64,000 nucleotides of DNA, taken from Candidatus Kapaibacterium sp. (GTDB lineage: Bacteria; Bacteroidota; Ignavibacteria; Kapaibacteriales; UBA2268). The notes below the pieces were generated by a model. It did no database searches, was not told the origin of the DNA, and worked only from the letters and a program-made list of their open reading frames with translations. A program made the position numbers and the translations under genes. The DNA lies in NCBI GenBank assembly GCA_937927515.1, contig CALBDO010000032.1, positions 1 to 64,000 on the forward strand, given 5' to 3'. Positions 1 to 64,000 of this stretch are shown here, one piece after another; positions within the stretch are counted from its first letter, which is position 1; the number at the start of each line of letters is the position of its first letter.

Positions 1-806
1 TGAGAAAGAAAGAAATAAAAATCAAAATTTTCAAAGCCGTTATTGATAGTTTGGTTAAATATGGGATAGATACCGAAACAGTTTTAAGTTTAGTTAATTA
101 CCACCGAACTCATTTTAATGAAAAATATACAAGATTAAACTTTGGTATGAAACCAAATTTTGAATTTTCAAATAAGATAAGCCAAAAGTCGATAAATCAA
201 ATTAAACGATTTATAAAAGAGCATCAATTAATTCTTGCAAAAGCAGAAGAAAATTTTGGTGTTCAGAAGGAAATAATTGCAATAATTCTTTGGATAGAAA
301 CAAAACTTGGGGAGGTTCTTGGAAATCATCACTTACTAAGCGTATTTTTCAGTATGGCAATGTCCTCCCACGAAACTTTTTTACAGAGGTATTTGGTTGA
401 TAGTTTAAAAAATGGAACAAATAACAAAAGTTACGATGATATAATTCAAAGAGCTCGACGAAAGGAAAGTTATGCATTGCAACAACTACAAGCATTGATA
501 GAAATGCATAGACGAGGGTATTTTGATGTTAGGGAGCTGTATGGGTCTTATGCTGGTGCATTTGGGATACCTCAATTTGTACCAACTAGTTATTTGCAGT
601 TTGCTATAGATGGAAACGGAGATAAAAAAATAGACTTATTTAATTTAGAAGATGCAATCTTTAGTGTTGCAAATTACTTACACCAAAATGGTTGGAATCG
701 TTTTGATACAAATTCCTATTCTGAAACATTATACAAGTATAACAAGAATCAACAATATGTAGCAACAATTATGAATATTTTTTTTCTAATTAATAAATCA
801 AAGTAG
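1..806 (+). CDS. Lytic murein transglycosylase, MltB family (5' end outside window)
   Basis: Cleaves the glycan strand of peptidoglycan between MurNAc and GlcNAc, acting in the periplasm. The frame is open from base 3 to the stop at 804-806 and encodes residues typical of the family before the TTG at 51, so the true start and signal peptide lie upstream of the window. Counting from that TTG, the catalytic glutamate sits in ILWIETKLGE (E83), and the second signature GSYAGAFGIPQF (165-176) is followed by DGNGDKKIDLFN, as in MltB/SLT_2 proteins. No C-terminal peptidoglycan-binding domain is visible. Roughly 250 residues are seen. The family assignment is strong; which paralogue it is cannot be decided. 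Confidence 0.88.
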   Translation, partial: RKKEIKIKIFKAVIDSLVKYGIDTETVLSLVNYHRTHFNEKYTRLNFGMKPNFEFSNKISQKSINQIKRFIKEHQLILAKAEENFGVQKEIIAIILWIETKLGEVLGNHHLLSVFFSMAMSSHETFLQRYLVDSLKNGTNNKSYDDIIQRARRKESYALQQLQALIEMHRRGYFDVRELYGSYAGAFGIPQFVPTSYLQFAIDGNGDKKIDLFNLEDAIFSVANYLHQNGWNRFDTNSYSETLYKYNKNQQYVATIMNIFFLINKSK

Positions 807-840
807 TAGAAAATTCAATTTTAAGTTGGTTCAACTTTGT

Positions 841-848
841 TAATTTTG
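841..848 (+). promoter_or_regulatory. Candidate -7 promoter box for glnS (TAATTTTG)
   Basis: TAATTTTG fits the Bacteroidota TAnnTTTG -7 consensus and lies 25 nt before the glnS ATG. The leader shows no Shine-Dalgarno sequence. No TTG is found at the usual -33 distance. Just upstream, at 823-837, a short inverted repeat AAGTTG-GTT-CAACTT followed by T-rich DNA could be a weak terminator of the preceding gene or an operator. Confidence 0.45.
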
Positions 849-873
849 TTTTTTATTTAAGCAACTCAGCAAT

Positions 874-2580
874 ATGACAGAAGAGGAAAAAAAGCGAATT
901 TCAAGAAATTTCATACGCCAAATAATTATCGACGACTTAAAGACAAATAAATGGGGGGGACGTGTTCATACTCGATTTCCTCCCGAGCCTAATGGATATC
1001 TTCATATTGGACATGCTAAAAGCATCTGTTTGAATTTTGGTTTAGCAGAGGAATTTGGTGGCTTGTGTAATCTGCGTTTCGATGATACCAATCCTACAAA
1101 GGAAAATGAGGAATATGTAAATGCGATAATCGAGGATGTTCGCTGGTTAGGTTTCGACTGGGGCGATAGATTATTTTATGCCTCAGACTATTTCGACAGG
1201 TTGTATGAATATGCTGTACAGCTCATTAAAATGGGTAAAGCATACGTATGCGATTTGTCTCAAGAAGAAATTCGCTCTACCCGTGGCACATTGACAGAAC
1301 CTGGAGTAGAGAGCCCGTACAGAAATCGCTCCATAAAGGAAAACTTAGAGCTTTTCGAAAGAATGCGAAAAGGCGAATTTCCCGATGGGTCTAAAACCTT
1401 GCGGGCTAAAATTGATATGTCTTCACCAAATTTAAATATGCGCGACCCAGTAATGTATCGAATTAAACACGCAACACACCACCGAACTGGTGACAAGTGG
1501 TGCATCTATCCAATGTATGATTTTACTCATTGTCTTTCCGACTCAATTGAAGGCATTACCCATTCTATTTGTACTTTAGAATTTGAAGACCATAGACCAC
1601 TTTATGATTGGTTCTTAGACCAATTGGGCGTCCATCATCCTCAGCAAATTGAGTTTGCTCGCTTAAATCTTTCCTACACAGTTTTGAGCAAAAGGAAGCT
1701 ACTCGAACTTGTTCAGCGTGGTTTAGTTGATGGCTGGGACGACCCAAGAATGCCCACAATTAGAGGATTACGGCGAAGAGGTTACACTGCTGAATCTATT
1801 CGTGAGTTTGCTGAAATCATCGGCGTCTCAAAGAAAGAGAGTTTGGTTGATATTGCAGTGCTCGAGCATTGTATACGCAATGAACTTAACAAAAAAGCAC
1901 AAAGGGCTCTCGTTGTATTAAATCCTCTGAAAGTCATTATTGATAATTACCCAGAGGACTTGGTCGAGGAAATGGAGGCGCTAAACAATCCAGAGGATTT
2001 GTCGATGGGCACCCGCAAAGTCCCATTTTCGAAAGTCCTCTATATCGAGCGTGATGATTTCATGGAAAATCCTCCTAAAAAATATTATAGGCTCGCCCCC
2101 GGTCGCGAAGTTCGTCTGCGTTATGCTTATTACATAACTTGCACAGATGTTATTAAAGACCCTAAAACTGGTGAGATTGTTGAATTACACTGTAAATACG
2201 ACCCAGAGACTCGTGGTGGAACCTCTCCCGATGGAAGAAAGGTTCTTGGTACTATACATTGGGTTTCTGCAAATCATTGTTTTCCAGCCGAAGTTAGGCT
2301 GTACGATAGGTTGTTCATAAAAGAAGACCCGAATGATGTCGAAGAGGGCAAGAGCTTTTTAGATTATTTAAATCCAGATTCGCTTTTAATTAAAACTGGA
2401 TTATGCGAGCCGTTCTTGAAAGATGCCAAACCAGAACAGAAATTTCAATTTGAAAGATTAGGATATTTTAATGTAGATATGAAACTCTCTAAACTTGGTA
2501 AACCAGTATTTAATCGAATTGTTACTCTTAAAGACAGTTGGGCGAAAATTATGAAATCTTTACAAAATGAAAGTTATTAA
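874..2580 (+). CDS. glnS: Glutaminyl-tRNA synthetase
   Basis: Charges tRNA(Gln) with glutamine in the cytoplasm. The 568-residue length fits bacterial GlnRS (E. coli 554). The class I signature [15 protein letters not shown] sits near residues 35-50, and the KMSKS-equivalent loop VLSKRKL near 270-276, followed by [18 protein letters not shown], which separates GlnRS from GluRS. The C-terminal half carries the two beta-barrel anticodon-binding domains. Start at ATG 874, with a candidate promoter box 25 nt upstream and no Shine-Dalgarno sequence. The next gene follows after 14 bp, so the two are probably co-transcribed. A dedicated GlnRS suggests direct charging rather than sole reliance on GatCAB, which is not in this window. 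Confidence 0.97.
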
Positions 2581-2594
2581 TTTGGGAGATAATA

Positions 2595-2840
2595 ATGCAC
2601 ACCGACGAAGAATTATTTTTCAATGAGGTTAAAAGGGTAATTGAAAAAGATATTCGACCTTTCATCGAGGCTGATGGCGGAAGAATTATATTGAAAAAAG
2701 TTAGCAACGGGGTAGTTTACGTTAACTTATCCGGTGCATGTGCTGGTTGTCCAGGTGCAGTTATGACTTTGCGCGATGGTGTAGAAAGAATTCTGAAAAT
2801 GAAGATTAAGCAGGTAAAAGCTGTAAAACTCGTTTACTGA
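2595..2840 (+). CDS. NifU C-terminal (Nfu) domain Fe-S cluster carrier
   Basis: Small protein (81 residues) consisting only of the Nfu domain, which holds a [4Fe-4S] cluster on a CxxC pair and passes it to target enzymes. Visible landmarks are IRPFIEADGGRIIL near the N terminus and the ligand motif GACAGCPGA around residues 48-56. It lacks the A-type N-terminal domain of E. coli NfuA, so it resembles the stand-alone NifU-like proteins. A Shine-Dalgarno-like GGGAGA precedes the ATG. The gene lies 14 bp after glnS and overlaps the convergent miaB by 7 bp. MiaB is a two-cluster Fe-S enzyme and a plausible client, but that link is inferred from position only. Confidence 0.92.
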   Translation: MHTDEELFFNEVKRVIEKDIRPFIEADGGRIILKKVSNGVVYVNLSGACAGCPGAVMTLRDGVERILKMKIKQVKAVKLVY

Positions 2841-4153
2841 ACTATTTCGCCAAATAGAGTGGCTGATGTCGAATTCTTAATTTTTACCTTTACGAAATCC
2901 CCAACAGCTGTGTCTTTCCCCGGTTTGAATATTGTGACCTTGTTTGTATCTGTCCTGCCAGCCCAGTATGTTTTGTCTTTTTTCGAAGGTCCTTCGACCA
3001 AAACAATATGTATTCTGTTGTGCTCTCCCAAATTGATTTCTTTCGAAATCTTGTTCTGTAGGTCTATAACTTCATTTAGGCGGCGAATTTTTTCTTTCTC
3101 TGGGACATCATCCACCATTTTGAAAGCTTTTGTGTGCTCTCGTGGTGAATAGCGAAACATATAGGCTCCGTCGAACCTAATTTCTTTTAAAGCCCTCAAA
3201 GTTGCTTGGTGGTCTTCGAGTGTTTCTGTTGGGAAACCAACTATAATATCGGTAGAGAGAGCGCAATTGGGTATAAGCGAACGTATTTTATTAATTCTGC
3301 CAAGGTAATGCTCGTAAGTGTAATTTCGATTCATTAACTGCAATATTCTATCTGAACCGCTTTGAATGGGTAGATGTATGTATTTGCAAATATTATCCCA
3401 CTCAGCAATAGTTTCGATAAGTTTGTCGCTCATATCTTGTGGGTGAGAGGTAATGAATCTAATCCTCATAGAAGGTACTTGCCGAGCGCATTCTCGCAAA
3501 AGGTCTGCAAAGTCGGAGTTCGTTTCGGGGCATTTGTAGCTATTGACATTTTGACCAAGTAATGTTACTTCTTTAAACCCTTCGTCACAAAGTTTCTTTA
3601 CTTCATCGACTACAGATTGCATTCTTCGAGAGCGTTCGCGACCTCGGGTATATGGCACAACGCAATATGTGCAAAATTTGTCGCAACCCCGCATGATTGA
3701 AATCCATGCGGATATGCCCTCCTTGCGTAGCGGTTCTAAATCATCGTAAGTTTCGACCCTTGATAACTTGACAGCAATTCCCTTCTCCCCTAGAAAAGCA
3801 TTTTGGATTAACTCTGGTATTTTCCGGTACTCATCGGGTCCAACAACAATATCTACATTTGAATTTTTTTCGAGAATTCTGCTACGGAGTCTTTCAGCCA
3901 TACAACCTAAAACGCCTAAAATAACTGGCTTTTCAAGTTCTTTGAATTTTTTTAGGTGAAGTAATCTTTCATTGACTTTTCTCTCGGCGTTTTCTCTTAC
4001 TGAACAAGTGTTCAAAAGAATCACGTTTGCTTTTTTAGGTGTATCGACAATTTCGTAGCCAGCATTGAAAATTATGCGTGAAACTATCTCGGTATCGCTT
4101 AAGTTCATCTGGCAACCGTAAGTTTCGATGTAAACAGAGAATTTATTATCCAT
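2834..4153 (-). CDS. miaB: tRNA (N6-isopentenyl adenosine(37)-C2)-methylthiotransferase MiaB
   Basis: Radical-SAM methylthiotransferase that adds a methylthio group to i6A37 of tRNAs reading UNN codons. The N-terminal domain carries the three auxiliary-cluster cysteines C14 (YGCQMN), C50 (LLNTCSVRE) and C84 (GVLGC). The radical-SAM motif RGCDKFCTYC gives C157/C161/C164 and is followed by VPYTRGRERSR, which favours MiaB over RimO or MtaB. A TRAM domain closes the protein. The ATG at 4153 is preferred over an in-frame TTG at 4180, because MiaB proteins start just before the first cysteine motif and a candidate promoter lies at 4188-4195. Convergent with the Nfu gene. Confidence 0.95.
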   Translation of the reverse strand: MDNKFSVYIETYGCQMNLSDTEIVSRIIFNAGYEIVDTPKKANVILLNTCSVRENAERKVNERLLHLKKFKELEKPVILGVLGCMAERLRSRILEKNSNVDIVVGPDEYRKIPELIQNAFLGEKGIAVKLSRVETYDDLEPLRKEGISAWISIMRGCDKFCTYCVVPYTRGRERSRRMQSVVDEVKKLCDEGFKEVTLLGQNVNSYKCPETNSDFADLLRECARQVPSMRIRFITSHPQDMSDKLIETIAEWDNICKYIHLPIQSGSDRILQLMNRNYTYEHYLGRINKIRSLIPNCALSTDIIVGFPTETLEDHQATLRALKEIRFDGAYMFRYSPREHTKAFKMVDDVPEKEKIRRLNEVIDLQNKISKEINLGEHNRIHIVLVEGPSKKDKTYWAGRTDTNKVTIFKPGKDTAVGDFVKVKIKNSTSATLFGEIVQ

Positions 4154-4165
4154 AGAACTTTTAAC

Positions 4166-4190
4166 TTGACTAAAATACAAATTTAGTCAA
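4166..4190. promoter_or_regulatory. Perfect 9-bp inverted repeat upstream of miaB (candidate operator)
   Basis: TTGACTAAA (4166-4174) and TTTAGTCAA (4182-4190) form a perfect inverted repeat around a 7-nt spacer, 13 nt before the miaB ATG. It overlaps the candidate miaB -7 box at 4188-4195, the layout expected of a repressor site. It could instead form an mRNA leader hairpin. No regulator can be named. Confidence 0.35.
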
Positions 4191-4195
4191 AATTA
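4188..4195 (-). promoter_or_regulatory. Candidate -7 promoter box for miaB (TAATTTTG)
   Basis: Reads TAATTTTG on the minus strand, 34 nt before the miaB ATG at 4153. A second TAnnTTTG match (TAAATTTG) lies at 4178-4185, so the exact box is uncertain. No -33 TTG at the expected distance. Confidence 0.4.
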
Positions 4196-4341
4196 TTTTT
4201 TCAATTATCATAGAATCCTAATTTTAATGCTCTAAGTCCTATAGATGAAAAATTTAACACATTATTAACAAATCTTTTATTTACTCCTTAAAAAACTCTG
4301 GGAAATTAGTGTTTTATGTAAAACTTTTTTGTTTAAAACTT

Positions 4342-7185
4342 ATGTTTAAGAATGTTCTCTTGTCTTTAATACTCTTGTGCGTTGTGAACTTTTTATCACT
4401 TAGTAATGAAGCATTTTTAAGTTTTAGTGGGAAAGTCTTTGATGCAGAGACCAACGAACCTCTTGCTGGAGCTACTGTTCAAATTATTGAACTTGCGAAG
4501 GGTACTTTTACTGATTCGAAAGGTAGGTTTAGAATCGCTAATCTCAAACCATCAAAGTACTCCCTTAAGGTTAGTTACATTGGTTATCAAACAAAAGTTC
4601 TCAACGAAATCGACCTTAGCAAAGAGAACGAGGTAACATTATTCTTATATCCAGAAATCAAGTCGACAAAAGAAGTTACTGTCGAAGCAACACGCGTTGT
4701 GGACAATGAAGCAGCAATGTTGACTTTAAAAAAGAATTCTGCAAATCTTGTAGATGGGATTTCTATATCCGAAATGAAAAGATTGCCCGACAAATCTCTT
4801 TCCTCTGCTTTGAAACGGGTCTCCGGTGTTACAATGTTAAATGATTTCATTTATGTTCGTGGTGTCGGGGAAAGGTACAACAACGCAACTCTCAACGGAG
4901 TAATTTTGCCTTCTACCGAAGCAGACAAAAGAGCCTTCTCTTTCGACTTGTTCCCAGGGGACTTTGTAGAAAATGTCAGTCTTGTCAAATCCTTTACACC
5001 AGACCTTCCGGGCACTTTTGCTGGTGGATTGGTCCAATTAAACACTGTCGACTTTCCATCAACCAAGACACTTAAAATCTCTATTGGTACTAATAGCAAT
5101 TCGCTTACATCTTTTAGAAAAGATGCCTTTGTAAGTTACGAAGGTGGCAAAATGGATTGGCTGGGAATAGATGACGGGGCTAGAAGTCTACCCAGTGGTT
5201 TTCCGAAAAATAGGCGTGAATTTAACGAGCTCTTAAATTCAGCTAACAATCCATTTGATACTACTAATGCTGTTCAAAGATTCGAAGAATCTGCACGTTC
5301 ATTGAGTAATAAGACTCTAAAAACAAAAACTAAAACTGTTACTCCATTAGATAACAAAAATATTAACCTTCAATATTCCAACACATTTGAGTTTGGCGAT
5401 TATCTTCTTGGATTAACAGCAAATGGATTATATTCTGCCGAAAATTCAATTAATTCAATAACTCGAAATACTTTTCTTTCCAATTTCGATACTCTCTATA
5501 AAACTACTGGTGGAAAATCTCTTTTTACCGTTAACACAGGTGGCTTGATTAATTTATCTCTCAAAACCCCAGACCAGCAGATTTTTTCTTTAAAAACATC
5601 TATCGTCAACAATTCTGATGATGAAATTTTAAAGCTTGATGGTGCGGACCTTGGTTATCAATTTCTTGAATTAAAAAGCATTAGTATGCACTATACTCAA
5701 AAGACTTTATACAATGTAGCATTACAAGGAAACAATTTGATTCTACCAGTAAACTTAAAGATAGACTGGAACATTGGTTATTCGAAACTAAATCGTTCCG
5801 AACCCGATTACAGGCGTTTTCGCTTCTCAAGACAGCTTTCGGACCTTGGATACGACCCAAACACTCCATTCATTCTTGAACTTCTACCTAATCAACAAGG
5901 TGATGGAACTCGTGCGGGTAGATTTTTTGCGAACCTCAATGAAGAAAACATGATATTTAACCTGAATCTTGAAAGAAATTTTGGAACTCTTAGAGTTAAA
6001 TCTGGTGCTTATTTCGAAAGGAAATTGCGTTCATTCTCAGCTCGTTCACTTACTATAACAATGTCTCCTTACTTGCGCGATGAAATATATTCAATGCTTA
6101 GCGACTATAATAACTTAGACAAATTACTCTCGCCTGATAACTTTGTTTTCGAAGATGGTTTACGTATTGGAGAGGACTCCAAACTAAGTGATTCTTACAA
6201 TGCAAGCGAGAATTTACTTGCTGGATATCTTATGTTTGATTATAGATTTGACCTCATCAGTCTGCCGTTCAGAATAATTGCTGGTTTGCGTGTGGAAAAG
6301 GATTTACTGAATTTAAATAGTCACAACATTAACGACGAACCAGTAAACATAGACTATCCCACTTTGGACTTTCTTCCAGCTTTGAATATAATTGCAATGC
6401 CGGACAAGAACTCTAATATAAGATTTTCTGCATCAAAGACCCTCTCTCGACCTTCATTTAGAGAATTCGCACCTTTTGCCTTTTATGACTACTACGAAAT
6501 GGCTCTCGTTCAGGGTTACCCAAATCTGAAACGTGCCAGTGTAACGAATTTAGACTTACGCTATGAATATTATCCTAATTTTAATGAGTTGTACTCGTTA
6601 GGAATTTTCTACAAAGCCTTTGAAAACGCAATAGAAGAAACAATTTATCCCCAGCAGAGCGAGTTGACCAGGACTTATGCAAATGCCAATGGTCTTGCTC
6701 GAAATTTAGGCATTGAATTCGAGCTGAGAAAAGGTCTCGGTTTCATTTGGAGTGGTTTTGATAATCTGTCCATTCTTGCAAATCTTGCTATTATAAGCTC
6801 CTCTGTTGAAGTTAATCAAGGTGGAGCTGGTACTGAAGATAAAAGGCCCATGTGTGGTCAATCTCCATACACTGTTAACCTTGGCTTATTCTACCAAAAC
6901 GTCAATACTGGCACCTCTTTTACATTAACTTACAACACTTACGGACGTAGAATAGTTCGTGTTTCCCAAGTGGGTGTTTATCAAACAAACGACCCCCATG
7001 TGTACGAGATTCCGCAAAACTACCTTGATGCTCTTATCAGTCAAAAAATTGGAACTTTAGAATTTAAGCTTTCGGTCAAAAATATCCTCAATGCTCAAAC
7101 GATTTATCGGCAAAACAATAGAGATTGGTCAATAATCAAATATGGAACAACTTTCTCTTTCACAATGTCCTACAACATATTTTAA
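4342..7185 (+). CDS. TonB-dependent outer-membrane receptor with carboxypeptidase-regulatory-like domain
   Basis: Energy-coupled importer in the outer membrane; substrate unknown. After a hydrophobic signal segment (MFKNVLLSLILLCVVNFL) comes a beta-sandwich with FSGKVFDAETNEPLAGATV and SYIGYQTKV, typical of the CarboxypepD_reg-like domain of Bacteroidota receptors. The plug follows (LKRVSGVTMLND, YVRGVGERYNN, then SFTPDLPGTFAGGLVQL), then a 22-strand-type barrel ending in FTMSYNIF. About 947 residues from the ATG at 4342, chosen over an in-frame GTG at 4309 because the signal peptide starts there. The gene lies 58 bp before a T9SS-exported protein, a recurring receptor/surface-protein pairing. 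No SusD-like partner is present, so a polysaccharide locus is unlikely. Confidence 0.9.
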   Translation: MFKNVLLSLILLCVVNFLSLSNEAFLSFSGKVFDAETNEPLAGATVQIIELAKGTFTDSKGRFRIANLKPSKYSLKVSYIGYQTKVLNEIDLSKENEVTLFLYPEIKSTKEVTVEATRVVDNEAAMLTLKKNSANLVDGISISEMKRLPDKSLSSALKRVSGVTMLNDFIYVRGVGERYNNATLNGVILPSTEADKRAFSFDLFPGDFVENVSLVKSFTPDLPGTFAGGLVQLNTVDFPSTKTLKISIGTNSNSLTSFRKDAFVSYEGGKMDWLGIDDGARSLPSGFPKNRREFNELLNSANNPFDTTNAVQRFEESARSLSNKTLKTKTKTVTPLDNKNINLQYSNTFEFGDYLLGLTANGLYSAENSINSITRNTFLSNFDTLYKTTGGKSLFTVNTGGLINLSLKTPDQQIFSLKTSIVNNSDDEILKLDGADLGYQFLELKSISMHYTQKTLYNVALQGNNLILPVNLKIDWNIGYSKLNRSEPDYRRFRFSRQLSDLGYDPNTPFILELLPNQQGDGTRAGRFFANLNEENMIFNLNLERNFGTLRVKSGAYFERKLRSFSARSLTITMSPYLRDEIYSMLSDYNNLDKLLSPDNFVFEDGLRIGEDSKLSDSYNASENLLAGYLMFDYRFDLISLPFRIIAGLRVEKDLLNLNSHNINDEPVNIDYPTLDFLPALNIIAMPDKNSNIRFSASKTLSRPSFREFAPFAFYDYYEMALVQGYPNLKRASVTNLDLRYEYYPNFNELYSLGIFYKAFENAIEETIYPQQSELTRTYANANGLARNLGIEFELRKGLGFIWSGFDNLSILANLAIISSSVEVNQGGAGTEDKRPMCGQSPYTVNLGLFYQNVNTGTSFTLTYNTYGRRIVRVSQVGVYQTNDPHVYEIPQNYLDALISQKIGTLEFKLSVKNILNAQTIYRQNNRDWSIIKYGTTFSFTMSYNIF

Positions 7186-7243
7186 TTAGTAATCAATTGA
7201 AAATTTAAATCCTCTTCTTTATGTTTAACAATTTGGGGTATTT

Positions 7244-9274
7244 ATGAATTTCTTACCAAAAGTAACCGTACTTATTTTTTCACTAATTTTAACAGTGGGA
7301 CTAAAATCCCAACCACAAAGCGTAAGATTACTTTATCCCAATGGTGGGGAAAAATTCCGTGCTGGATATTCTGTAGATATCAGGTGGGATACCACTGGTA
7401 CTTATCGCTCGCGATTTGCATTTCAATTTGGAACGTCTTCTTCTGGACCTTGGACGACCATATCAAACCTCTCTAATGTCTTGGACAGTGGTCGTACTCG
7501 TGGTATAGTTCAAGGTGGCTGGAGAGTCCCAGCAATTCGAACACAAACTGGTTTTATTCGCATGGTGTTGTTAAATCCAGATGGTTCTTTAAACGAAAGT
7601 GTATCAGATGTAAGTGATGGACCATTCGAGATTGAACAGCCTCTGCCAATTAAAATAGACTCAGTTTTGAAGAATCCAATTACTACTAGAGTGAAATTGT
7701 CCTCTAAAAAGCTTTACGGACTTGATGGTTATGTTTTTGTAGACTCTCTTGGAGTTCTTGAAATTGAAGCTGGAACAATTATCGTTGGGGATACTGTTGG
7801 TCAAAATTCAGCTTTATGCGTAAATCGAGGGGGTAAGATTATTGCCCAAGGAACACCGGAAAAACCAATCATATTTACAAGCTCTGCACCTCCTGGCCAG
7901 AGAAGAGCTGGTGATTGGGGTGGTGTTTTAATCTGTGGCTTAGCATCGACAAATCATCCAGGGGGCGAAGCCGCTCTCGAAGGGGGTATTGCCGATGCAA
8001 ACCGCATTCGTGGTTGGTTTGGTGGTCGTAATAATCCAAATGATGACGATAGCAGTGGTGTTCTTAGCTACGTTAGAATTGAATTTGGTGGTATAGCTGC
8101 CGCACCAAACCAAGAACTTAATGGCTTGACTCTCGGGGCTGTAGGAAGAAAAACAAAAATCGACCACGTTATGGTATCTTATGCCAATGATGATTCCTTC
8201 GAGTGGTTTGGTGGTAGTGTTGATGGTAAATACCTAATAGCATACAACGGTTTAGATGATGATTTCGATGGGGATAACGGCTTCAATGGCCGTATTCAAT
8301 TTGCTCTTTCTATTCGCGCTCCAGAGATTGCAGACGTCTCCGGAAGCCATTTATTCGAGTTTGACAACGATGCTCAAGGTTCCTATAATGCTCCATTAAC
8401 TGGGGCTATTTTTTCAAATGTCACTGCAATTGGCCCAATCAAGGATACGAGTTGGACTTCTGGTTCAGGTCCTAACAAATTTAATCCTCGCTACAGTACA
8501 ATGGTTCAAATCCGTAGAAATGCCCGATTGTCTATTGTAAATTCTGTAATGCTTGGCTGGCCCAAAGGTCTTGAAATTCTTTCTCCCGGCTCGCAGAAAG
8601 CAGCTGCCAACGACTCTATATTGCTAAGAAATAATTACGTTTATGGCATTAAGTCCGCTCTTTTCTATGTAGACGGCACAAACCCTTCTATCCCGACCGA
8701 CTGGTTCAATAAACCAGAGTTTAACAATCGTGTTGATTTGTCCTCTCCATACAAAGCAAACCTCATCGACCCATTCGGCGAGCAGGGAATCATCAATCCA
8801 GTTCCTAAGCAAAATGCGGAGTATTTAAATTCTGCTTCTTTTCAAGATATCGGTCACATTAAGCTCGGAAGCGACCCCTTCTTCCAAAAAGTTCCTTACT
8901 GTGGAGCTTTCTCTCCAAATCTTATCGAGCGTTGGGACTTGCCTTGGGCAGAATACGACCCAATCAATACAGTATATGCTCCAACAAGTGTAGAGGAAAC
9001 CAGCACCGAAAATACTTCTAATTCTATCCGAATCTTACCTAATCCAACAACCGGATTATTGAGAGTGATTTTTAAATCTTTGGGCGAATCCTTTACGTTG
9101 AAACTAATAGACAATCTTGGTAATCAAGTTTATGATTATAAAGCTAACAATCTTAATAAAAATTCTTACTATGAGCTACCTCTTGATTTGACTCCTTATT
9201 CCGATGGAATGTATTATTTAATGATTAATTTGAGCGGTACAATCACCGTTGAAAAAGTAGTTTTGAAAAAGTAA
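7244..9274 (+). CDS. T9SS-exported surface protein with beta-helix-like central region
   Basis: Predicted to be secreted by the type IX system and attached to or released from the cell surface; its activity is not known. Order of parts: signal peptide (about 1-22, ending LKSQPQ); a beta-sandwich beginning RLLYPNGGEKFRAGYSV (about 28-130), a motif often seen in extracellular proteins of this group; and a long region (about 140-560) with GTIIVGD, GGKIIAQGTPEKPIIFTS, GDWGGVLICG and FEWFGGSVDGK, similar to conserved right-handed-helix surface proteins of Bacteroidota. The C-terminal sorting domain starts RILPNPTTGLLRV and ends VEKVVLKK. It directly follows a TonB-dependent receptor and probably shares its transcript, so it may help capture that receptor's substrate. 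Confidence 0.85.
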   Translation: MNFLPKVTVLIFSLILTVGLKSQPQSVRLLYPNGGEKFRAGYSVDIRWDTTGTYRSRFAFQFGTSSSGPWTTISNLSNVLDSGRTRGIVQGGWRVPAIRTQTGFIRMVLLNPDGSLNESVSDVSDGPFEIEQPLPIKIDSVLKNPITTRVKLSSKKLYGLDGYVFVDSLGVLEIEAGTIIVGDTVGQNSALCVNRGGKIIAQGTPEKPIIFTSSAPPGQRRAGDWGGVLICGLASTNHPGGEAALEGGIADANRIRGWFGGRNNPNDDDSSGVLSYVRIEFGGIAAAPNQELNGLTLGAVGRKTKIDHVMVSYANDDSFEWFGGSVDGKYLIAYNGLDDDFDGDNGFNGRIQFALSIRAPEIADVSGSHLFEFDNDAQGSYNAPLTGAIFSNVTAIGPIKDTSWTSGSGPNKFNPRYSTMVQIRRNARLSIVNSVMLGWPKGLEILSPGSQKAAANDSILLRNNYVYGIKSALFYVDGTNPSIPTDWFNKPEFNNRVDLSSPYKANLIDPFGEQGIINPVPKQNAEYLNSASFQDIGHIKLGSDPFFQKVPYCGAFSPNLIERWDLPWAEYDPINTVYAPTSVEETSTENTSNSIRILPNPTTGLLRVIFKSLGESFTLKLIDNLGNQVYDYKANNLNKNSYYELPLDLTPYSDGMYYLMINLSGTITVEKVVLKK

Positions 9275-9294
9275 TTGTTCCTACTGAAATATAC

Positions 9295-9327
9295 AAAAAA
9301 ACCCGTCCATCGTTGGACGGGTTTTTT
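9295..9327. terminator. Bidirectional intrinsic terminator
   Basis: ACCCGTCCA (9301-9309) and TGGACGGGT (9314-9322) form a perfect 9-bp GC-rich stem with loop TCGT, flanked by an A-run (9295-9300) and a T-run (9322-9327). It serves both the T9SS protein gene and the convergent recG, whose stop codon begins at its edge. This is the clearest factor-independent terminator in the window. Confidence 0.93.
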
Positions 9328-11540
9328 CATCCAATCCCAAAATATTTTTTATACTGTATCATCTTTCCCAATACAGATTTTAATTTAGGATTTTTTTGAA
9401 AATATGGGTCTGCTTCAATTATTTCATAAGCGAATTCTTTTGCACTACTGATTATGTCTCCATCTGTTGCAATATTTACGTATTTAAATGGAGGTAATCC
9501 TGATTGTTGAATGCCGAGTATGTCTCCTGGACCTCTAAGTTTAAGGTCTATTTCGGCTATTAGAAAACCATCTGTGGTTTGCTCCATGGCTTTTAAACGA
9601 CTATATGCTGTTTTTTGTTCAAAATCGGAGAACAAGGTTGTATTTTCTTGATAATCAAATCTATGTTCAGTTACAAGGAAGCAGAAGGATTTGGTACTTC
9701 CTCGACCTACACGCCCACGTAGTTGATGTAATTGGGATAAGCCGAAGCGCTCTGCATTTTCAATTACGATAATGTTTGCATTTGGCACATCAATGCCAAC
9801 TTCGATTACAGTTGTTGCGACGAGTATATTATATTTCTTCTCCTTGAAATCCTTCATCACATTTTCTTTTTCAAGTGATTTCATTTTTCCGTGCAAAAGT
9901 CCGCAAGAAAATTCTGGAAAAATTTTTTTTTGAAGTAATTCCCAGTGCTCTGTTGCAGACTTTACCTCAATCTTGTCTGATTTTTCGATAAGTGGATATA
10001 CAAAATATGCTTGAAAACCTTTTTTCAGTTGGTCTCGAATAAAATCATACATTTTTGGAAGATTTGCTTCGGATACAATTTTTGTTATAACAGGTTTTCG
10101 CCCCTTAGGCAGTTCTCTTATTATTGATACGTCCAAATCTCCGTACAAAGTCATAGCCAAGGTCCTTGGTATTGGAGTGGCAGACATAACCAGAATATGG
10201 GGCACTTTTTTTTCGGATAGGGAGGCTTTTGCAAGTTCCCGTAGTCGATTTCTTTGAGCAACACCAAATCTGTGTTGCTCGTCGATAATCACAAGTCCGA
10301 GTTTGCAAAATTGCAAGTTCCCTTCAAAAAGTGCATGTGTACCAACAAGGATATCGATTTCCCCATTTAGCACTTTGTTTGCAATTTTTTCTCTTTCTTT
10401 GCTTGTTTGACTACCAACGACTATTTCAATTTGAATTGGGAAGTTAGCTAAAAGATTGGTTAAAGATAGGTAATGTTGCTCTGCAAGGATTTCTGTTGGA
10501 GCCATAATGGCAGATTGATGCCCATTTACTTTTGCCAAGAGCATTGCAAAGACAGCTACAATTGTTTTACCCGAGCCCACATCACCTTGCAACAGTCTAT
10601 TCATCGGTTTTCCGCTTTGTAAGTCTGAGAAAATTTCTGAAATGACCTTCTTTTGGTCATTTGTGAGCTCAAATGGGAGACTGTCTTTGAATTCTCGTAA
10701 AATATTATTTTTAATTTTGAATTTTGGTGCTGATAATCTTTCCTGATTTGTTCTTCGGTAATGAGCTAGTAGTGTCTCAAATAAAAAGGCCTCTTCGAAT
10801 TTGAATTTTTTCTTTATTATTGCCACTTGGGCAATATCCTCCGGAAAATGTATATTTTTTAATGCAAATTTGATGTCGGGCAAATTATTTTTTGCCAAAA
10901 CCTCTGATGGTAAAAAATCATCGATTTTTGGGAGAATAGAAGGAATAGCGTCTCTTAGAATTTTCCGTAATATTTTGTTGTTGATTCGTGATGATTTTAG
11001 ATAAGAATTTATTGAGTATATCGGTAGTGTCTCGCCTCTCTGCAATTCAACTTCATCAAATTTATCTAAGCGCTCGACCTCTGGATGATGAAAAACTATA
11101 CCATTGTAGGGATTGTACTCTGGCATACCGTAGATAATGAAATATTGCCCTTTTTCGAGAAGTTTGTCATAGTAATCCGCATATTGCCAGAAAAATAATT
11201 TTGCTGTATCACCATTTAAATCATTAATTTCTACGACAAGAAATTTTTTTCTGCCTCGGGAGGTTTTCAATTCTTTTTTTGTGGCTTTACAAAGTAGAGT
11301 AACCTCTTGTTTAAGCAAAGATTCCTCGTTGTCTTGCAACAAATAATTATCTTTTAATAGCATTCCTTGAATTTGCTTGAGAGTGAGAAGGGAAGTTCTA
11401 CTAATATAATTTTTTGGAAAGTAGAACAAAAGGTCTACGTCGAAATATATACCACTTTTGTTAAATCCTTTTGCCCTTGTTGGTCCAACACCTTTTAAAT
11501 ATTGGATTGGGGTGGGTTCTCCTTTAATGATATAATACAT
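9327..11540 (-). CDS. recG: ATP-dependent DNA helicase RecG
   Basis: Branch-migration helicase that remodels stalled replication forks and Holliday junctions. Begins with the wedge/OB domain (YLKGVGPTRAKGF near residue 14, then FYFPKNY). The helicase core has Walker A GDVGSGKT (319-326), the DEQH box (420-423), VMSATPIPRTLAMTLYGD, and motif VI LRGRVGRG, followed by the RecG C-terminal region. Length 737 residues is slightly above the usual ~690-700. Its ATG overlaps the dapF stop by one base (TGATG), so translation is probably coupled. The stop codon abuts the bidirectional terminator. Confidence 0.97.
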   Translation of the reverse strand: MYYIIKGEPTPIQYLKGVGPTRAKGFNKSGIYFDVDLLFYFPKNYISRTSLLTLKQIQGMLLKDNYLLQDNEESLLKQEVTLLCKATKKELKTSRGRKKFLVVEINDLNGDTAKLFFWQYADYYDKLLEKGQYFIIYGMPEYNPYNGIVFHHPEVERLDKFDEVELQRGETLPIYSINSYLKSSRINNKILRKILRDAIPSILPKIDDFLPSEVLAKNNLPDIKFALKNIHFPEDIAQVAIIKKKFKFEEAFLFETLLAHYRRTNQERLSAPKFKIKNNILREFKDSLPFELTNDQKKVISEIFSDLQSGKPMNRLLQGDVGSGKTIVAVFAMLLAKVNGHQSAIMAPTEILAEQHYLSLTNLLANFPIQIEIVVGSQTSKEREKIANKVLNGEIDILVGTHALFEGNLQFCKLGLVIIDEQHRFGVAQRNRLRELAKASLSEKKVPHILVMSATPIPRTLAMTLYGDLDVSIIRELPKGRKPVITKIVSEANLPKMYDFIRDQLKKGFQAYFVYPLIEKSDKIEVKSATEHWELLQKKIFPEFSCGLLHGKMKSLEKENVMKDFKEKKYNILVATTVIEVGIDVPNANIIVIENAERFGLSQLHQLRGRVGRGSTKSFCFLVTEHRFDYQENTTLFSDFEQKTAYSRLKAMEQTTDGFLIAEIDLKLRGPGDILGIQQSGLPPFKYVNIATDGDIISSAKEFAYEIIEADPYFQKNPKLKSVLGKMIQYKKYFGIG

Positions 11541-12400
11541 CAGATGTCTATAGTGATTTTGTTGGTACTTATTGTTTTTGCATAGCCAGTTAAACTAATT
11601 TTGCTTATGTTCTTTTGTGCATTAGTTTCAATCTCCACAAGTAATTCTTCTCTACTTGGGGGTACAACGGTATACAGATTTTTTTTATTATTCTTCAAAT
11701 AATTCACTACTGCAGCCGAAATAGCGCCAGTGCCACAAGCCCCAGTTTCATCTTCGACCCCTCTCTCGTAAGTTCTCAATAAAATCTTGTCATTTTCCAA
11801 TAAGTAAATGCTGACATTTACTCCATTTGGTTTAAAAGCATTATGATTTCTAATTTTTGGAGCAAATTCCTTTAATGCAAAATCATAAAAGCCAGTGTTG
11901 ACTTCACTTTTTATATTTGAAAAGTCAATTAAAAGATGAGGCGAGCCAACATCAACGTAATCACCAATGATTGGTTTGTTTTCAATTGTTAGCAATGTGT
12001 TAAGTTCAATTTTGTTTGGGGGAGGAAATTCAATTTTTACTCTATCGTTGACAAACTTGGCAATGTATTTACTATCCCAAACATCTAAAACAATTTGCTT
12101 ATTTGCATCTTTGATAAATCCATTGTTTAAAGCGAAAAGAACGGCACATCTACCTCCATTACCACACATCATTCCGTATGAACCGTCGGGATTGAAAAAT
12201 CGAACAAGCACGTCAACGTCACTCTGCGATGTCTGGTTGTCCAAAACAAGCAGGCCTTCGGTTGGTTTTTCTTTAAAACTTTTTTGACAAATTTGACCGG
12301 CAAACTTCGAGTAGAAATCAACAGAAAGTTTGTATTTCCTATTATCGATAACAGAAAAAATATTACCAGCACCAGACATTACTGTAACTTCAAATACCAT
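11540..12400 (-). CDS. dapF: Diaminopimelate epimerase
   Basis: Interconverts LL- and meso-diaminopimelate for lysine and peptidoglycan synthesis, using two cysteines as acid and base without a cofactor. Both catalytic cysteines are present: C79 in MMCGNGGRCAV and C222 in ETGACGTGAISA. The N-terminal MSGAGNIFSVID matches the family start, and length (286) is normal. Its first bases overlap the end of the upstream phosphatase-like gene by 11 bp, and its stop overlaps the recG start, making a compact three-gene minus-strand operon. Confidence 0.96.
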   Translation of the reverse strand: MVFEVTVMSGAGNIFSVIDNRKYKLSVDFYSKFAGQICQKSFKEKPTEGLLVLDNQTSQSDVDVLVRFFNPDGSYGMMCGNGGRCAVLFALNNGFIKDANKQIVLDVWDSKYIAKFVNDRVKIEFPPPNKIELNTLLTIENKPIIGDYVDVGSPHLLIDFSNIKSEVNTGFYDFALKEFAPKIRNHNAFKPNGVNVSIYLLENDKILLRTYERGVEDETGACGTGAISAAVVNYLKNNKKNLYTVVPPSREELLVEIETNAQKNISKISLTGYAKTISTNKITIDI

Positions 12401-13199
12401 TGTTTATCTCAAGATAGCAAGAATTTAATGTTTGCGAAAGTTCCTCGTGAATTAGACCATTAGTTGCAAGAATATTGTTGTCTGTTATCCAATAAGGAGC
12501 GTTGTTATATTGAGTTACTTTCCCACCAGCTTCCAGAACCAGAAGTACACCAGCGGCAACATCCCATGGATTTAAATTAATTTCCCAAAAGCCATCGAAG
12601 CGCCCAGCAGCGACATAAGCTAAATCGAGAGCAGCCGAACCAAGCCTACGTACTGGTATTCCTCTTTTCAACATCTGAACAAATTGGTCGACACAATGAC
12701 CAGGGTTGCTATCAATATTGTATGGGAAGCCAGTTACCAAAAAGGAATTATCTAACTTGTCACATTTAGAAACAATTAGCTTGGATGCATTTAAATATGC
12801 ACCTTTGCCATTTTCAGCATAAAAAAGTTCGTCAAGTATGGGATTGTAAATCACTCCGCAAAGAATTTCTCTGTTTTTGACTAATGCGATTGAAACGCTG
12901 AAAATAGGCAAATTATGTGCATAGTTTACAGTGCCATCGAGTGGGTCGATTACCCAAAAATAACCATTTTTTTGGCCATTGTTAAGCGATAAACCGCTTT
13001 CTTCCGCAAGGAAAGAAAACTCCGGAAAATGTTTTTTAAGATTTTCTATTATGAACTCTTCGGAACGATTATCATATTCAGTAACAAGGTTGTTTTTGCC
13101 TTCTTTGTTTGTGATTTTAAAACTGCTTCCAAAGCCCTCGAGCAATATATTGCCTGCTCCTTTTGCTGTTTCAATTGCTTTTTGTGTATATTCTTCCAT
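12390..13199 (-). CDS. Inositol monophosphatase family protein (SuhB-like)
   Basis: Mg2+-dependent, lithium-sensitive-type phosphatase fold; the substrate may be inositol-1-phosphate, another sugar phosphate or a nucleotide bisphosphate. Motif 1 WVIDPLDGTVNYAH supplies the metal-binding aspartates near residues 85-95, preceded by the glutamate in FLAEESG. Motif 2 is NPWDVAAGVLLVLEAGG near residues 205-221. About 269 residues, as expected. The ATG at 13199 is preferred to an in-frame TTG at 13205. A TAACTTTG sequence (13208-13215, minus strand) just upstream fits the -7 consensus but would leave an almost leaderless mRNA. First gene of the operon with dapF and recG. Confidence 0.9.
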   Translation of the reverse strand: MEEYTQKAIETAKGAGNILLEGFGSSFKITNKEGKNNLVTEYDNRSEEFIIENLKKHFPEFSFLAEESGLSLNNGQKNGYFWVIDPLDGTVNYAHNLPIFSVSIALVKNREILCGVIYNPILDELFYAENGKGAYLNASKLIVSKCDKLDNSFLVTGFPYNIDSNPGHCVDQFVQMLKRGIPVRRLGSAALDLAYVAAGRFDGFWEINLNPWDVAAGVLLVLEAGGKVTQYNNAPYWITDNNILATNGLIHEELSQTLNSCYLEINNGI

Positions 13200-13222
13200 A
13201 AACAAATCAAAGTTAAATTAAA

Positions 13223-13843
13223 TTGACGAACGAATCGTCTTTTTCTTTAATTTGCAAAATTATTTACGGAATTTTTGGAGGGAAAAATTTCGATAATAAT
13301 AACTCGAAAGATTCAAAAGAGTTTTTGGGCAACCCCCTAAAAAACAAAGTATTAGTTCTAAATCAAAGTTACGAACCAATAAGTATTTGTTCGGTTAAAA
13401 AAGCTATCCTCTTACTTTTTCTAACAAAAGCAGAACTGATTGCAAAAAGAGATGGTATTGTACTTAATTCCGTACATTCGAAAGTACCCTTGCCAAGTAT
13501 AATTAGATTATCACGATATATAAATATACCACATAAAAAAATCGACCTTTCCCGCAAAAATATTCTTCGCAGAGATGGCTTTAAGTGTCAGTATTGTGGT
13601 ACCACATCGGGTAATTTGACAGTTGACCATATAATACCAAAGTCAAGAGGTGGAACCGATTCTTGGGATAACCTTGTAACTGCTTGCATCTCCTGTAATA
13701 ATAAGAAAGGCAACAGGACACCAGAGGAAGCTGGTATGAAGCTTTTAGCTAAACCAAGAAAACCAAATCATATCATTTTCATCAAAAGTTTTATTGGTTC
13801 TGCGATAGACAATGAATGGAAGCCATATTTGTTTGTTGATTAA
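13223..13843 (+). CDS. HNH endonuclease domain protein
   Basis: Cytoplasmic protein with a zinc-stabilised HNH fold. RRDGFKCQYCG begins the domain near residue 112, then LTVDHIIPKSRGG and NLVTACISCNNKKG; the paired CxxC motifs and DH...N...C layout are all intact. It resembles the short stand-alone HNH proteins common in Bacteroidota and Chlorobi, whose cellular role is not settled. The start is uncertain: no in-frame ATG precedes the conserved KNKVLVLNQSYEPIS segment, so TTG 13223 or TTG 13325 may be used, and an SD-like GGAGG near 13278 has no start at proper spacing. The stop overlaps the convergent actC by 4 bp. Confidence 0.85.
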   Translation: MTNESSFSLICKIIYGIFGGKNFDNNNSKDSKEFLGNPLKNKVLVLNQSYEPISICSVKKAILLLFLTKAELIAKRDGIVLNSVHSKVPLPSIIRLSRYINIPHKKIDLSRKNILRRDGFKCQYCGTTSGNLTVDHIIPKSRGGTDSWDNLVTACISCNNKKGNRTPEEAGMKLLAKPRKPNHIIFIKSFIGSAIDNEWKPYLFVD

Positions 13844-15051
13844 TTCTCAAACCTAGGGATTAAAGGTATTATCTTTCCTATAACATAGAAAAGTAATATA
13901 AACAAGCCAACACTACCAAAAGTTAGCATAAAATCTATTATCGTGGGAGTGTAAATTTCCATTTGCTTGTTCACAAAGTCCAGAGACAAGACTGGTATTA
14001 TCAAAAGATATCGTTCCAGCCACATACCAAGAACCACACTCAACGAAACAATAAAATTAGTTTTTTTGTTACGCCGAAATTTTCTTATCCATAGAAACTG
14101 TGGGATAAAAATTGTAAGAGTAATCGTTGCACCATAGAACGGAAGGAAATACTTTGTTAAGCGTAAATCAAAGACAGCCCTATCAAATGTGTTTTGTGAG
14201 TAGAAAATGAAAAATATTTCCACTAAATAGAAATAGAGTAAAATCCAAGAAAAAGCCAAAAGTAACTTTGTAAGTTGTTCTTGTGATATGGGTGGTATTT
14301 CTTCAGAGAAAGACCCAATGGTGCTAAGAAGTGTAGTACAAAAAAGTATCAAAGCAATTCCAGAATAAATCGCTCCTACGACAAAAAAAATTGGCAACAT
14401 TGTTGTATGCCATAGTGGGAGAATTGATACAGAGAAGTCAAATGAAACAATACTATGAACAGACACTACAACAAAAGTTAGTATTCCAGCAAGAAGATTA
14501 TATGTCCATCGAAAATCATTCCAGTCATAGTTTGAACCTGCCCAAAATTTTGAAATAAGAACTCTAATCTTTTTGCTTTTTATGTACCTATAATCGGGAA
14601 TTATACCTAAAAACCAAAAGAGTAAGCTAAGAAGTGTATATGCCAGCACTGCGATAACATCCCAAACAAGAGGTGATTTGAAATTTGACCAATGCATGGT
14701 CTGGTTGGGTAGCGGTAGCATCCAATAGAAAAACCACGGTCTACCAAGGTGTATCAAAGGGAAAAGCCCGGCAATTACAATTGAAATTATCGTGATTGTC
14801 TCTGCAATTCTGTGAATGGATTTTCTCCAATCTTGCCGTAGTAGAAAAAATATTGCAGAGATTAATGTGCCAGCGTGAGAGTTGCCTATCCAAAAAACAA
14901 AGTTTACTATTGCAATTCCCCATACTGTTTTATTTGATATGCCCCAGCTTTCGACTCCATAAACGAGAGTGTAAACAAAGCTAAAAATGAATAAAATTGC
15001 TAACAGTATTGCAAATGCGAGTATCGACGCTCTAACTTTTTGCTTGTTCAT
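13840..15051 (-). CDS. actC: Alternative complex III subunit ActC (NrfD/PsrC-like quinol-oxidising membrane subunit)
   Basis: Integral membrane subunit predicted to bind menaquinol and pass electrons to the periplasmic Fe-S and haem subunits. About ten hydrophobic helices. The diagnostic NrfD-family stretch WIGNSHAGTLISAIFFLLRQ and the following GLFPLIHLGRPWFFYW match ActC. The ATG at 15051 (MNKQKVRAS) overlaps the end of actB by 20 bp; upstream in-frame starts at 15108 and 15075 would extend further into actB. It is the last gene of the cluster: instead of actD, actE and actF, the convergent HNH gene follows immediately. Confidence 0.88.
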   Translation of the reverse strand: MNKQKVRASILAFAILLAILFIFSFVYTLVYGVESWGISNKTVWGIAIVNFVFWIGNSHAGTLISAIFFLLRQDWRKSIHRIAETITIISIVIAGLFPLIHLGRPWFFYWMLPLPNQTMHWSNFKSPLVWDVIAVLAYTLLSLLFWFLGIIPDYRYIKSKKIRVLISKFWAGSNYDWNDFRWTYNLLAGILTFVVVSVHSIVSFDFSVSILPLWHTTMLPIFFVVGAIYSGIALILFCTTLLSTIGSFSEEIPPISQEQLTKLLLAFSWILLYFYLVEIFFIFYSQNTFDRAVFDLRLTKYFLPFYGATITLTIFIPQFLWIRKFRRNKKTNFIVSLSVVLGMWLERYLLIIPVLSLDFVNKQMEIYTPTIIDFMLTFGSVGLFILLFYVIGKIIPLIPRFEN

Positions 15052-17770
15052 TTTGAGTGCTTTTGTAATATACATTTGGATGAGTATTAAAGTTTTGTAA
15101 CAGTACAAACAAATGGTGCTTTTTTTCTTTATTTAGTATTTGTTTCTTCCTACCGAATTCTATTGCTTGAACTGGACAGGCTGCCTGACAAGCTGTCTGG
15201 ACAAGAAAATCATTCCCTTCGCCAAATAGTTTTGCCTTTCTTTTAGCAAAATTTATCTTATGAATACAAAAAGTACATTTTTCAGAAACACCACGACTTC
15301 GGACAGTTACCCAAGGATTCATTATTTCGGGGATATATTGAATATGAGATTTCTCCGGATGAAGAAAGTTAAACTTCCTTGCGTCGTAAGGACAATTAAC
15401 CATGCAGAAACGCGAGCCTATACACTTGTTATAAGTCATTTCATTTATACCCTCCGATGAGTGGCTTGTAGCTCCAACTGGACATACACTCTCGCAAGGA
15501 GCATAATCACAATGCTGGCACATTAAAGGCAGAAAATGAACCTTCTCTGAGGTGGAAAGCTTGAGGACATTTATCCAATACAAGTCTCGATTCTGGCTTA
15601 TGAATTTTTCTCCAACAACAGGAATATTGTTCTCAATTTGACAAGCAAGCATACACAAATTGCAACCTATACATTTATCAATGTCGATTATCATTGACCA
15701 TTGAAGCTCGTTGCTAAAGTTTGTATCGGAAAATGACTTCTCATACGAATTAATTTTTACATCGTCTTCCATAGGCGAAAGAATATCAAATGTTGCTTGG
15801 AATGAATTTCTTTTCACTTTTGTCAATTCAGTCCCTTTTTCAAAGTGATAATCAAGTATTTTGATGTAATAAGAATTGTCAAATTCCACGAAAAAAGGAT
15901 TTATATGTGGGGATTCTATATTAAAAAACCTTTTCAAATAATCATAATTTGTGTAAATGTAGAAGTCATTTTGTACGTTAAGTTCATTATATGCAAAAGA
16001 AGGTAGTTTAATTTCTCCTTTTTCAGTTTTAATCTTTATTGCTTTTAAATTGCCTTGTCCATTCATACTGTTTGATGAAAATATTGGAGATTGCCATACT
16101 ACTGCAGAAAGTGGGTCGGGCAATTCGTAAAGATAAATATTTTTCGAGTATTCACCAGAATACATTAAAAGGCTCGGATAGATTTTTAGTTTTCTAGTAG
16201 TCGTTTCTTTTTGTTCAAAATGGTTTAGGTTAGATAGGGCTTTATTTAAATTGCTCTTTTGTAGTTCCAACTTCTGTTTTTTATCAGAAGATGATGGCAA
16301 AAATAGACCAGTATGAAGATTTTCTATCAATTCTTGGGGATTATTACGGCTTGCATACCAATTCATTAAGTCTGTAGAGTAGTTATCTTGTTGTTTAGTT
16401 TGTTTTAGATGTTTTCTTAATTCGTAAAAGAATTCGAAATCGGCGGCTGAATTTTTGTTAATTGGTTGAACAAGCTTTTGTTGAGCCAGAATACTACCAT
16501 CAATTTGCTGGTAATCTCCCCAATGTTCCATAAAGGTTTGCAATGGTATAAATATGTAGCACCAATTAGTAAGTTCATTTTGGTATAACGACAGCTGAAT
16601 GATATTTTTGACTTTTCCTTCCTCTATTAATCTAATTAGCTTATTGTTTAGCGAAAAGTAAGGATTGTAGTTTACGAAAAAAGTCATTCCAAAGTCTTCA
16701 ATGTTTGATACGTAAGAGCTGTAATCAAAGGTTTGATTGGATTTTTCCTCGAGGTCTACAATTGAAAAATTTTTTTCAAAATGGCTTTTGTTAATTTCAC
16801 TACAGAGGAAGTTTAAAAGATTTGTTAATAATTGAATCTCCATAGCATAGTAGGGATTACAAATGAACACAATTGATTCCAGATGATTTGATATTTCTCT
16901 TTTAATGTGCTCGGGCAATTCGATTTGGTTATCCTTGTTTAATTTTTCGAATGTTATGTGATTAAACGGAACGGAGTGCTTTTCCAAAATAAATTTTAAA
17001 ATTGTCAGGGCATAGTTGAAAATCGTACTTTCTGAGGCAGGTACTCTGATTTCTGAATTTATCCCAGTAAGTGTCAAAGCATCCTCGAATGTAAAGAGCG
17101 TTTGTTCGTTTTTTTTAAATTGAGTTACGAAAGTAACCGAGAAAGGGTCGTTGGAAAGAAAATCGCAACCAAAATTAACGATAATTTTTTTCCTTTCGAT
17201 TTTGGGAATTAAAAACAAGTCCCTTTTAAAAAGAATTCTATTTGCTCGAACTTGTTGTTTGTAAAATTCAAAGATTGGCAGTTCAAGGATGAGAATTTGT
17301 CTATTTATTTCTTTAATTTCACTGATTAAATGCTGTAGATAAGGAGAATTAATATGATTTGTAATTATTGCTATTTTTTTATTTTTTGCGATTGTATCAT
17401 CAATCATCGAGAAGATGTATTTGAAAGCAAACGGTTTATCTACGGGTTTACCTTTGATTGTAGGGAAGGTAATTCTATGTTTGTCGAATAATACATACCT
17501 TGAAGCCAAAGCAAATGCAGGAGTTACGAGGTTTAAAGTTTTGGTGTTATTATATCCAGTTATTCCAAAAGGGATACCATTGGATGTCTCAATAAGCAAT
17601 GGAATTGGTAGGTCTAAGTACGGAAATGTTGTGCAATATTCTATTATGTTTTCAAATGTAGGTTGCTCGGTTGGTTTAACTTTTGTTGTTAAATCAATCT
17701 TTGGACGATTGCACGATACACTAGCGAGAAATGATGTAGCAAAAATCTTTGTAAAATCTCTTCTCTTCAT
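15032..17770 (-). CDS. actB: Alternative complex III subunit ActB (molybdopterin-like domain fused to Fe-S domain)
   Basis: Periplasmic subunit of the quinol:electron acceptor oxidoreductase. Starts with a twin-arginine signal (MKRRDFTKIFATSF), so it is exported folded. The first ~680 residues resemble the molybdopterin-oxidoreductase fold, which in this family carries no molybdenum. The C-terminal part is a DmsB/NrfC-like Fe-S domain: CIGCNLCMLAC near 697-707, CQHCDYAPCESVCP near 750, CIGSRFCMVNCP near 782 (serine in place of one cysteine, compatible with a 3Fe cluster), CTFC near 829 and CQAACP near 857. About 912 residues, somewhat short for ActB. ATG at 17770 is 1 bp after the actA stop. 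An in-frame ATG-like start upstream (17797) is less likely because it precedes the Tat motif by nine residues. Confidence 0.9.
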   Translation of the reverse strand: MKRRDFTKIFATSFLASVSCNRPKIDLTTKVKPTEQPTFENIIEYCTTFPYLDLPIPLLIETSNGIPFGITGYNNTKTLNLVTPAFALASRYVLFDKHRITFPTIKGKPVDKPFAFKYIFSMIDDTIAKNKKIAIITNHINSPYLQHLISEIKEINRQILILELPIFEFYKQQVRANRILFKRDLFLIPKIERKKIIVNFGCDFLSNDPFSVTFVTQFKKNEQTLFTFEDALTLTGINSEIRVPASESTIFNYALTILKFILEKHSVPFNHITFEKLNKDNQIELPEHIKREISNHLESIVFICNPYYAMEIQLLTNLLNFLCSEINKSHFEKNFSIVDLEEKSNQTFDYSSYVSNIEDFGMTFFVNYNPYFSLNNKLIRLIEEGKVKNIIQLSLYQNELTNWCYIFIPLQTFMEHWGDYQQIDGSILAQQKLVQPINKNSAADFEFFYELRKHLKQTKQQDNYSTDLMNWYASRNNPQELIENLHTGLFLPSSSDKKQKLELQKSNLNKALSNLNHFEQKETTTRKLKIYPSLLMYSGEYSKNIYLYELPDPLSAVVWQSPIFSSNSMNGQGNLKAIKIKTEKGEIKLPSFAYNELNVQNDFYIYTNYDYLKRFFNIESPHINPFFVEFDNSYYIKILDYHFEKGTELTKVKRNSFQATFDILSPMEDDVKINSYEKSFSDTNFSNELQWSMIIDIDKCIGCNLCMLACQIENNIPVVGEKFISQNRDLYWINVLKLSTSEKVHFLPLMCQHCDYAPCESVCPVGATSHSSEGINEMTYNKCIGSRFCMVNCPYDARKFNFLHPEKSHIQYIPEIMNPWVTVRSRGVSEKCTFCIHKINFAKRKAKLFGEGNDFLVQTACQAACPVQAIEFGRKKQILNKEKKHHLFVLLQNFNTHPNVYYKSTQNEQAKS

Positions 17771-17771
17771 A

Positions 17772-18416
17772 TCAATAATGACAAGTTGAACAATCAATCG
17801 AAGCAGGCGCTAATTTTCTCGGCATAATGAAATATCCAAAATGTTTAGATGAAAAGAGAGCACTATCATAAGCTGTTAAAATCCCTTGGCTGAATACAAT
17901 ACCAGAAATCTCTCTCGGAGCTATGACGTACTTATTTGGATTGAGATGACAATCAACGCACCACCCCATAGTTAGATTCCTAACTTGGTATAAACTGTCC
18001 ATTTCCTCTACGAAGCCATGACAAGTTGCACAATCTATTCCAGAATTGATGTGTACAGAGTGTGAAAATTTAACGTAATCTGGTAAATCGTATGTCTTTT
18101 TGTATGTAATAGCAAATATACTGTCGTAAGAATATATAACTTTTCTCAGCAATTTACTTTCAGTTTTTAATGCTATGTGACACATCATACAGTCTTTGGT
18201 ACTTGGAAGATTTGCATAACTGTTGTTTTCTGCTTCATAATGGCAAAATAAGCAAGTAATTTTGTACTTTAAATGAGATTTGTGTGAAAAGGGGATTTCT
18301 TGAGACATAGACAAGTACCTACCGCTTCGCAGAAAATTAATAGCTAAGTAAGAGTTTAACAATATAATAACAACTAAAAGTAATTTTAAAAAAAGCTTGT
18401 GTTTCGTTATGTTCAT
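17772..18416 (-). CDS. actA: Alternative complex III subunit ActA (pentahaem cytochrome c)
   Basis: Membrane-anchored periplasmic cytochrome that carries electrons out of the complex. One N-terminal transmembrane helix (about residues 8-28) is followed by five CxxCH haem-binding motifs: CLFCH (55), CMMCH (76), CATCH, CVDCH and CSTCH (209-213), exactly the ActA count. Additional histidines (FSHKSH, FSHSVH) can serve as distal ligands. First gene of actABC. A TATATTTG sequence on the minus strand (18422-18429) matches the -7 consensus but sits only 5 nt before the ATG, which would imply an almost leaderless message. Confidence 0.92.
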   Translation of the reverse strand: MNITKHKLFLKLLLVVIILLNSYLAINFLRSGRYLSMSQEIPFSHKSHLKYKITCLFCHYEAENNSYANLPSTKDCMMCHIALKTESKLLRKVIYSYDSIFAITYKKTYDLPDYVKFSHSVHINSGIDCATCHGFVEEMDSLYQVRNLTMGWCVDCHLNPNKYVIAPREISGIVFSQGILTAYDSALFSSKHFGYFIMPRKLAPASIDCSTCHY

Positions 18417-18602
18417 AAATTCAAATATAAAACAGAATGACTTTATAATGGTTGATTTTTTAAAACTAAATACGGGAACATGTCGCTTGTCGTTCGTTAA
18501 ATATTATGGACATCATTGAAATAAACTATGTTATAAGTTAAATATATCAGATTTCTTTTCGTTTATTTATTAATAATGTTTTAAAATACAGTTAATTTGC
18601 CT

Positions 18603-20477
18603 ATGAATGAAAGTGGACATCGGGAGGAATTTGAGTTTGTTGCAGAGATTAAGCAATTATTGAACATTATAATTAACTCACTTTACACACATCCAGAAAT
18701 ATTTATTCGCGAGTTAATTTCCAATGCATCCGATGCGCTTCAGAAAATTCGCTTCAAAAGATTAACGGAGCCAAATATTTTATCTCCAGAAGCAGAGCTG
18801 AGAATTGATATCAGTGTCGACCCACAAGCCAAATCCTTTAAAATTGAAGACACTGGAATTGGAATGACCAAGTCTGAAGTAATTTCACAAATTGGAACCA
18901 TTGCTCATTCTGGAACTGCAAATTTTTTGAAGAATCTTAAAAATGACGGCACTAATGTCGACTTGAATTTAATAGGCAAGTTTGGTGTTGGCTTTTATTC
19001 TGTTTTTATGGTCACCGACGAAGTTATCCTCGAAACTCGTTCCTACCTGCCGAATGCCAAAGGTGTTCGATGGAAGTCAAATGGTATAGAAAAATACTAC
19101 ATCGAAGAGATTGAAAGACCCCATAGAGGAACGCTGATATATTTCACATTGAAGGATGAATTCAAAGAATTTTCGGATGCAGAGAAAGTAAAAGAAATAA
19201 TAAAAAAGTATTCAAACTTTGTTGATTTCCCAATCTACGTTAACAATGAAAAGGTAAATACAATTGATGCTCTGTGGCGGAAGAAAAAAGAAGATGTAAC
19301 AAAAGAGGAAGTAGAGGAGTTTTATAAATTTATAACCAATGACAATAAACCGCCACTGAGCTATATGCATTTCTCAGTGGAAGGAAATGTGAACTTCTTT
19401 GCTCTTCTGTTTATCCCAGAAACCCCGCCGCCGCAATACTGGTACAATTTTTTTGAAAAATCAATTTCACTTTATTCAAACAAAATATTTATTCAAGATG
19501 ATAATCCAGAAATACTTCCCGAGTATTTGCGATTTGTTCGCGGTGTCCTCGACACCGACGATTTTCCATTGAATATCTCCCGCGAAACAATACAAAGTAG
19601 TCCCATCATTCAAAAAATTAAACAAATACTTACTGCAAAGATACTCAATCATTTAGAAGAGTTGTCTTTAAATGATACGGAGAAGTATTTTAAATTTATT
19701 CAAAACTTTGGGCAAATTTTCAAAGGTGGTATTACTATTGATTATGGGAACAAGGATAAAATAATTAATCTCCTTCGATTCCAGAGCACTTTACTTAATG
19801 ATAATGATATGACCTCGCTCAAAGACTATGTTTCGAGAATGAAAGAAGACCAAAAGGTGATATATTATGTTCTTGCCGATTCGCGCGATTCTTTAATTAG
19901 GAATCCGAACTTGGAATACTTTCTCAAGAATAATTATGAAGTATTGATAATGACCGACCCAATTGATGCTTTAATTGTACCTCTTATAGGAGAATTTGAT
20001 GGCAAGCCTCTTAAATCCATTGACAAAGTGGATGTTGATATAAAAAAAGATACAGAAGATACTGATAAGTTGGAACCTGAAACAGCCAATATGCTCTTCG
20101 AGCGGTTTAAAAAAGTACTTGGAGAGCGTGTCTTAAATGTTCAAGAATCCAAACGCCTTGTCGAATCGCCTGTAACATTGGTCGCTCCATATTTTGGGCA
20201 AGACCCCCACTCTGAGAAAATCTTTAAAATAATAGATAAAAACTATCAGAAAAGTAAGAAGATACTAGAGGTTAATACCTCCCATCCAATAATTAAGAAT
20301 ATTGCAGCTTTACTAAAAAAAGATGAGACAAACCAGACAATTGATAAAATCATAGAGCAATTATTTTTCCAAACCTTAGTTCTCGAGGGTGAGATTGATA
20401 ATCCCGCAGAATATGTCAAAAATATGAATGAATTGTTGAAAGAAATTACAGAAGTAATTATAAAACAAGATAATTAA
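18603..20477 (+). CDS. htpG: Chaperone protein HtpG (Hsp90)
   Basis: ATP-dependent dimeric cytoplasmic chaperone of the Hsp90 family. The GHKL ATPase motifs are intact: ELISNASDALQKIR near residue 35, DTGIGMTKSEV near 85 and GKFGVGFYSVFMV near 125. The middle domain shows NFFALLFIPE and LNISRETIQ. The total, 624 residues, matches bacterial HtpG. ATG 18603 is chosen over an in-frame TTG at 18597. The upstream TTAATTTGC touches the start region. The 186-bp gap to the divergent actA presumably holds both promoters; no heat-shock (CIRCE or sigma-32) element was recognised in it. Confidence 0.97.
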   Translation: MNESGHREEFEFVAEIKQLLNIIINSLYTHPEIFIRELISNASDALQKIRFKRLTEPNILSPEAELRIDISVDPQAKSFKIEDTGIGMTKSEVISQIGTIAHSGTANFLKNLKNDGTNVDLNLIGKFGVGFYSVFMVTDEVILETRSYLPNAKGVRWKSNGIEKYYIEEIERPHRGTLIYFTLKDEFKEFSDAEKVKEIIKKYSNFVDFPIYVNNEKVNTIDALWRKKKEDVTKEEVEEFYKFITNDNKPPLSYMHFSVEGNVNFFALLFIPETPPPQYWYNFFEKSISLYSNKIFIQDDNPEILPEYLRFVRGVLDTDDFPLNISRETIQSSPIIQKIKQILTAKILNHLEELSLNDTEKYFKFIQNFGQIFKGGITIDYGNKDKIINLLRFQSTLLNDNDMTSLKDYVSRMKEDQKVIYYVLADSRDSLIRNPNLEYFLKNNYEVLIMTDPIDALIVPLIGEFDGKPLKSIDKVDVDIKKDTEDTDKLEPETANMLFERFKKVLGERVLNVQESKRLVESPVTLVAPYFGQDPHSEKIFKIIDKNYQKSKKILEVNTSHPIIKNIAALLKKDETNQTIDKIIEQLFFQTLVLEGEIDNPAEYVKNMNELLKEITEVIIKQDN

Positions 20478-20547
20478 AAATAAAATTTGATACTTACGTT
20501 ACTACTTTTTATACATAATATTTAGTTATGTTTTTTGAAGGAAGCAT

Positions 20548-21591
20548 ATGAGATTGTCAGAATTTAATTTTACTATACCCAAAAGTCAGATTGCTAAATT
20601 TCCGGCCGACCCACGAGATGCCTCGAAACTTTTAGTTTTGCATAGAAATTCTGGATTAATTGAAGACCGTGTATTTTCTGATATAGTTGATTATTTTGAA
20701 AAGGGCGACTGCCTTGTTGTAAACGAGACGATGGTTTTCCCAGCTCGATTGTATGGACGCAAAGAGAAAACAAATGCTAAAATTGAAGTTCTGTTGCTTC
20801 GTGAATTGAGGAATGAAGAACGGCTTTGGGATGCCTTGGTTGAACCTGCCCGCAAAGTTCGCATTGGAAACAAAATATTTTTTAATGAGGATAATTTCTA
20901 CGCCGAAGTAATGGATAATACTACCTCTCGAGGAAGAACTCTGCGCCTAAGCTACGAGGGAAATATCTATAAAATCTTGGACAAAATCGGAGAGATGCCT
21001 TTACCTAATTACATTAAACGCGATTACACTCCTTTGGATAAGCAAAATTATCAGACAATCTTTGCAAATCCTAATTTTAATACTTCCATTGCTCCCCCTT
21101 CTGCTGGGTTACATTTTACTAAGAATTTGGTAGAAAATCTAAAAAAGAAAGGAGTAAAAATTGCAAAGGTTGTTGTTACCTTAGGACTTGGGGCATATGA
21201 AAAAATTGAAGTTGAAGACTTAACAAAACATAGGATGTACAGTGAATATTTCCTCATACCAATCGAATCTGCCGAGATAATTAACAAAACCCTGCGCATG
21301 CGCAAAAAAGTATTTGCTGTTGGTTCCAGTGTCGCTCGTGCTTTGGAATCTTCAATTCTTATCTCTGGAACTGTAAAACCAAACAAAGATTGGACAGACA
21401 AATTCATTTATCCACCCTACGACTTTAAAATTGTCTCTGCATTGATAACCAATTTTCACGAGTCCGATTCACCCACGACTTATCTTGGTATGGCTTTCGC
21501 TGGTAAAGATTTTTACTTGAAGGCGGTAAAACATGCTCTGAAAAATGAATATCGTTTCCTTGTTTACGGCGATGCAATGTTGATTCTATGA
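20548..21591 (+). CDS. queA: S-adenosylmethionine:tRNA ribosyltransferase-isomerase
   Basis: Transfers and isomerises the ribosyl group of SAM onto 7-aminomethyl-7-deazaguanine tRNA, making epoxyqueuosine. Signature segments are FPADPRDASKLLVLHR near residue 18, VVNETMVFPARLYGRK near 56, GEMPLPNYIKR near 147, APPSAGLHFT near 182 and LGLGAYEKIEVED near 213. The C-terminal ITNFHESDSPTTYLGMAFAG matches the conserved end of the family. 347 residues. GAAGGA 5 nt before the ATG acts as a ribosome-binding site. Convergent with pdxA, 11 bp between stops. Confidence 0.97.
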   Translation: MRLSEFNFTIPKSQIAKFPADPRDASKLLVLHRNSGLIEDRVFSDIVDYFEKGDCLVVNETMVFPARLYGRKEKTNAKIEVLLLRELRNEERLWDALVEPARKVRIGNKIFFNEDNFYAEVMDNTTSRGRTLRLSYEGNIYKILDKIGEMPLPNYIKRDYTPLDKQNYQTIFANPNFNTSIAPPSAGLHFTKNLVENLKKKGVKIAKVVVTLGLGAYEKIEVEDLTKHRMYSEYFLIPIESAEIINKTLRMRKKVFAVGSSVARALESSILISGTVKPNKDWTDKFIYPPYDFKIVSALITNFHESDSPTTYLGMAFAGKDFYLKAVKHALKNEYRFLVYGDAMLIL

Positions 21592-21602
21592 TTATTTCGA
21601 TT

Positions 21603-22628
21603 TCACACTTTGCTTCGCCTTGATGCTTGGTTTTTCCACCTTGATTTGATAATTCTAATTGCACTATTTATTGCATTTGCTAAGCTCCGATAGTCTGCTT
21701 CGTTTTTTCCGGCTATGTCGTATGCTGTTCCATGGTCTGGAGAGGTTCGTACTATAGGTAGATTCGCTGTGAAATTCACTCCCCTCCCTTTCGAAATAAG
21801 TTTAAATGGTATCAACCCCTGGTCGTGGTAGCAAGCAATTATCCCATCAAATTCCCTGTAATGCTGATAAGCAAAAAAACCATCGGCTGGAAAGGGACCA
21901 TTAATATTTATACCTTTTTTTTTAAAATCCATTATTACTGGAACCATTGTTTCAACCTCCTCTTTTCCTAATAAACCGCTCTCACCGGAATGTGGATTTA
22001 GTCCTAAGAGAGCAATTTTTGGCTTTTTGATATCAAAATCAATTATCAGACTTCGTACGTAAGCTTCTATCTTGTTTTTTAAAACGTCCTTGGTTATGCT
22101 TTGGCTGATTTTTTGCAAAGGTAGGTGGGTAGTTACCAAACCTAATCTGAACTTGTTGTATACAAATGTCATCACTGGATTTGGTGAACGAAAGTAATTT
22201 GCAATAAACTCCGTCTGACCTATAAAATCGGACTCATTCATTTGAATTGCTTCTTTGCAAATGGGCAAGGTCACCAGGCAGTCGATACCCCCATCTGTAA
22301 AAGTCTGAAGTGATTGTTGAATTGATTTAAGCGAAATTTTTCCGGAATCTTTTGTAATCTTTCCAAAATTAATTTCACAATTAACTTCTATTTCATTAAT
22401 AACTATACTTCCCGCTGTTACAAGCTCTTTGAACCTTTTGTACAACAATTTTCCTCTTGGTAACATCATAAGGTATTCTTGGACTATGTCTCGATTCGCA
22501 AATAACACAAATTGAACAAAGCTTGCAACTTTGCTATACGATTTAGTGCTCAAGTATTTCGAAAAGATTTCTAAACCAATGCCGTTTAAGTCCCCAACTG
22601 TAATACCTATTTTTATGAGTTTTTTCAT
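21603..22628 (-). CDS. pdxA: 4-hydroxythreonine-4-phosphate dehydrogenase PdxA
   Basis: NAD-dependent oxidation step of the DXP-dependent pyridoxal phosphate pathway. Motifs: ITVGDLNGIGLEI near the N terminus (substrate/NAD region), TLPICKEAIQ, VTTHLPLQKIS with one metal-binding histidine, GLNPHSGESGLLGKEE, then ACYHDQGLIPFKL and TSPDHGTAYDIAG with the remaining metal histidines. 341 residues, normal. Stand-alone apart from the divergent beta-propeller gene 33 bp away, so promoters for both share a very short intergenic region. No other pdx gene is in the window. Confidence 0.95.
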   Translation of the reverse strand: MKKLIKIGITVGDLNGIGLEIFSKYLSTKSYSKVASFVQFVLFANRDIVQEYLMMLPRGKLLYKRFKELVTAGSIVINEIEVNCEINFGKITKDSGKISLKSIQQSLQTFTDGGIDCLVTLPICKEAIQMNESDFIGQTEFIANYFRSPNPVMTFVYNKFRLGLVTTHLPLQKISQSITKDVLKNKIEAYVRSLIIDFDIKKPKIALLGLNPHSGESGLLGKEEVETMVPVIMDFKKKGININGPFPADGFFAYQHYREFDGIIACYHDQGLIPFKLISKGRGVNFTANLPIVRTSPDHGTAYDIAGKNEADYRSLANAINSAIRIIKSRWKNQASRRSKV

Positions 22629-22661
22629 ATATTAAAAAGTTTGAAAAAATGAAAATAACAA

Positions 22662-23744
22662 ATGGATACAAAGTTTATAACATATTTTCTCATTTTTATT
22701 TTTATTACTATCTCTTGCAGAGAAAATTCCCAAAATCCTCAAGATTTTGAATTAGATACCACTTCTTCTGATATAGCTCTGATTCTATGTGAGGGGCTTT
22801 GGGGATACAACAACTCTATCATAAGCAAACTAAATCTGAGAACATTACAAATTGTAAATGACTTTACATCGCTCGTAAATATTAACTTTAAAATAGGGGA
22901 CACAGCAAATGATATTTTAATCAAAGGGGATACTTTCTTTGTAGTTGTAACCACTTCGAAAGCACTTGAATACTTTGATTTAAAAACCGGAAAACTTTTA
23001 GGATACATAACCTTCGAGGGCAATTCAGCACCTCGTCGTATGACTTTTGTAAATGACACACTTGTGGCAATTACGGATTTATATCTGGATTGTGTCTACA
23101 TCGTAAATATTTCTCAAAGAAGAGTTCAGCAAAGTATAAAAGTTGGACCAGCACCCGAATTTGTAGAGTATTACGATAAAAAACTTTTCGTTGCAAACTC
23201 TGGTTATGGAGATTACCGAGCCAATGAGCCAAAAGCAAGCACCATTTCAGTTGTCGACATAAATCTTGGAAAAGAAGTAGAAACTATCCAAGTATCTCCA
23301 AATCCAATAGAAATTCTCATAGACAAAGAAAGGAACCGTTTGTACGTCGCTTATAATCATTTACCATCAATCAAAGATTCAATTGGTGGTATAATAATGT
23401 TTGAATTAAACAGTTTGAGAAAGCTTCGGGAATGGAAGGTTCGTTGTAGAGGGTTGTTCTTGGACGAAACCTCTGGAGATGTCTATTTTATAACCGATTC
23501 GACTGCTTCTGTTTTAAGACAATCTGATGGTACTTTAACCGAAATGGTAAAGAATAGAGCCAAGTTTGAAAATTGGTACTCCGTGGCATACGACTGGAAA
23601 AGGAATATTCTTTTAGTTGGAAATGCAAAAAATTATGCAATCGAAGGAGAAATTTTGGTATTCGGGTTAGATAAAGCTGAACCCTATTTGAAATCAAAGT
23701 TGCCTGTTGGTGTGAACCCTTCTGAAATAATTATAAAATATTAG
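22662..23744 (+). CDS. Putative lipoprotein with YncE-like beta-propeller repeats
   Basis: Exported protein of unknown function. The N terminus (MDTKFITYFLIFIFITISC) is a lipoprotein-type signal with a slightly atypical lipobox before the cysteine at residue 19. The remainder is a chain of ~40-residue repeats with YVTN/YncE character, for example KLFVANSGYGDY, ISVVDINLGKEV, RLYVAYNHLPS and DVYFITDSTASVL, consistent with a seven-bladed propeller. Similar proteins in Bacteroidota are often annotated DUF5074 or surface-layer propeller proteins and sometimes accompany metal or cofactor uptake. Here the neighbours (pdxA divergent, an Fe-S oxidoreductase downstream) do not show which applies. Confidence 0.75.
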   Translation: MDTKFITYFLIFIFITISCRENSQNPQDFELDTTSSDIALILCEGLWGYNNSIISKLNLRTLQIVNDFTSLVNINFKIGDTANDILIKGDTFFVVVTTSKALEYFDLKTGKLLGYITFEGNSAPRRMTFVNDTLVAITDLYLDCVYIVNISQRRVQQSIKVGPAPEFVEYYDKKLFVANSGYGDYRANEPKASTISVVDINLGKEVETIQVSPNPIEILIDKERNRLYVAYNHLPSIKDSIGGIIMFELNSLRKLREWKVRCRGLFLDETSGDVYFITDSTASVLRQSDGTLTEMVKNRAKFENWYSVAYDWKRNILLVGNAKNYAIEGEILVFGLDKAEPYLKSKLPVGVNPSEIIIKY

Positions 23745-23779
23745 CAACAATGATTATACAAATGCAGAATTGGGATAAT

Positions 23780-23812
23780 TTATGATTTCATTATTGTGTC
23801 ATCAAATCATAA
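23780..23812. promoter_or_regulatory. Inverted repeat upstream of Fe-S oxidoreductase gene
   Basis: TTATGATTT (23780-23788) and AAATCATAA (23804-23812) are perfect 9-bp inverted copies with a 15-nt spacer. The right arm runs into TAATTTGC, a variant of the local promoter box, 23-30 nt before the ATG at 23840. It could be an operator or a hairpin ending the previous transcript, but it lacks GC pairs and a clean T-run. Confidence 0.3.
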
Positions 23813-23839
23813 TTTGCTTTTCACGCAAAGAGGAATATT

Positions 23840-25840
23840 ATGATAAAAGAGATAATCTTTGCTTTAATAACTTTATTTGCTTTCGGTTTTCTTGCATATA
23901 ACTTAAATAGATTTCGCAAGATATTAAAATTTTGTAAAGAGGACAACAGAACAGACGAATTTGCCACACGATTAAAAAATGTTTTAAAAGTTGCTTTGTT
24001 TCAAAGCAAAATACTCCGAGAGCCGATTGCTGGAATTGTTCACGTATTGATTTTTTGGGGTTTTTTGGCTCTTCTTTTCTCGGCATCCGAGTCTGTATTC
24101 CAAGGATTTTATCAAAATTTTAGCTGGTCTTTTCTGGGTCCTCTCTATACTGCTATTTCTTTTTCAAATGACATTTTCTGTGTGCTCGTTGTTCTTGCGG
24201 TTTTAATTTCTTTATCTCGTCGGTATGTTTTCCGCGTAAAAAGATTGCAAGGCGATAAAGAAGAAATGTTTGATGCATTTGTAGTATTGGGCTCCATTTT
24301 TATTATTGTTCTCGCTCTACTTTTGCAAAATTCAGCAAAAATCGCATCCGGTTTCATAGATGAAAATTCATATCAACCATTTGCAATCGTATTTAGTGGA
24401 TTCTTCACCAAGGAGCACTCTCAAGTCTTTTATGAAATTTTCTGGTGGGTACATATTCTATGGATTTACTTTTTTATGAATTACTTGTTTTATTCCAAAC
24501 ATTTTCATGTTTTTACTTCAGTTCAAAATGTTTTCTTCCGAGACCCAGTTTTTTTCTTTAAGCCGAAAAGAATAAATTTCGAAGCTGAAAATATTGAAAA
24601 ATTTGGTGCAGTGGATTTTGAAGACCTTTCGTGGAAGAGTATTCATGATGGTTTTAGTTGTACCCACTGTGGGCGTTGCGATAGTGTATGTCCTGCAAAT
24701 ATTACTGGAAAGGTATTAAGTCCAAGGCAAATTATTATCCAGATTCGAAAGCGTGCCTACGAAAAGGGAAAGCTTTTACTGCGGATTGAGAAAAGTGAAG
24801 ACAATAATTTACAACATAAGGACAAAAAGATTTTTGAAAGAAAATTTATTGGTGACTATCAGAATTGGGAGGCCCTGTGGCAATGTACGACTTGCGGAGC
24901 TTGTATGATGGAGTGTCCAATTAATATTGAGCATTTGCATCCAATTTTAGAGATGCGTCGCTCCCAAGTTCTCATGGAAGCAAAATTTCCTCCTCTACTT
25001 CAAAATGTCTTTACGAGTTTAGAGAATAATTTTGCGCCTTGGCAATTCCCTTCTGCCGAAAGAGCCGATTGGGCAAAGGATTTGGGTGTGAAGGTGGCTG
25101 GCGAACATCCGAACTTCGAATACCTCTTCTGGGTCGGTTGTGCAGGAAGTTTCGACGAGCGAGCAAAAAAGATATCACGCGCTTTTGCCCAGATTTTGCA
25201 AAAGGCAAATATCGATTTTGCAATTTTAGGACCAGAGGAAGTATGCAATGGTGACGTTGCCAGAAGAACTGGCAATGAATATTTGGCTGATTATCTTATT
25301 AGAACTAATGTAGAAACATTATCAAAATATAATGTCAAAAAGATTTTAACAATATGCCCTCATTGCTACAATATTTTAAAGAATGAATATCCAGATTATG
25401 GTTTTACTGCAGAGGTAATACATCATACTCAATTTATTGCTGCTTTAATCGAAGAAAAAAGAATTAATTTAAAAAGTAAATTCAATATTTTGGCAACATT
25501 TCACGATTCTTGCTATTTGGGTAGATATAATAACATATATGACTTTCCAAGGAATATATTACGTGCTGCTTTTGATGGGAATTTTGTCGAAGCAAAAAGA
25601 AGCAAGGACAAAGGTCTTTGTTGTGGCGCTGGTGGTGGAATGATGTTTTTAGAAGAGACACAGGGTAAAAGGGTGAATGTCGAACGTATAGAGGAGTTGC
25701 TTGCAACTAATGCAAGCGTAATTACTGCAAGTTGTCCATTTTGCATGACAATGCTCGAAGATGGTTTAAAATCGAAAAATAAAGATGATGTAGTTCAGAT
25801 AAAAGATGTATCCGAAATTGTACTGGAAAGTCTAATATAG
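23840..25840 (+). CDS. Membrane-bound heterodisulfide-reductase-like Fe-S/CCG oxidoreductase
   Basis: Predicted quinone-linked electron-transfer protein. Residues 1-230 hold several helices of the nitrate-reductase-gamma/HdrE type that usually bind haem b. Two 4Fe-4S motifs follow: CTHCGRCDSVCP near 274 and CTTCGACMMECP near 352. The rest has two CCG-type cysteine-rich domains, with GPEEVCNGDVARRTGNEYL and CPHC in the first and CCGAGGGMMF in the second, as in HdrD and GlpC. Fusions of this type may accept electrons from electron-transfer flavoprotein (EtfD-like role) or an unknown donor; no etfAB is nearby, so the donor is open. A purine-rich AAAGAGGA precedes the ATG. Confidence 0.85.
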   Translation: MIKEIIFALITLFAFGFLAYNLNRFRKILKFCKEDNRTDEFATRLKNVLKVALFQSKILREPIAGIVHVLIFWGFLALLFSASESVFQGFYQNFSWSFLGPLYTAISFSNDIFCVLVVLAVLISLSRRYVFRVKRLQGDKEEMFDAFVVLGSIFIIVLALLLQNSAKIASGFIDENSYQPFAIVFSGFFTKEHSQVFYEIFWWVHILWIYFFMNYLFYSKHFHVFTSVQNVFFRDPVFFFKPKRINFEAENIEKFGAVDFEDLSWKSIHDGFSCTHCGRCDSVCPANITGKVLSPRQIIIQIRKRAYEKGKLLLRIEKSEDNNLQHKDKKIFERKFIGDYQNWEALWQCTTCGACMMECPINIEHLHPILEMRRSQVLMEAKFPPLLQNVFTSLENNFAPWQFPSAERADWAKDLGVKVAGEHPNFEYLFWVGCAGSFDERAKKISRAFAQILQKANIDFAILGPEEVCNGDVARRTGNEYLADYLIRTNVETLSKYNVKKILTICPHCYNILKNEYPDYGFTAEVIHHTQFIAALIEEKRINLKSKFNILATFHDSCYLGRYNNIYDFPRNILRAAFDGNFVEAKRSKDKGLCCGAGGGMMFLEETQGKRVNVERIEELLATNASVITASCPFCMTMLEDGLKSKNKDDVVQIKDVSEIVLESLI

Positions 25841-25841
25841 G

Positions 25842-26180
25842 CTAACCATCAATCCTACAACATTTTGGTAGTTTTTTGTAAGCTTTAGGGTCCCTTTTTA
25901 AATCGTCAGCATCATAACCTAATTTAGTTATACCTTTTCTAATTTCATCGAGGGTGATTTTTGTAGAATCGAATTCTACACTTACAATTTTCGTTTCTAC
26001 ATTTAGACTGGCAGAGATAATGCCTTCTATTTTTTTCAAGCCTTTTTCGATGCGTTCCTTACACATTTCGCAGACTGCAGAAGTTTTAATCTCGGCTCTT
26101 GAAACATCCTGATTTTGGGATTTAAGTACGAAAGACAATATAAGCAAAAGCATTGCTGATAAAATAAAAATCTTCATCAT
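25842..26180 (-). CDS. Exported heavy-metal-associated (HMA) domain protein
   Basis: Small periplasmic or membrane-tethered metal-binding protein. A signal/anchor helix (about residues 3-18) is followed by one HMA domain with the metal site SAVCEMCKERIEKGL, the loop VETKIVSVEFD and the closing KLGYDADDLKRD. A Cys-Cys pair near the C terminus (KLPKCCR) could add thiolate ligands. The start is uncertain: two adjacent ATGs (26180, 26177) follow a GGAG at good spacing, which favours them over the ATG at 26195. It overlaps nothing but converges on the Fe-S oxidoreductase with a 1-bp gap. Likely metal is Cu(I) or another soft metal, by family only. Confidence 0.85.
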   Translation of the reverse strand: MMKIFILSAMLLLILSFVLKSQNQDVSRAEIKTSAVCEMCKERIEKGLKKIEGIISASLNVETKIVSVEFDSTKITLDEIRKGITKLGYDADDLKRDPKAYKKLPKCCRIDG

Positions 26181-26295
26181 ATAGTACTCCAACATCTGTT
26201 TTTAAAACATACCAAATTACAAATTTTGTTTTATTTTAAAAAAAATTTAGAACGACAGAAACAAAATTAAGTAAAATGGTTTTATATTAATTTGT

Positions 26296-26303
26296 TAATT
26301 TTG
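26296..26303 (+). promoter_or_regulatory. Candidate -7 promoter box for nfnAB (TAATTTTG)
   Basis: TAATTTTG followed by AATTTTA, 24 nt before the nfnA ATG at 26328. The same extended sequence TTAATTTTGAATTTT occurs before the phosphate transporter gene and nuoA. No Shine-Dalgarno sequence in the leader. Confidence 0.5.
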
Positions 26304-26327
26304 AATTTTATAATTAACGGTTTTGAA

Positions 26328-28608
<2,281 letters not shown>

Positions 28609-28609
28609 T

Positions 28610-29935
28610 CTAATCTTCTTCATTGGCTTTGCTTTTTTTTCTAAAAACTAATGATATTGGTGTTCCTTCGAAATTGTATTTCTCTCGAATTGTTCTTTCA
28701 ATAAATCTTTTGTAGGAAACTGGTATCAATTCTGGAAAGTTAGTGAAAAAGACAAATACAGGTGGTTCGGTTCTGGTTTGCGTAATGTAGTTGATTCTTA
28801 AGTCTCTACCCTTAACTGCTGGAGGTGGAACTTTTTCAAGCTCGGGCAAAATCTCTCTATTAATTTGTGATGTTTGAATCCTAAGCATCCTATTTGCTTT
28901 TATTTCCTTTGCTTTTTCGATTATCTTTGTGATTCTTTGTTTTGTGATTGCACTAACGAATAGAATTGGAATGTAATAAAACGTTGGAAGTTCTTGATAA
29001 ATTTTCTCCCTGAATTCATCAGCGGTCTTAGTCCCTTTGTTTTCAATCAAATCCCATTTGTTAACTGCAATCATAAGACCTTTTCTTGCTTCCTCGACTT
29101 GGTTGATAATTCTTTTATCCTGCTCCTCCAAGCCTCGTGTTGCATCGAGAACCACCACGGCAACGTCGCACCTTTCAACTGCTCTTATAGTTCGTACTAC
29201 ACTGTAAAATTCTATACTTTCCTTTATGCTACTTCTTTTTCGCAAACCAGCTGTATCAATTAAAGTTATTGCTTCATTATAATATTTAATTACCGTATCT
29301 ATCGAGTCTCTTGTAGTTCCGGGAATATCAGTTACAATTGACCTTTGTTTACCGACCAAAGAGTTTACAATTGAAGATTTCCCAACATTGGGTCTACCAA
29401 CAATGGCAATTTTTAAATTCGTATCAGTATCATTTTGGGTTTTGTCGGGCAAGCAAGCAACTAAGTCGTCTAAAAATTCCCATGAGTTTCTTCCAGAAAG
29501 TGCAGAGATAGGGTAAGGGTTGCCAAGACCAAGAGAACAGAAATCAAAAGCATTTAAATCGAATTGTGGATTGTCGCATTTATTAACTAAAAGAAATACA
29601 TTTTTTTTCTTTTGTCGAAGAATATTAGCAATATCCATATCAAGAGCAGTTTGACCATCTCGTCCATCACAAACAAAAAGTATAGCCTCGGCTTCCTCTA
29701 TTGCAATCATAACTTGCTCTTTAATGGCTTTTTCAATTAGATTATCAGATTTTGGAATAAATCCTCCAGTGTCGACAACGAAAAATTTTTTGCCGTTCCA
29801 CTCGGCTTCACCATAAATTCTATCACGAGTAACACCTGGAATATCTTCGACAATTGCATTTTTTTCCCCAGTTAACCTATTAAACAAGGTGGACTTACCT
29901 ACATTTGGCCTTCCAACTATAGCTACTACTGCCAT
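28610..29935 (-). CDS. der: Ribosome biogenesis GTPase Der (EngA)
   Basis: Double-GTPase needed for 50S subunit maturation. First G domain: GRPNVGKSTLFNRLTG (P-loop, residues 7-22), DTGG, NKCD. Second G domain: GRPNVGKSSIVNSLVG near residue 180, IPGTTRDSID, DTAGLRKR and NKWD. The C-terminal KH-like domain includes PPAVKGRDLRINYITQ. 441 residues, standard. Monocistronic as far as can be seen; the divergent yicC gene begins 69 bp away. Confidence 0.98.
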   Translation of the reverse strand: MAVVAIVGRPNVGKSTLFNRLTGEKNAIVEDIPGVTRDRIYGEAEWNGKKFFVVDTGGFIPKSDNLIEKAIKEQVMIAIEEAEAILFVCDGRDGQTALDMDIANILRQKKKNVFLLVNKCDNPQFDLNAFDFCSLGLGNPYPISALSGRNSWEFLDDLVACLPDKTQNDTDTNLKIAIVGRPNVGKSSIVNSLVGKQRSIVTDIPGTTRDSIDTVIKYYNEAITLIDTAGLRKRSSIKESIEFYSVVRTIRAVERCDVAVVVLDATRGLEEQDKRIINQVEEARKGLMIAVNKWDLIENKGTKTADEFREKIYQELPTFYYIPILFVSAITKQRITKIIEKAKEIKANRMLRIQTSQINREILPELEKVPPPAVKGRDLRINYITQTRTEPPVFVFFTNFPELIPVSYKRFIERTIREKYNFEGTPISLVFRKKSKANEED

Positions 29936-29967
29936 CTTTTTACTAATTTTATAAGATAAATGTTTTG

Positions 29968-29975
29968 TAAATTTG
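29968..29975 (+). promoter_or_regulatory. Candidate -7 promoter box for yicC (TAAATTTG)
   Basis: TAAATTTG fits TAnnTTTG and lies 28 nt before the yicC ATG, the same spacing class as the TAATTTTG boxes elsewhere. No matching -33 TTG. Confidence 0.35.
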
Positions 29976-30003
29976 GGATTTAATATCCTAAAGACGGATT
30001 ATT

Positions 30004-30879
30004 ATGAAAAGTATGACAGGTTATGCAAAATCGGAGAAAAACGAAAATGGAATCAAAGCCTCTGTAGAAATTAAGTCCTTAAATAATCGTTTCTTAGAAA
30101 TTAGTTGTAAATTACCTAAATCAATTGCTCATAAAGAATTCGAAATTCGTGATATTGTTAAGAAATTTATTTCTCGTGGCACAATTACGGTTTCTGTTTC
30201 TACACAATATGACTACACTATTAAGCCATTCAAACTAAATGAGAATAATGCAATGGGGATTTATCATTCCCTTGTAAATCTTACAAAAAAACTTAAAATA
30301 AATAATAATGTCACGATAAGTGATATACTTTCATTTCCGAATTATCTTTTGATAGAGGATGATTTCAATGGGGTTTCGGAGTTGGAATGGAGTCTTGTGA
30401 GAACAGTTCTGGAAGATGCACTACTTCAAATTGATAAATACAGAACCGAAGAGGGCAAGAATCTCTATAAAGATATTTCACAAAGGGCAAAGCGAATGAA
30501 GGAAATTTTGAACAAAATTTTGCAAAAAAGTATCAATCGTGTAGAGGAGGAGAGAGAGAAACTGCGAAAGAAGGTTGCTATGCTCTTCGAAAACGACGAG
30601 ATTGATGAGAATCGGCTTCAATTCGAAATATTGTTACTTGCAAACAAGTTGGACATAAACGAGGAGTGTACTCGTTTGGAATCTCATTTGAAATTCCTTA
30701 AAGACAGCTTAAGGTTGAAGGAGCCAGTAGGCCAAAAAATAAATTTTATACTTCAAGAAATAAATCGGGAGTTTAACACAATTGGTTCAAAGGCAGATAG
30801 CGCAGAAATCTCTCAACTTGTTGTTCAAGCCAAAGAAGAAATAGAAAAAATCCGCGAGTTGGTGCAGAATATCGAGTAA
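30004..30879 (+). CDS. YicC/YloC family endoribonuclease
   Basis: Conserved bacterial protein; E. coli YicC and relatives act as RNases on specific RNAs. The N-terminal signature MKSMTGYAKSE followed by EIKSLNNRFLEISCKLP is diagnostic. The C-terminal part is long, charged and helical, with NKLDINEECTRLESHLK and the conserved end QEINREFNTIGSKADSAEIS. 291 residues, normal length. Often found upstream of gmk; here gmk is absent and the next gene is convergent. Confidence 0.93.
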   Translation: MKSMTGYAKSEKNENGIKASVEIKSLNNRFLEISCKLPKSIAHKEFEIRDIVKKFISRGTITVSVSTQYDYTIKPFKLNENNAMGIYHSLVNLTKKLKINNNVTISDILSFPNYLLIEDDFNGVSELEWSLVRTVLEDALLQIDKYRTEEGKNLYKDISQRAKRMKEILNKILQKSINRVEEEREKLRKKVAMLFENDEIDENRLQFEILLLANKLDINEECTRLESHLKFLKDSLRLKEPVGQKINFILQEINREFNTIGSKADSAEISQLVVQAKEEIEKIRELVQNIE

Positions 30880-30892
30880 AAGTTAATGAAAC

Positions 30893-30932
30893 ATGGCCGC
30901 CTCGCAATTTTTAAAAAGCGCGAGGCAGCCAT
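30893..30932. terminator. Hairpin between convergent yicC and TonB receptor genes
   Basis: ATGGC-c-GCCTCGC (30893-30905) pairs with GCGAGGC-a-GCCAT (30920-30932), a 12-bp stem with one mismatch and a 14-nt A/T-rich loop. Position between two convergent stop codons suggests a bidirectional terminator, but there is no strong T-run, so the mechanism is uncertain. Confidence 0.5.
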
Positions 30933-30942
30933 CATTAAAAGT

Positions 30943-33339
30943 TTAAAAGCCAAGTTCAATACCAAGGAAATAATTCCTTTCTGCAGCGGGGAAAAACTCT
31001 GCACCTTCGGCTCCTGCAGCATAAAGATTATTAAGCACGTTTCGAATTTGGAATTTAAATAACACTTCTTTAAAGAAGTAGAAACTTCGAAGTGTATAAT
31101 TTAAGTCGAAATTTAAAACAGAGTAGCTATCCAGCTTATTATCGAAATAATAATCACCGCGATAGCGTAGGTGTTTGATTAATGCAGCGTTTGTAGTTAT
31201 TAGATTGTCGTAGTTGTCGGTTCGGTAGTCTCCAACGAAATGCCACCACAGAGATGCAAATAGGTTTTTGTGCTTAAAATTTAATCTGACGTTACCCATA
31301 ATATCTGGGAAACCGGCAATACGGTTGTTTTTAAACGAAATAGTTGTATTATCGTAAGTGACGAAGTTATATTCAACAATTCTATTTCGAGATAAAGTTG
31401 CATTCCCTTTCAATTCAAATTTTGTAGAGTTGTTTTCAAATAACTTTGCAGAAAACTCAAATTCCAGTCCAATATGTCTGGTTTTGGGAATATTTTCTTC
31501 GACAGGATTGCCAAAAATATCCAGTCTGCCAGTTTTTACAAGTTCATCCTTGTAATCCATCCAGAATAAGTTTAAATTTGCCTCCAGTTTATCATTAAAG
31601 ATTACAGTGTTAATGCCTAACTCGATATCCAGCATCTTCTCTGGTTTGGAGATAGGCTTTGAAAAATCGTAGCGGATTTCTCCATTTACCTCTTTGAATT
31701 CAAATTGTGGAGTAGCACCAAAATAAGAGTCTTCTGCACGATAAAGGTTATGCATACGAGGCTCTCTCGAAGTATAAGCAACAAAACCATATAGGGACAG
31801 TCTTTCGTTAAATTTATAATTCAATCCAAATTGTGGATTGAAAAACAAATATTTGATGTCGAAGAGGTAATTATCTCCCCCTACAGACTTCCCGTCAATG
31901 TTTGTAAAATAGACTGGCTTATTCCTTGCTTTTTCGTTTTTAAGTCCATATCTTTGGTAAGTGAGTTGACCAGACAGTAAAATTGAAAATTTGTTACTAA
32001 GAAAATAATTCTCACGAGCGAAAATAGAAAGAATATCCCGAACGCCATTGTTTGAGTAGACCTTTTCATCTGGGTCGTAATCGAGTGGTAGAAATTCGGC
32101 ATAACGTATCTTCCCCCAGTGTTCAGAACGGTGGAAACGAAATTCGGCACCAGCAATAAGCTCGTTTTCTCCATGCTTCCATACTACTCGTGGTATCCAA
32201 CCACCTTGCTTGTTTCCTACGAATGCACGAAATATAGTCCCGGATGGATTTTTCTCCATTGAATATCCATACTGAGCAGTAAGGCGTAGCATTGAAGTGT
32301 CTGCCCAGGAAGCATCATAGTCGAAATATCCATCTCCGGTGTAATAGAACATTGCAGACAAGAAACGTAAACTCGAATTGATTTGCCAGTCATTCAAAAT
32401 TTCGTAATGTGGTTGCGAAAATTCCTCTACCTCTTGCTTCCTTCTTGTAGAGTAGTATTCGACTTGTTTTCCTGTGGAATCGTAAGTCCAGTAGTTCCAA
32501 TTTAGGCGTCTTTTCTCTTTATCTTTTATGAAATCTTTTGGAAGACCATTGTAAACGAGCCCGTCGTTAAGTGGACCACCAAATACATTTACTTGTGTTG
32601 AAATGTTCTCGTCGAATCTTGCAAAGCTGAAGAAGTAACTATTCAGAAAAGCAAATGAGTGGTTTCTATAACCAAGAGAATTTATTCGTGAAATTCTGCC
32701 GTAAAATGCATAATTATCGACTAAACCAGAAGAGAATTCGATTGCAAATTTGCTTGTGTTTGGGTGTAATTTAGTTGTATTATCATTGTAACCAAATTCT
32801 TGCCAACCAATACCAGTGTAGATTTTGGCACCCTTCTTATCAAGGAAGTTTCCAGTATTAAAGTTTATCGAACCACCGATGGCAGCCTGTCCATACGTGT
32901 TAAGTCCAGCGCCACGCTGAATTTGAATCTGCTGTACATTGGGAAGAAAATCTGGAAAGTCTATCCAGTAGACGTTATGGTCTTCGGGGTCGTTTTGGGG
33001 TATTCCGTTGATAAGGACAGAAATTCTTCTTTGATTGAATCCGCGCATAGTGAGGTTTGAATAACCTATGTCGTTACCGCTTTGCGAGAATGTGATAACC
33101 GAAGGCATTTCGCTGAGCAATCTTGGAATATCTTGCGTAGTGTAAATCGGATAGAATTCTTTGAACGATGTTTCGGAAAATGGGATAGGAGACAAGCCAC
33201 GAATCGCACGAGTAGATGAAACAGTTATGCTAGGCAACCAATATGTTTTTAAAGTGTCGCTGCTCTCTGTTGATTCAAAGGCGAGCAAAATTGTTTTTGC
33301 AGTAAAGCAAAAAAGGAACAAAGCAATTGATTTGTACAT
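30943..33339 (-). CDS. TPP-riboswitch-controlled TonB-dependent receptor (thiamine-type importer)
   Basis: Outer-membrane importer of about 798 residues. A signal peptide (about 1-20, MYKSIALFLFCFTAKTILLA) is followed by a TonB-box region and plug with ITVSSTRAIRG, ITFSQSGNDIGYSNLTMRG, ISVLINGIPQNDPEDH and QIQRGAGLNTYGQAAIGG. The barrel ends with ERNYFLGIELGF, a terminal aromatic typical of outer-membrane proteins. No carboxypeptidase-regulatory-like extension is present, unlike the receptor at 4.3 kb. Substrate is inferred from the upstream TPP riboswitch: thiamine, a phosphorylated form, or a pyrimidine precursor. No inner-membrane thiamine transporter or biosynthetic gene is in the window. 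SD-like GAGGTGAGG precedes the ATG. Confidence 0.9.
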   Translation of the reverse strand: MYKSIALFLFCFTAKTILLAFESTESSDTLKTYWLPSITVSSTRAIRGLSPIPFSETSFKEFYPIYTTQDIPRLLSEMPSVITFSQSGNDIGYSNLTMRGFNQRRISVLINGIPQNDPEDHNVYWIDFPDFLPNVQQIQIQRGAGLNTYGQAAIGGSINFNTGNFLDKKGAKIYTGIGWQEFGYNDNTTKLHPNTSKFAIEFSSGLVDNYAFYGRISRINSLGYRNHSFAFLNSYFFSFARFDENISTQVNVFGGPLNDGLVYNGLPKDFIKDKEKRRLNWNYWTYDSTGKQVEYYSTRRKQEVEEFSQPHYEILNDWQINSSLRFLSAMFYYTGDGYFDYDASWADTSMLRLTAQYGYSMEKNPSGTIFRAFVGNKQGGWIPRVVWKHGENELIAGAEFRFHRSEHWGKIRYAEFLPLDYDPDEKVYSNNGVRDILSIFARENYFLSNKFSILLSGQLTYQRYGLKNEKARNKPVYFTNIDGKSVGGDNYLFDIKYLFFNPQFGLNYKFNERLSLYGFVAYTSREPRMHNLYRAEDSYFGATPQFEFKEVNGEIRYDFSKPISKPEKMLDIELGINTVIFNDKLEANLNLFWMDYKDELVKTGRLDIFGNPVEENIPKTRHIGLEFEFSAKLFENNSTKFELKGNATLSRNRIVEYNFVTYDNTTISFKNNRIAGFPDIMGNVRLNFKHKNLFASLWWHFVGDYRTDNYDNLITTNAALIKHLRYRGDYYFDNKLDSYSVLNFDLNYTLRSFYFFKEVLFKFQIRNVLNNLYAAGAEGAEFFPAAERNYFLGIELGF

Positions 33340-33354
33340 AGCCTCACCTCACGA

Positions 33355-33375
33355 ATAGTTTAACAATAAAACTAT
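33355..33375 (-). promoter_or_regulatory. Leader hairpin between TPP riboswitch and receptor start
   Basis: ATAGTTT (33355-33361) and AAACTAT (33369-33375) form a 7-bp stem with a 7-nt loop, 16 nt before the start codon. Upstream in the leader, GCCTC (plus-strand GAGGC, about 33383-33387) could pair with GAGGC overlapping the Shine-Dalgarno region. Together these could be the expression platform blocking ribosome access when TPP is bound. Pairing is inferred by eye. Confidence 0.35.
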
Positions 33376-33420
33376 CCGTATGGAGGCACTTAAGAGGATT
33401 ATACCTGGAATGTAGGGTTG

Positions 33421-33508
33421 TGTCCGTTTCCCTACGCCGGTATTACCCGGATCAGGTTCCAGGGGTATCCTCTCAGCCCAATGTTCAATTGAGCACCCCC
33501 AACGGACA
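33421..33508 (-). promoter_or_regulatory. TPP riboswitch (THI element)
   Basis: Read on the minus strand it has all conserved blocks of the thiamine pyrophosphate aptamer: GGGGGTGCTC, GGGCTGAGAGGATACCCC (pyrimidine-sensor arm), ACCTGATCCGG, and TAATACCGGCGTAGGGAAAC. The closing P1 stem is a perfect 8-bp pair between 33501-33508 and 33421-33428. It lies about 80 nt before the TonB receptor ATG and just downstream of a TAATTTTG promoter box. Expected logic is repression when TPP is plentiful. Confidence 0.97.
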
Positions 33509-33513
33509 AAATG

Positions 33514-33521
33514 CAAAATTA
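33514..33521 (-). promoter_or_regulatory. Candidate -7 promoter box for riboswitch transcript (TAATTTTG)
   Basis: TAATTTTG on the minus strand ends 5 nt before the first base of the riboswitch P1 stem. Since an aptamer must be inside the transcript and its P1 usually lies near the 5' end, transcription start is constrained to a few nt after this box, which agrees with a -7 element. Confidence 0.6.
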
Positions 33522-33573
33522 ATAAAAAATTTTAAACTTGATTTTTATTTAATTTGCATTTTTTTGTTATCCA

Positions 33574-34308
33574 ATGAAAGAAAATTTGAAACAATTGTTA
33601 CCCTACGTTTATGTTTTATTGGCTTTTTTGCTTACTTTAGTCCTAGCTATTGTGGTACTGGATAAGATAGTTTTTCCAATCCTTGTTCATAGTGAGGATA
33701 CGTTAAAAATGCCTAACTTAATTGGGATGCAATTGTCCGATGCCGAAAGAACTATCTCTTCGCTTGATTTAAAACTTGCAAAAGTCAATGAACTTTACAG
33801 CGAGCAATATCCAAACGGCACTGTGATTAATCAAAGTCCTAGGGCTGGACAAGTCATTAAAAAAGGGAGAGAAGTTTTCTTAACTGTAAGCCGAGGCAGG
33901 GAGGAAGTAGAAGTTCCAAATCTCATTGGTCAGAATATAAGAAATTCAAGGGTTCTGTTAAAAAATATTGGCCTCGATGTTGGAAATATTACCTATATTA
34001 ATGATGAAAACTATGGAATTGATACTATTGTTGCTCAGAGCCCAATACCTGGCTCTAAAGTCAGTTATGGTAAAGTAGTCGATTTAGTTGTTAGCCGTGG
34101 TTCTGTGGACCTTGTTAAAGTTCCTTTTCTCGAGGGATTGAATATAGATAATGCAATCAAATTGCTTAGAGAGTCAGATTTAATTGTTGGGAATATTTTA
34201 TATGTTGAAAACCAAACATATCTGCCCAATACTGTTATTAGTCAAAGCCTGAAAGCAGGGGATTTAGTTAAAAAGGGCACAATAGTGGATTTGACCGTTG
34301 TAAAGTGA
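33574..34308 (+). CDS. Membrane-anchored protein with three PASTA domains
   Basis: Single N-terminal transmembrane helix (about residues 10-35), then three PASTA repeats of about 67 residues facing the periplasm: they begin near MPNLIGMQLSDAERTI, VPNLIGQNIRNSRVLL and VPFLEGLNIDNAIKLL, and each ends with a basic GxxVxLxVSRG-type strand. PASTA domains bind peptidoglycan fragments and are usually attached to a kinase or penicillin-binding protein; here there is neither. Stand-alone PASTA proteins of this size are known in Bacteroidota. Role in cell-wall sensing or division is inference. The promoter region is shared with the divergent riboswitch; TTTAATTTGC lies about 17 nt upstream of the ATG. 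Confidence 0.92.
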   Translation: MKENLKQLLPYVYVLLAFLLTLVLAIVVLDKIVFPILVHSEDTLKMPNLIGMQLSDAERTISSLDLKLAKVNELYSEQYPNGTVINQSPRAGQVIKKGREVFLTVSRGREEVEVPNLIGQNIRNSRVLLKNIGLDVGNITYINDENYGIDTIVAQSPIPGSKVSYGKVVDLVVSRGSVDLVKVPFLEGLNIDNAIKLLRESDLIVGNILYVENQTYLPNTVISQSLKAGDLVKKGTIVDLTVVK

Positions 34309-34465
34309 TTGCACGCTGTGAGTAGTTTATACGCTTAAAATTCGTTCATTATTTTCGAAATTGATATCAGATACAATATTAATTAGGTTCGTGTCTTTGT
34401 TTCCTAATCTTTACATCAGTTTTAACTCATTTGATTTATAATACCATAATCCGAATTTTAATTCT

Positions 34466-34473
34466 TATTTTTG
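34466..34473 (+). promoter_or_regulatory. Candidate -7 promoter box for NnrS-like gene (TATTTTTG)
   Basis: TATTTTTG fits TAnnTTTG, 26 nt before the ATG at 34500. The 185-bp gap after the PASTA gene shows no other clear signal. No -33 TTG at proper distance. Confidence 0.35.
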
Positions 34474-34499
34474 TGATTTAGTCATAGGAATTTTTGAAT

Positions 34500-35540
34500 A
34501 TGTTTTCGGCTAATTTCTTTCGCTTTCGAATTTTCATAATTATACTAGCATTTTTTTCTCTGTTTATTGGGCTAATAATTGGGGTAACTAGGATTGGTAT
34601 TTGGTCTCTTTTCAGTTATCTTCAGCCGCACCATTCTGCTATACTTGTTGGTTCTTTCTTTGGGACTTTAATTACACTTGAGAGAGTAATAACCATAAAA
34701 CGCATTTGGACTATTTTCCTTCCGATTCTCAATGGCAGTAGTATTTTGCTGTTTTTGTTAAACATGCCCCATATTGCTCAAATTTCATTAATTCTTGGAG
34801 GATTTGTTTTAACTGCTATTTACCTTTCTTTTTTTATCCAACGTAAGAGTTTGATAAATTTCATGTTTGTGGTTTCTGGCATTATTTACATTTGGAGCTT
34901 TTGGTTTTACACAACGTCTCTTATTGAAAGTATGTATGCCTGGGTTCTTTTTTTTCTTTTTACCATTATCGCTGAGCGACTCGAGCTGACTGAGTATTTA
35001 AATGTTCCTGATTTTTTTAAGAGGTTAATAGCTGGGTCTCTTATTACTTTAGTTGTCATATTGCTTGCTAAAAATTACATCCAATTTAAATTAATTTTTG
35101 GTATAATTTCTCTTGTAACTTCTACTTTAATGATGCGTTACGATATCGCGGTGAAGAATATTCTTTCTAAAGAACCTCATCGATTTCGTGGTTGGGCGAT
35201 TTTGGTTGGTTACATTTGGTTGATAGTTTTTGCCCTATCCCATTTGTTTGATTTACCTAATGTCGATATTTTGATTCATAGTTTTTTCTTAGGATTTGTA
35301 ATGAATATGGTTTTTGCTCATGCTGGGATTATTCTCCCGGTAGTTCTTAGAAAATCGGTGGAAATGAATCCCAAATATACTTACTCCATTTGGATAACGT
35401 TCCAGATTATATTGTTGATGCGTTTCTTTACCTTTTTATTAAACCACTCTCTATTCAAATTTTTTATTATTGTGAACTTTTTTATCATTTTAGCTTTTTT
35501 CCTGCAACAAATCTTAGTGATGAGGAACAGGGCAGATTAA
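34500..35540 (+). CDS. NnrS-like polytopic membrane protein
   Basis: About 346 residues with ten to twelve hydrophobic helices. Recognisable segments are HHSAILVGSFFGTLITLERV (near residue 43), AERLELTEYL (near 160) and FFLGFVMNMVFAHAGIILP (near 260), which resemble NnrS and its uncharacterised relatives, haem/copper membrane proteins linked to nitric-oxide stress and denitrification. The histidines in these segments are candidate metal ligands. No denitrification gene is in the window, so the NO link is by family only. ATG at 34500 is preferred to an in-frame TTG at 34494. The following barrel-protein gene is in the same direction, 211 bp away. Confidence 0.55.
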   Translation: MFSANFFRFRIFIIILAFFSLFIGLIIGVTRIGIWSLFSYLQPHHSAILVGSFFGTLITLERVITIKRIWTIFLPILNGSSILLFLLNMPHIAQISLILGGFVLTAIYLSFFIQRKSLINFMFVVSGIIYIWSFWFYTTSLIESMYAWVLFFLFTIIAERLELTEYLNVPDFFKRLIAGSLITLVVILLAKNYIQFKLIFGIISLVTSTLMMRYDIAVKNILSKEPHRFRGWAILVGYIWLIVFALSHLFDLPNVDILIHSFFLGFVMNMVFAHAGIILPVVLRKSVEMNPKYTYSIWITFQIILLMRFFTFLLNHSLFKFFIIVNFFIILAFFLQQILVMRNRAD

Positions 35541-35751
35541 AATAATTTTGAACCATTCTTTACTTTACAAACGATAAACATTTCAAAGTCTTTCACAGCG
35601 TTTCTTAGTCCATACAACTTTTAAAATTATTTTAAATTAGAATTTGAAAGTACCTTGTTACCAACAACTGGATTACAGATAATTTTAATTATTTTGTTTA
35701 TACTAAATTAATATTTAAGTTGCATTTACTTTTTTATAAGAAGGAGGTAAA

Positions 35752-36465
35752 ATGAAAAAAATACTGATAATTAACCTATGTGCCTTTTTAATTGTGTTTA
35801 ATTTCAAAGCACATTCAGACATGCGTTCGTATTTATGGACTTACGAGTATATGATAATGGAACCTGGACAAGCAGAGCTCGAACATTATCTAACTTTGAA
35901 AGCACCTAACTGGCATAATATTAAAGGTCAGACAATAGTAGAGCATAAGTTTGAGATTGAAGTAGGTATGACAAAACATTTTGATTTTTCAATCTATCAA
36001 AACTTTCTCCAACATCCAGGTAAAACTTTAACATATGCTGGTTTCGACTTGCGAGCACGGTTCTTGATTGGAGAAAAGAATCAGTTTCCGCTCGACCCCT
36101 TAATTTATCTTGAAATTGGCAATAATGCTGAGCTTTCGAAACCAAAGTTCGAAGGCAAATTGATTCTTGCTAAAGATATTGGAAATTTCAACATTGCTTT
36201 GAATTCAATTTTCGAGTTCGAAAATGATGGAACTATTTGGGAGTTTGTTCCTTCATATTCTCTCGGATTAAGATATGAATTTACAAAGTTGTTTCGGTTT
36301 GGAATAGAATTCAAAGGAGACAGAGATGCTCAATATATTGGTGGGGTGATTTCTCATGGGAGAGATAACCTTTGGATTGCTGCTGGACCAATGTTAATGT
36401 ACAGCAGGAATTCCAAGGGCAAAAGTGAATTCCTGTTTCGCACAATAATAGGTTTAGGATTGTAA
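35752..36465 (+). CDS. Putative outer-membrane beta-barrel protein of unknown function
   Basis: 237 residues with a signal peptide (about 1-22, ending FNFKAHSD) and a sequence of alternating polar/hydrophobic strands. EPGQAELEHYLTLKAP near the start, then GMTKHFDFSIYQNFLQ, GLRYEFTKLFRFGIEFKG and a terminal FLFRTIIGLGL suggest a small barrel of roughly ten to twelve strands. I recognise no named family. It has the strongest ribosome-binding site in the window, AAGGAGGT (35741-35748), 3 nt before the ATG, which suggests high translation. The 211-bp upstream region contains no other gene. It may be functionally tied to the NnrS-like gene before it. Confidence 0.7.
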   Translation: MKKILIINLCAFLIVFNFKAHSDMRSYLWTYEYMIMEPGQAELEHYLTLKAPNWHNIKGQTIVEHKFEIEVGMTKHFDFSIYQNFLQHPGKTLTYAGFDLRARFLIGEKNQFPLDPLIYLEIGNNAELSKPKFEGKLILAKDIGNFNIALNSIFEFENDGTIWEFVPSYSLGLRYEFTKLFRFGIEFKGDRDAQYIGGVISHGRDNLWIAAGPMLMYSRNSKGKSEFLFRTIIGLGL

Positions 36466-36624
36466 TGGTATTGGAAGAACCTTGAGGACTGTCTTTAACC
36501 ATTGCAACAATAGAGTATTGTGAAAAGATGCATCGAGCGAAAATATGGTGTATCAGATTAAAGTTGCCAAACCGTAAACCTTTAATCTTTGAATAAGATA
36601 GCGACAAAAATACTTTATTGACAC

Positions 36625-37290
36625 CTAATCACACGGTAGACCCAACTTTCTTAAGTAACTGCAAGGTGATTTTGGTGGTGGTGTTTGGTTTGGTATTTTT
36701 TTTTCATTATCTGAACACCTACGAAAATCTGATAAAGTTCTCTTGGCAACATCTTTACACCCTCGTTCCTCGGAACCGTATCTAATTTCAAAACCATTTA
36801 CTCGGCATTCATTATCGAAAAGAGGTGTGATAACAATTTGCTCTGGTTTCAAATTTGGCGAGACTTCTATTCTTGGAACAGAAAAAGCGCCTATTCTTTT
36901 TATTATCTGGCACTTAGATGTCAAGACAACTTTAGAGAAATCTCTATCAACAAGTCTAATTGTAACTTCCTTGGTTTCCAGATTCGTTTCAAAGTCGAAA
37001 GTTGCCCTGGTAAAATCAACTTCATGGAGTAAAATTTCGACTGTTTCTCCATTTTTAAATGTATAGCTTTGTCCGATTTTTGTAAACGTGATTCTTTTTG
37101 TAGGAAAACCAGAGACTGCCGTGGTAATATTACCTTCGATATTGGTTATCTTTACAGTGTCGTAAATTATCTCCGTAATAGTTGGGTGTTCATCTCTTTT
37201 GATATAATCATCTGGATGAAATATTATGTCTAGTGTACGGCAGGAAACAAAGAAAAATATTATTAAAAAATAAATAGTTAAATATTTCAT
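36625..37290 (-). CDS. Cysteine-rich lipoprotein of unknown function
   Basis: Third gene of an unknown operon. The signal (MKYLTIYFLIIFFFVSC) ends in a lipobox-like VSC, so the protein is probably lipid-anchored. The mature part (about 200 residues) is beta-rich with a YTFKNGETVEILLHEVDFT segment and carries several further cysteines (TSKCQ, NECRV, ERGCKD, RRCSD) and a proline-rich tail QTPPPKSPCSYLRKLGLPCD. No family recognised. ATG at 37290 is chosen over an in-frame TTG at 37296. It begins 7 bp after the stop of the upstream gene, so it is almost surely co-transcribed with it. Confidence 0.7.
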   Translation of the reverse strand: MKYLTIYFLIIFFFVSCRTLDIIFHPDDYIKRDEHPTITEIIYDTVKITNIEGNITTAVSGFPTKRITFTKIGQSYTFKNGETVEILLHEVDFTRATFDFETNLETKEVTIRLVDRDFSKVVLTSKCQIIKRIGAFSVPRIEVSPNLKPEQIVITPLFDNECRVNGFEIRYGSEERGCKDVAKRTLSDFRRCSDNEKKIPNQTPPPKSPCSYLRKLGLPCD

Positions 37291-37297
37291 AAGCAAC

Positions 37298-38452
37298 CTA
37301 CTGATTTACTAACTTAATTCCGTAGTATTTTTCAAGTGCATTAAAGAAAGCCTTTTCGTAGGAATTCCTTGTTAATCCAGCAGGTAGGTAATGATAAATA
37401 AGAAGATTTTTTATTTTTTTCAAATTTTGCCAAAAGTCTGGGTCCAGGCTTGCTTTATCACCTTCTGGGGGAAATCTTCCAACGAAAATCCAATGTTTTT
37501 TTATTGAGTCGGGAAGTAGTGATAACTGATTATATGCCTGTTTAAGCAGAAAATTTACAGAAGTCCAATTTGCATCTTGGACACCCTGTATAATATTTAC
37601 AAAATCGGCACTATCTAATTTATCGTCAGTATAAATAAGATTTGTGTTGTTCTTAGGACCATCATTCCAAATAGTGAAAATAAATTGATGCCCCCCGGTT
37701 TCTTTAATAAATTCAAGAAAGTCACCACTTTGTTGATAATTTAATTTTTTGAAAAACATACCATAAAATCTTGGGAATTTAGCTTCGAAACATTCTCTTC
37801 TAATATCGGGGGCAATTGCAAATTCTTCAACTTTGTAGTTTTGTGAAGATTTCAAAGAGTCGATTATCTCGGCTTCCAGACCCTCCCTAGGATTTATTAA
37901 GTAAGAATATATTTGTTTTGGTTTTTGAGATTTGTTTTTGGTGAAATCTTTAATTCTTTCAAGTAGTTCTTTCTTTGAAGTATAATTATAGCAGTTTGGA
38001 AAAGAACCAGCCAAAATGAAAAGCAACCTCGGGTCCTCTGGTTCCTTTTCAATCTTTTTTAGAAAATCGATAAATAAATCATTAGTGCTTTCATTTGAAA
38101 GGCTAACATCTGTTGTGTCTGCAAATATCGAAAAGATTGTACGATAGATTGCCTCTCTCCAAATTTTTTCATTTTCACCTGGTTTTTGCCTAATTTCAAA
38201 TTCAGATTTTGGTAATTTGCTTGAGCCATAAATTTTAATTTGCAAGTAAGTCGGATTGTACTTTTCCATTATAAAAGTTGTTAATTCTCGAGAGAAAGCG
38301 CTGTCGTGTTCAGGATTTCTTAAATAATCGTTATTAAGGACTAAAATTTTAAGTTTAATTTCGGACGGGGGTTGGGATGAAAAATAAAAAAAGATAGCAT
38401 ACACTGCAAGTGCTAATAAAATGAGCAAACCAAATACCTTAATTTTGTTCAT
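37298..38452 (-). CDS. Membrane-anchored alpha/beta protein of unknown function (possible vWA-like fold)
   Basis: Second gene of the unknown operon. One N-terminal helix (about residues 5-25) anchors a roughly 355-residue soluble domain outside the cytoplasm. The domain has two halves with alternating hydrophobic strands and helices: IKLKILVLNND, RLLFILAGSFPNC, and later HQFIFTIWNDG and KKHWIFVGRFPPEG. This pattern resembles von Willebrand A or Rossmann-like folds, but no MIDAS motif is obvious, so the fold is a guess. GAGGAG lies 8 nt before the ATG at 38452. It overlaps the upstream membrane-protein gene by 14 bp, indicating coupled translation. Confidence 0.65.
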   Translation of the reverse strand: MNKIKVFGLLILLALAVYAIFFYFSSQPPSEIKLKILVLNNDYLRNPEHDSAFSRELTTFIMEKYNPTYLQIKIYGSSKLPKSEFEIRQKPGENEKIWREAIYRTIFSIFADTTDVSLSNESTNDLFIDFLKKIEKEPEDPRLLFILAGSFPNCYNYTSKKELLERIKDFTKNKSQKPKQIYSYLINPREGLEAEIIDSLKSSQNYKVEEFAIAPDIRRECFEAKFPRFYGMFFKKLNYQQSGDFLEFIKETGGHQFIFTIWNDGPKNNTNLIYTDDKLDSADFVNIIQGVQDANWTSVNFLLKQAYNQLSLLPDSIKKHWIFVGRFPPEGDKASLDPDFWQNLKKIKNLLIYHYLPAGLTRNSYEKAFFNALEKYYGIKLVNQ

Positions 38453-39221
38453 ATTTTTTCTCCTCAAAATTACTTTTTATTGGATTGATTTGACTTACAT
38501 CGTCGTAAATTCTTTTTAATCCATATGATTGCAAATTACTTTCAAATGAATTGTTAGAAATAGTACGAAAATGATTAAAAAGTTCTCTAATTTTCTTTTC
38601 GATTTCGTCCGGGTTATCCAGCAAAAAGCCAGCAACAATCAGGATTAATCCACCAAAGATGTAAAACAATCCTAACCCAGCGAAAGTTAATACTGAATAA
38701 ACAATGAAAATAAAAATTATTTGTGGCAAAAGTACTCTAACAAATTCCCATGTACTCAGGGGAAATACCCTGTTGCCAAAAGCATCCACAATTAGGTAGG
38801 AATCGTAAACATAAAATCCAAAAAGAATTAATTTTAACAAACCAAGGGATGTTAAGATAGGCCTAAAAATTTTACGTTGCAGTTCTCTTTTGTATGTGTT
38901 GGTGGACAATCCACCGCTAGCCAAAATAGCCATGGTAGCATCAAAAAGGGTAAAAATTAGTGCTAGCGATGAGGGAGGAACTCTAATAATCTTTGCAAGA
39001 TATTGTAGTGTTTGGTGCGAGACAAAAAAGTCGAACACAAGAACAATGGAACAAGCGATTCCATAGATGAGATAGGTTGCTTTTTTTTCAGAGAAAAATT
39101 CGTTGAACTCACTTTTTTTCTTCTCATATTTTTCTCTTGCTTTCCGAGCTTTAAGTAATTTTTCGTTTTTTTGAAGTATTTTGTCGCTAATTTCTCGTAA
39201 TTCTCGATAACTGTCTACCAT
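38439..39221 (-). CDS. Five-helix membrane protein with N-terminal coiled coil, unknown function
   Basis: First gene of the unknown operon, 260 residues. Residues 1-45 are charged and probably coiled-coil (LLKARKAREKYEKKKSEF). About five transmembrane helices follow, near 50-70, 80-100, 118-138, 150-172 and 176-196, including LIFTLFDATMAILASGG. The C-terminal 60 residues are soluble with NPDEIEKKIRELFNHF. I recognise no family. A well-formed TAnnTTTG promoter lies upstream. The overlap with the next gene and the shared direction of all three suggest a membrane complex, with this protein as the integral component. Confidence 0.65.
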   Translation of the reverse strand: MVDSYRELREISDKILQKNEKLLKARKAREKYEKKKSEFNEFFSEKKATYLIYGIACSIVLVFDFFVSHQTLQYLAKIIRVPPSSLALIFTLFDATMAILASGGLSTNTYKRELQRKIFRPILTSLGLLKLILFGFYVYDSYLIVDAFGNRVFPLSTWEFVRVLLPQIIFIFIVYSVLTFAGLGLFYIFGGLILIVAGFLLDNPDEIEKKIRELFNHFRTISNNSFESNLQSYGLKRIYDDVSQINPIKSNFEEKKYEQN

Positions 39222-39594
39222 AATTGTGCCTTTATTTACACATAATTATTTTTTATGTCTAAAACAAAAATATAAAAAAAATCTTTTCCTTGCAAGTTAA
39301 CGAATTTATATTTATTAATTATTGAGGCAGTTCTTCTAAAAATTTATTAAAGCTTGGTGATTATTATAATTTCAAGCTAATAGGTAAATTTATGTTTAAT
39401 AAACTAAACCAAATTTTCTAAATGAATTAATGTATTTAGATTAAGAGCATATTTAGCATTATCCAAGAACACATTTAAAAGTTAAATAAAGAAGAAGGTA
39501 TTAAAATGAGTTTAAGAAATAATTAGGTTAATTATCCATTTCATTTCTATTTCAAATACTGTAAAATAAGGTCGCAGTTCAATTGTAATTTAAA
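39222..39594. other. 373-bp A/T-rich gap without a convincing gene
   Basis: Holds the promoter of the unknown three-gene operon (39265-39295). A six-residue reading frame (ATG 39505 to TAG 39525) follows an SD-like AAGAAGGT on the plus strand but has no plausible product. An 18-bp perfect palindrome, TTGTAATTTAAATTACAA (39583-39600), covers the lpxD stop codon and could help end transcription on the minus strand. No tRNA or other structured RNA was seen. Confidence 0.6.
39265..39295 (-). promoter_or_regulatory. Promoter of the unknown three-gene operon (TTG-N20-TATTTTTG)
   Basis: On the minus strand a TTG (39293-39295) is followed after 20 nt by TATTTTTG (39265-39272). Both the boxes and the spacing agree with the Bacteroidota -33/-7 promoter model. 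The start codon at 39221 is 43 nt further. Among the boxes listed here it has the best -33 element. Confidence 0.5.
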
Positions 39595-40653
39595 TTACAA
39601 ATCTATTCCGAATTGTTCCTTTAATACTCTTTTCAGCTTTTCAAATTCTTTAAGAAGTTCCGGTAGTTGTTGGGTCGACATTAAAATTTTGAATGCTTCA
39701 ACTTTTTTCCTCGGTGGTGCTCCGAAATAAACCCCACTTTCTGTTATGGACTTTGCAACACCCGATTTTGCCTCCAAGACCACGTCGTCGGCTATCTCGA
39801 TATGACCAGCGATACCAACTTGGCCTGCGAGTCTGTTCCTTTTACCGATTTTAGTACTTCCGGAAATCCCAACTTGCGCTGCCATTGCGGTATTTTCTCC
39901 AATGTGCACATTGTGCGCAATTTGTACAAGATTGTCGATTTTTACACCATCCTCGATTACTGTACTTCCAACAATAGCTCTATCTATTGTTGTATTTGCT
40001 CCGATTTCGACATTATTCCCAATAACAACATTACCCAACTGGGGAATTTTGGTATAACTACCATCTTTGTTCTCAATAAATCCGAATCCATCGGAACCTA
40101 TTACAGCCCCGGCATGTATGATGCAATTGTCGCCTATAACCGTGTTGTAATAGCATACAACATTAGAATGTATTAAACAATTTGCTCCAATTCTGACATT
40201 ATCGTATAAAGTGACATTTGGTAGGAGAATTGTATTTTCCCCAATTATGCAATTTTTACCGATTACAACATTTTCTCCAATAAAAGCTGATTTCGCTATG
40301 CTTGTTCCTTCTCCAATAATGGCACTTGGGTGTACAAAGGAGTTAAATTGTTTGTAATAAGTATCATTTAGAACAAGAAGTTGATAAAAAGATTGATAGG
40401 GATTATCTACTTTGATGAAAGCTTGTTTATTATTTTGCTCAGTTGGTGTAAAAGTTCTTGGTACAAGGATGCAAGTTGCTTTTGTTGCTTGCAAGTGTTT
40501 TAGATACCTTGTATCAAAATAAAATGTTAGGTCACCTTCTTCCGCATATTCAATCCTGTTTAAACGATAAATTTCCAAGAAACCGTTTCCTATAAGTTCA
40601 CCACCTAATATGGAAGCAATTTCATTACACGTCGTGGGTTTGTTTAATTCCAT
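39595..40653 (-). CDS. lpxD: UDP-3-O-(3-hydroxyacyl)glucosamine N-acyltransferase LpxD
   Basis: Adds the second 3-hydroxyacyl chain in lipid A synthesis, in the cytoplasm. The N-terminal nucleotide-binding domain ([23 protein letters not shown]) is followed from about residue 105 by left-handed beta-helix hexapeptide repeats ([27 protein letters not shown]). The catalytic histidine lies in QIAHNVHIG and the family signature [13 protein letters not shown] is present. 352 residues, normal. Last gene of the purB-to-lpxD operon; lpxD after bamA and skp is a common arrangement. Evidence that the cell makes lipid A-type lipopolysaccharide. Confidence 0.96.
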
Positions 40654-40668
40654 AGATTGTATATGAAC

Positions 40669-41352
40669 CTATTTTTCCTCCTGTTCACTCGGATTCATTG
40701 GTTGCTTTTGCTGTTCTTTCTCTAGTTCTAATTCTTGTTTGGAGGTTCTTCTTTTTTTACGCTGTGTAGATGGAGTTTCAACTTTGACTTGGTTCCGAGG
40801 GTCTTTCGAGATTTTTTCTTGTAATTCTTTTTCCATCTGTGATACGTCTACACCAAGTTCTCGTAGGACCTTGAGAGTTAGGTCGTATTTGTAATTAACA
40901 TATGCAAGAGGATTTGTGCTTTTATCCCAAATTATGTCGAAACCATTTTCTGCAGCAACTTTTTGAACAGCGGCATAAATTTTGTCTTCAATTGGTTGCA
41001 TAATTGTTTTAACTACCATATCATATTCACCGCCAGGTTCGAATTTTTTGCGTGAATATGTTAATTTTGCAACTGTTAAGTCCTCGAGTTCTTTTTCTTT
41101 CAGTCTTTTCTCTTCGTCTGTCCAGATTAAACGATTCTTGTTGATTTCAAATTTAAGATTTTCAATACGCTGTTCCATGTCTTCCAGGTCGCGTTTCCAT
41201 TCTTCAACGATGGAACGTATTCTTTGCTCGGCTTGTTTGGCTTCGGGAAACTTCTCTCTAATTACATCCGAGGCAATAAAAGCAACTCTTTGCGGATAAA
41301 GCACCTCGATGCTTGAAAATAAAAAAAGCAGATACAAAAAGATTTTACTCAT
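40669..41352 (-). CDS. OmpH/Skp family periplasmic chaperone, long charged tail
   Basis: Periplasmic holdase for unfolded outer-membrane proteins. Signal peptide (MSKIFLYLLFLFSSIEVLYPQ), then FIASDVIREKFPEAKQAEQR, a long coiled-coil arm rich in E, K and R, and the closing strand FDIIWDKSTNPLAYVN. An unusual extra tail of about 50 residues, rich in K, E, Q and P (QRKKRRTSKQELELEKEQQK), has no counterpart in E. coli Skp. ATG at 41352 is preferred over one at 41382 because the signal peptide starts there. Second of two tandem ompH genes, 32 bp after the first. Confidence 0.88.
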   Translation of the reverse strand: MSKIFLYLLFLFSSIEVLYPQRVAFIASDVIREKFPEAKQAEQRIRSIVEEWKRDLEDMEQRIENLKFEINKNRLIWTDEEKRLKEKELEDLTVAKLTYSRKKFEPGGEYDMVVKTIMQPIEDKIYAAVQKVAAENGFDIIWDKSTNPLAYVNYKYDLTLKVLRELGVDVSQMEKELQEKISKDPRNQVKVETPSTQRKKRRTSKQELELEKEQQKQPMNPSEQEEK

Positions 41353-41384
41353 TAATGCACAATTTAAGAATTTGTAAAACAAAA

Positions 41385-41921
41385 TTATTTAAGGCCACGT
41401 TTAATCTTGTCCAAAACTTTATACGTTATATCTAAGTTATCTTCGGAGAATAGAAGATTTCCCTTGTCAAATACAATTGTTAAATTTTCTTCCTTAGCTA
41501 CTAATTGAATAGCAGATTTTACTTTGCTTCTAATTGGTTCGAGGAATTCGTCGCGTTTATTTTGAATTTCGTTCAACTTCTCGTTGTAAAATTGTTGCAT
41601 TTTTTGTTGTTCTTCTAAAAGAGCTTGTTCTTGCTTTTGTTGCTGGTCTGCAGGCATCATACTTTTTTGCTTTTGGTAATTATCTAATTTCTTCTGGAAA
41701 GATTCCTGCATTTTCATGAGGGTATCTTGCAAGTTCTTCTGCATTTCTTTCAGTTTTGTATCGGCTTCTTTCGCTTCGGGAAGTTGTTCCACAATTAGAT
41801 TAACATCCACAACACCGAACATTGGTTTACTTTGAGAGGTGGACTTTGGTTGAGAATGTGCTAAAAAAATAACATTAAAAGCGAAGAAAACGGACAACGA
41901 TAAAACCTTTAGATATTTCAT
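41385..41921 (-). CDS. OmpH/Skp family periplasmic chaperone
   Basis: 178 residues, the more typical of two tandem Skp-like chaperones. Signal peptide (about 1-23, ending FLAHSQ), FGVVDVNLIVEQLPEAKEAD, a Q/K/E-rich helical arm (about residues 60-130) and the conserved final part VAKEENLTIVFDKGNLLF. A good Shine-Dalgarno GGAGG precedes the ATG. Lies directly after bamA in the operon, as in most Gram-negative genomes. Two paralogues may form hetero-oligomers or serve different client sets, which the sequence cannot settle. Confidence 0.92.
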   Translation of the reverse strand: MKYLKVLSLSVFFAFNVIFLAHSQPKSTSQSKPMFGVVDVNLIVEQLPEAKEADTKLKEMQKNLQDTLMKMQESFQKKLDNYQKQKSMMPADQQQKQEQALLEEQQKMQQFYNEKLNEIQNKRDEFLEPIRSKVKSAIQLVAKEENLTIVFDKGNLLFSEDNLDITYKVLDKIKRGLK

Positions 41922-41975
41922 AAAACCTCCAAATAAATTTGATAACTAAATCAATAAAACTTCAAAATTACAAAA

Positions 41976-44324
41976 TTATTGACCAATATGGAAAAGAAAT
42001 TTCCAACCAGAAATTTGACCTGTATCGTCGGTTTTATCGAAACCGTAACCATAACTAAATCCAATTATGCCAATAGCTTGTAGAAATATTTGTACACCGA
42101 CACCGGCAGAGCGTTTCAAATTAAATGGGTCGGTTCGACTAAGGTCATTCCACACATTTCCAGCTTCGGCAAAGCCATAGAAATAAATTGGCATTGGGTC
42201 CAGACTTAGTGCAAATCGTAATTCAGCAAAATGGCGAGCTAAGACCTTTCCACCTCCTCTTGGTCCAATCGATTGGTCGGGATATCCTCTAAGAGGCGTT
42301 ACCGGGAAACCACTACTTAACCCAGTCCCACCCATAAAGAACAATTCAATGGGGTTAATAGTTGTGTCAGACTTTATTCCAGTAATATAACCCCAGCTTG
42401 AAGTAACATTGAGAGCAACCCGTGGCAAATCGTTAATTTTCAGAACTGTTTGGTTAATTTCAAAACGAAGCTGGGTCTTGAAAAAGTCTGTTGTTCCAAT
42501 TCCAAAAGAGCCAAGAGCCAAGTCGTTCGACCAACTAAATCTTGAACCGCTTGTTGGGAAAAAGATATTATCTAAGCTGATTCGAGATATAGATTCTGAA
42601 ATAGTAAATTCAGTAGTTACACCAGGACGATAGTAATTCGAATACCCAGAGCCAACGTTGTTTCTTTGAATGCGAATCCCACCGTCTATTCGGAAATAAT
42701 CATCGGGCCAGCGAAGTCTTCTTCCGAGATTAATTCCAAGCCCAGTTCTTCTTAAATCGATTGGATTAAAGATTATCCTCGTGTCGTACAAATTAAAGCC
42801 AAGAGTTGTTGGTTCGTCAAACAGCCAAGGCTCGGTAAATCCAAGCGCAATGGTTCGATAACGATTTGCTTGTCCAAACTCAAGATTGAAATTAAAAAGC
42901 TGGCCGGCACCACCTTTTAATGGCTCTAACAATGAAAAGTTGTTGAAAGAAAATCCAATAGCGCCAGTCAATCCAAAAGAACCAGCAAATCCAATCGAAG
43001 CATTGAATGTATCTGTGGAGCGCTCTTCTACATGGTAAACAATATCAACTTTCGTGTTGTCAACCATTTTGACATCAGGTCGCAATGTTTCTGGATTAAA
43101 ATAATTAAGTAAGCCAAGTGCTCTCACACTTTTGATAATTGCCGAGCGGTTGAAATAATCTCCTGGGTAGGTATAAAGTTCTCTTCGAATGACTTTGTCC
43201 TTGGTTTTGTTATTTCCAACGATTTCCACTCTTCGGATTGTTACTCTATTCCCTTCGTATATTCTGATGAATAAATCAAGAGAATCGGGTTCTACTCTTA
43301 CTTCTTGGACTTCATTCCTTGCGAAAAGGTATCCATTGTCGAAATATAAACTCATCGCATCTGTATTTTCCTTGTTTCCATTAAGGTTTTGTTGTAACTT
43401 CTCTAAGTTGTAAGTTTCACCTTTAGTTATATCGAGCCGTCGCTGTAAAGCTTCGCTAGGGAAAATGGTGTTTCCAAGAAAATAAATATTTCTAATGAAG
43501 TATTTCTTCCCTTCATTGATGAAAATTTTAATGTGTACAACTTTTTCCTCGTCATCAAAAATGACTGTATCACCGAGTATTTCGAAATCAATGAAACCTT
43601 TATTTCTGCAATATTTAATTAGGAGCTCTTTATCGTTTTCATATGCGTTTGGTTCAAATTTGGCAGAGCGCCAGAATTGCCACCATCTTTTGGTTTTGGT
43701 TTCGTCAAAAGCGCTTGCTAATTCGTCGCTGGTCAAATTTTTATTTCCTTCGAAAATGATAGATTTTACCTTGTATTTAAACCCCTCGTCAATTTCGATA
43801 ACAAGACGCAGAAAGTTTTGTGTGTCGGTTGGTATCAAGTTTGCTTTTATGTTCGCAAAAGGAAGTCCTTCATCTTTGTATTTTCTTTTAATTCTTTGTT
43901 GAATTTGATAGACCTCGTATGGCGAAATTATCTCACCTCGATTTTTGTTAATTACTTTCAGCAAATCCTCGCGAGAAACTTTTTTATTGTTTTGAATAAT
44001 AATATCACTCAGTCTTGGATTCTCCTTGACTTTAATTGTAAGAAATATAGAGTTGCCAGATATCCTATCAACCAAGATTTGAACATCAGAAAATTGCTTT
44101 CTGCTCCAAAGATTTTTTATGGCTTTTTGTAGTTTTGAATCGAAAGGGTATGTTATCTCTTCTCCTCGATTTAAGCCGGAGATAGAGATTATTGTTTGAG
44201 GGTCGGAATATATATTCCCTTCGACAGTGATATCGGCGATGAAATATGTTTGTTTTGTCTGTGGTAAAATCTCGAAACTTACAAAAACTAAGAAAAATAG
44301 ACTCAAAAAAGCGTATCTGTTCAT
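41976..44324 (-). CDS. bamA: Outer-membrane protein assembly factor BamA
   Basis: Core Omp85 subunit of the beta-barrel assembly machine. Signal peptide (about 1-20), five POTRA domains up to about residue 425 (for example ITVEGNIYSDPQTI and RVEIVGNNKTKDKVIRREL), and a C-terminal barrel with FNNFSLLEPLKGGAGQL, LGFTEPWLFDEPTTLG and the L6 loop signature LRGYPDQSIGPRGGG. Ends in FHIGQ. 782 residues, normal. Its ATG overlaps the uppS stop by 4 bp. Essential for insertion of the TonB receptors and other barrels in this window. Confidence 0.96.
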   Translation of the reverse strand: MNRYAFLSLFFLVFVSFEILPQTKQTYFIADITVEGNIYSDPQTIISISGLNRGEEITYPFDSKLQKAIKNLWSRKQFSDVQILVDRISGNSIFLTIKVKENPRLSDIIIQNNKKVSREDLLKVINKNRGEIISPYEVYQIQQRIKRKYKDEGLPFANIKANLIPTDTQNFLRLVIEIDEGFKYKVKSIIFEGNKNLTSDELASAFDETKTKRWWQFWRSAKFEPNAYENDKELLIKYCRNKGFIDFEILGDTVIFDDEEKVVHIKIFINEGKKYFIRNIYFLGNTIFPSEALQRRLDITKGETYNLEKLQQNLNGNKENTDAMSLYFDNGYLFARNEVQEVRVEPDSLDLFIRIYEGNRVTIRRVEIVGNNKTKDKVIRRELYTYPGDYFNRSAIIKSVRALGLLNYFNPETLRPDVKMVDNTKVDIVYHVEERSTDTFNASIGFAGSFGLTGAIGFSFNNFSLLEPLKGGAGQLFNFNLEFGQANRYRTIALGFTEPWLFDEPTTLGFNLYDTRIIFNPIDLRRTGLGINLGRRLRWPDDYFRIDGGIRIQRNNVGSGYSNYYRPGVTTEFTISESISRISLDNIFFPTSGSRFSWSNDLALGSFGIGTTDFFKTQLRFEINQTVLKINDLPRVALNVTSSWGYITGIKSDTTINPIELFFMGGTGLSSGFPVTPLRGYPDQSIGPRGGGKVLARHFAELRFALSLDPMPIYFYGFAEAGNVWNDLSRTDPFNLKRSAGVGVQIFLQAIGIIGFSYGYGFDKTDDTGQISGWKFLFHIGQ

Positions 44325-45142
44325 TTCTTTATTAAAATATTTTCGTTTATGTTTTTAACTTCATCCTCTTTTAATTGTGCAGAGATTTTGCCAAATCTTC
44401 GTTCTCGTCGTGAGTAATCTTTGATTGCATGATATAAATCTTCGCGACGAAATTCTGGCCAATATTTGTTTGAAATATAAATTTCCGAATATGCTGATTC
44501 CCAAAGAAGGAAGTTGCTTAAGCGCATTTCTCCGCTGGTTCTAATAATTAAGTCTGGGTCTGGCAATTGAGCAGTTTGTAAGTATGTCGAGAAAAGTTCC
44601 TCGGTAATGTCTTCTGGAGAGATTTTTCCATTTCGAATATCGTGGGAAATCATTTGTACGGCGCGGACTATGTCCCAGCGGCCACTATAACTTAGAGCTA
44701 ATGTCAATGTTAGCCCAGTATTTTTGGCAGTTATTTCAATTGCCTCGAAGAGAAGTCTTTGTACTTTCTTTGGAAGAGAACTTATTTTACCAATGGCAAG
44801 TAATCGAACATTATTTGCGTGTAATTCTTTGAGCTCTTTCTTTAAATAGAATTCTAACAAATTCATCAAGACTCCTACCTCGCTGGAGGGTCTTTTCCAG
44901 TTTTCCAAAGAGAAGGCATAAAGGGTTAAATAAGATATGCCAAGTTGTGCGCATGCTTTAACAATATCACGAACACTGTCTATTCCCTGTTTGTGCCCTT
45001 CGGTCCTTGTGAGCCCGTGTTCCAATGCCCACCTTCCATTACCATCCATGATTATTCCAATGTGTCTTGGAATTTTGTAATTCTTTAAAATTTCTTCTTG
45101 TTTGCCTAAATCTAAAGCTGATTGCTCGGTATACCAATTCAT
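44321..45142 (-). CDS. uppS: Isoprenyl transferase (undecaprenyl diphosphate synthase)
   Basis: Cis-prenyltransferase making the C55 lipid carrier for peptidoglycan and surface polysaccharides. HIGIIMDGNGRWA near residue 28 holds the catalytic aspartate; LTLYAFSLENWKRP near 78 and DPDLIIRTSGEMRLSNFLLW near 195 complete the active site; SRRERRFG closes the conserved region. 273 residues. It precedes bamA with a 4-bp overlap, a neighbourhood seen in Bacteroidota and Chlorobi, and follows the transporter gene by 6 bp. Confidence 0.97.
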   Translation of the reverse strand: MNWYTEQSALDLGKQEEILKNYKIPRHIGIIMDGNGRWALEHGLTRTEGHKQGIDSVRDIVKACAQLGISYLTLYAFSLENWKRPSSEVGVLMNLLEFYLKKELKELHANNVRLLAIGKISSLPKKVQRLLFEAIEITAKNTGLTLTLALSYSGRWDIVRAVQMISHDIRNGKISPEDITEELFSTYLQTAQLPDPDLIIRTSGEMRLSNFLLWESAYSEIYISNKYWPEFRREDLYHAIKDYSRRERRFGKISAQLKEDEVKNINENILIKK

Positions 45143-45148
45143 TATAAT

Positions 45149-46546
45149 CTATTTTTTACCTTGTTTATTGACTATTATCTTGTCATTATATTTTTTAAAC
45201 ATATAAACGGTAAATATTCCCACCAAGCCAATAAAAATAAAAGGTGTCCAGAAAACGTACGGTTTGAAATAATGCCAAAGTAGGAGAGTTGATTCTTTCG
45301 ATATGAAGAAATTATCCACACCTTGGTGGCTAATTTCTGTGTTTTTGTGGATTTCTAAATATTTCATTGCAAGTGAATATTTTTCTGCGAGTCCTTTGTA
45401 TAAATAACCAGCCGAAACTGCTCCTAATGTTAGTCCTAAAGTATAACTAATGCTTAATGAACCCAAGTAAGTCGATTTCCTATTAGAAGGTGCAATTTTA
45501 GAAACTAATTCCAAAATTTTGATATTAAATAATATTTCCCCAAAGGTATAAATAATCATTCCAAGAATTAAGTGCAAACCATTTATGGAAAAGGAACAAA
45601 AAGCAAGTCCTATTGTCACAAATGCTTGGCTTACAAATATCGAATAAAGGGAGTCTTTAGTAGAAAATACTTTTTGGAAAATTTGAGCAAAAGCGATAAC
45701 AATCACTGGATTTAGGATGTATATAAATTCATAAGAAATTCCTCTTCCGTAGCTTGTTAGCATTGTAAACTCTTTCGATAGCCCCAGAAATTGAGCAATA
45801 TTAGAGGTATCAATCCAATCCACGATGTAGTTGGGCAGGGTTTCGTAAAATTGCATATAAATTATTGCAAAACAGGTTGTGAAACAAAGTATAAAAAGCA
45901 TTCTTTTTTGTGTTATTAACTTAGCAATCTCGGTGATATTAACTTTACTGTTTTCGATTTTTTGGGAAGAATATATTTTTTCTCTATTCGGTATTTTCAA
46001 CAATGAATATGATAATAGTAGATTCAATATAGAGGTGATAAAACTACCCAAAAAAACGATATTCCAACCATACTGTTTTATATAATTTGAGAAAACTAAG
46101 GCAAATAAAAATGCCAGATTGTTAATGATAAGATAAACTGACCATACATTTTTTTTAGGGGATTGTGAAAGTAAACCTTGCAGTGAGGGTTTGAAACCAC
46201 CACTTCCAATGCCAACCAGAATGACAGAAGTAAGTAAAATCGGTATTGATTGGCTTAGAGAAAATGACAAATAGCCTAAAGAAATAAGTATAATACTTAA
46301 GAATATTGTTTTTTCTTGTGAAATTCTATCGGCAATAATGCCTGTGAAAATTGGTGTTACATTTTGGACAAGCGCCCAGGTAAAAAAAATCCACCCTTTT
46401 ACTTCTTGCCCTAAACCTAAAGCGTTCTCTATTCCTTTTTGTGAGATGTAAATAGGCAATTGAATGAGAACATTAAAATAGGAAAATCTTTCCAAAAATT
46501 GCAGTAATAATATAGCTGAAAGGTTGAAGCCTTTAAAGAAACTCAT
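45149..46546 (-). CDS. MFS/POT-like transporter
   Basis: Inner-membrane transporter of 465 residues with about twelve helices. The first helix has FLERFSYFNVLIQLPIY, resembling the ExxERF(x)Y region of proton-dependent oligopeptide transporters, and the loop between helices 2 and 3 has GIIADRISQEKTIFLS, a motif A equivalent. GIGSGGFKPSLQGLLSQ also fits the POT family. Substrate is unknown; peptides are possible. It lies between purB and uppS with very small gaps (12 and 6 bp), so it shares their transcript. A transporter in this position is unusual for the operon type and could supply cell-wall building blocks, which is inference. Confidence 0.8.
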   Translation of the reverse strand: MSFFKGFNLSAILLLQFLERFSYFNVLIQLPIYISQKGIENALGLGQEVKGWIFFTWALVQNVTPIFTGIIADRISQEKTIFLSIILISLGYLSFSLSQSIPILLTSVILVGIGSGGFKPSLQGLLSQSPKKNVWSVYLIINNLAFLFALVFSNYIKQYGWNIVFLGSFITSILNLLLSYSLLKIPNREKIYSSQKIENSKVNITEIAKLITQKRMLFILCFTTCFAIIYMQFYETLPNYIVDWIDTSNIAQFLGLSKEFTMLTSYGRGISYEFIYILNPVIVIAFAQIFQKVFSTKDSLYSIFVSQAFVTIGLAFCSFSINGLHLILGMIIYTFGEILFNIKILELVSKIAPSNRKSTYLGSLSISYTLGLTLGAVSAGYLYKGLAEKYSLAMKYLEIHKNTEISHQGVDNFFISKESTLLLWHYFKPYVFWTPFIFIGLVGIFTVYMFKKYNDKIIVNKQGKK

Positions 46547-46558
46547 TAGTAATTGGAT

Positions 46559-47851
46559 TTAAATTCCTACCTTTTGAAAGATATAGTCCACATTTTTAAA
46601 TATTTCTTCGTGCGTGAATAATTGTTCAATTTCCTCTTTGGAAAGGTACTTTTGGAGTTCATTATTCTCTAAAAGAACTTCTTTGAACTCTCTCTCGCTT
46701 TCCCAGGCTTTTATAGACGAAGTTTGGACAATTTTATATGCAATTTGTCTTTTTACTCCTTTTCTCATGATAGCCAATAGCAGCTTTTGTGAGTAAATCA
46801 GACCTTTTGTTAGTGCAAGGTTCTTTTGCATGTTTTCGGGGTAAATAATTAGTTTGTCTAAAAGTTCAATAGTTTTTGACAGAATATAATACAACGAAAT
46901 AGTAGCGTCTGGGAAAATTATTCTTTCTACACTACTATGGGATATGTCTCTCTCATGCCAAAGAGTGTTATTCTCGATTGCTGGGATGACAAATGAACGA
47001 ATAAGTCTGGCTTGTCCGCAGATGTTTTCACTTGTTATTGGATTTCTTTTGTGTGGCATTGCAGAGCTACCTTTCTGCTCGGGTGAAAAAAATTCTTCGG
47101 CTTCGAGAACCTCTGTTCTTTGCAGATGTCGAATCTCAGTTGCGATTTTCTCCAGCATAGAGGCGATTATCGCAAGAGTTGAAATAAAGTAAGCGTGCCT
47201 ATCTCTCTGAATTACCTGCGTTGAAATAGGAGAAGATTTGAGATTTAATTTAGAACAAACATATTCTTCCACGAATGGGGGCAGATGGGCATAGGTTCCA
47301 ACAGCACCACTAATTTTACCGTATGAAATTTCTTCTATTGCATATTCGAGTCGCCTTATATTACGGTTCGTTTCGTCGAACCATAGAGCAAATTTCATCC
47401 CAAATGTGATTGGTTCGGCATGAACTCCATGTGAACGTCCAATGCAAGGAATGTATTTATATTCATTTGCTTTTGTCTTAAGTATCTGTGCAAGCTGATT
47501 GAGCTTTTCGAGAATCAAATTCCCAGCTTGTTGGCATTGTACTGCAAGGCAAGTATCAAGAACGTCGCTCGATGTCATACCGAAATGCAAATACTGAGCG
47601 TATTCACCAATATTTTCTTCAACATTTGTTAAAAAGGCAATAACGTCGTGTTTGGTTTTTTGTTCAATTTCATTAATCCTTTGAACGTCGAATTTTGCTA
47701 ATGCTCTCATCCGATGAGGCGCATCTTTTGGTATCCATCCAATTTCTGCGAGAGCTTCGGCGGCAAGCAGTTCAATTTCAAGCCATATTGAAAATTTATT
47801 CTCATCTGACCAAATTTTTTCAATTTCGGGCAATGTATATCTTGGTATCAT
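46559..47851 (-). CDS. purB: Adenylosuccinate lyase
   Basis: Catalyses two fumarate-releasing steps of purine synthesis. Conserved regions: HFGMTSSDVLDTCLA near residue 88, GRSHGVHAEPITFGMKFALW near 140, and the fumarase-superfamily signature KGSSAMPHKRNPITSENICG near 258-277 with the flexible catalytic serine. 430 residues, standard for the short bacterial form. First gene of the envelope operon ending in lpxD. A TAATTTTG promoter box lies 24 nt before the ATG, back to back with the phosphate-transporter promoter. Confidence 0.97.
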   Translation of the reverse strand: MIPRYTLPEIEKIWSDENKFSIWLEIELLAAEALAEIGWIPKDAPHRMRALAKFDVQRINEIEQKTKHDVIAFLTNVEENIGEYAQYLHFGMTSSDVLDTCLAVQCQQAGNLILEKLNQLAQILKTKANEYKYIPCIGRSHGVHAEPITFGMKFALWFDETNRNIRRLEYAIEEISYGKISGAVGTYAHLPPFVEEYVCSKLNLKSSPISTQVIQRDRHAYFISTLAIIASMLEKIATEIRHLQRTEVLEAEEFFSPEQKGSSAMPHKRNPITSENICGQARLIRSFVIPAIENNTLWHERDISHSSVERIIFPDATISLYYILSKTIELLDKLIIYPENMQKNLALTKGLIYSQKLLLAIMRKGVKRQIAYKIVQTSSIKAWESEREFKEVLLENNELQKYLSKEEIEQLFTHEEIFKNVDYIFQKVGI

Positions 47852-47875
47852 TCAAAATATAAAAATGTAAAAAAT

Positions 47876-47883
47876 CAAAATTA
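47876..47883 (-). promoter_or_regulatory. Candidate -7 promoter box for the purB-lpxD operon (TAATTTTG)
   Basis: TAATTTTG on the minus strand, 24 nt before the purB ATG. Leader without Shine-Dalgarno sequence. No TTG at -33. Confidence 0.5.
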
Positions 47884-47949
47884 GTAAGAAATTTTTAAAG
47901 TACCGAGTCACACCTCGAACGATTGTCGGGATACTTTCAAGAATTTTCT

Positions 47950-47957
47950 TAATTTTG
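47950..47957 (+). promoter_or_regulatory. Candidate -7 promoter box for phosphate transporter gene (TAATTTTG)
   Basis: TAATTTTG followed by AATTTTTG, 27 nt before the TTG start at 47985. A TTG at 47924-47926 lies 23 nt upstream and may be a loose -33 element. Confidence 0.5.
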
Positions 47958-47984
47958 AATTTTTGTTAATAGAGAAAAAAAGAA

Positions 47985-50228
47985 TTGGAAATTGCTTTAA
48001 TAATCTTAGTTGTTAACATTGTCATTGCAGTTGTTGATTTGTCTGTCGGTGTTGCAAACGACGCAGTAAATTTCTTAAATAGTGCAGTTGGTTCTAAAGT
48101 TTCTAGCTACCGTAAGGCATTGATTTTTGCTTCAGTCGGTATCCTTATAGGTGTAACACTATCTAGTGGAATGATGGAAATTGCCCGCAAGGGAATTTTC
48201 AATCCATCTGCGTTTACACTCTTCGAAGTGATGGTGATTTTTCTTGCTACTGCTCTCACCGATATAATTTTACTCGATTTCTTTAATACTTTTGGTATAC
48301 CGACGTCGACTACTGTGTCTATGATATCTGCACTAACCGGTGGAGCTCTTGCTATAACACTTGTTCATCTTGTAGGGGAAAACCAACCTCTCGAAAATTT
48401 ATCTCTTTATATGAATTTAGGTAAATTAACAGCAATTTACGTGTCCATTGTTTTGTCCATTATTTTTGCATTTGTTTTTGGGTATTTAGGTCAGTTTTTT
48501 TCAAGATTGATTTTTTCATTTGATTACAGAGAGGCATTTAAGAAAATTGGTCCTATCTGGAGTGCTTTTGCTTTTACTTTTATTCTGTTTTTTATTTCTG
48601 TCAAAGGGTTAGAAGGCGCTTCCTTTATAACTAAAGAAACCCAGTTATTTATAACTTCGCATAGATGGGAGCTTTTGGGTCTGGCGTTCATTTTATTCAC
48701 ATTTATTTTTTACGTAGGTTTATGGTTGCGATTCGACATATTGAAATTTATTGTGCTCATTGGAACATCTGCTCTTGCCCTATCGTTTGCCTCCAACGAC
48801 CTCATAAATTTTGTCGGTCCAGCTCTTAGTTCATTGTTTGCATATCAGTCTGCTCTAAATAATCCAGACCCACTAAATATGAAAATGGATGCTTTAGCAA
48901 ATCCAATTGTAGCTCCGACCGAATTCTTGCTCCTTTCCGGCTTGGTTATGGTGATAACTCTTTTTCTTTCTAAAAAAGCTAGAAATGTTACTAGCACCGA
49001 AGTCAATTTGGGAAGGCAATACGAGGGATACGAAGCATTCGAAACATTTCCTTTCGCAAGGTTTGTTGTAAGAATTTCTACATCTTTTGCTAACAATATA
49101 TCTAAAATTTTACCAAAGTGGCTTGTACAAAAGGTAAACGAGCGCTTTGATTCTACAAAGGTCATTTTATTGAAGGGTGATGATGGAACTTATGCCTCCT
49201 TTGACCTTATAAGAGCTACGGTGAATTTAACTATTGCTTCTGCATTAATTTCTTTAGGCACTTCGTTGAAATTGCCTTTATCTACGACTTATGTAACCTT
49301 CATTGTTGCAATGTCTACTGCCTTTGCCGACCGCGCATGGGGTAGAGATTATGCGGTTTATAGAATTTCAGGAATCCTGACAGTAATCGGTGGATGGTTG
49401 CTGACTGCAGTAATCTGTGGTATCATATCGGGAGTAATTACTTTGACAATTTTTTACACTAAGATTTTCGGTGTTGCAATCTTTGTGGGACTTACAATTT
49501 TATCATTAGCCAGAACCACGATAATATTTAAAAAGAGAGAAAAGGAAAAACAACGAGAAGAAGAAAAACTGAGATTGCAAAAAGAAAACGCCAAGGAAAG
49601 CTTTAAAATTTTTGTTCAAGACACATTAAGTTTTCTAATGGAAGTTAAGGAAATTACTAATCTTTGCATTTCTGGCATATCTAAATTTAGATTTAAAGAA
49701 CTAAAGAAAGCAAAAAAGCAATCTGAAACACTTCGAAACAAGGTTGATGTTATTTTTTCTGATTTTGCCAAAAGTATAAAGGGATTTGATGATACATTAT
49801 TTGAGAACTCCCATACCTATGCTTCTGCTATGGCTGATTTGACAACTATAGCAAGTAATTTAACCACAGTCACAGAAAGATGTTTCGAATACCTCGACAA
49901 TTATCAGAAGCCATTAACGGATAATCAGGTGAGCGACCTTCGATTGGTTACTAAGTTTTATAATCAAATGTTTGATAAAATACTAGCCATAAGTAGAAAT
50001 TCAGATGCAAAATTGGTTACAGAGGTAGTGAATTTCGAAAAGGAATTTCACAAAGAAATAAAGAGAATTCACAATACTTATATGAAAGCAATGAAGCGTC
50101 CAGGTGCTAATACGAAGCGTGGGATATTATATATTTCCTTGATTGAAAATCTTTATGTAATTGTTAATAAAGTACTCAATTTAATTACAATTCTAAATCA
50201 ACTACAGGCAAGAATTCTAGCAAAGTAG
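47985..50228 (+). CDS. PiT-family inorganic phosphate transporter with PhoU-like C-terminal domain
   Basis: Integral membrane phosphate (or metal-phosphate) symporter. About the first 520 residues contain two inverted PiT repeats; the signature regions are GVANDAVNFLNSAVGSK near residue 23 and FASNDLINFVGP near 268, with GIPTSTTVSMISAL and LPLSTTYVTFIVAMSTAF as the matching second motifs. After a charged linker (KKREKEKQREEEKLRLQKEN) the last ~200 residues are helical with PhoU-like spacing, suggesting built-in regulation. A TTG start is required: the upstream in-frame stop at 47970 leaves no ATG before the first helix. 747 residues. Monocistronic. Confidence 0.88.
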   Translation: MEIALIILVVNIVIAVVDLSVGVANDAVNFLNSAVGSKVSSYRKALIFASVGILIGVTLSSGMMEIARKGIFNPSAFTLFEVMVIFLATALTDIILLDFFNTFGIPTSTTVSMISALTGGALAITLVHLVGENQPLENLSLYMNLGKLTAIYVSIVLSIIFAFVFGYLGQFFSRLIFSFDYREAFKKIGPIWSAFAFTFILFFISVKGLEGASFITKETQLFITSHRWELLGLAFILFTFIFYVGLWLRFDILKFIVLIGTSALALSFASNDLINFVGPALSSLFAYQSALNNPDPLNMKMDALANPIVAPTEFLLLSGLVMVITLFLSKKARNVTSTEVNLGRQYEGYEAFETFPFARFVVRISTSFANNISKILPKWLVQKVNERFDSTKVILLKGDDGTYASFDLIRATVNLTIASALISLGTSLKLPLSTTYVTFIVAMSTAFADRAWGRDYAVYRISGILTVIGGWLLTAVICGIISGVITLTIFYTKIFGVAIFVGLTILSLARTTIIFKKREKEKQREEEKLRLQKENAKESFKIFVQDTLSFLMEVKEITNLCISGISKFRFKELKKAKKQSETLRNKVDVIFSDFAKSIKGFDDTLFENSHTYASAMADLTTIASNLTTVTERCFEYLDNYQKPLTDNQVSDLRLVTKFYNQMFDKILAISRNSDAKLVTEVVNFEKEFHKEIKRIHNTYMKAMKRPGANTKRGILYISLIENLYVIVNKVLNLITILNQLQARILAK

Positions 50229-50266
50229 TTTTCTTACTTTTGTGTTTTTTTGTTTCTAACATTATT

Positions 50267-50301
50267 CATTAATGGTAAGGGGAAGAATCCCTTCTTTAAT
50301 G
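50267..50301 (+). terminator. Possible hairpin after the phosphate transporter gene
   Basis: Nested inverted repeats CATTAA/TTAATG (50267-50272, 50296-50301) and AAGGG/CCCTT (50277-50281, 50289-50293) could form a stem interrupted by a small internal loop, 39 nt after the stop. There is no downstream T-run, so it may be a processing or stability element instead. The rest of the 250-bp gap to nuoA is A/T-rich without a gene. Confidence 0.3.
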
Positions 50302-50447
50302 CAATCATAGTTCATCTATCCTGATAATTTACTGTATATTTTTGTTGTTTTGTTGTAATCTATTAAAAATTAATTATTTAGATGTGTTAATCTTTAATTG
50401 GGAGTCGCTTATTTTAAAATATTAAGAAAATTATAAAAACATTTTTT

Positions 50448-50455
50448 TAATTTTG
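50448..50455 (+). promoter_or_regulatory. Candidate -7 promoter box for the nuo operon (TAATTTTG)
   Basis: TAATTTTG followed by AATTTTTA, 23 nt before the nuoA ATG. Same extended sequence as at 26296 and 47950. No Shine-Dalgarno sequence before nuoA. Confidence 0.5.
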
Positions 50456-50478
50456 AATTTTTATTTTATTCGAAGATT

Positions 50479-50901
50479 ATGCTAACTGAATTTGGAATTG
50501 TACTTTTATTTTTCATTGTTGGCTTTTTATTTGTAGCAATTGGTTTATTCGCCGCTGCAATTATCCGTCCTCACAAGCCAAATCCTATCAAGCTCTCTAC
50601 TTATGAATGTGGTGAACAACCAATTGGGTATCCCTGGGTTCGTTTTAATGTTCGATTCTATGTGGTTGCTCTTGTATTTTTGCTATTCGATGTTGAAATT
50701 GTGTTGCTTTTGCCTTGGGCTGTGGTGATTAATTACTTCAAATCCTTTGGTTTGGGCTTCTTTGTTTTTTTAGAGATGTTTGTTTTCTTGGCTATTTTGG
50801 TTTTTGGCTTTGCCTATGTCTGGGCAAAAGGGGATTTAGATTGGGAGCGCTCGAAGCCCATTATACCGAATCTTGATTATTTAATTTATAAAAAACAATA
50901 A
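50479..50901 (+). CDS. nuoA: NADH-quinone oxidoreductase subunit A
   Basis: Small membrane subunit (140 residues) of complex I with three helices. The conserved loop STYECGEQPIG near residue 39 and RFYVVALVFLLFDVEIVLLLP near 60-80 are diagnostic; a charged loop between helices 1 and 2 helps form the quinone-site region. First gene of the eleven-gene nuo operon; the following gene starts 12 bp later. Confidence 0.96.
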   Translation: MLTEFGIVLLFFIVGFLFVAIGLFAAAIIRPHKPNPIKLSTYECGEQPIGYPWVRFNVRFYVVALVFLLFDVEIVLLLPWAVVINYFKSFGLGFFVFLEMFVFLAILVFGFAYVWAKGDLDWERSKPIIPNLDYLIYKKQ

Positions 50902-50913
50902 AAGAGGTACATT

Positions 50914-51456
50914 ATGGGACTCTTAGATAGATTAGACAATCCTTACGAAACTGGAGGCATTATCCTGGGAACACTTGAAGATATATTAAACTGGGGTAGA
51001 AGCAAATCTGATTGGTATCTGCATTTTGGTCTTGCTTGCTGTGCAATAGAATTCATGTCGATGAATGCTTCTCATTTCGACTTTATGCGTTTTGGAATTA
51101 TTCCAAGAGCAACTCCTCGACAAGCTGATTTCATAATGATTACAGGTACAGTAACGCTAAAAATGGCAGAAAGGATAAAAGTGCTTTGGGAGCAAATGGC
51201 AGAACCAAAATATTGCATCTCGGTCGGTTCATGTGCGAATAGTGGTGGACCTTACTGGCAATATGGTTATCACGTTTTGAAGGGTGTTGATAGGATAATT
51301 CCAGTTCATGTTTATGTCCCGGGCTGTCCACCTCGCCCCGAAGCAATGGAAGAAGGAATGATGAAATTACAAAGCTTAATCGACCGACAAGCTATATTTA
51401 GAAAACGAGAAAAACTTGCCGAGAATGAAAATTTGATAAAGTCGAATAAAATGTAA
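50914..51456 (+). CDS. nuoB: NADH-quinone oxidoreductase subunit B
   Basis: Peripheral-arm subunit holding the terminal [4Fe-4S] cluster N2 next to the quinone site. The ligand cysteines are the pair in [10 protein letters not shown] (near residue 42), the one in [12 protein letters not shown] (near 107) and the one in [11 protein letters not shown] (near 137). 180 residues. GAGG 8 nt before the ATG is a ribosome-binding site. The protein is longer at the C terminus than many homologues by a charged tail. Confidence 0.97.
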
Positions 51457-51465
51457 GAGTATCTA

Positions 51466-51942
51466 ATGAACACCACCGAAATTTTCGAGTTGTTGAGAGA
51501 AAAATTCAAAGATGCTATAATCGATTTGGTCGACAATCCACCATCAGACTCATTCATTAATGTAGTTCCAGAAAAACTTTTCGACATTTGTCTAGAATTG
51601 CGAGATAATCCAGAATTTGATTTTGACTATTTAATGTGTTTAAGTGGTGTAGACTTTCCCACTAACTTGCAAGTGGTATATCACCTTTATTCTTTAAATA
51701 AAAAGCACAAAATCGTTTTGAAAGTAACTGTCCCAAAAGAAAATCCAAAGGTACCAAGTGTTGAAAGAATTTGGCGCTCTGCTGATTGGCATGAACGAGA
51801 AGCTTACGACTTATTTGGCATCATCTTCGAAGGTCATCATAATTTAATTCGGATTCTTTTACCTTACGATTGGGAAGGATACCCTTTGAGAAAGGATTAT
51901 AAAGAACCCGAAACATATCATGGTATGAGAGTACCATATTGA
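51466..51942 (+). CDS. nuoC: NADH-quinone oxidoreductase subunit C
   Basis: 30-kDa-type peripheral subunit of complex I, 158 residues, not fused to NuoD as it is in E. coli. Conserved features are FDYLMCLSGVDFP, ADWHEREAYDLFGI near 108 and ILLPYDWEGYPLRKDY near 132. It starts 9 bp after nuoB and is followed 10 bp later by the nuoD ATG. Confidence 0.95.
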   Translation: MNTTEIFELLREKFKDAIIDLVDNPPSDSFINVVPEKLFDICLELRDNPEFDFDYLMCLSGVDFPTNLQVVYHLYSLNKKHKIVLKVTVPKENPKVPSVERIWRSADWHEREAYDLFGIIFEGHHNLIRILLPYDWEGYPLRKDYKEPETYHGMRVPY

Positions 51943-51952
51943 GGTATTGAAA

Positions 51953-53104
51953 ATGACAACAAGAAAAATTCTTGATATTGATTTTAGTAGAATTGACACT
52001 GACAGGATGCGGCTAAATGTTGGGCCCCAGCATCCATCCACCCACGGAGTATTACGATTGGAAGTAGAGCTCGATGGTGAAGTTGTAACTAATGTCATTC
52101 CACATATAGGATACCTGCATCGATGTTTTGAAAAAATAGCCGAGAATATGAACTATCAGCAAGTCATTCCGTATGTAGACCGAATGGATTACATCTCCTC
52201 GATGAACAATGAGTTGCCCTATGTAATAGCAGTCGAAAAATTGCTTGGTTTAAAGGTGCCAGAAAAAGTGGAATACATCCGTGTAATAATGGCTGAACTT
52301 AACAGAATCGCTAATCATCAAATAGCGATTGCAACTTTTGGCTTGGATGCTGGAGCATTTACTCCATTTCTATATTTATTTCGAGATAGAGAATATATTC
52401 TTTGGATATTTGAAAAAGCCACCGGTGGGCGTCTACTTTTTAACTACTTCTGGGTCGGTGGTTTAGCAAATGATGTCTACCCAACCTTTAAAGAAGATGT
52501 ATTAAACATAGTTAAACAAGTTCGGAAAACTAATAAAGATATTGAGGAGTTGCTTATTTATAACAAAATTTTTATAGATAGAACTGCAAACATAGGCGTT
52601 TTACCAGCAGATGTAGCCATTAATTATGGTTGCAGTGGACCAATGCTCCGGGGCTCTGGTGTGCCTTTCGATTTGAGAAAAGCCGAACCATATTCCATTT
52701 ACGATAGATTTGATTTTGAAATACCAGTTGGTAAAGGCGAAGTTGGAACTGTTGGAGATTGCTGGGATAGAAATATTGTAAGAATGCGCGAGATAGAACA
52801 AAGCTGTCGGATAATCGAACAAGCAATTGCTCAAATGCCCGATACTGGAGATGTCCAGTCTGCTATACCAAAAAAAGTCCGACCCCCAAAAGGTGAAGTT
52901 TATTTTCGATGTGAAAATCCAAAAGGCGAACTTGGGTTCTACATCATTAGTGACGGAAAGGACAAACCATATAGGGTAAAGGGACGTGCCCCTAGTTTTG
53001 TGAACCTGAGCGTTCTGCCAGAAATCTCCCGTGGGTATTTATTTGCAGATTTAATTGTTATCCTTGGTAGTATAGATATAGTACTTGGAGAAATTGATAG
53101 GTAG
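51953..53104 (+). CDS. nuoD: NADH-quinone oxidoreductase subunit D
   Basis: 49-kDa-type subunit that forms the quinone cavity with Nuo[21 protein letters not shown] near residue 22, [14 protein letters not shown] near 54, and the conserved C terminus with PPKGEVYF and [14 protein letters not shown] are intact; the tyrosine and histidine of the quinone pocket are present. About 383 residues. ATG at 51953 preceded by GAGG is chosen over an in-frame TTG at 51947. Confidence 0.97.
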
Positions 53105-53121
53105 GACAAAGAAATTATTCT

Positions 53122-54174
53122 ATGGAAACATTTAATGTTTTTGATGTTCTTTTGGGTAATAACTTTCTTAGTGCGTTAATAAGTGTTGTGCTTCCACTCG
53201 TATTTTTGGTAATTTATGCACTGATTGCAATTTTAGGCGAATTAAAAATATCTGCCTGGATACAGGAAAGATTGGGTCCAATGCGTACTGGTCCTTATGG
53301 TATTTTACAGCCATTGGCAGAGGTAATTAAATTAATCCAGAAAGAGGACATTGTCCCCGCCGGGGCAAATAAATTGTTGTTCAACTTAGCCCCTTACATT
53401 ATTTTTGCTGGTTCATTTGCTGGATTTGCTGTTATTCCTTTTACAGCAGCTTTTGTGCCAGCTGAGATAAATATTGGATTATTTTATGTTTTTGCCGTTG
53501 GTGCTTTTGCTGTTATCGGAATAGTTATGGGGGGTTGGGCCTCGAATAATAAGTACTCTTTGCTCGGTGCCATGCGCTCTGCTTCTCAGATGATTAGCTA
53601 TGAAATTCCCGGTGCCCTTGTCATACTCTCTGCTGCTGTTTTAGCAAATACGCTTGATATGCAAAAGATAACCTCGCTTCAGGAGGGTGGTTTTTGGAAT
53701 TGGTTCTTGTTTGGTGGACCCGGTGGGTTTTCTAAAATTTGGATACTTCCTTTTACGTTGCTTCTCTCTTTAATTTATATGATTGCTTCTCTTGCCGAAA
53801 CAAACAGGACTCCTTTCGACATTCCCGAGGGAGAGTCCGAACTTGTAGCTGGCTATCACACAGAGTATTCTGGGATGAAATTTGCTATGTTCTTCTTTGC
53901 TGAATACTCGAATATGTTCATCGTTGCTGCAATATTAAGTATTGTCTTCTTAGGCGGATGGACTTCACCGTTTGGTTCATTTATGAGTGGCTATTGGTGG
54001 GGTATTTTTTGGTTTGTCTCTAAAGCAATGTTTATTGTTTTTATTCAAATTTGGTTGCGATGGACTTTGCCCCGTGTCCGAGTAGACCAGCTTATGTATC
54101 TTGGATGGAAAATATTATTACCTTTTGCACTTGTGTGCTTTGTAATTATCAGCTTGTATAGAATAATCTATTGA
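53122..54174 (+). CDS. nuoH: NADH-quinone oxidoreductase subunit H
   Basis: Membrane subunit at the junction of the two arms, with about eight helices. [20 protein letters not shown] near residue 47 and [20 protein letters not shown] near 228, with the charged cluster facing the quinone cavity, are typical; [17 protein letters not shown] follows. 350 residues. It follows nuoD directly because nuoE, nuoF and nuoG are absent, 17 bp after the nuoD stop. Confidence 0.97.
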
Positions 54175-54199
54175 TTTATAAAATAGATTGGAGGCTAAT

Positions 54200-54751
54200 A
54201 TGATAGATTATTTTAAATATGTATGGACTTGGTTCTATACAATACTAATTGGAATGAGAGTTACTTTGAAGCATTTGTTTGCAAAAAAGGTAACTATTCA
54301 GTATCCAAATGAGCGCTACCCCATTCCACCCATTGCAAGGAATAGACTTCAGCTCGACCCAGACCGTTGCAATGGATGCATGCAGTGTTCGAGAATTTGC
54401 CCAGTCCAGTGCATTACAGTCGAAACACTTAAAGTTGTACCTACCGACCCCGAAAAGCCTCGAATGTTTGATGGTACACCCCGAAAAATTTGGGTACCCA
54501 GATACGATATAGATTTTGCTAAATGTTGTTTCTGCGGGTTGTGTACAACTGTCTGCCCGACAGAGGCCATTAAGCACACAACAGACTTTGAATACAGTAG
54601 TTACACCAGAGAAGACTTGATTTACCACTTCTCTGATATGAGCCCTGAGAAGGTCGAAGAGAAAAAAAACTTGTTAGCTGAATGGACCGCTAAAGAAAAA
54701 GCTGCGAAAGCGAAGCAAGAATCTGAAGTATCCTCGAAAGAAGTTAATTAA
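54200..54751 (+). CDS. nuoI: NADH-quinone oxidoreductase subunit I
   Basis: Ferredoxin-like subunit with two [4Fe-4S] clusters (N6a, N6b) carrying electrons to N2. Cluster motifs are CNGCMQCSRICP near residue 56 and CCFCGLCTTVCP near 109. An N-terminal amphipathic segment (TWFYTILIGM) docks on the membrane. The C-terminal 30 residues are highly charged (EKKNLLAEWTAKEKAAKAK). ATG at 54200 with GGAGG upstream is preferred to an in-frame TTG at 54188. 183 residues. Confidence 0.97.
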   Translation: MIDYFKYVWTWFYTILIGMRVTLKHLFAKKVTIQYPNERYPIPPIARNRLQLDPDRCNGCMQCSRICPVQCITVETLKVVPTDPEKPRMFDGTPRKIWVPRYDIDFAKCCFCGLCTTVCPTEAIKHTTDFEYSSYTREDLIYHFSDMSPEKVEEKKNLLAEWTAKEKAAKAKQESEVSSKEVN

Positions 54752-54761
54752 AGTAGAATAT

Positions 54762-55265
54762 ATGTTAGAAGAAATTGTATTTTGGTTTTTTGCATTAATG
54801 ATTATTGGTTCTGCACTTGTTGTTGTTCTGTCTAGAAATATGATTTATTCTGTATTTGCCTTGCTTTTTACTTTTTTCGGTGTAGCTGGTATTTATGTAC
54901 TGCTGAGCGCGGATTTTCTTGCTGTAACACAGATTATGATTTATATCGGTGGGATTTTAGTTTTGCTGATTTTTGGTGTGATGTTGACTAGTAAGATAAC
55001 AGGGGTAGATGTAAAAAGTGGTCAGACTGGTAAAGTACAGATGTTCTTTGCTGGGATAATTTCATTGTTCATTATTGTTTTGCTTTTCTACATTGCAGTT
55101 TCCACCAATTGGAATAGAGTTGAAAGCACTGCTTACGAGGTTAACTCGACAATAGAGATAATAGGAAAGCAACTTTTAACCAATTATCTTCTTGCTTTCG
55201 AGAGCGCTTCTGTTCTTCTTTTGATAGCAATCATTGGTGCCGCATTAATTGCAAGGAGAAAGTAA
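54762..55265 (+). CDS. nuoJ: NADH-quinone oxidoreductase subunit J
   Basis: Membrane subunit of 167 residues with five helices. ALLFTFFGVAGIYVLLSADF near 37 and TQIMIYIGGILVLLIFGVML near 57 hold the pi-bulge helix implicated in proton-channel gating. 10 bp after nuoI; the nuoK ATG lies 1 bp after its stop. Confidence 0.95.
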   Translation: MLEEIVFWFFALMIIGSALVVVLSRNMIYSVFALLFTFFGVAGIYVLLSADFLAVTQIMIYIGGILVLLIFGVMLTSKITGVDVKSGQTGKVQMFFAGIISLFIIVLLFYIAVSTNWNRVESTAYEVNSTIEIIGKQLLTNYLLAFESASVLLLIAIIGAALIARRK

Positions 55266-55266
55266 A

Positions 55267-55575
55267 ATGGGAGTTGGATTAACTAATTACATTGTACTTA
55301 GTGCGATTTTATTTGGGTTGGGAATTTTTGCCATTATTACTAGAAAAAATGCAATACTTGTGTTAATGGGTGTTGAGTTGATACTTAACTCTGCAAATAT
55401 TAATTTCGTTGCATTTGCAAAGTTCAACAAGTTGAACATTGAAGGACACATTGCAGCTATTTTTGTAATTATGCTTGCCGCAATCGAGGTTGCCGTTGCT
55501 TTGGCAATCGTGCTCAATATTTATCAAAATTATAAACATATAAATGTCGACGAAATCGATAGTCTTAAAGAGTAA
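55267..55575 (+). CDS. nuoK: NADH-quinone oxidoreductase subunit K
   Basis: Small three-helix subunit (102 residues). The conserved glutamates are in ILVLMGVELILNSANINFVA near 32 and IFVIMLAAIEVAVALAIVLN near 66, both needed for proton transfer. The ribosome-binding site AAGGAG lies inside the end of nuoJ. ATG at 55267 is chosen over an in-frame TTG at 55249, which would overlap nuoJ and has no ribosome-binding site of its own. Confidence 0.96.
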   Translation: MGVGLTNYIVLSAILFGLGIFAIITRKNAILVLMGVELILNSANINFVAFAKFNKLNIEGHIAAIFVIMLAAIEVAVALAIVLNIYQNYKHINVDEIDSLKE

Positions 55576-55597
55576 TGTTTGAAAAGGGATTTGAACT

Positions 55598-57763
55598 ATG
55601 AGTGGTGAAGTCTTGCTTTATATAGGTACAGCGATTCTTTTATTCCCCCTTTTAAGTTTTGTAATTAATCTTTTCTTCGGGAAAAGAATAGGTAAAGCAA
55701 GTTCAATTGTTGCAACTTCCATTCTTGGGGTTGTTCTTATACTGTCGTTCATCATATTTTATTCAAAAGTTTTTGGACATTTTGAAAATAAATTAGTACA
55801 AAATGGTAACATACTTCTGGAAGTGTCTGATAAAATTTTACAAATCAAATTTACTTGGCTAGACCTTCAAACGATACAATTGAAAGTTGGAATCGGTATA
55901 GACAACCTTGCTGCTATAATGCTTGTTGTTGTTGCTTTGATTAGCTTCTTAGTTCATCTGTTTTCAATTGAGTACATGAGTGGCGACCCTAGATACTCTC
56001 GCTATTTTGCATATCTTGGATTGTTTACTTTTTCCATGAATGGGATTGTTCTTGCCAATAATTTTCTTTTTATGTATATTTTCTGGGAATTAGTTGGAAT
56101 AAGTTCTTACTTGCTGATTGGATTTTGGTACGAGAAAAAATCTGCTTCAGATGCTGGTAAAAAAGCTTTCTTGGTCAATCGTGTTGGCGACTTGGGCTTT
56201 TTCATCGGCATAATGATTTTATATTTTAGTTATGGTACACTATTATTCGACGATATATTTGGTAGCATAGCCCAAGGCAGGTTACCTTTCGATAGCGAAA
56301 CCATTCTTACGCTTGCTGGTATTTTTGTCTTTTGCGGTGCAATTGGAAAATCTGCTCAATTTCCACTTCATGTTTGGTTGCCCGATGCAATGGAAGGCCC
56401 CACTCCCGTTAGTGCTTTGATTCACGCTGCAACGATGGTTGCCGCTGGTGTTTATCTTACTGCCAGAGTCTATGCGATGTTTACTGCATCTGCTTTGAGC
56501 TTTATTGCCTCGATTGGTGCTATAACTGCTTTTCTTGCGGCTACAATAGCGCTAACACAAGTTGATTTTAAACGTGTTCTTGCATATTCAACTGTTAGTC
56601 AGTTGGGTTACATGATAATGTCTCTTGGTGTTGGTGCTTATACAATGGGATTTTTCCATTTGGTTACCCATGCCTGGTTCAAAGCAGCATTGTTCCTTGC
56701 CTCTGGCTCTGTCATCCATGCCATGCATCATGCGGCACATCATTTGGGCGACCATCATACCGACCCACAAGACATCCGAAACATGGGTGGCCTTCGCAAA
56801 ACAATGCCGTGGACTTATAGAACTTTCCTATTTGTTACCTTAGCAATATGTGGAGTGCCTCTTACTTCTGGATTTTTAAGTAAAGATGGTATCTTGGCAG
56901 GTACTCTCGCCTATGCACAGTTAACCGGCGGTTGGCATTGGCTGATTCCTATCGCTGGTTTTGCTTCTGCTGGTTTAACCGCTTTTTATATGTTTAGACT
57001 TTTGATTCTTTCTTTTCATGGCGAGCCCAAAACCAACGTTGCAAAGCATACAAAGGAAAACAATTGGATTATTCTCCTGCCTTTGTTTGTGTTGTCAATT
57101 CTTTCATTTTGGTTTTTCTATTCTCCAAATCCATTAGATGCGCATCAGGGTTGGTTCCCAAAAGCCATAGTTCAACCTAAAAGTGTTGTCCCCGATGAAC
57201 AACAATGGGAATTCCTTTTGATTAATGGTTATAACCAAAACGAACATACATTTCAGCAAGTAGAGCATGCATCACATCATTATATCAATGGATTTGAAGA
57301 AGCAATGCATCATGCTCATTATCCAGCAATGATATTGTCTTTGTTAATTGCTGGAACCGGAATTCTATTTGCTTTCTTGTTCTATCAGTTTAAAATATTA
57401 AACCCAGATACAATTGTTAATCAATTTCCTTTGCTTTATAAAGTTTCCTACAAAAAATGGTATTTTGATGAGATTTATAATGCTACAGTTGTTGCAGCTA
57501 CTGTTGGTTTTGCAAAGATATCAGCACTATTCGATTTGAAAATAATAGATGGATTGGTTAATGGCTCTGCTTGGGTTGCAAGAAATCTTGGCTATTTCAT
57601 TGGTCATTTCGATAATATAGTTATCGACGGTTTAGTCAATTTGATTGCGAATCTGACGGGCTTTTTCGGTTCGATGGTTCGATATTTACAAACTGGAAGA
57701 GTACAAACATACGTTGCTTTTGCAATTGTAGGATTGATTTTACTCGTTTACTTTTTGTTTTGA
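55598..57763 (+). CDS. nuoL: NADH-quinone oxidoreductase subunit L
   Basis: Distal antiporter-like proton-pumping subunit, 721 residues. Core motifs: FWELVGISSYLLIGFWYEKK with the key glutamate near 166, LHVWLPDAMEGPTPVSALIH near 260 and KRVLAYSTVSQLGYM near 327. The long C-terminal lateral helix is present. Two histidine-rich stretches (HAMHHAAHHLGDHHTD near 370 and EHASHHYINGFEEAMHHAHY near 560) lie in loops; the first is an extended version of the usual loop in this position. They may bind metal, but this is not known. Preceded by nuoK 22 bp upstream. Confidence 0.96.
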   Translation: MSGEVLLYIGTAILLFPLLSFVINLFFGKRIGKASSIVATSILGVVLILSFIIFYSKVFGHFENKLVQNGNILLEVSDKILQIKFTWLDLQTIQLKVGIGIDNLAAIMLVVVALISFLVHLFSIEYMSGDPRYSRYFAYLGLFTFSMNGIVLANNFLFMYIFWELVGISSYLLIGFWYEKKSASDAGKKAFLVNRVGDLGFFIGIMILYFSYGTLLFDDIFGSIAQGRLPFDSETILTLAGIFVFCGAIGKSAQFPLHVWLPDAMEGPTPVSALIHAATMVAAGVYLTARVYAMFTASALSFIASIGAITAFLAATIALTQVDFKRVLAYSTVSQLGYMIMSLGVGAYTMGFFHLVTHAWFKAALFLASGSVIHAMHHAAHHLGDHHTDPQDIRNMGGLRKTMPWTYRTFLFVTLAICGVPLTSGFLSKDGILAGTLAYAQLTGGWHWLIPIAGFASAGLTAFYMFRLLILSFHGEPKTNVAKHTKENNWIILLPLFVLSILSFWFFYSPNPLDAHQGWFPKAIVQPKSVVPDEQQWEFLLINGYNQNEHTFQQVEHASHHYINGFEEAMHHAHYPAMILSLLIAGTGILFAFLFYQFKILNPDTIVNQFPLLYKVSYKKWYFDEIYNATVVAATVGFAKISALFDLKIIDGLVNGSAWVARNLGYFIGHFDNIVIDGLVNLIANLTGFFGSMVRYLQTGRVQTYVAFAIVGLILLVYFLF

Positions 57764-57797
57764 AAATTTTTAACTGAATAAATGGAGGAAATAAAGG

Positions 57798-59438
57798 ATG
57801 CAGAGTAGTTTAGGATTTCCGATTTTAACATGGCTTGTTTTCCTTCCAATTATCGGGATGCTTTTGGTTCTTCTTGTGCCGCTTGGAAAAGATGAGCGAA
57901 GCCGCGAAGTTTCCCATATTATAATGCGATGGATAACGGTTGTCATCACTTTTATTCAATTAATTCTTGCGATTGTCATCTATTTGAACTACAACAAAGG
58001 TTTACCTGGGGTTAATGATGCTTCTACTTTCCAATTTGTAGAAAGATTAACTTGGATTAATGCCAATTTCCCAATCATTGGTCATATTAAAATTGAATAT
58101 TTTTTAGGTATCGATGGATTAAGTGTCCCAATGGTTTTACTTACTGCGATTGTTTGTTTCGTAGCAGTATTTCCCTCTTTTGTGATTGAAAAAGGTGTCA
58201 AAGGTTATTTTGCTATGTATTTGCTTTTGGATACTGGGATGATGGGAGTGTTTGTTGCTTTGGATTTCTTCTTGTTTTATGTCTTTTGGGAATTAATGCT
58301 GCTACCAATGTATTTCTTGATAGGAATTTGGGGTGGTCCAAGAAAAGAGTATGCTGCTATTAAGTTCTTCATATACACTCTTGTTGGTTCTGTTTTTATG
58401 TTGCTTGTGATGATTGGCTTGTACTACAGTGTTGGCTCCTTTAGCATAATCGATATGATGAACCCAGAAAACTTTAAACCAAACTCCATCTTCGAGGGAA
58501 TGCATACCACCATAAGATACATTGCTTTTATGGCTTTATTTATTGGGTTTGCGATAAAAGTACCATCTGTTCCTTTCCACACTTGGTTGCCCGATGCACA
58601 CGTGGAGGCACCGACACCAATAAGCGTTATTCTTGCAGGTGTCCTCTTGAAAATGGGGACATATGGAATGATAAGAATTGCATTCCCAATTTTCCCCGAT
58701 GCCGTTGGCTATTTCCAATCGCTTATTGCTTGGGTAGGTATGATTAGTATTATCTACGGAGCACTGTGTGCATTAGGACAACATAAAGTAGGGCAACGTG
58801 ATTTTAAAAAGTTGATTGCATATTCAAGTGTTAGTCATATGGGTTATGTAGTTCTTGGCTTAGCTTCGATGCGGCCCGAAGGGATAAGTGGTGCAATATT
58901 CCAAATGTTTAATCACGGAACAATCACTTCAATGCTGTTTATGATTGTGGGTGTAATCTACGACCGTGCTCATACTCGGGGATTGGATGAATTTGGTGGT
59001 CTGGCGAATAAAATGCCAGTCTATACTGGAATTATGATGGTTGCTTTTTTTGCCGCCATTGGGCTTCCTGGATTGAGTGGATTTATTAGCGAAGCGATGG
59101 TCTTTTTGGGAGCTTTCAATACCTACCCATATCTTACTATTGCTTCTGGACTTGGGATAATCTTGGGTGCTGCTTATATGCTTTGGACATTGCAGAAAGT
59201 GTTTTTTGGTAACCTACCAGATAGATGGAATAAACCGTGGGACCCAACGGGAAAGAAATTCCCCGGTGATGATTTGATTGCTCGCGAGTATCTTGCGCTT
59301 GTCCCTCTTGCCATTATTATTATTTACCTTGGCGTATATCCAAATCCAATGCTTAGTTTGATGAACACCTCTGTGAACTATTTCGTCCAATTTATGAAAC
59401 CTTATGTGCTAATAGGAAATTTTCTCTCGGGGATGTAG
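57798..59438 (+). CDS. nuoM: NADH-quinone oxidoreductase subunit M
   Basis: Central antiporter-like proton-pumping subunit with about fourteen helices, 546 residues. Key glutamate in FYVFWELMLLPMYFLIGIWG near 160; VPFHTWLPDAHVEAPTPIS near 258; and KKLIAYSSVSHMGYVVLG near 336. GGAGG 9 nt before the ATG gives a clear ribosome-binding site. Lies 34 bp after nuoL. Confidence 0.97.
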   Translation: MQSSLGFPILTWLVFLPIIGMLLVLLVPLGKDERSREVSHIIMRWITVVITFIQLILAIVIYLNYNKGLPGVNDASTFQFVERLTWINANFPIIGHIKIEYFLGIDGLSVPMVLLTAIVCFVAVFPSFVIEKGVKGYFAMYLLLDTGMMGVFVALDFFLFYVFWELMLLPMYFLIGIWGGPRKEYAAIKFFIYTLVGSVFMLLVMIGLYYSVGSFSIIDMMNPENFKPNSIFEGMHTTIRYIAFMALFIGFAIKVPSVPFHTWLPDAHVEAPTPISVILAGVLLKMGTYGMIRIAFPIFPDAVGYFQSLIAWVGMISIIYGALCALGQHKVGQRDFKKLIAYSSVSHMGYVVLGLASMRPEGISGAIFQMFNHGTITSMLFMIVGVIYDRAHTRGLDEFGGLANKMPVYTGIMMVAFFAAIGLPGLSGFISEAMVFLGAFNTYPYLTIASGLGIILGAAYMLWTLQKVFFGNLPDRWNKPWDPTGKKFPGDDLIAREYLALVPLAIIIIYLGVYPNPMLSLMNTSVNYFVQFMKPYVLIGNFLSGM

Positions 59439-59456
59439 GATTTAGGTGTGTGAATT

Positions 59457-60962
59457 ATGGTAGAATTTGGAAATTTGATTAGCAATTTACAAAGCAGTCT
59501 CAACTTTTTTTTACCGGAACTTGTGCTTGTTATTACTTTGCTTACATTGATTGTTGTTGATTTGCTCTTTCGAAAAATCCGTTTTATCAATGCTTATGTT
59601 TCTATCTTTGGGTTTGTCGTTTCTGGTTTACTTTTATTATTCCAGACAAGAGAAGGTGTGGGATTTCTTGGCTCATTTGTTTCCGATAACTTCTCTTTTT
59701 TCTTTAAAATCATAATCCTGTTGACTAATATACTTATTGTTTTGATGAGTTTCGAAAGTAAAGAATTAATTGAAAAAGGTGGTAACCTTGGTGAATTCTA
59801 TACTTTCCTTGTCGGGATGAGTTTTGGGATGTTTTTGGTCACCGGAGCAACCAATTTAATACTGATTTACCTTGCTATCGAAACCATGAGCATATCCTCC
59901 TACATTCTCTCGGGTTATACCAAGGAAATTCGCCGTGCAAGTGAAGCCTCGCTTAAATATGTTATTTTCGGTGCCATTTCTTCGGGTTTGATGATTTATG
60001 GTATATCCTTGCTTTTTGGTCAGACTGGAACACTGAATTTATATGAGATTAAAAATTTCCTTGCTATAAATAAAGTCGACACATTTCCATTTTTCGTTTC
60101 CACTATGTTAATTCTTGCTGGTTTTGCTTATAAAATTTCTGCTGTGCCATTTCATTTTTGGACCCCCGATGTTTACGAGGGCGCTCCCATAACGATTACT
60201 GCATACCTCTCTGTTGCTTCCAAGGCAGCTGGTTTTGCAGCTCTTCTTCGCTTCTTGAAGTTAGCTCTTTCGCTTCACACCGAGACTGTCGATTCAATTT
60301 GGACTATGGTATCGAGTATAGATTGGACTTTGGTGATAGCTGTTCTCTCGGTGCTAACAATGACACTTGGAAATATCGTCGCACTCTGGCAAAATAATTT
60401 AAAAAGACTTCTAGCATATTCCAGCATTGCACACGCTGGTTACATTCTAATGGGTGTAGCTGTATTGAATGATACTGGCACTGCTTCTGTGCTTGTTTAT
60501 TTCTTTATGTACCTTTTAATGAATATTGGCGCTTTTATCTGCGTTATGCTTGTTTCAAATGAAATTGGAAGCGAGGATATAAAAGATTTCGAGGGGTTAG
60601 GATATCGCTCCCCTTTGATTGCTACTTTGTTTTCTGTTTTGCTATTTTCTTTGATAGGATTGCCTCCAACTGCTGGCTTCATCGCAAAGTTTTACATATT
60701 CGCTGCTGTGTTGGATGCTGGACTCATCTGGCTCGCTGTTGTCGGCGTAATCAACAGCGTAATTTCACTTTACTACTATGTTAAAATTATGAGAAATATG
60801 TTCATTCGTGGGATTGATAAAGATAAGTCCACTATACGAGTTGCACCAGTAAATCAAATAATTGTTTTTATCCTTGCAGCTCTTACATTACTCTTTGGTA
60901 TCTACTTCTCACCAATTATTAATTGGGCTAATGCCTCTGCAAGCATTTTAGTTTGGAAATGA
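59457..60962 (+). CDS. nuoN: NADH-quinone oxidoreductase subunit N
   Basis: Third antiporter-like proton-pumping subunit, 501 residues. Conserved YLAIETMSISSYILSGYTKE near residue 137, VPFHFWTPDVYEGAPITITA near 230 and KRLLAYSSIAHAGYILMGVA near 315. Last gene of the nuo operon. No terminator hairpin is visible after it; the macrodomain gene follows after 37 bp with its own candidate promoter. Confidence 0.97.
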   Translation: MVEFGNLISNLQSSLNFFLPELVLVITLLTLIVVDLLFRKIRFINAYVSIFGFVVSGLLLLFQTREGVGFLGSFVSDNFSFFFKIIILLTNILIVLMSFESKELIEKGGNLGEFYTFLVGMSFGMFLVTGATNLILIYLAIETMSISSYILSGYTKEIRRASEASLKYVIFGAISSGLMIYGISLLFGQTGTLNLYEIKNFLAINKVDTFPFFVSTMLILAGFAYKISAVPFHFWTPDVYEGAPITITAYLSVASKAAGFAALLRFLKLALSLHTETVDSIWTMVSSIDWTLVIAVLSVLTMTLGNIVALWQNNLKRLLAYSSIAHAGYILMGVAVLNDTGTASVLVYFFMYLLMNIGAFICVMLVSNEIGSEDIKDFEGLGYRSPLIATLFSVLLFSLIGLPPTAGFIAKFYIFAAVLDAGLIWLAVVGVINSVISLYYYVKIMRNMFIRGIDKDKSTIRVAPVNQIIVFILAALTLLFGIYFSPIINWANASASILVWK

Positions 60963-60971
60963 TAATTTAAT

Positions 60972-60979
60972 TAATTTTG
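60972..60979 (+). promoter_or_regulatory. Candidate -7 promoter box for macrodomain gene (TAATTTTG)
   Basis: TAATTTTG, 20 nt before the ATG at 61000. A TTTG at 60952-60955 is 16 nt upstream, too close for the usual -33 spacing. No Shine-Dalgarno sequence. Confidence 0.45.
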
Positions 60980-60999
60980 TTTATTGTTTTTTGTAGTTT

Positions 61000-61521
61000 A
61001 TGCCTAAAATAGAGTTGCTTAAAGGCGACATCACGAAATTGCAAGTTGATGCGATTGTTAATGCTGCCAATAGTTCTCTTATGGGCGGCGGTGGTGTTGA
61101 TGGTGCAATACATCGTGCTGCTGGACCCGAGTTACTTGAAGAGTGCAAAAAAATTATCGCTCGAATTGGTAGCTGTCCACCAGGTAACGCTGTTATTACT
61201 GGGGCTGGTAAATTGGAATGTAAATATGTTATACATTCCGTTGGACCAATCTGGCGTGGTGGTTTTTACAATGAATCCCAGCTTCTTCGACAGGCCTACT
61301 TAAATTCGTTGAAATTAGCAATGGATTATCAAATAAAGACCATAGCTTTTCCAAACATCTCTACGGGAGCCTATGGCTTTCCAAAGGAGTTAGCAAGCGA
61401 CATTGCAATCTCTGCTGTAGAAGAATTCTTAAAAGAAAATCCAGAGATTGAAAAAGTTATCTTCGTCTGTTTCGACGAAGAGAATTATCAAATTTATAAG
61501 AAGAAACTCTCCAATGTATAG
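61000..61521 (+). CDS. Macrodomain protein (ADP-ribose / O-acetyl-ADP-ribose hydrolase, MacroD/YmdB type)
   Basis: Cytoplasmic ADP-ribose-binding hydrolase that removes acetyl from O-acetyl-ADP-ribose or mono-ADP-ribose from proteins. All MacroD landmarks are present: [20 protein letters not shown] near residue 5, [15 protein letters not shown] near 28, [20 protein letters not shown] near 63 and [12 protein letters not shown] near 117 (diphosphate loop). 173 residues. The stop overlaps the next gene's ATG by 8 bp (ATGTATAG), so the two are translationally coupled. Confidence 0.95.
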
Positions 61522-62854
61522 AATCCTCTTCCTCTCTTTTTCTTTTTTAATTTTTCTCAGCGTCTCGCTTCGTAGTCAAAATTCTATAATTCTTGTCAAT
61601 GCCGACAGCGTAATAGGCTATGTGATTAATAATGTTTCATTTCGAGATTTTATTGGAAATGTGCATCTCCGTCAGGGGAACATAGATTTGTTTTGCAATA
61701 AAGCAGTTCAAAATTTAGAATCAAATAGCGCGATTCTTTCTGGCTCTGTACGTATCGTTCAGGATACTTTAATTTTGCTTTCCGAATATATCGATTTTGA
61801 TGGTAATAAATCGTTTGCAAGTTCTCCTTCGAGCATTGAGATTAAAGACCAACAAAATTTTTTGCGAGCAAATTTTGGTACATACGACTTTAAGTCAAAA
61901 GTTGCAGTTTTCGTTGATAGTGTAGTTTACAGAGAAAAGCAAATGTCAATTTTTGCTAATAAGGTAGAATATAATCGAAACACTCAAGTAGTTGTTTGCT
62001 ACGGAAATGTTAATGTTGAAACAGATTCGCTCAATTTGTCTTGCGATACTTTGACTTACAATAGGTCCAAAAATACGATTTTTGCAAGTTCAAATGTTAT
62101 TACAAAAGCAAAATACGAAAACATACATACGCATTCTGGCAAGTTATTTTACGAAAGAGCCAAGAGATATTCCAAGAATTATGAATCACCATCTCTACTT
62201 CTAATTGACACTATCAAGACAACGGAAAAATTTGAGAATATCCAGCTTGATACTTTGTTCATTTTTGCAGATACACTTGTTTCGGAAAATTTAGATAATG
62301 AACTGGTAATCTCATTTCAGAAAAACATAAAGCTTTTTAAAGGCGATTTGACATCTATTGGAGAATTCGGCAAGATTTACGAAAAAAGTGAATGGGGTTT
62401 TTTGATTGGGAAGCCAGTTCTATGGTTCGACTCGACTGAACTCAGGGGTGATTCTCTCTTTTTTAGTTTTAACGACAGAAGGATAAACTTTCTGGCATTT
62501 TTTAATAATTCTGCTATACTCACTCCAAGTAGTTTCGATACAAATTGGATTAATTTAGTTATCTCGGACACGATAAAAGTATTTCTCGACTCTAATCGTG
62601 TAGATTGTGTATTGGGTATTGGTAATGCAAAAACAAGTTACTTTTTGAAAGACGAAGAAAGTGGAACCATTCAACTTGCAAATTATGCGTCGGATTCTGT
62701 GAAAATTGATTTTGTTGAAAATGAAATTGAAACTGTTACTTGGTTGGGCAACGTGAATGGAGAAGTTATTCCAAGAAGCATATTTGAAAAAAATTTGGAG
62801 AAGTTTTATAATATTCCTAGAGATTTTTTGATTAAAAAACCAAGTCATAAATAA
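61514..62854 (+). CDS. OstA/LptA-like exported protein
   Basis: Probably part of the lipopolysaccharide-transport bridge or a related periplasmic protein. Signal peptide (about 1-22, [22 protein letters not shown]), then a beta-jellyroll made of OstA-type repeats: [33 protein letters not shown] and [20 protein letters not shown] are the typical 'add a strand' units of LptA and the N terminus of LptD. About 446 residues, much longer than E. coli LptA, with several further repeats toward the C terminus. In Bacteroidota such OstA-like proteins stand in for LptA. The ATG lies within the macrodomain gene's last codons; an earlier in-frame start would put a basic, non-signal extension in front. Confidence 0.85.
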
Positions 62855-62898
62855 ATTTAGATATTTTTTATTAAATTAGCTTATTATTTAGAAATAAA

Positions 62899-64000
62899 AT
62901 GAAACGTTATAGAATACATAAGTTTATTTGTATATTAATTTTGCTTCCCCAATTTATCTATTCCCAGATGCAGTACTCCTCGTATGAAGGCACGCATTTT
63001 TTTGTTGGCTTTATGCAGAACGAAATTACAATAGACCCTCGTTACGGTGGTTTGCATTTGAAGTTATTTATTTTCCCTTCCTCGACCACCGACATTACAA
63101 TAATTTTTCCCAACGATAGCGTTGTTAATTATACAAACATTACTCCATCGAAAAGCCTTGAAGTTGGAGTTCCTATTAACTTTGAAAACTTTGAGTCGGA
63201 GGTTGTTAGGAAAAAAGCTATTGAAATCTTAAGTACAAATCCCATTCTAGTATATGGATTTTCAAGTCAATATCTTACTTCTGATGCGTTTACTGCAATA
63301 CCAGTTGAAAAATGGGGCAAAGAATATGTAATTATTTCTATACCCAATGACCAATATTCAGCTCCCACTGATGTCGTTTTGGACCCAATAGACTCATTAT
63401 ATCGAAAAACACCTAGGCAAAGCGAGTTTTTAATTATATCTGCATTCGATTCTACTGAAGTTACTTTTTATCCTCGTTCAATAACGGAGAAAGGAATACA
63501 AGTTGGTTATCCTAAAAGTGTAATATTGAATAAAGGACAAACTTACCTTGTAAAGTCTTTTCCTTTTCAAAAAGGCTATGGAGATTTGAGCGGGACGGTC
63601 GTTCGTGGCAATAAACCTTTTGGTGTAGTCTCGGGGCACGTTCGCACGGCAATACCTCAAGGTCTTGTTCCAAAATGGGATTCCAAAAATCATCTTTGCG
63701 AGATGTTGATGCCCACCACATCGTGGGGAAGAGAATTTGTAACGGTTCCATTTTCTGTTAGTCCTTATGGAGATTTAATAAAGATTACATCTTATTTCCC
63801 AAATACAACGGTAACCTCTTTTTCTGCATCAGGAACTCAAACATATGTGCTAAGTGGCAGTTACGATGTTTTGGAAATTCCTTATGTTGATGAACCAAGA
63901 AAATGGGTATCGGATAAACCTATTCAAATGGCTCAATTCCTAATGCATTCTGGTACTGATTGGGACTCCCCAAACTACGACCCAGCAATGACCCTTGTAC
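62899..64000 (+). CDS. IgGFc-binding-like surface protein (3' end outside window)
   Basis: Reading from ATG 62899, the frame stays open to the window end (367 codons). A signal peptide (MKRYRIHKFICILILLPQFI, ending YSQ) is followed by a domain like the IgGFc-binding protein N-terminal region: EGTHFFVGFMQNE near 28, IPVEKWGKEYVIISIP near 135, VSGHVRTAIPQGL near 240 and CEMLMPTTSWGREFVTVPF near 262. In FCB-group genomes such proteins are long, secreted and often carry a T9SS sorting domain at the C terminus; that end is not visible here. It lies 44 bp after the OstA-like gene. Ligand unknown; the name reflects the domain family and not proven antibody binding. Confidence 0.8.
   Translation, partial: MKRYRIHKFICILILLPQFIYSQMQYSSYEGTHFFVGFMQNEITIDPRYGGLHLKLFIFPSSTTDITIIFPNDSVVNYTNITPSKSLEVGVPINFENFESEVVRKKAIEILSTNPILVYGFSSQYLTSDAFTAIPVEKWGKEYVIISIPNDQYSAPTDVVLDPIDSLYRKTPRQSEFLIISAFDSTEVTFYPRSITEKGIQVGYPKSVILNKGQTYLVKSFPFQKGYGDLSGTVVRGNKPFGVVSGHVRTAIPQGLVPKWDSKNHLCEMLMPTTSWGREFVTVPFSVSPYGDLIKITSYFPNTTVTSFSASGTQTYVLSGSYDVLEIPYVDEPRKWVSDKPIQMAQFLMHSGTDWDSPNYDPAMTLV

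Follow-up and report, generated by a model that had tools for sequence, protein, structure and literature searches.

A three-gene unit of the Kapaibacteriales with a predicted tandem vWA-fold protein, a predicted lipoprotein and exchangeable partners

Here we show that three adjacent genes of a Candidatus Kapaibacterium genome, referred to below as A, B and C, form a true unit that recurs in the order Kapaibacteriales, and that B and C are the core of this unit, with a partner that changes between loci. The predicted architecture of the proteins would fit a trans-envelope module, a lipoprotein-to-inner-membrane sensor with interchangeable outputs, a reading to which we give about an even chance of being right.

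Three undescribed families kept as a unit

The genes lie on the minus strand of the DNA that was analysed, a stretch of 64,000 nucleotides (the window). Gene A (38439–39221, 260 aa) was defined from its open reading frame (ORF), hydropathy and an alignment of ten A copies; gene B (37298–38452, 384 aa) from an ORF with a Shine-Dalgarno sequence, an alignment, an AlphaFold2 model and Foldseek searches; and gene C (36625–37290, 221 aa) from its ORF, a 22-sequence alignment and an AlphaFold2 model. B starts at the ATG at 38452, preceded by GAGGAG, and its stop ends at 37298; given this start, A and B overlap by 14 bp, and C begins at the ATG at 37290, 7 bp past the B stop. These ORF calls agree throughout with an earlier note on this DNA, which had described three minus-strand genes with the same coordinates, overlap and gap.

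The same note had singled out a promoter upstream of A. A promoter-like string of the Bacteroidota type, TTG-N20-TAnnTTTG, does sit at 39265–39295 on the minus strand, 44 bp 5' of A, but five such strings occur in the window against 2.2 expected, and 9 of 100 shuffles reach five, so the string is weak evidence and was dropped as a special feature. No terminator-like site was found for the A-B-C operon, and an Rfam search gave no match. None of the three proteins matches any Pfam, NCBIfam or PADLOC family, nor did their profiles match a PDB sequence, in keeping with the earlier view that no domain could be named from sequence; A, B and C are three undescribed families, absent from curated libraries.

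The search for homologues covered 60 relatives, 123 genomes from the order and 395 from the phylum. Strong matches to A (E < 1e-15) are present in 8 of the 123 genomes of the order, spread over four families (G000, G001, G002, G011, G021, G038, G055 and G057). B directly follows A in all eight, at a spacing of −14 to +9 bp, and C comes next on the same contig in seven. The eighth, G057, has an A-B pair (L131) that runs off its contig; since the last residues of B recur, nearly identical, before C on another contig (L122), A-B-C is probably complete there too. B itself is present in 11 of the 123 genomes: B-C stands at a contig edge in G016 and G018 and occurs without A in G453 (L110), and a remnant of B is found alone in G019 (L111). 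Homologues that never co-occur had been named beforehand as the outcome that would count against a complex, and the opposite was found, as every strong match to A is followed by B with C next. Across the eight genomes the pairwise distances of A and B are strongly correlated (r=0.96, permutation p 2e-4), the corresponding values being 0.59 for A-C and 0.63 for B-C. The proposal of an envelope complex holds as far as it describes three unrecognised, co-occurring proteins, whereas the evolutionary partner of C is B and not the whole operon.

Some genomes have further genes close to the unit. A gene for a DUF6804 small membrane protein and one for a vWA lipoprotein, the latter with a canonical domain that keeps DYSGS (MIDAS-like), lie upstream of A in G021 (L024:6494-7937). 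A DUF6804 gene comes after C in G018 (L019) as well, and, judged by similarity, after C in G016 (L021); inspection of protein starts by eye shows a HEPN/nucleotidyltransferase-like pair of small genes near B-C in the same two genomes (L019:2054-2739 and L021:2412-3100).

The chromosomal site of the unit differs within the genus. In all four congeners examined (G001–G004) the stop of lpxD lies 0–4 bp from a convergent PASTA gene, while in the window the two are separated by 5,286 bp (34309–39594, no strand assigned). The congeners lack this 5.3-kb block, which includes A-B-C and two further genes, at the junction. A-B-C is located elsewhere in the genomes of G001 and G002. The neighbour at 35752–36465 (237 aa) is conserved elsewhere in three congeners, its ortholog occupying yet another site, and the block also includes a gene for a 348-aa membrane protein (34494–35540). 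Different sites within one genus, together with the empty lpxD-PASTA junction, show that the A-B-C cassette was moved or gained within the genus. With C alone as query no homologue was found in viral contigs or plasmids, nor with B alone in phage records.

Predicted architecture of the three proteins

B consists of a single transmembrane (TM) helix (residues 6–24) followed by two tandem domains (about 31–210 and 228–383) that are predicted to adopt the vWA fold. The AlphaFold2 model, built from eight homologues (pLDDT 82.3), shows a single TM helix and two domains whose elements follow each other in the same way (beta-alpha-beta-beta-alpha-alpha-beta-alpha-beta-alpha-beta), that is, a six-stranded, Rossmann-like alpha/beta fold in vWA order. 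Nearly all informative top Foldseek matches in the PDB are vWA or I-domains (prob 0.8–0.99, with E < 0.001 for the top match only), among them collagen VI, integrins, Rpn10, inter-alpha-inhibitor and NorD, and the two halves of B align weakly to each other by profile (P 4e-4). The suggestion that B has two alpha/beta halves reminiscent of vWA folds is thus strengthened. The MIDAS (DxSxS plus an Asp after strand 4) was not found in the eight-sequence alignment, where the ends of strands 1 and 4 read NND/none and hydrophobic-GxFP at the places at which it would be expected. We therefore describe B as a predicted tandem vWA-fold protein without the metal site. Both halves resemble vWA domains such as the integrin I-domain, Rpn10 and collagen VI in fold and in strand and helix order; B differs from these, and from the vWA ternary conflict systems (PMC7159879), in the missing MIDAS, a predicted periplasmic location and the lack of a MoxR ATPase partner.

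C has the features of a lipoprotein, with a signal peptide whose hydrophobic helix is followed by a lipobox-like Cys17 that is kept in 22 of 22 homologues. It had been described as Cys-rich with repeated cysteines; it does have seven, the lipid cysteine included, but just Cys17, Cys127 and Cys178 are invariant across the wide family in the 22-sequence alignment. The invariance of the latter two makes a Cys127-Cys178 disulfide likely. The AlphaFold2 model comprises a beta-rich core (65–171, pLDDT mostly > 90), a C-terminal helix and a PC...LGLPC tail, and found no fold match in the PDB (best E 0.075, prob < 0.1), so that C appears to be a lipoprotein whose modelled beta core matches no known fold.

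The C family is wider than that of A, being present in 44 of the 123 genomes of the order. None was found outside the order in the sampled genomes, and a scan of GTDB genome contigs returned only Kapaibacterium, Ignavibacteria and other Bacteroidota-type MAGs. At five loci (L057:1190-7773, L060:4159-11052, L124, L125 and L127) distant lipoproteins with the C fold adjoin large beta-propeller proteins of the PD40 type that are partly similar to PorE/CHU_0125, possibly a conserved envelope cluster of this order. As these relatives occur without any B, C need not always be a sensor. In L122 a Trypsin_2 protein comes after C.

A has an N-terminal coiled coil, four TM helices and a cytoplasmic C-terminal tail. 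Five TM helices had been proposed; hydropathy gives four clear peaks, at about 49–67, 86–104, 118–136 and 164–182, and neither hydropathy nor the alignment gives a secure fifth. Past TM4 the hydrophobicity of homologues drops markedly, and this segment is more plausibly an amphipathic helix in the cytoplasm, so that A is better described as a 4-TM inner-membrane protein with one additional amphipathic or partly buried helix. All ten A copies, domains that otherwise have little in common, retain Asp64 (TM1), Asp94 (TM2), Lys130 (TM3) and Gly184. The ten include the two halves of each fused protein from G038 and G055, where A is a tandem duplication within one protein (594 and 525 aa), an explanation that removed these long proteins as candidates for a new domain. 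Weak matches of A to proteins of 550–2,076 aa (E 1e-3 to 1e-6) cover residues 4–96 only, that is, the coiled coil and one TM helix, and were ignored. The buried Asp-Asp-Lys triad suggests a charge-driven or charge-paired switch or an ion path, and A is perhaps an ion-conducting protein.

Exchangeable partners of the B-C pair

The gene immediately 5' of C was inspected in about 45 loci. Apart from those with a long B protein, about 20 loci have a single-TM B-like protein before C, the two genes usually overlapping by 4 bp; these proteins are often shorter than long B and share its layout. At eight loci (L059, L061, L116, L118, L119, L120, L123 and L131) the protein before C has a HEPN domain, a TM helix and a B-like part in that order. 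The R-N-x-x-x-H form of the HEPN RX4-6H motif, looked for in these relatives only, is intact in 8 of 8, while their Pfam HEPN matches are below the gathering cut-off or absent. L117 has a zinc-ribbon-like N-terminus, then a TM helix and a B-like part, with C next. In L126 (1117-3194, G027) a protein with sigma70 region 2 is followed by an anti-sigma-like TM protein (some 50 residues on the cytoplasmic side, one TM helix, then a periplasmic portion) and after this by C; region 2 scores above its cut-off (29.4 versus 24 bits) and region 4 below (18 versus 25.7), and this ECF-sigma/anti-sigma-like arrangement is that of a single locus. In L052 a kinase-AAA-TPR-GAF-cyclase protein of 1,771 aa is followed by a B-like gene, C and a second C.

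Three loci of one genus (L053, L054 and L055) carry a B-like gene and C convergent with a gene for a coiled-coil protein with a C-terminal TM helix, which in L053 is cut by the contig end. A RecQ-like helicase (1,260–1,305 aa) precedes the coiled-coil protein in L054 and L055, with a DUF559-like nuclease domain in that of L054, and L053 ends before the helicase. The spans concerned are L053:5823-8192, L054:2669-9182 and L055:1900-8662, and they might represent an unlisted defence locus. Matches of the L055 coiled-coil protein to ZorA are confined to its low-complexity tail and were set aside as coiled-coil similarity only.

How far the B-like domains are homologous to B was assessed with profiles. 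Run over 1,502 ORFs, an un-iterated profile of the second half of B recovered 6 of 21 independent B-like genes at E about 0.1 or better, with one false match, an ABC exporter, among about 1,460 other ORFs (Fisher p 2.5e-11). Iterated B HMM searches were discarded because an ABC exporter (L114:1-1186) entered at E 0.0098. The B profile matched the B-like domains of the HEPN type at P 3.4e-5 (prob 72). All 8 long B proteins carry a GxFP-type motif, as do 6 of 17 B-like groups and 6 of 248 background proteins, counts that are supporting only, as the motif was chosen after inspection. The B-like domains of L053-55, L061, L113, L120, L123, L126 and L131 have no significant sequence similarity to B and are assigned provisionally, by position, TM helix and layout.

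The earlier statement that no neighbour suggests a function holds in the window but not among relatives, where B-C is joined to HEPN domains, to a sigma/anti-sigma-like pair and to a kinase/cyclase, partners that suggest a part in signalling.

A candidate trans-envelope receptor and its alternatives

We propose that A, B and C would act as one trans-envelope module. C, as an outer-membrane or periplasm-facing lipoprotein, would sense a ligand or the condition of the envelope and touch the periplasmic tandem vWA-fold domains of B, and B, held in the inner membrane by its one helix, would relay the signal inward. With no more than about five residues of B in the cytoplasm, the output has to come from a different membrane protein, and A is the only output encoded in the window; its Asp-Asp-Lys triad would serve as a charge-driven or ion-conducting switch. 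In relatives the output driven by B-C would differ: in some a HEPN RNase or zinc-ribbon domain joined to B through the membrane, in others the anti-sigma-like part of a protein encoded beside a sigma factor, or a kinase/cyclase that is a protein of its own. An arrangement in which a lipoprotein goes with a periplasmic domain on one TM helix, while what lies on the cytoplasmic side varies, is that of a receptor.

Related arrangements are known. RcsF-IgaA and NlpE-CpxA are lipoprotein and inner-membrane sensor pairs like the proposed C-B pair. In QseG-QseE an outer-membrane lipoprotein activates an inner-membrane histidine kinase (PMC12691602); the likeness extends to the periplasmic receiving part of the inner-membrane protein and to co-encoding (qseEGF), whereas B would be a tandem vWA-fold protein and no kinase, its output with C varies by locus, and neither has a Pfam or NCBIfam match. 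Membrane-bound bacterial HEPN proteins, whose external domain has been proposed as a sensor, were described by Anantharaman et al. 2013 (section 15, PMC3710099). They share with the HEPN-bearing relatives a cytoplasmic HEPN RNase domain, one TM helix and an external domain, but have a WP-type TM domain, an alpha-helical domain or a Zn ribbon in place of a vWA fold accompanied by a lipoprotein gene. This likeness, and the analogy of the HEPN-TM-B layout with eukaryotic Ire1, concern the relatives; the window itself has no HEPN.

The partners also bring to mind anti-phage defence or abortive infection, in which C-B would sense envelope damage or phage contact and fire a toxic output, A being a membrane-disrupting effector and the HEPN or helicase-nuclease proteins its counterparts in relatives. 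Outputs that resemble conflict effectors (HEPN with intact RX4H, the RecQ-like helicase with its DUF559-like nuclease), combined with the patchy distribution of B and the differing chromosomal sites within one genus, make such a role conceivable, and Zorya, in which the envelope complex ZorAB is coupled to exchangeable cytoplasmic effectors (PMC11890865), provides a precedent to which the helicase and long coiled coil of one genus of relatives add a further likeness. We nevertheless consider it unlikely: A, B and C match no known anti-phage system in PADLOC, their neighbours are mostly housekeeping and not defence genes, an abortive effector would hardly take the form of a sigma/anti-sigma output, and the helicase genes run towards B-C and not in the same direction. 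The resemblance to Zorya stops short of a MotA/TolQ-type ZorA, an acidic residue in the TM helix of B and a peptidoglycan-binding domain, none of which was found.

The invariant charges buried in the TM helices of A would also suit an ion-driven envelope motor, in which A would draw on the proton motive force by way of its Asp/Lys triad and set B and C in motion in the manner of ExbBD-TonB, TolQR, MotAB, GldLM or ZorAB; the layout from the inner membrane to a lipoprotein, and the fusion of two A copies in some genomes, would agree with this. Against it, searches of Pfam, NCBIfam and PADLOC placed A in no MotA/TolQ/ExbB family and its helix layout differs, the TM segment of B (KIKVFGLLILLALAVYAIFFYF) has no acidic residue, here or in homologues, of the kind needed in ExbD/TolR/MotB/ZorB-type partners, and relatives have B-C without A or with cytoplasmic domains on B's own helix. 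On the first two of these grounds we hold a motor to be less likely than defence, and improbable overall. Least probable is an order-specific machine for envelope biogenesis, assembly or export without a sensor, for although distant C relatives adjoin PD40 beta-propellers partly like PorE/CHU_0125 and a Trypsin_2 protein follows C in L122, A-B-C is accessory and patchy in complete genomes, and HEPN, sigma-like and kinase/cyclase partners are unfit for a constant assembly machine.

The trans-envelope sensor thus described, joined as B-C is to different internal machines, suggests a kind of envelope alarm that has not been described. More tentatively, and with rather less confidence than we place in the module itself, B-C may be an undescribed, order-specific receptor that acts as a universal front end for an RNase, for sigma-factor release, for a kinase/cyclase or for a 4-TM ion-conducting output, one form being Ire1-like in layout. 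If B-C were such a common front end, envelope sensing would be coupled directly to RNA cleavage or ion flux, which is uncommon and would lie outside two-component systems. Three protein families that are absent from curated libraries nevertheless stay together as a unit in four taxonomic families of one order, and genes now labelled hypothetical gain names and testable residues.
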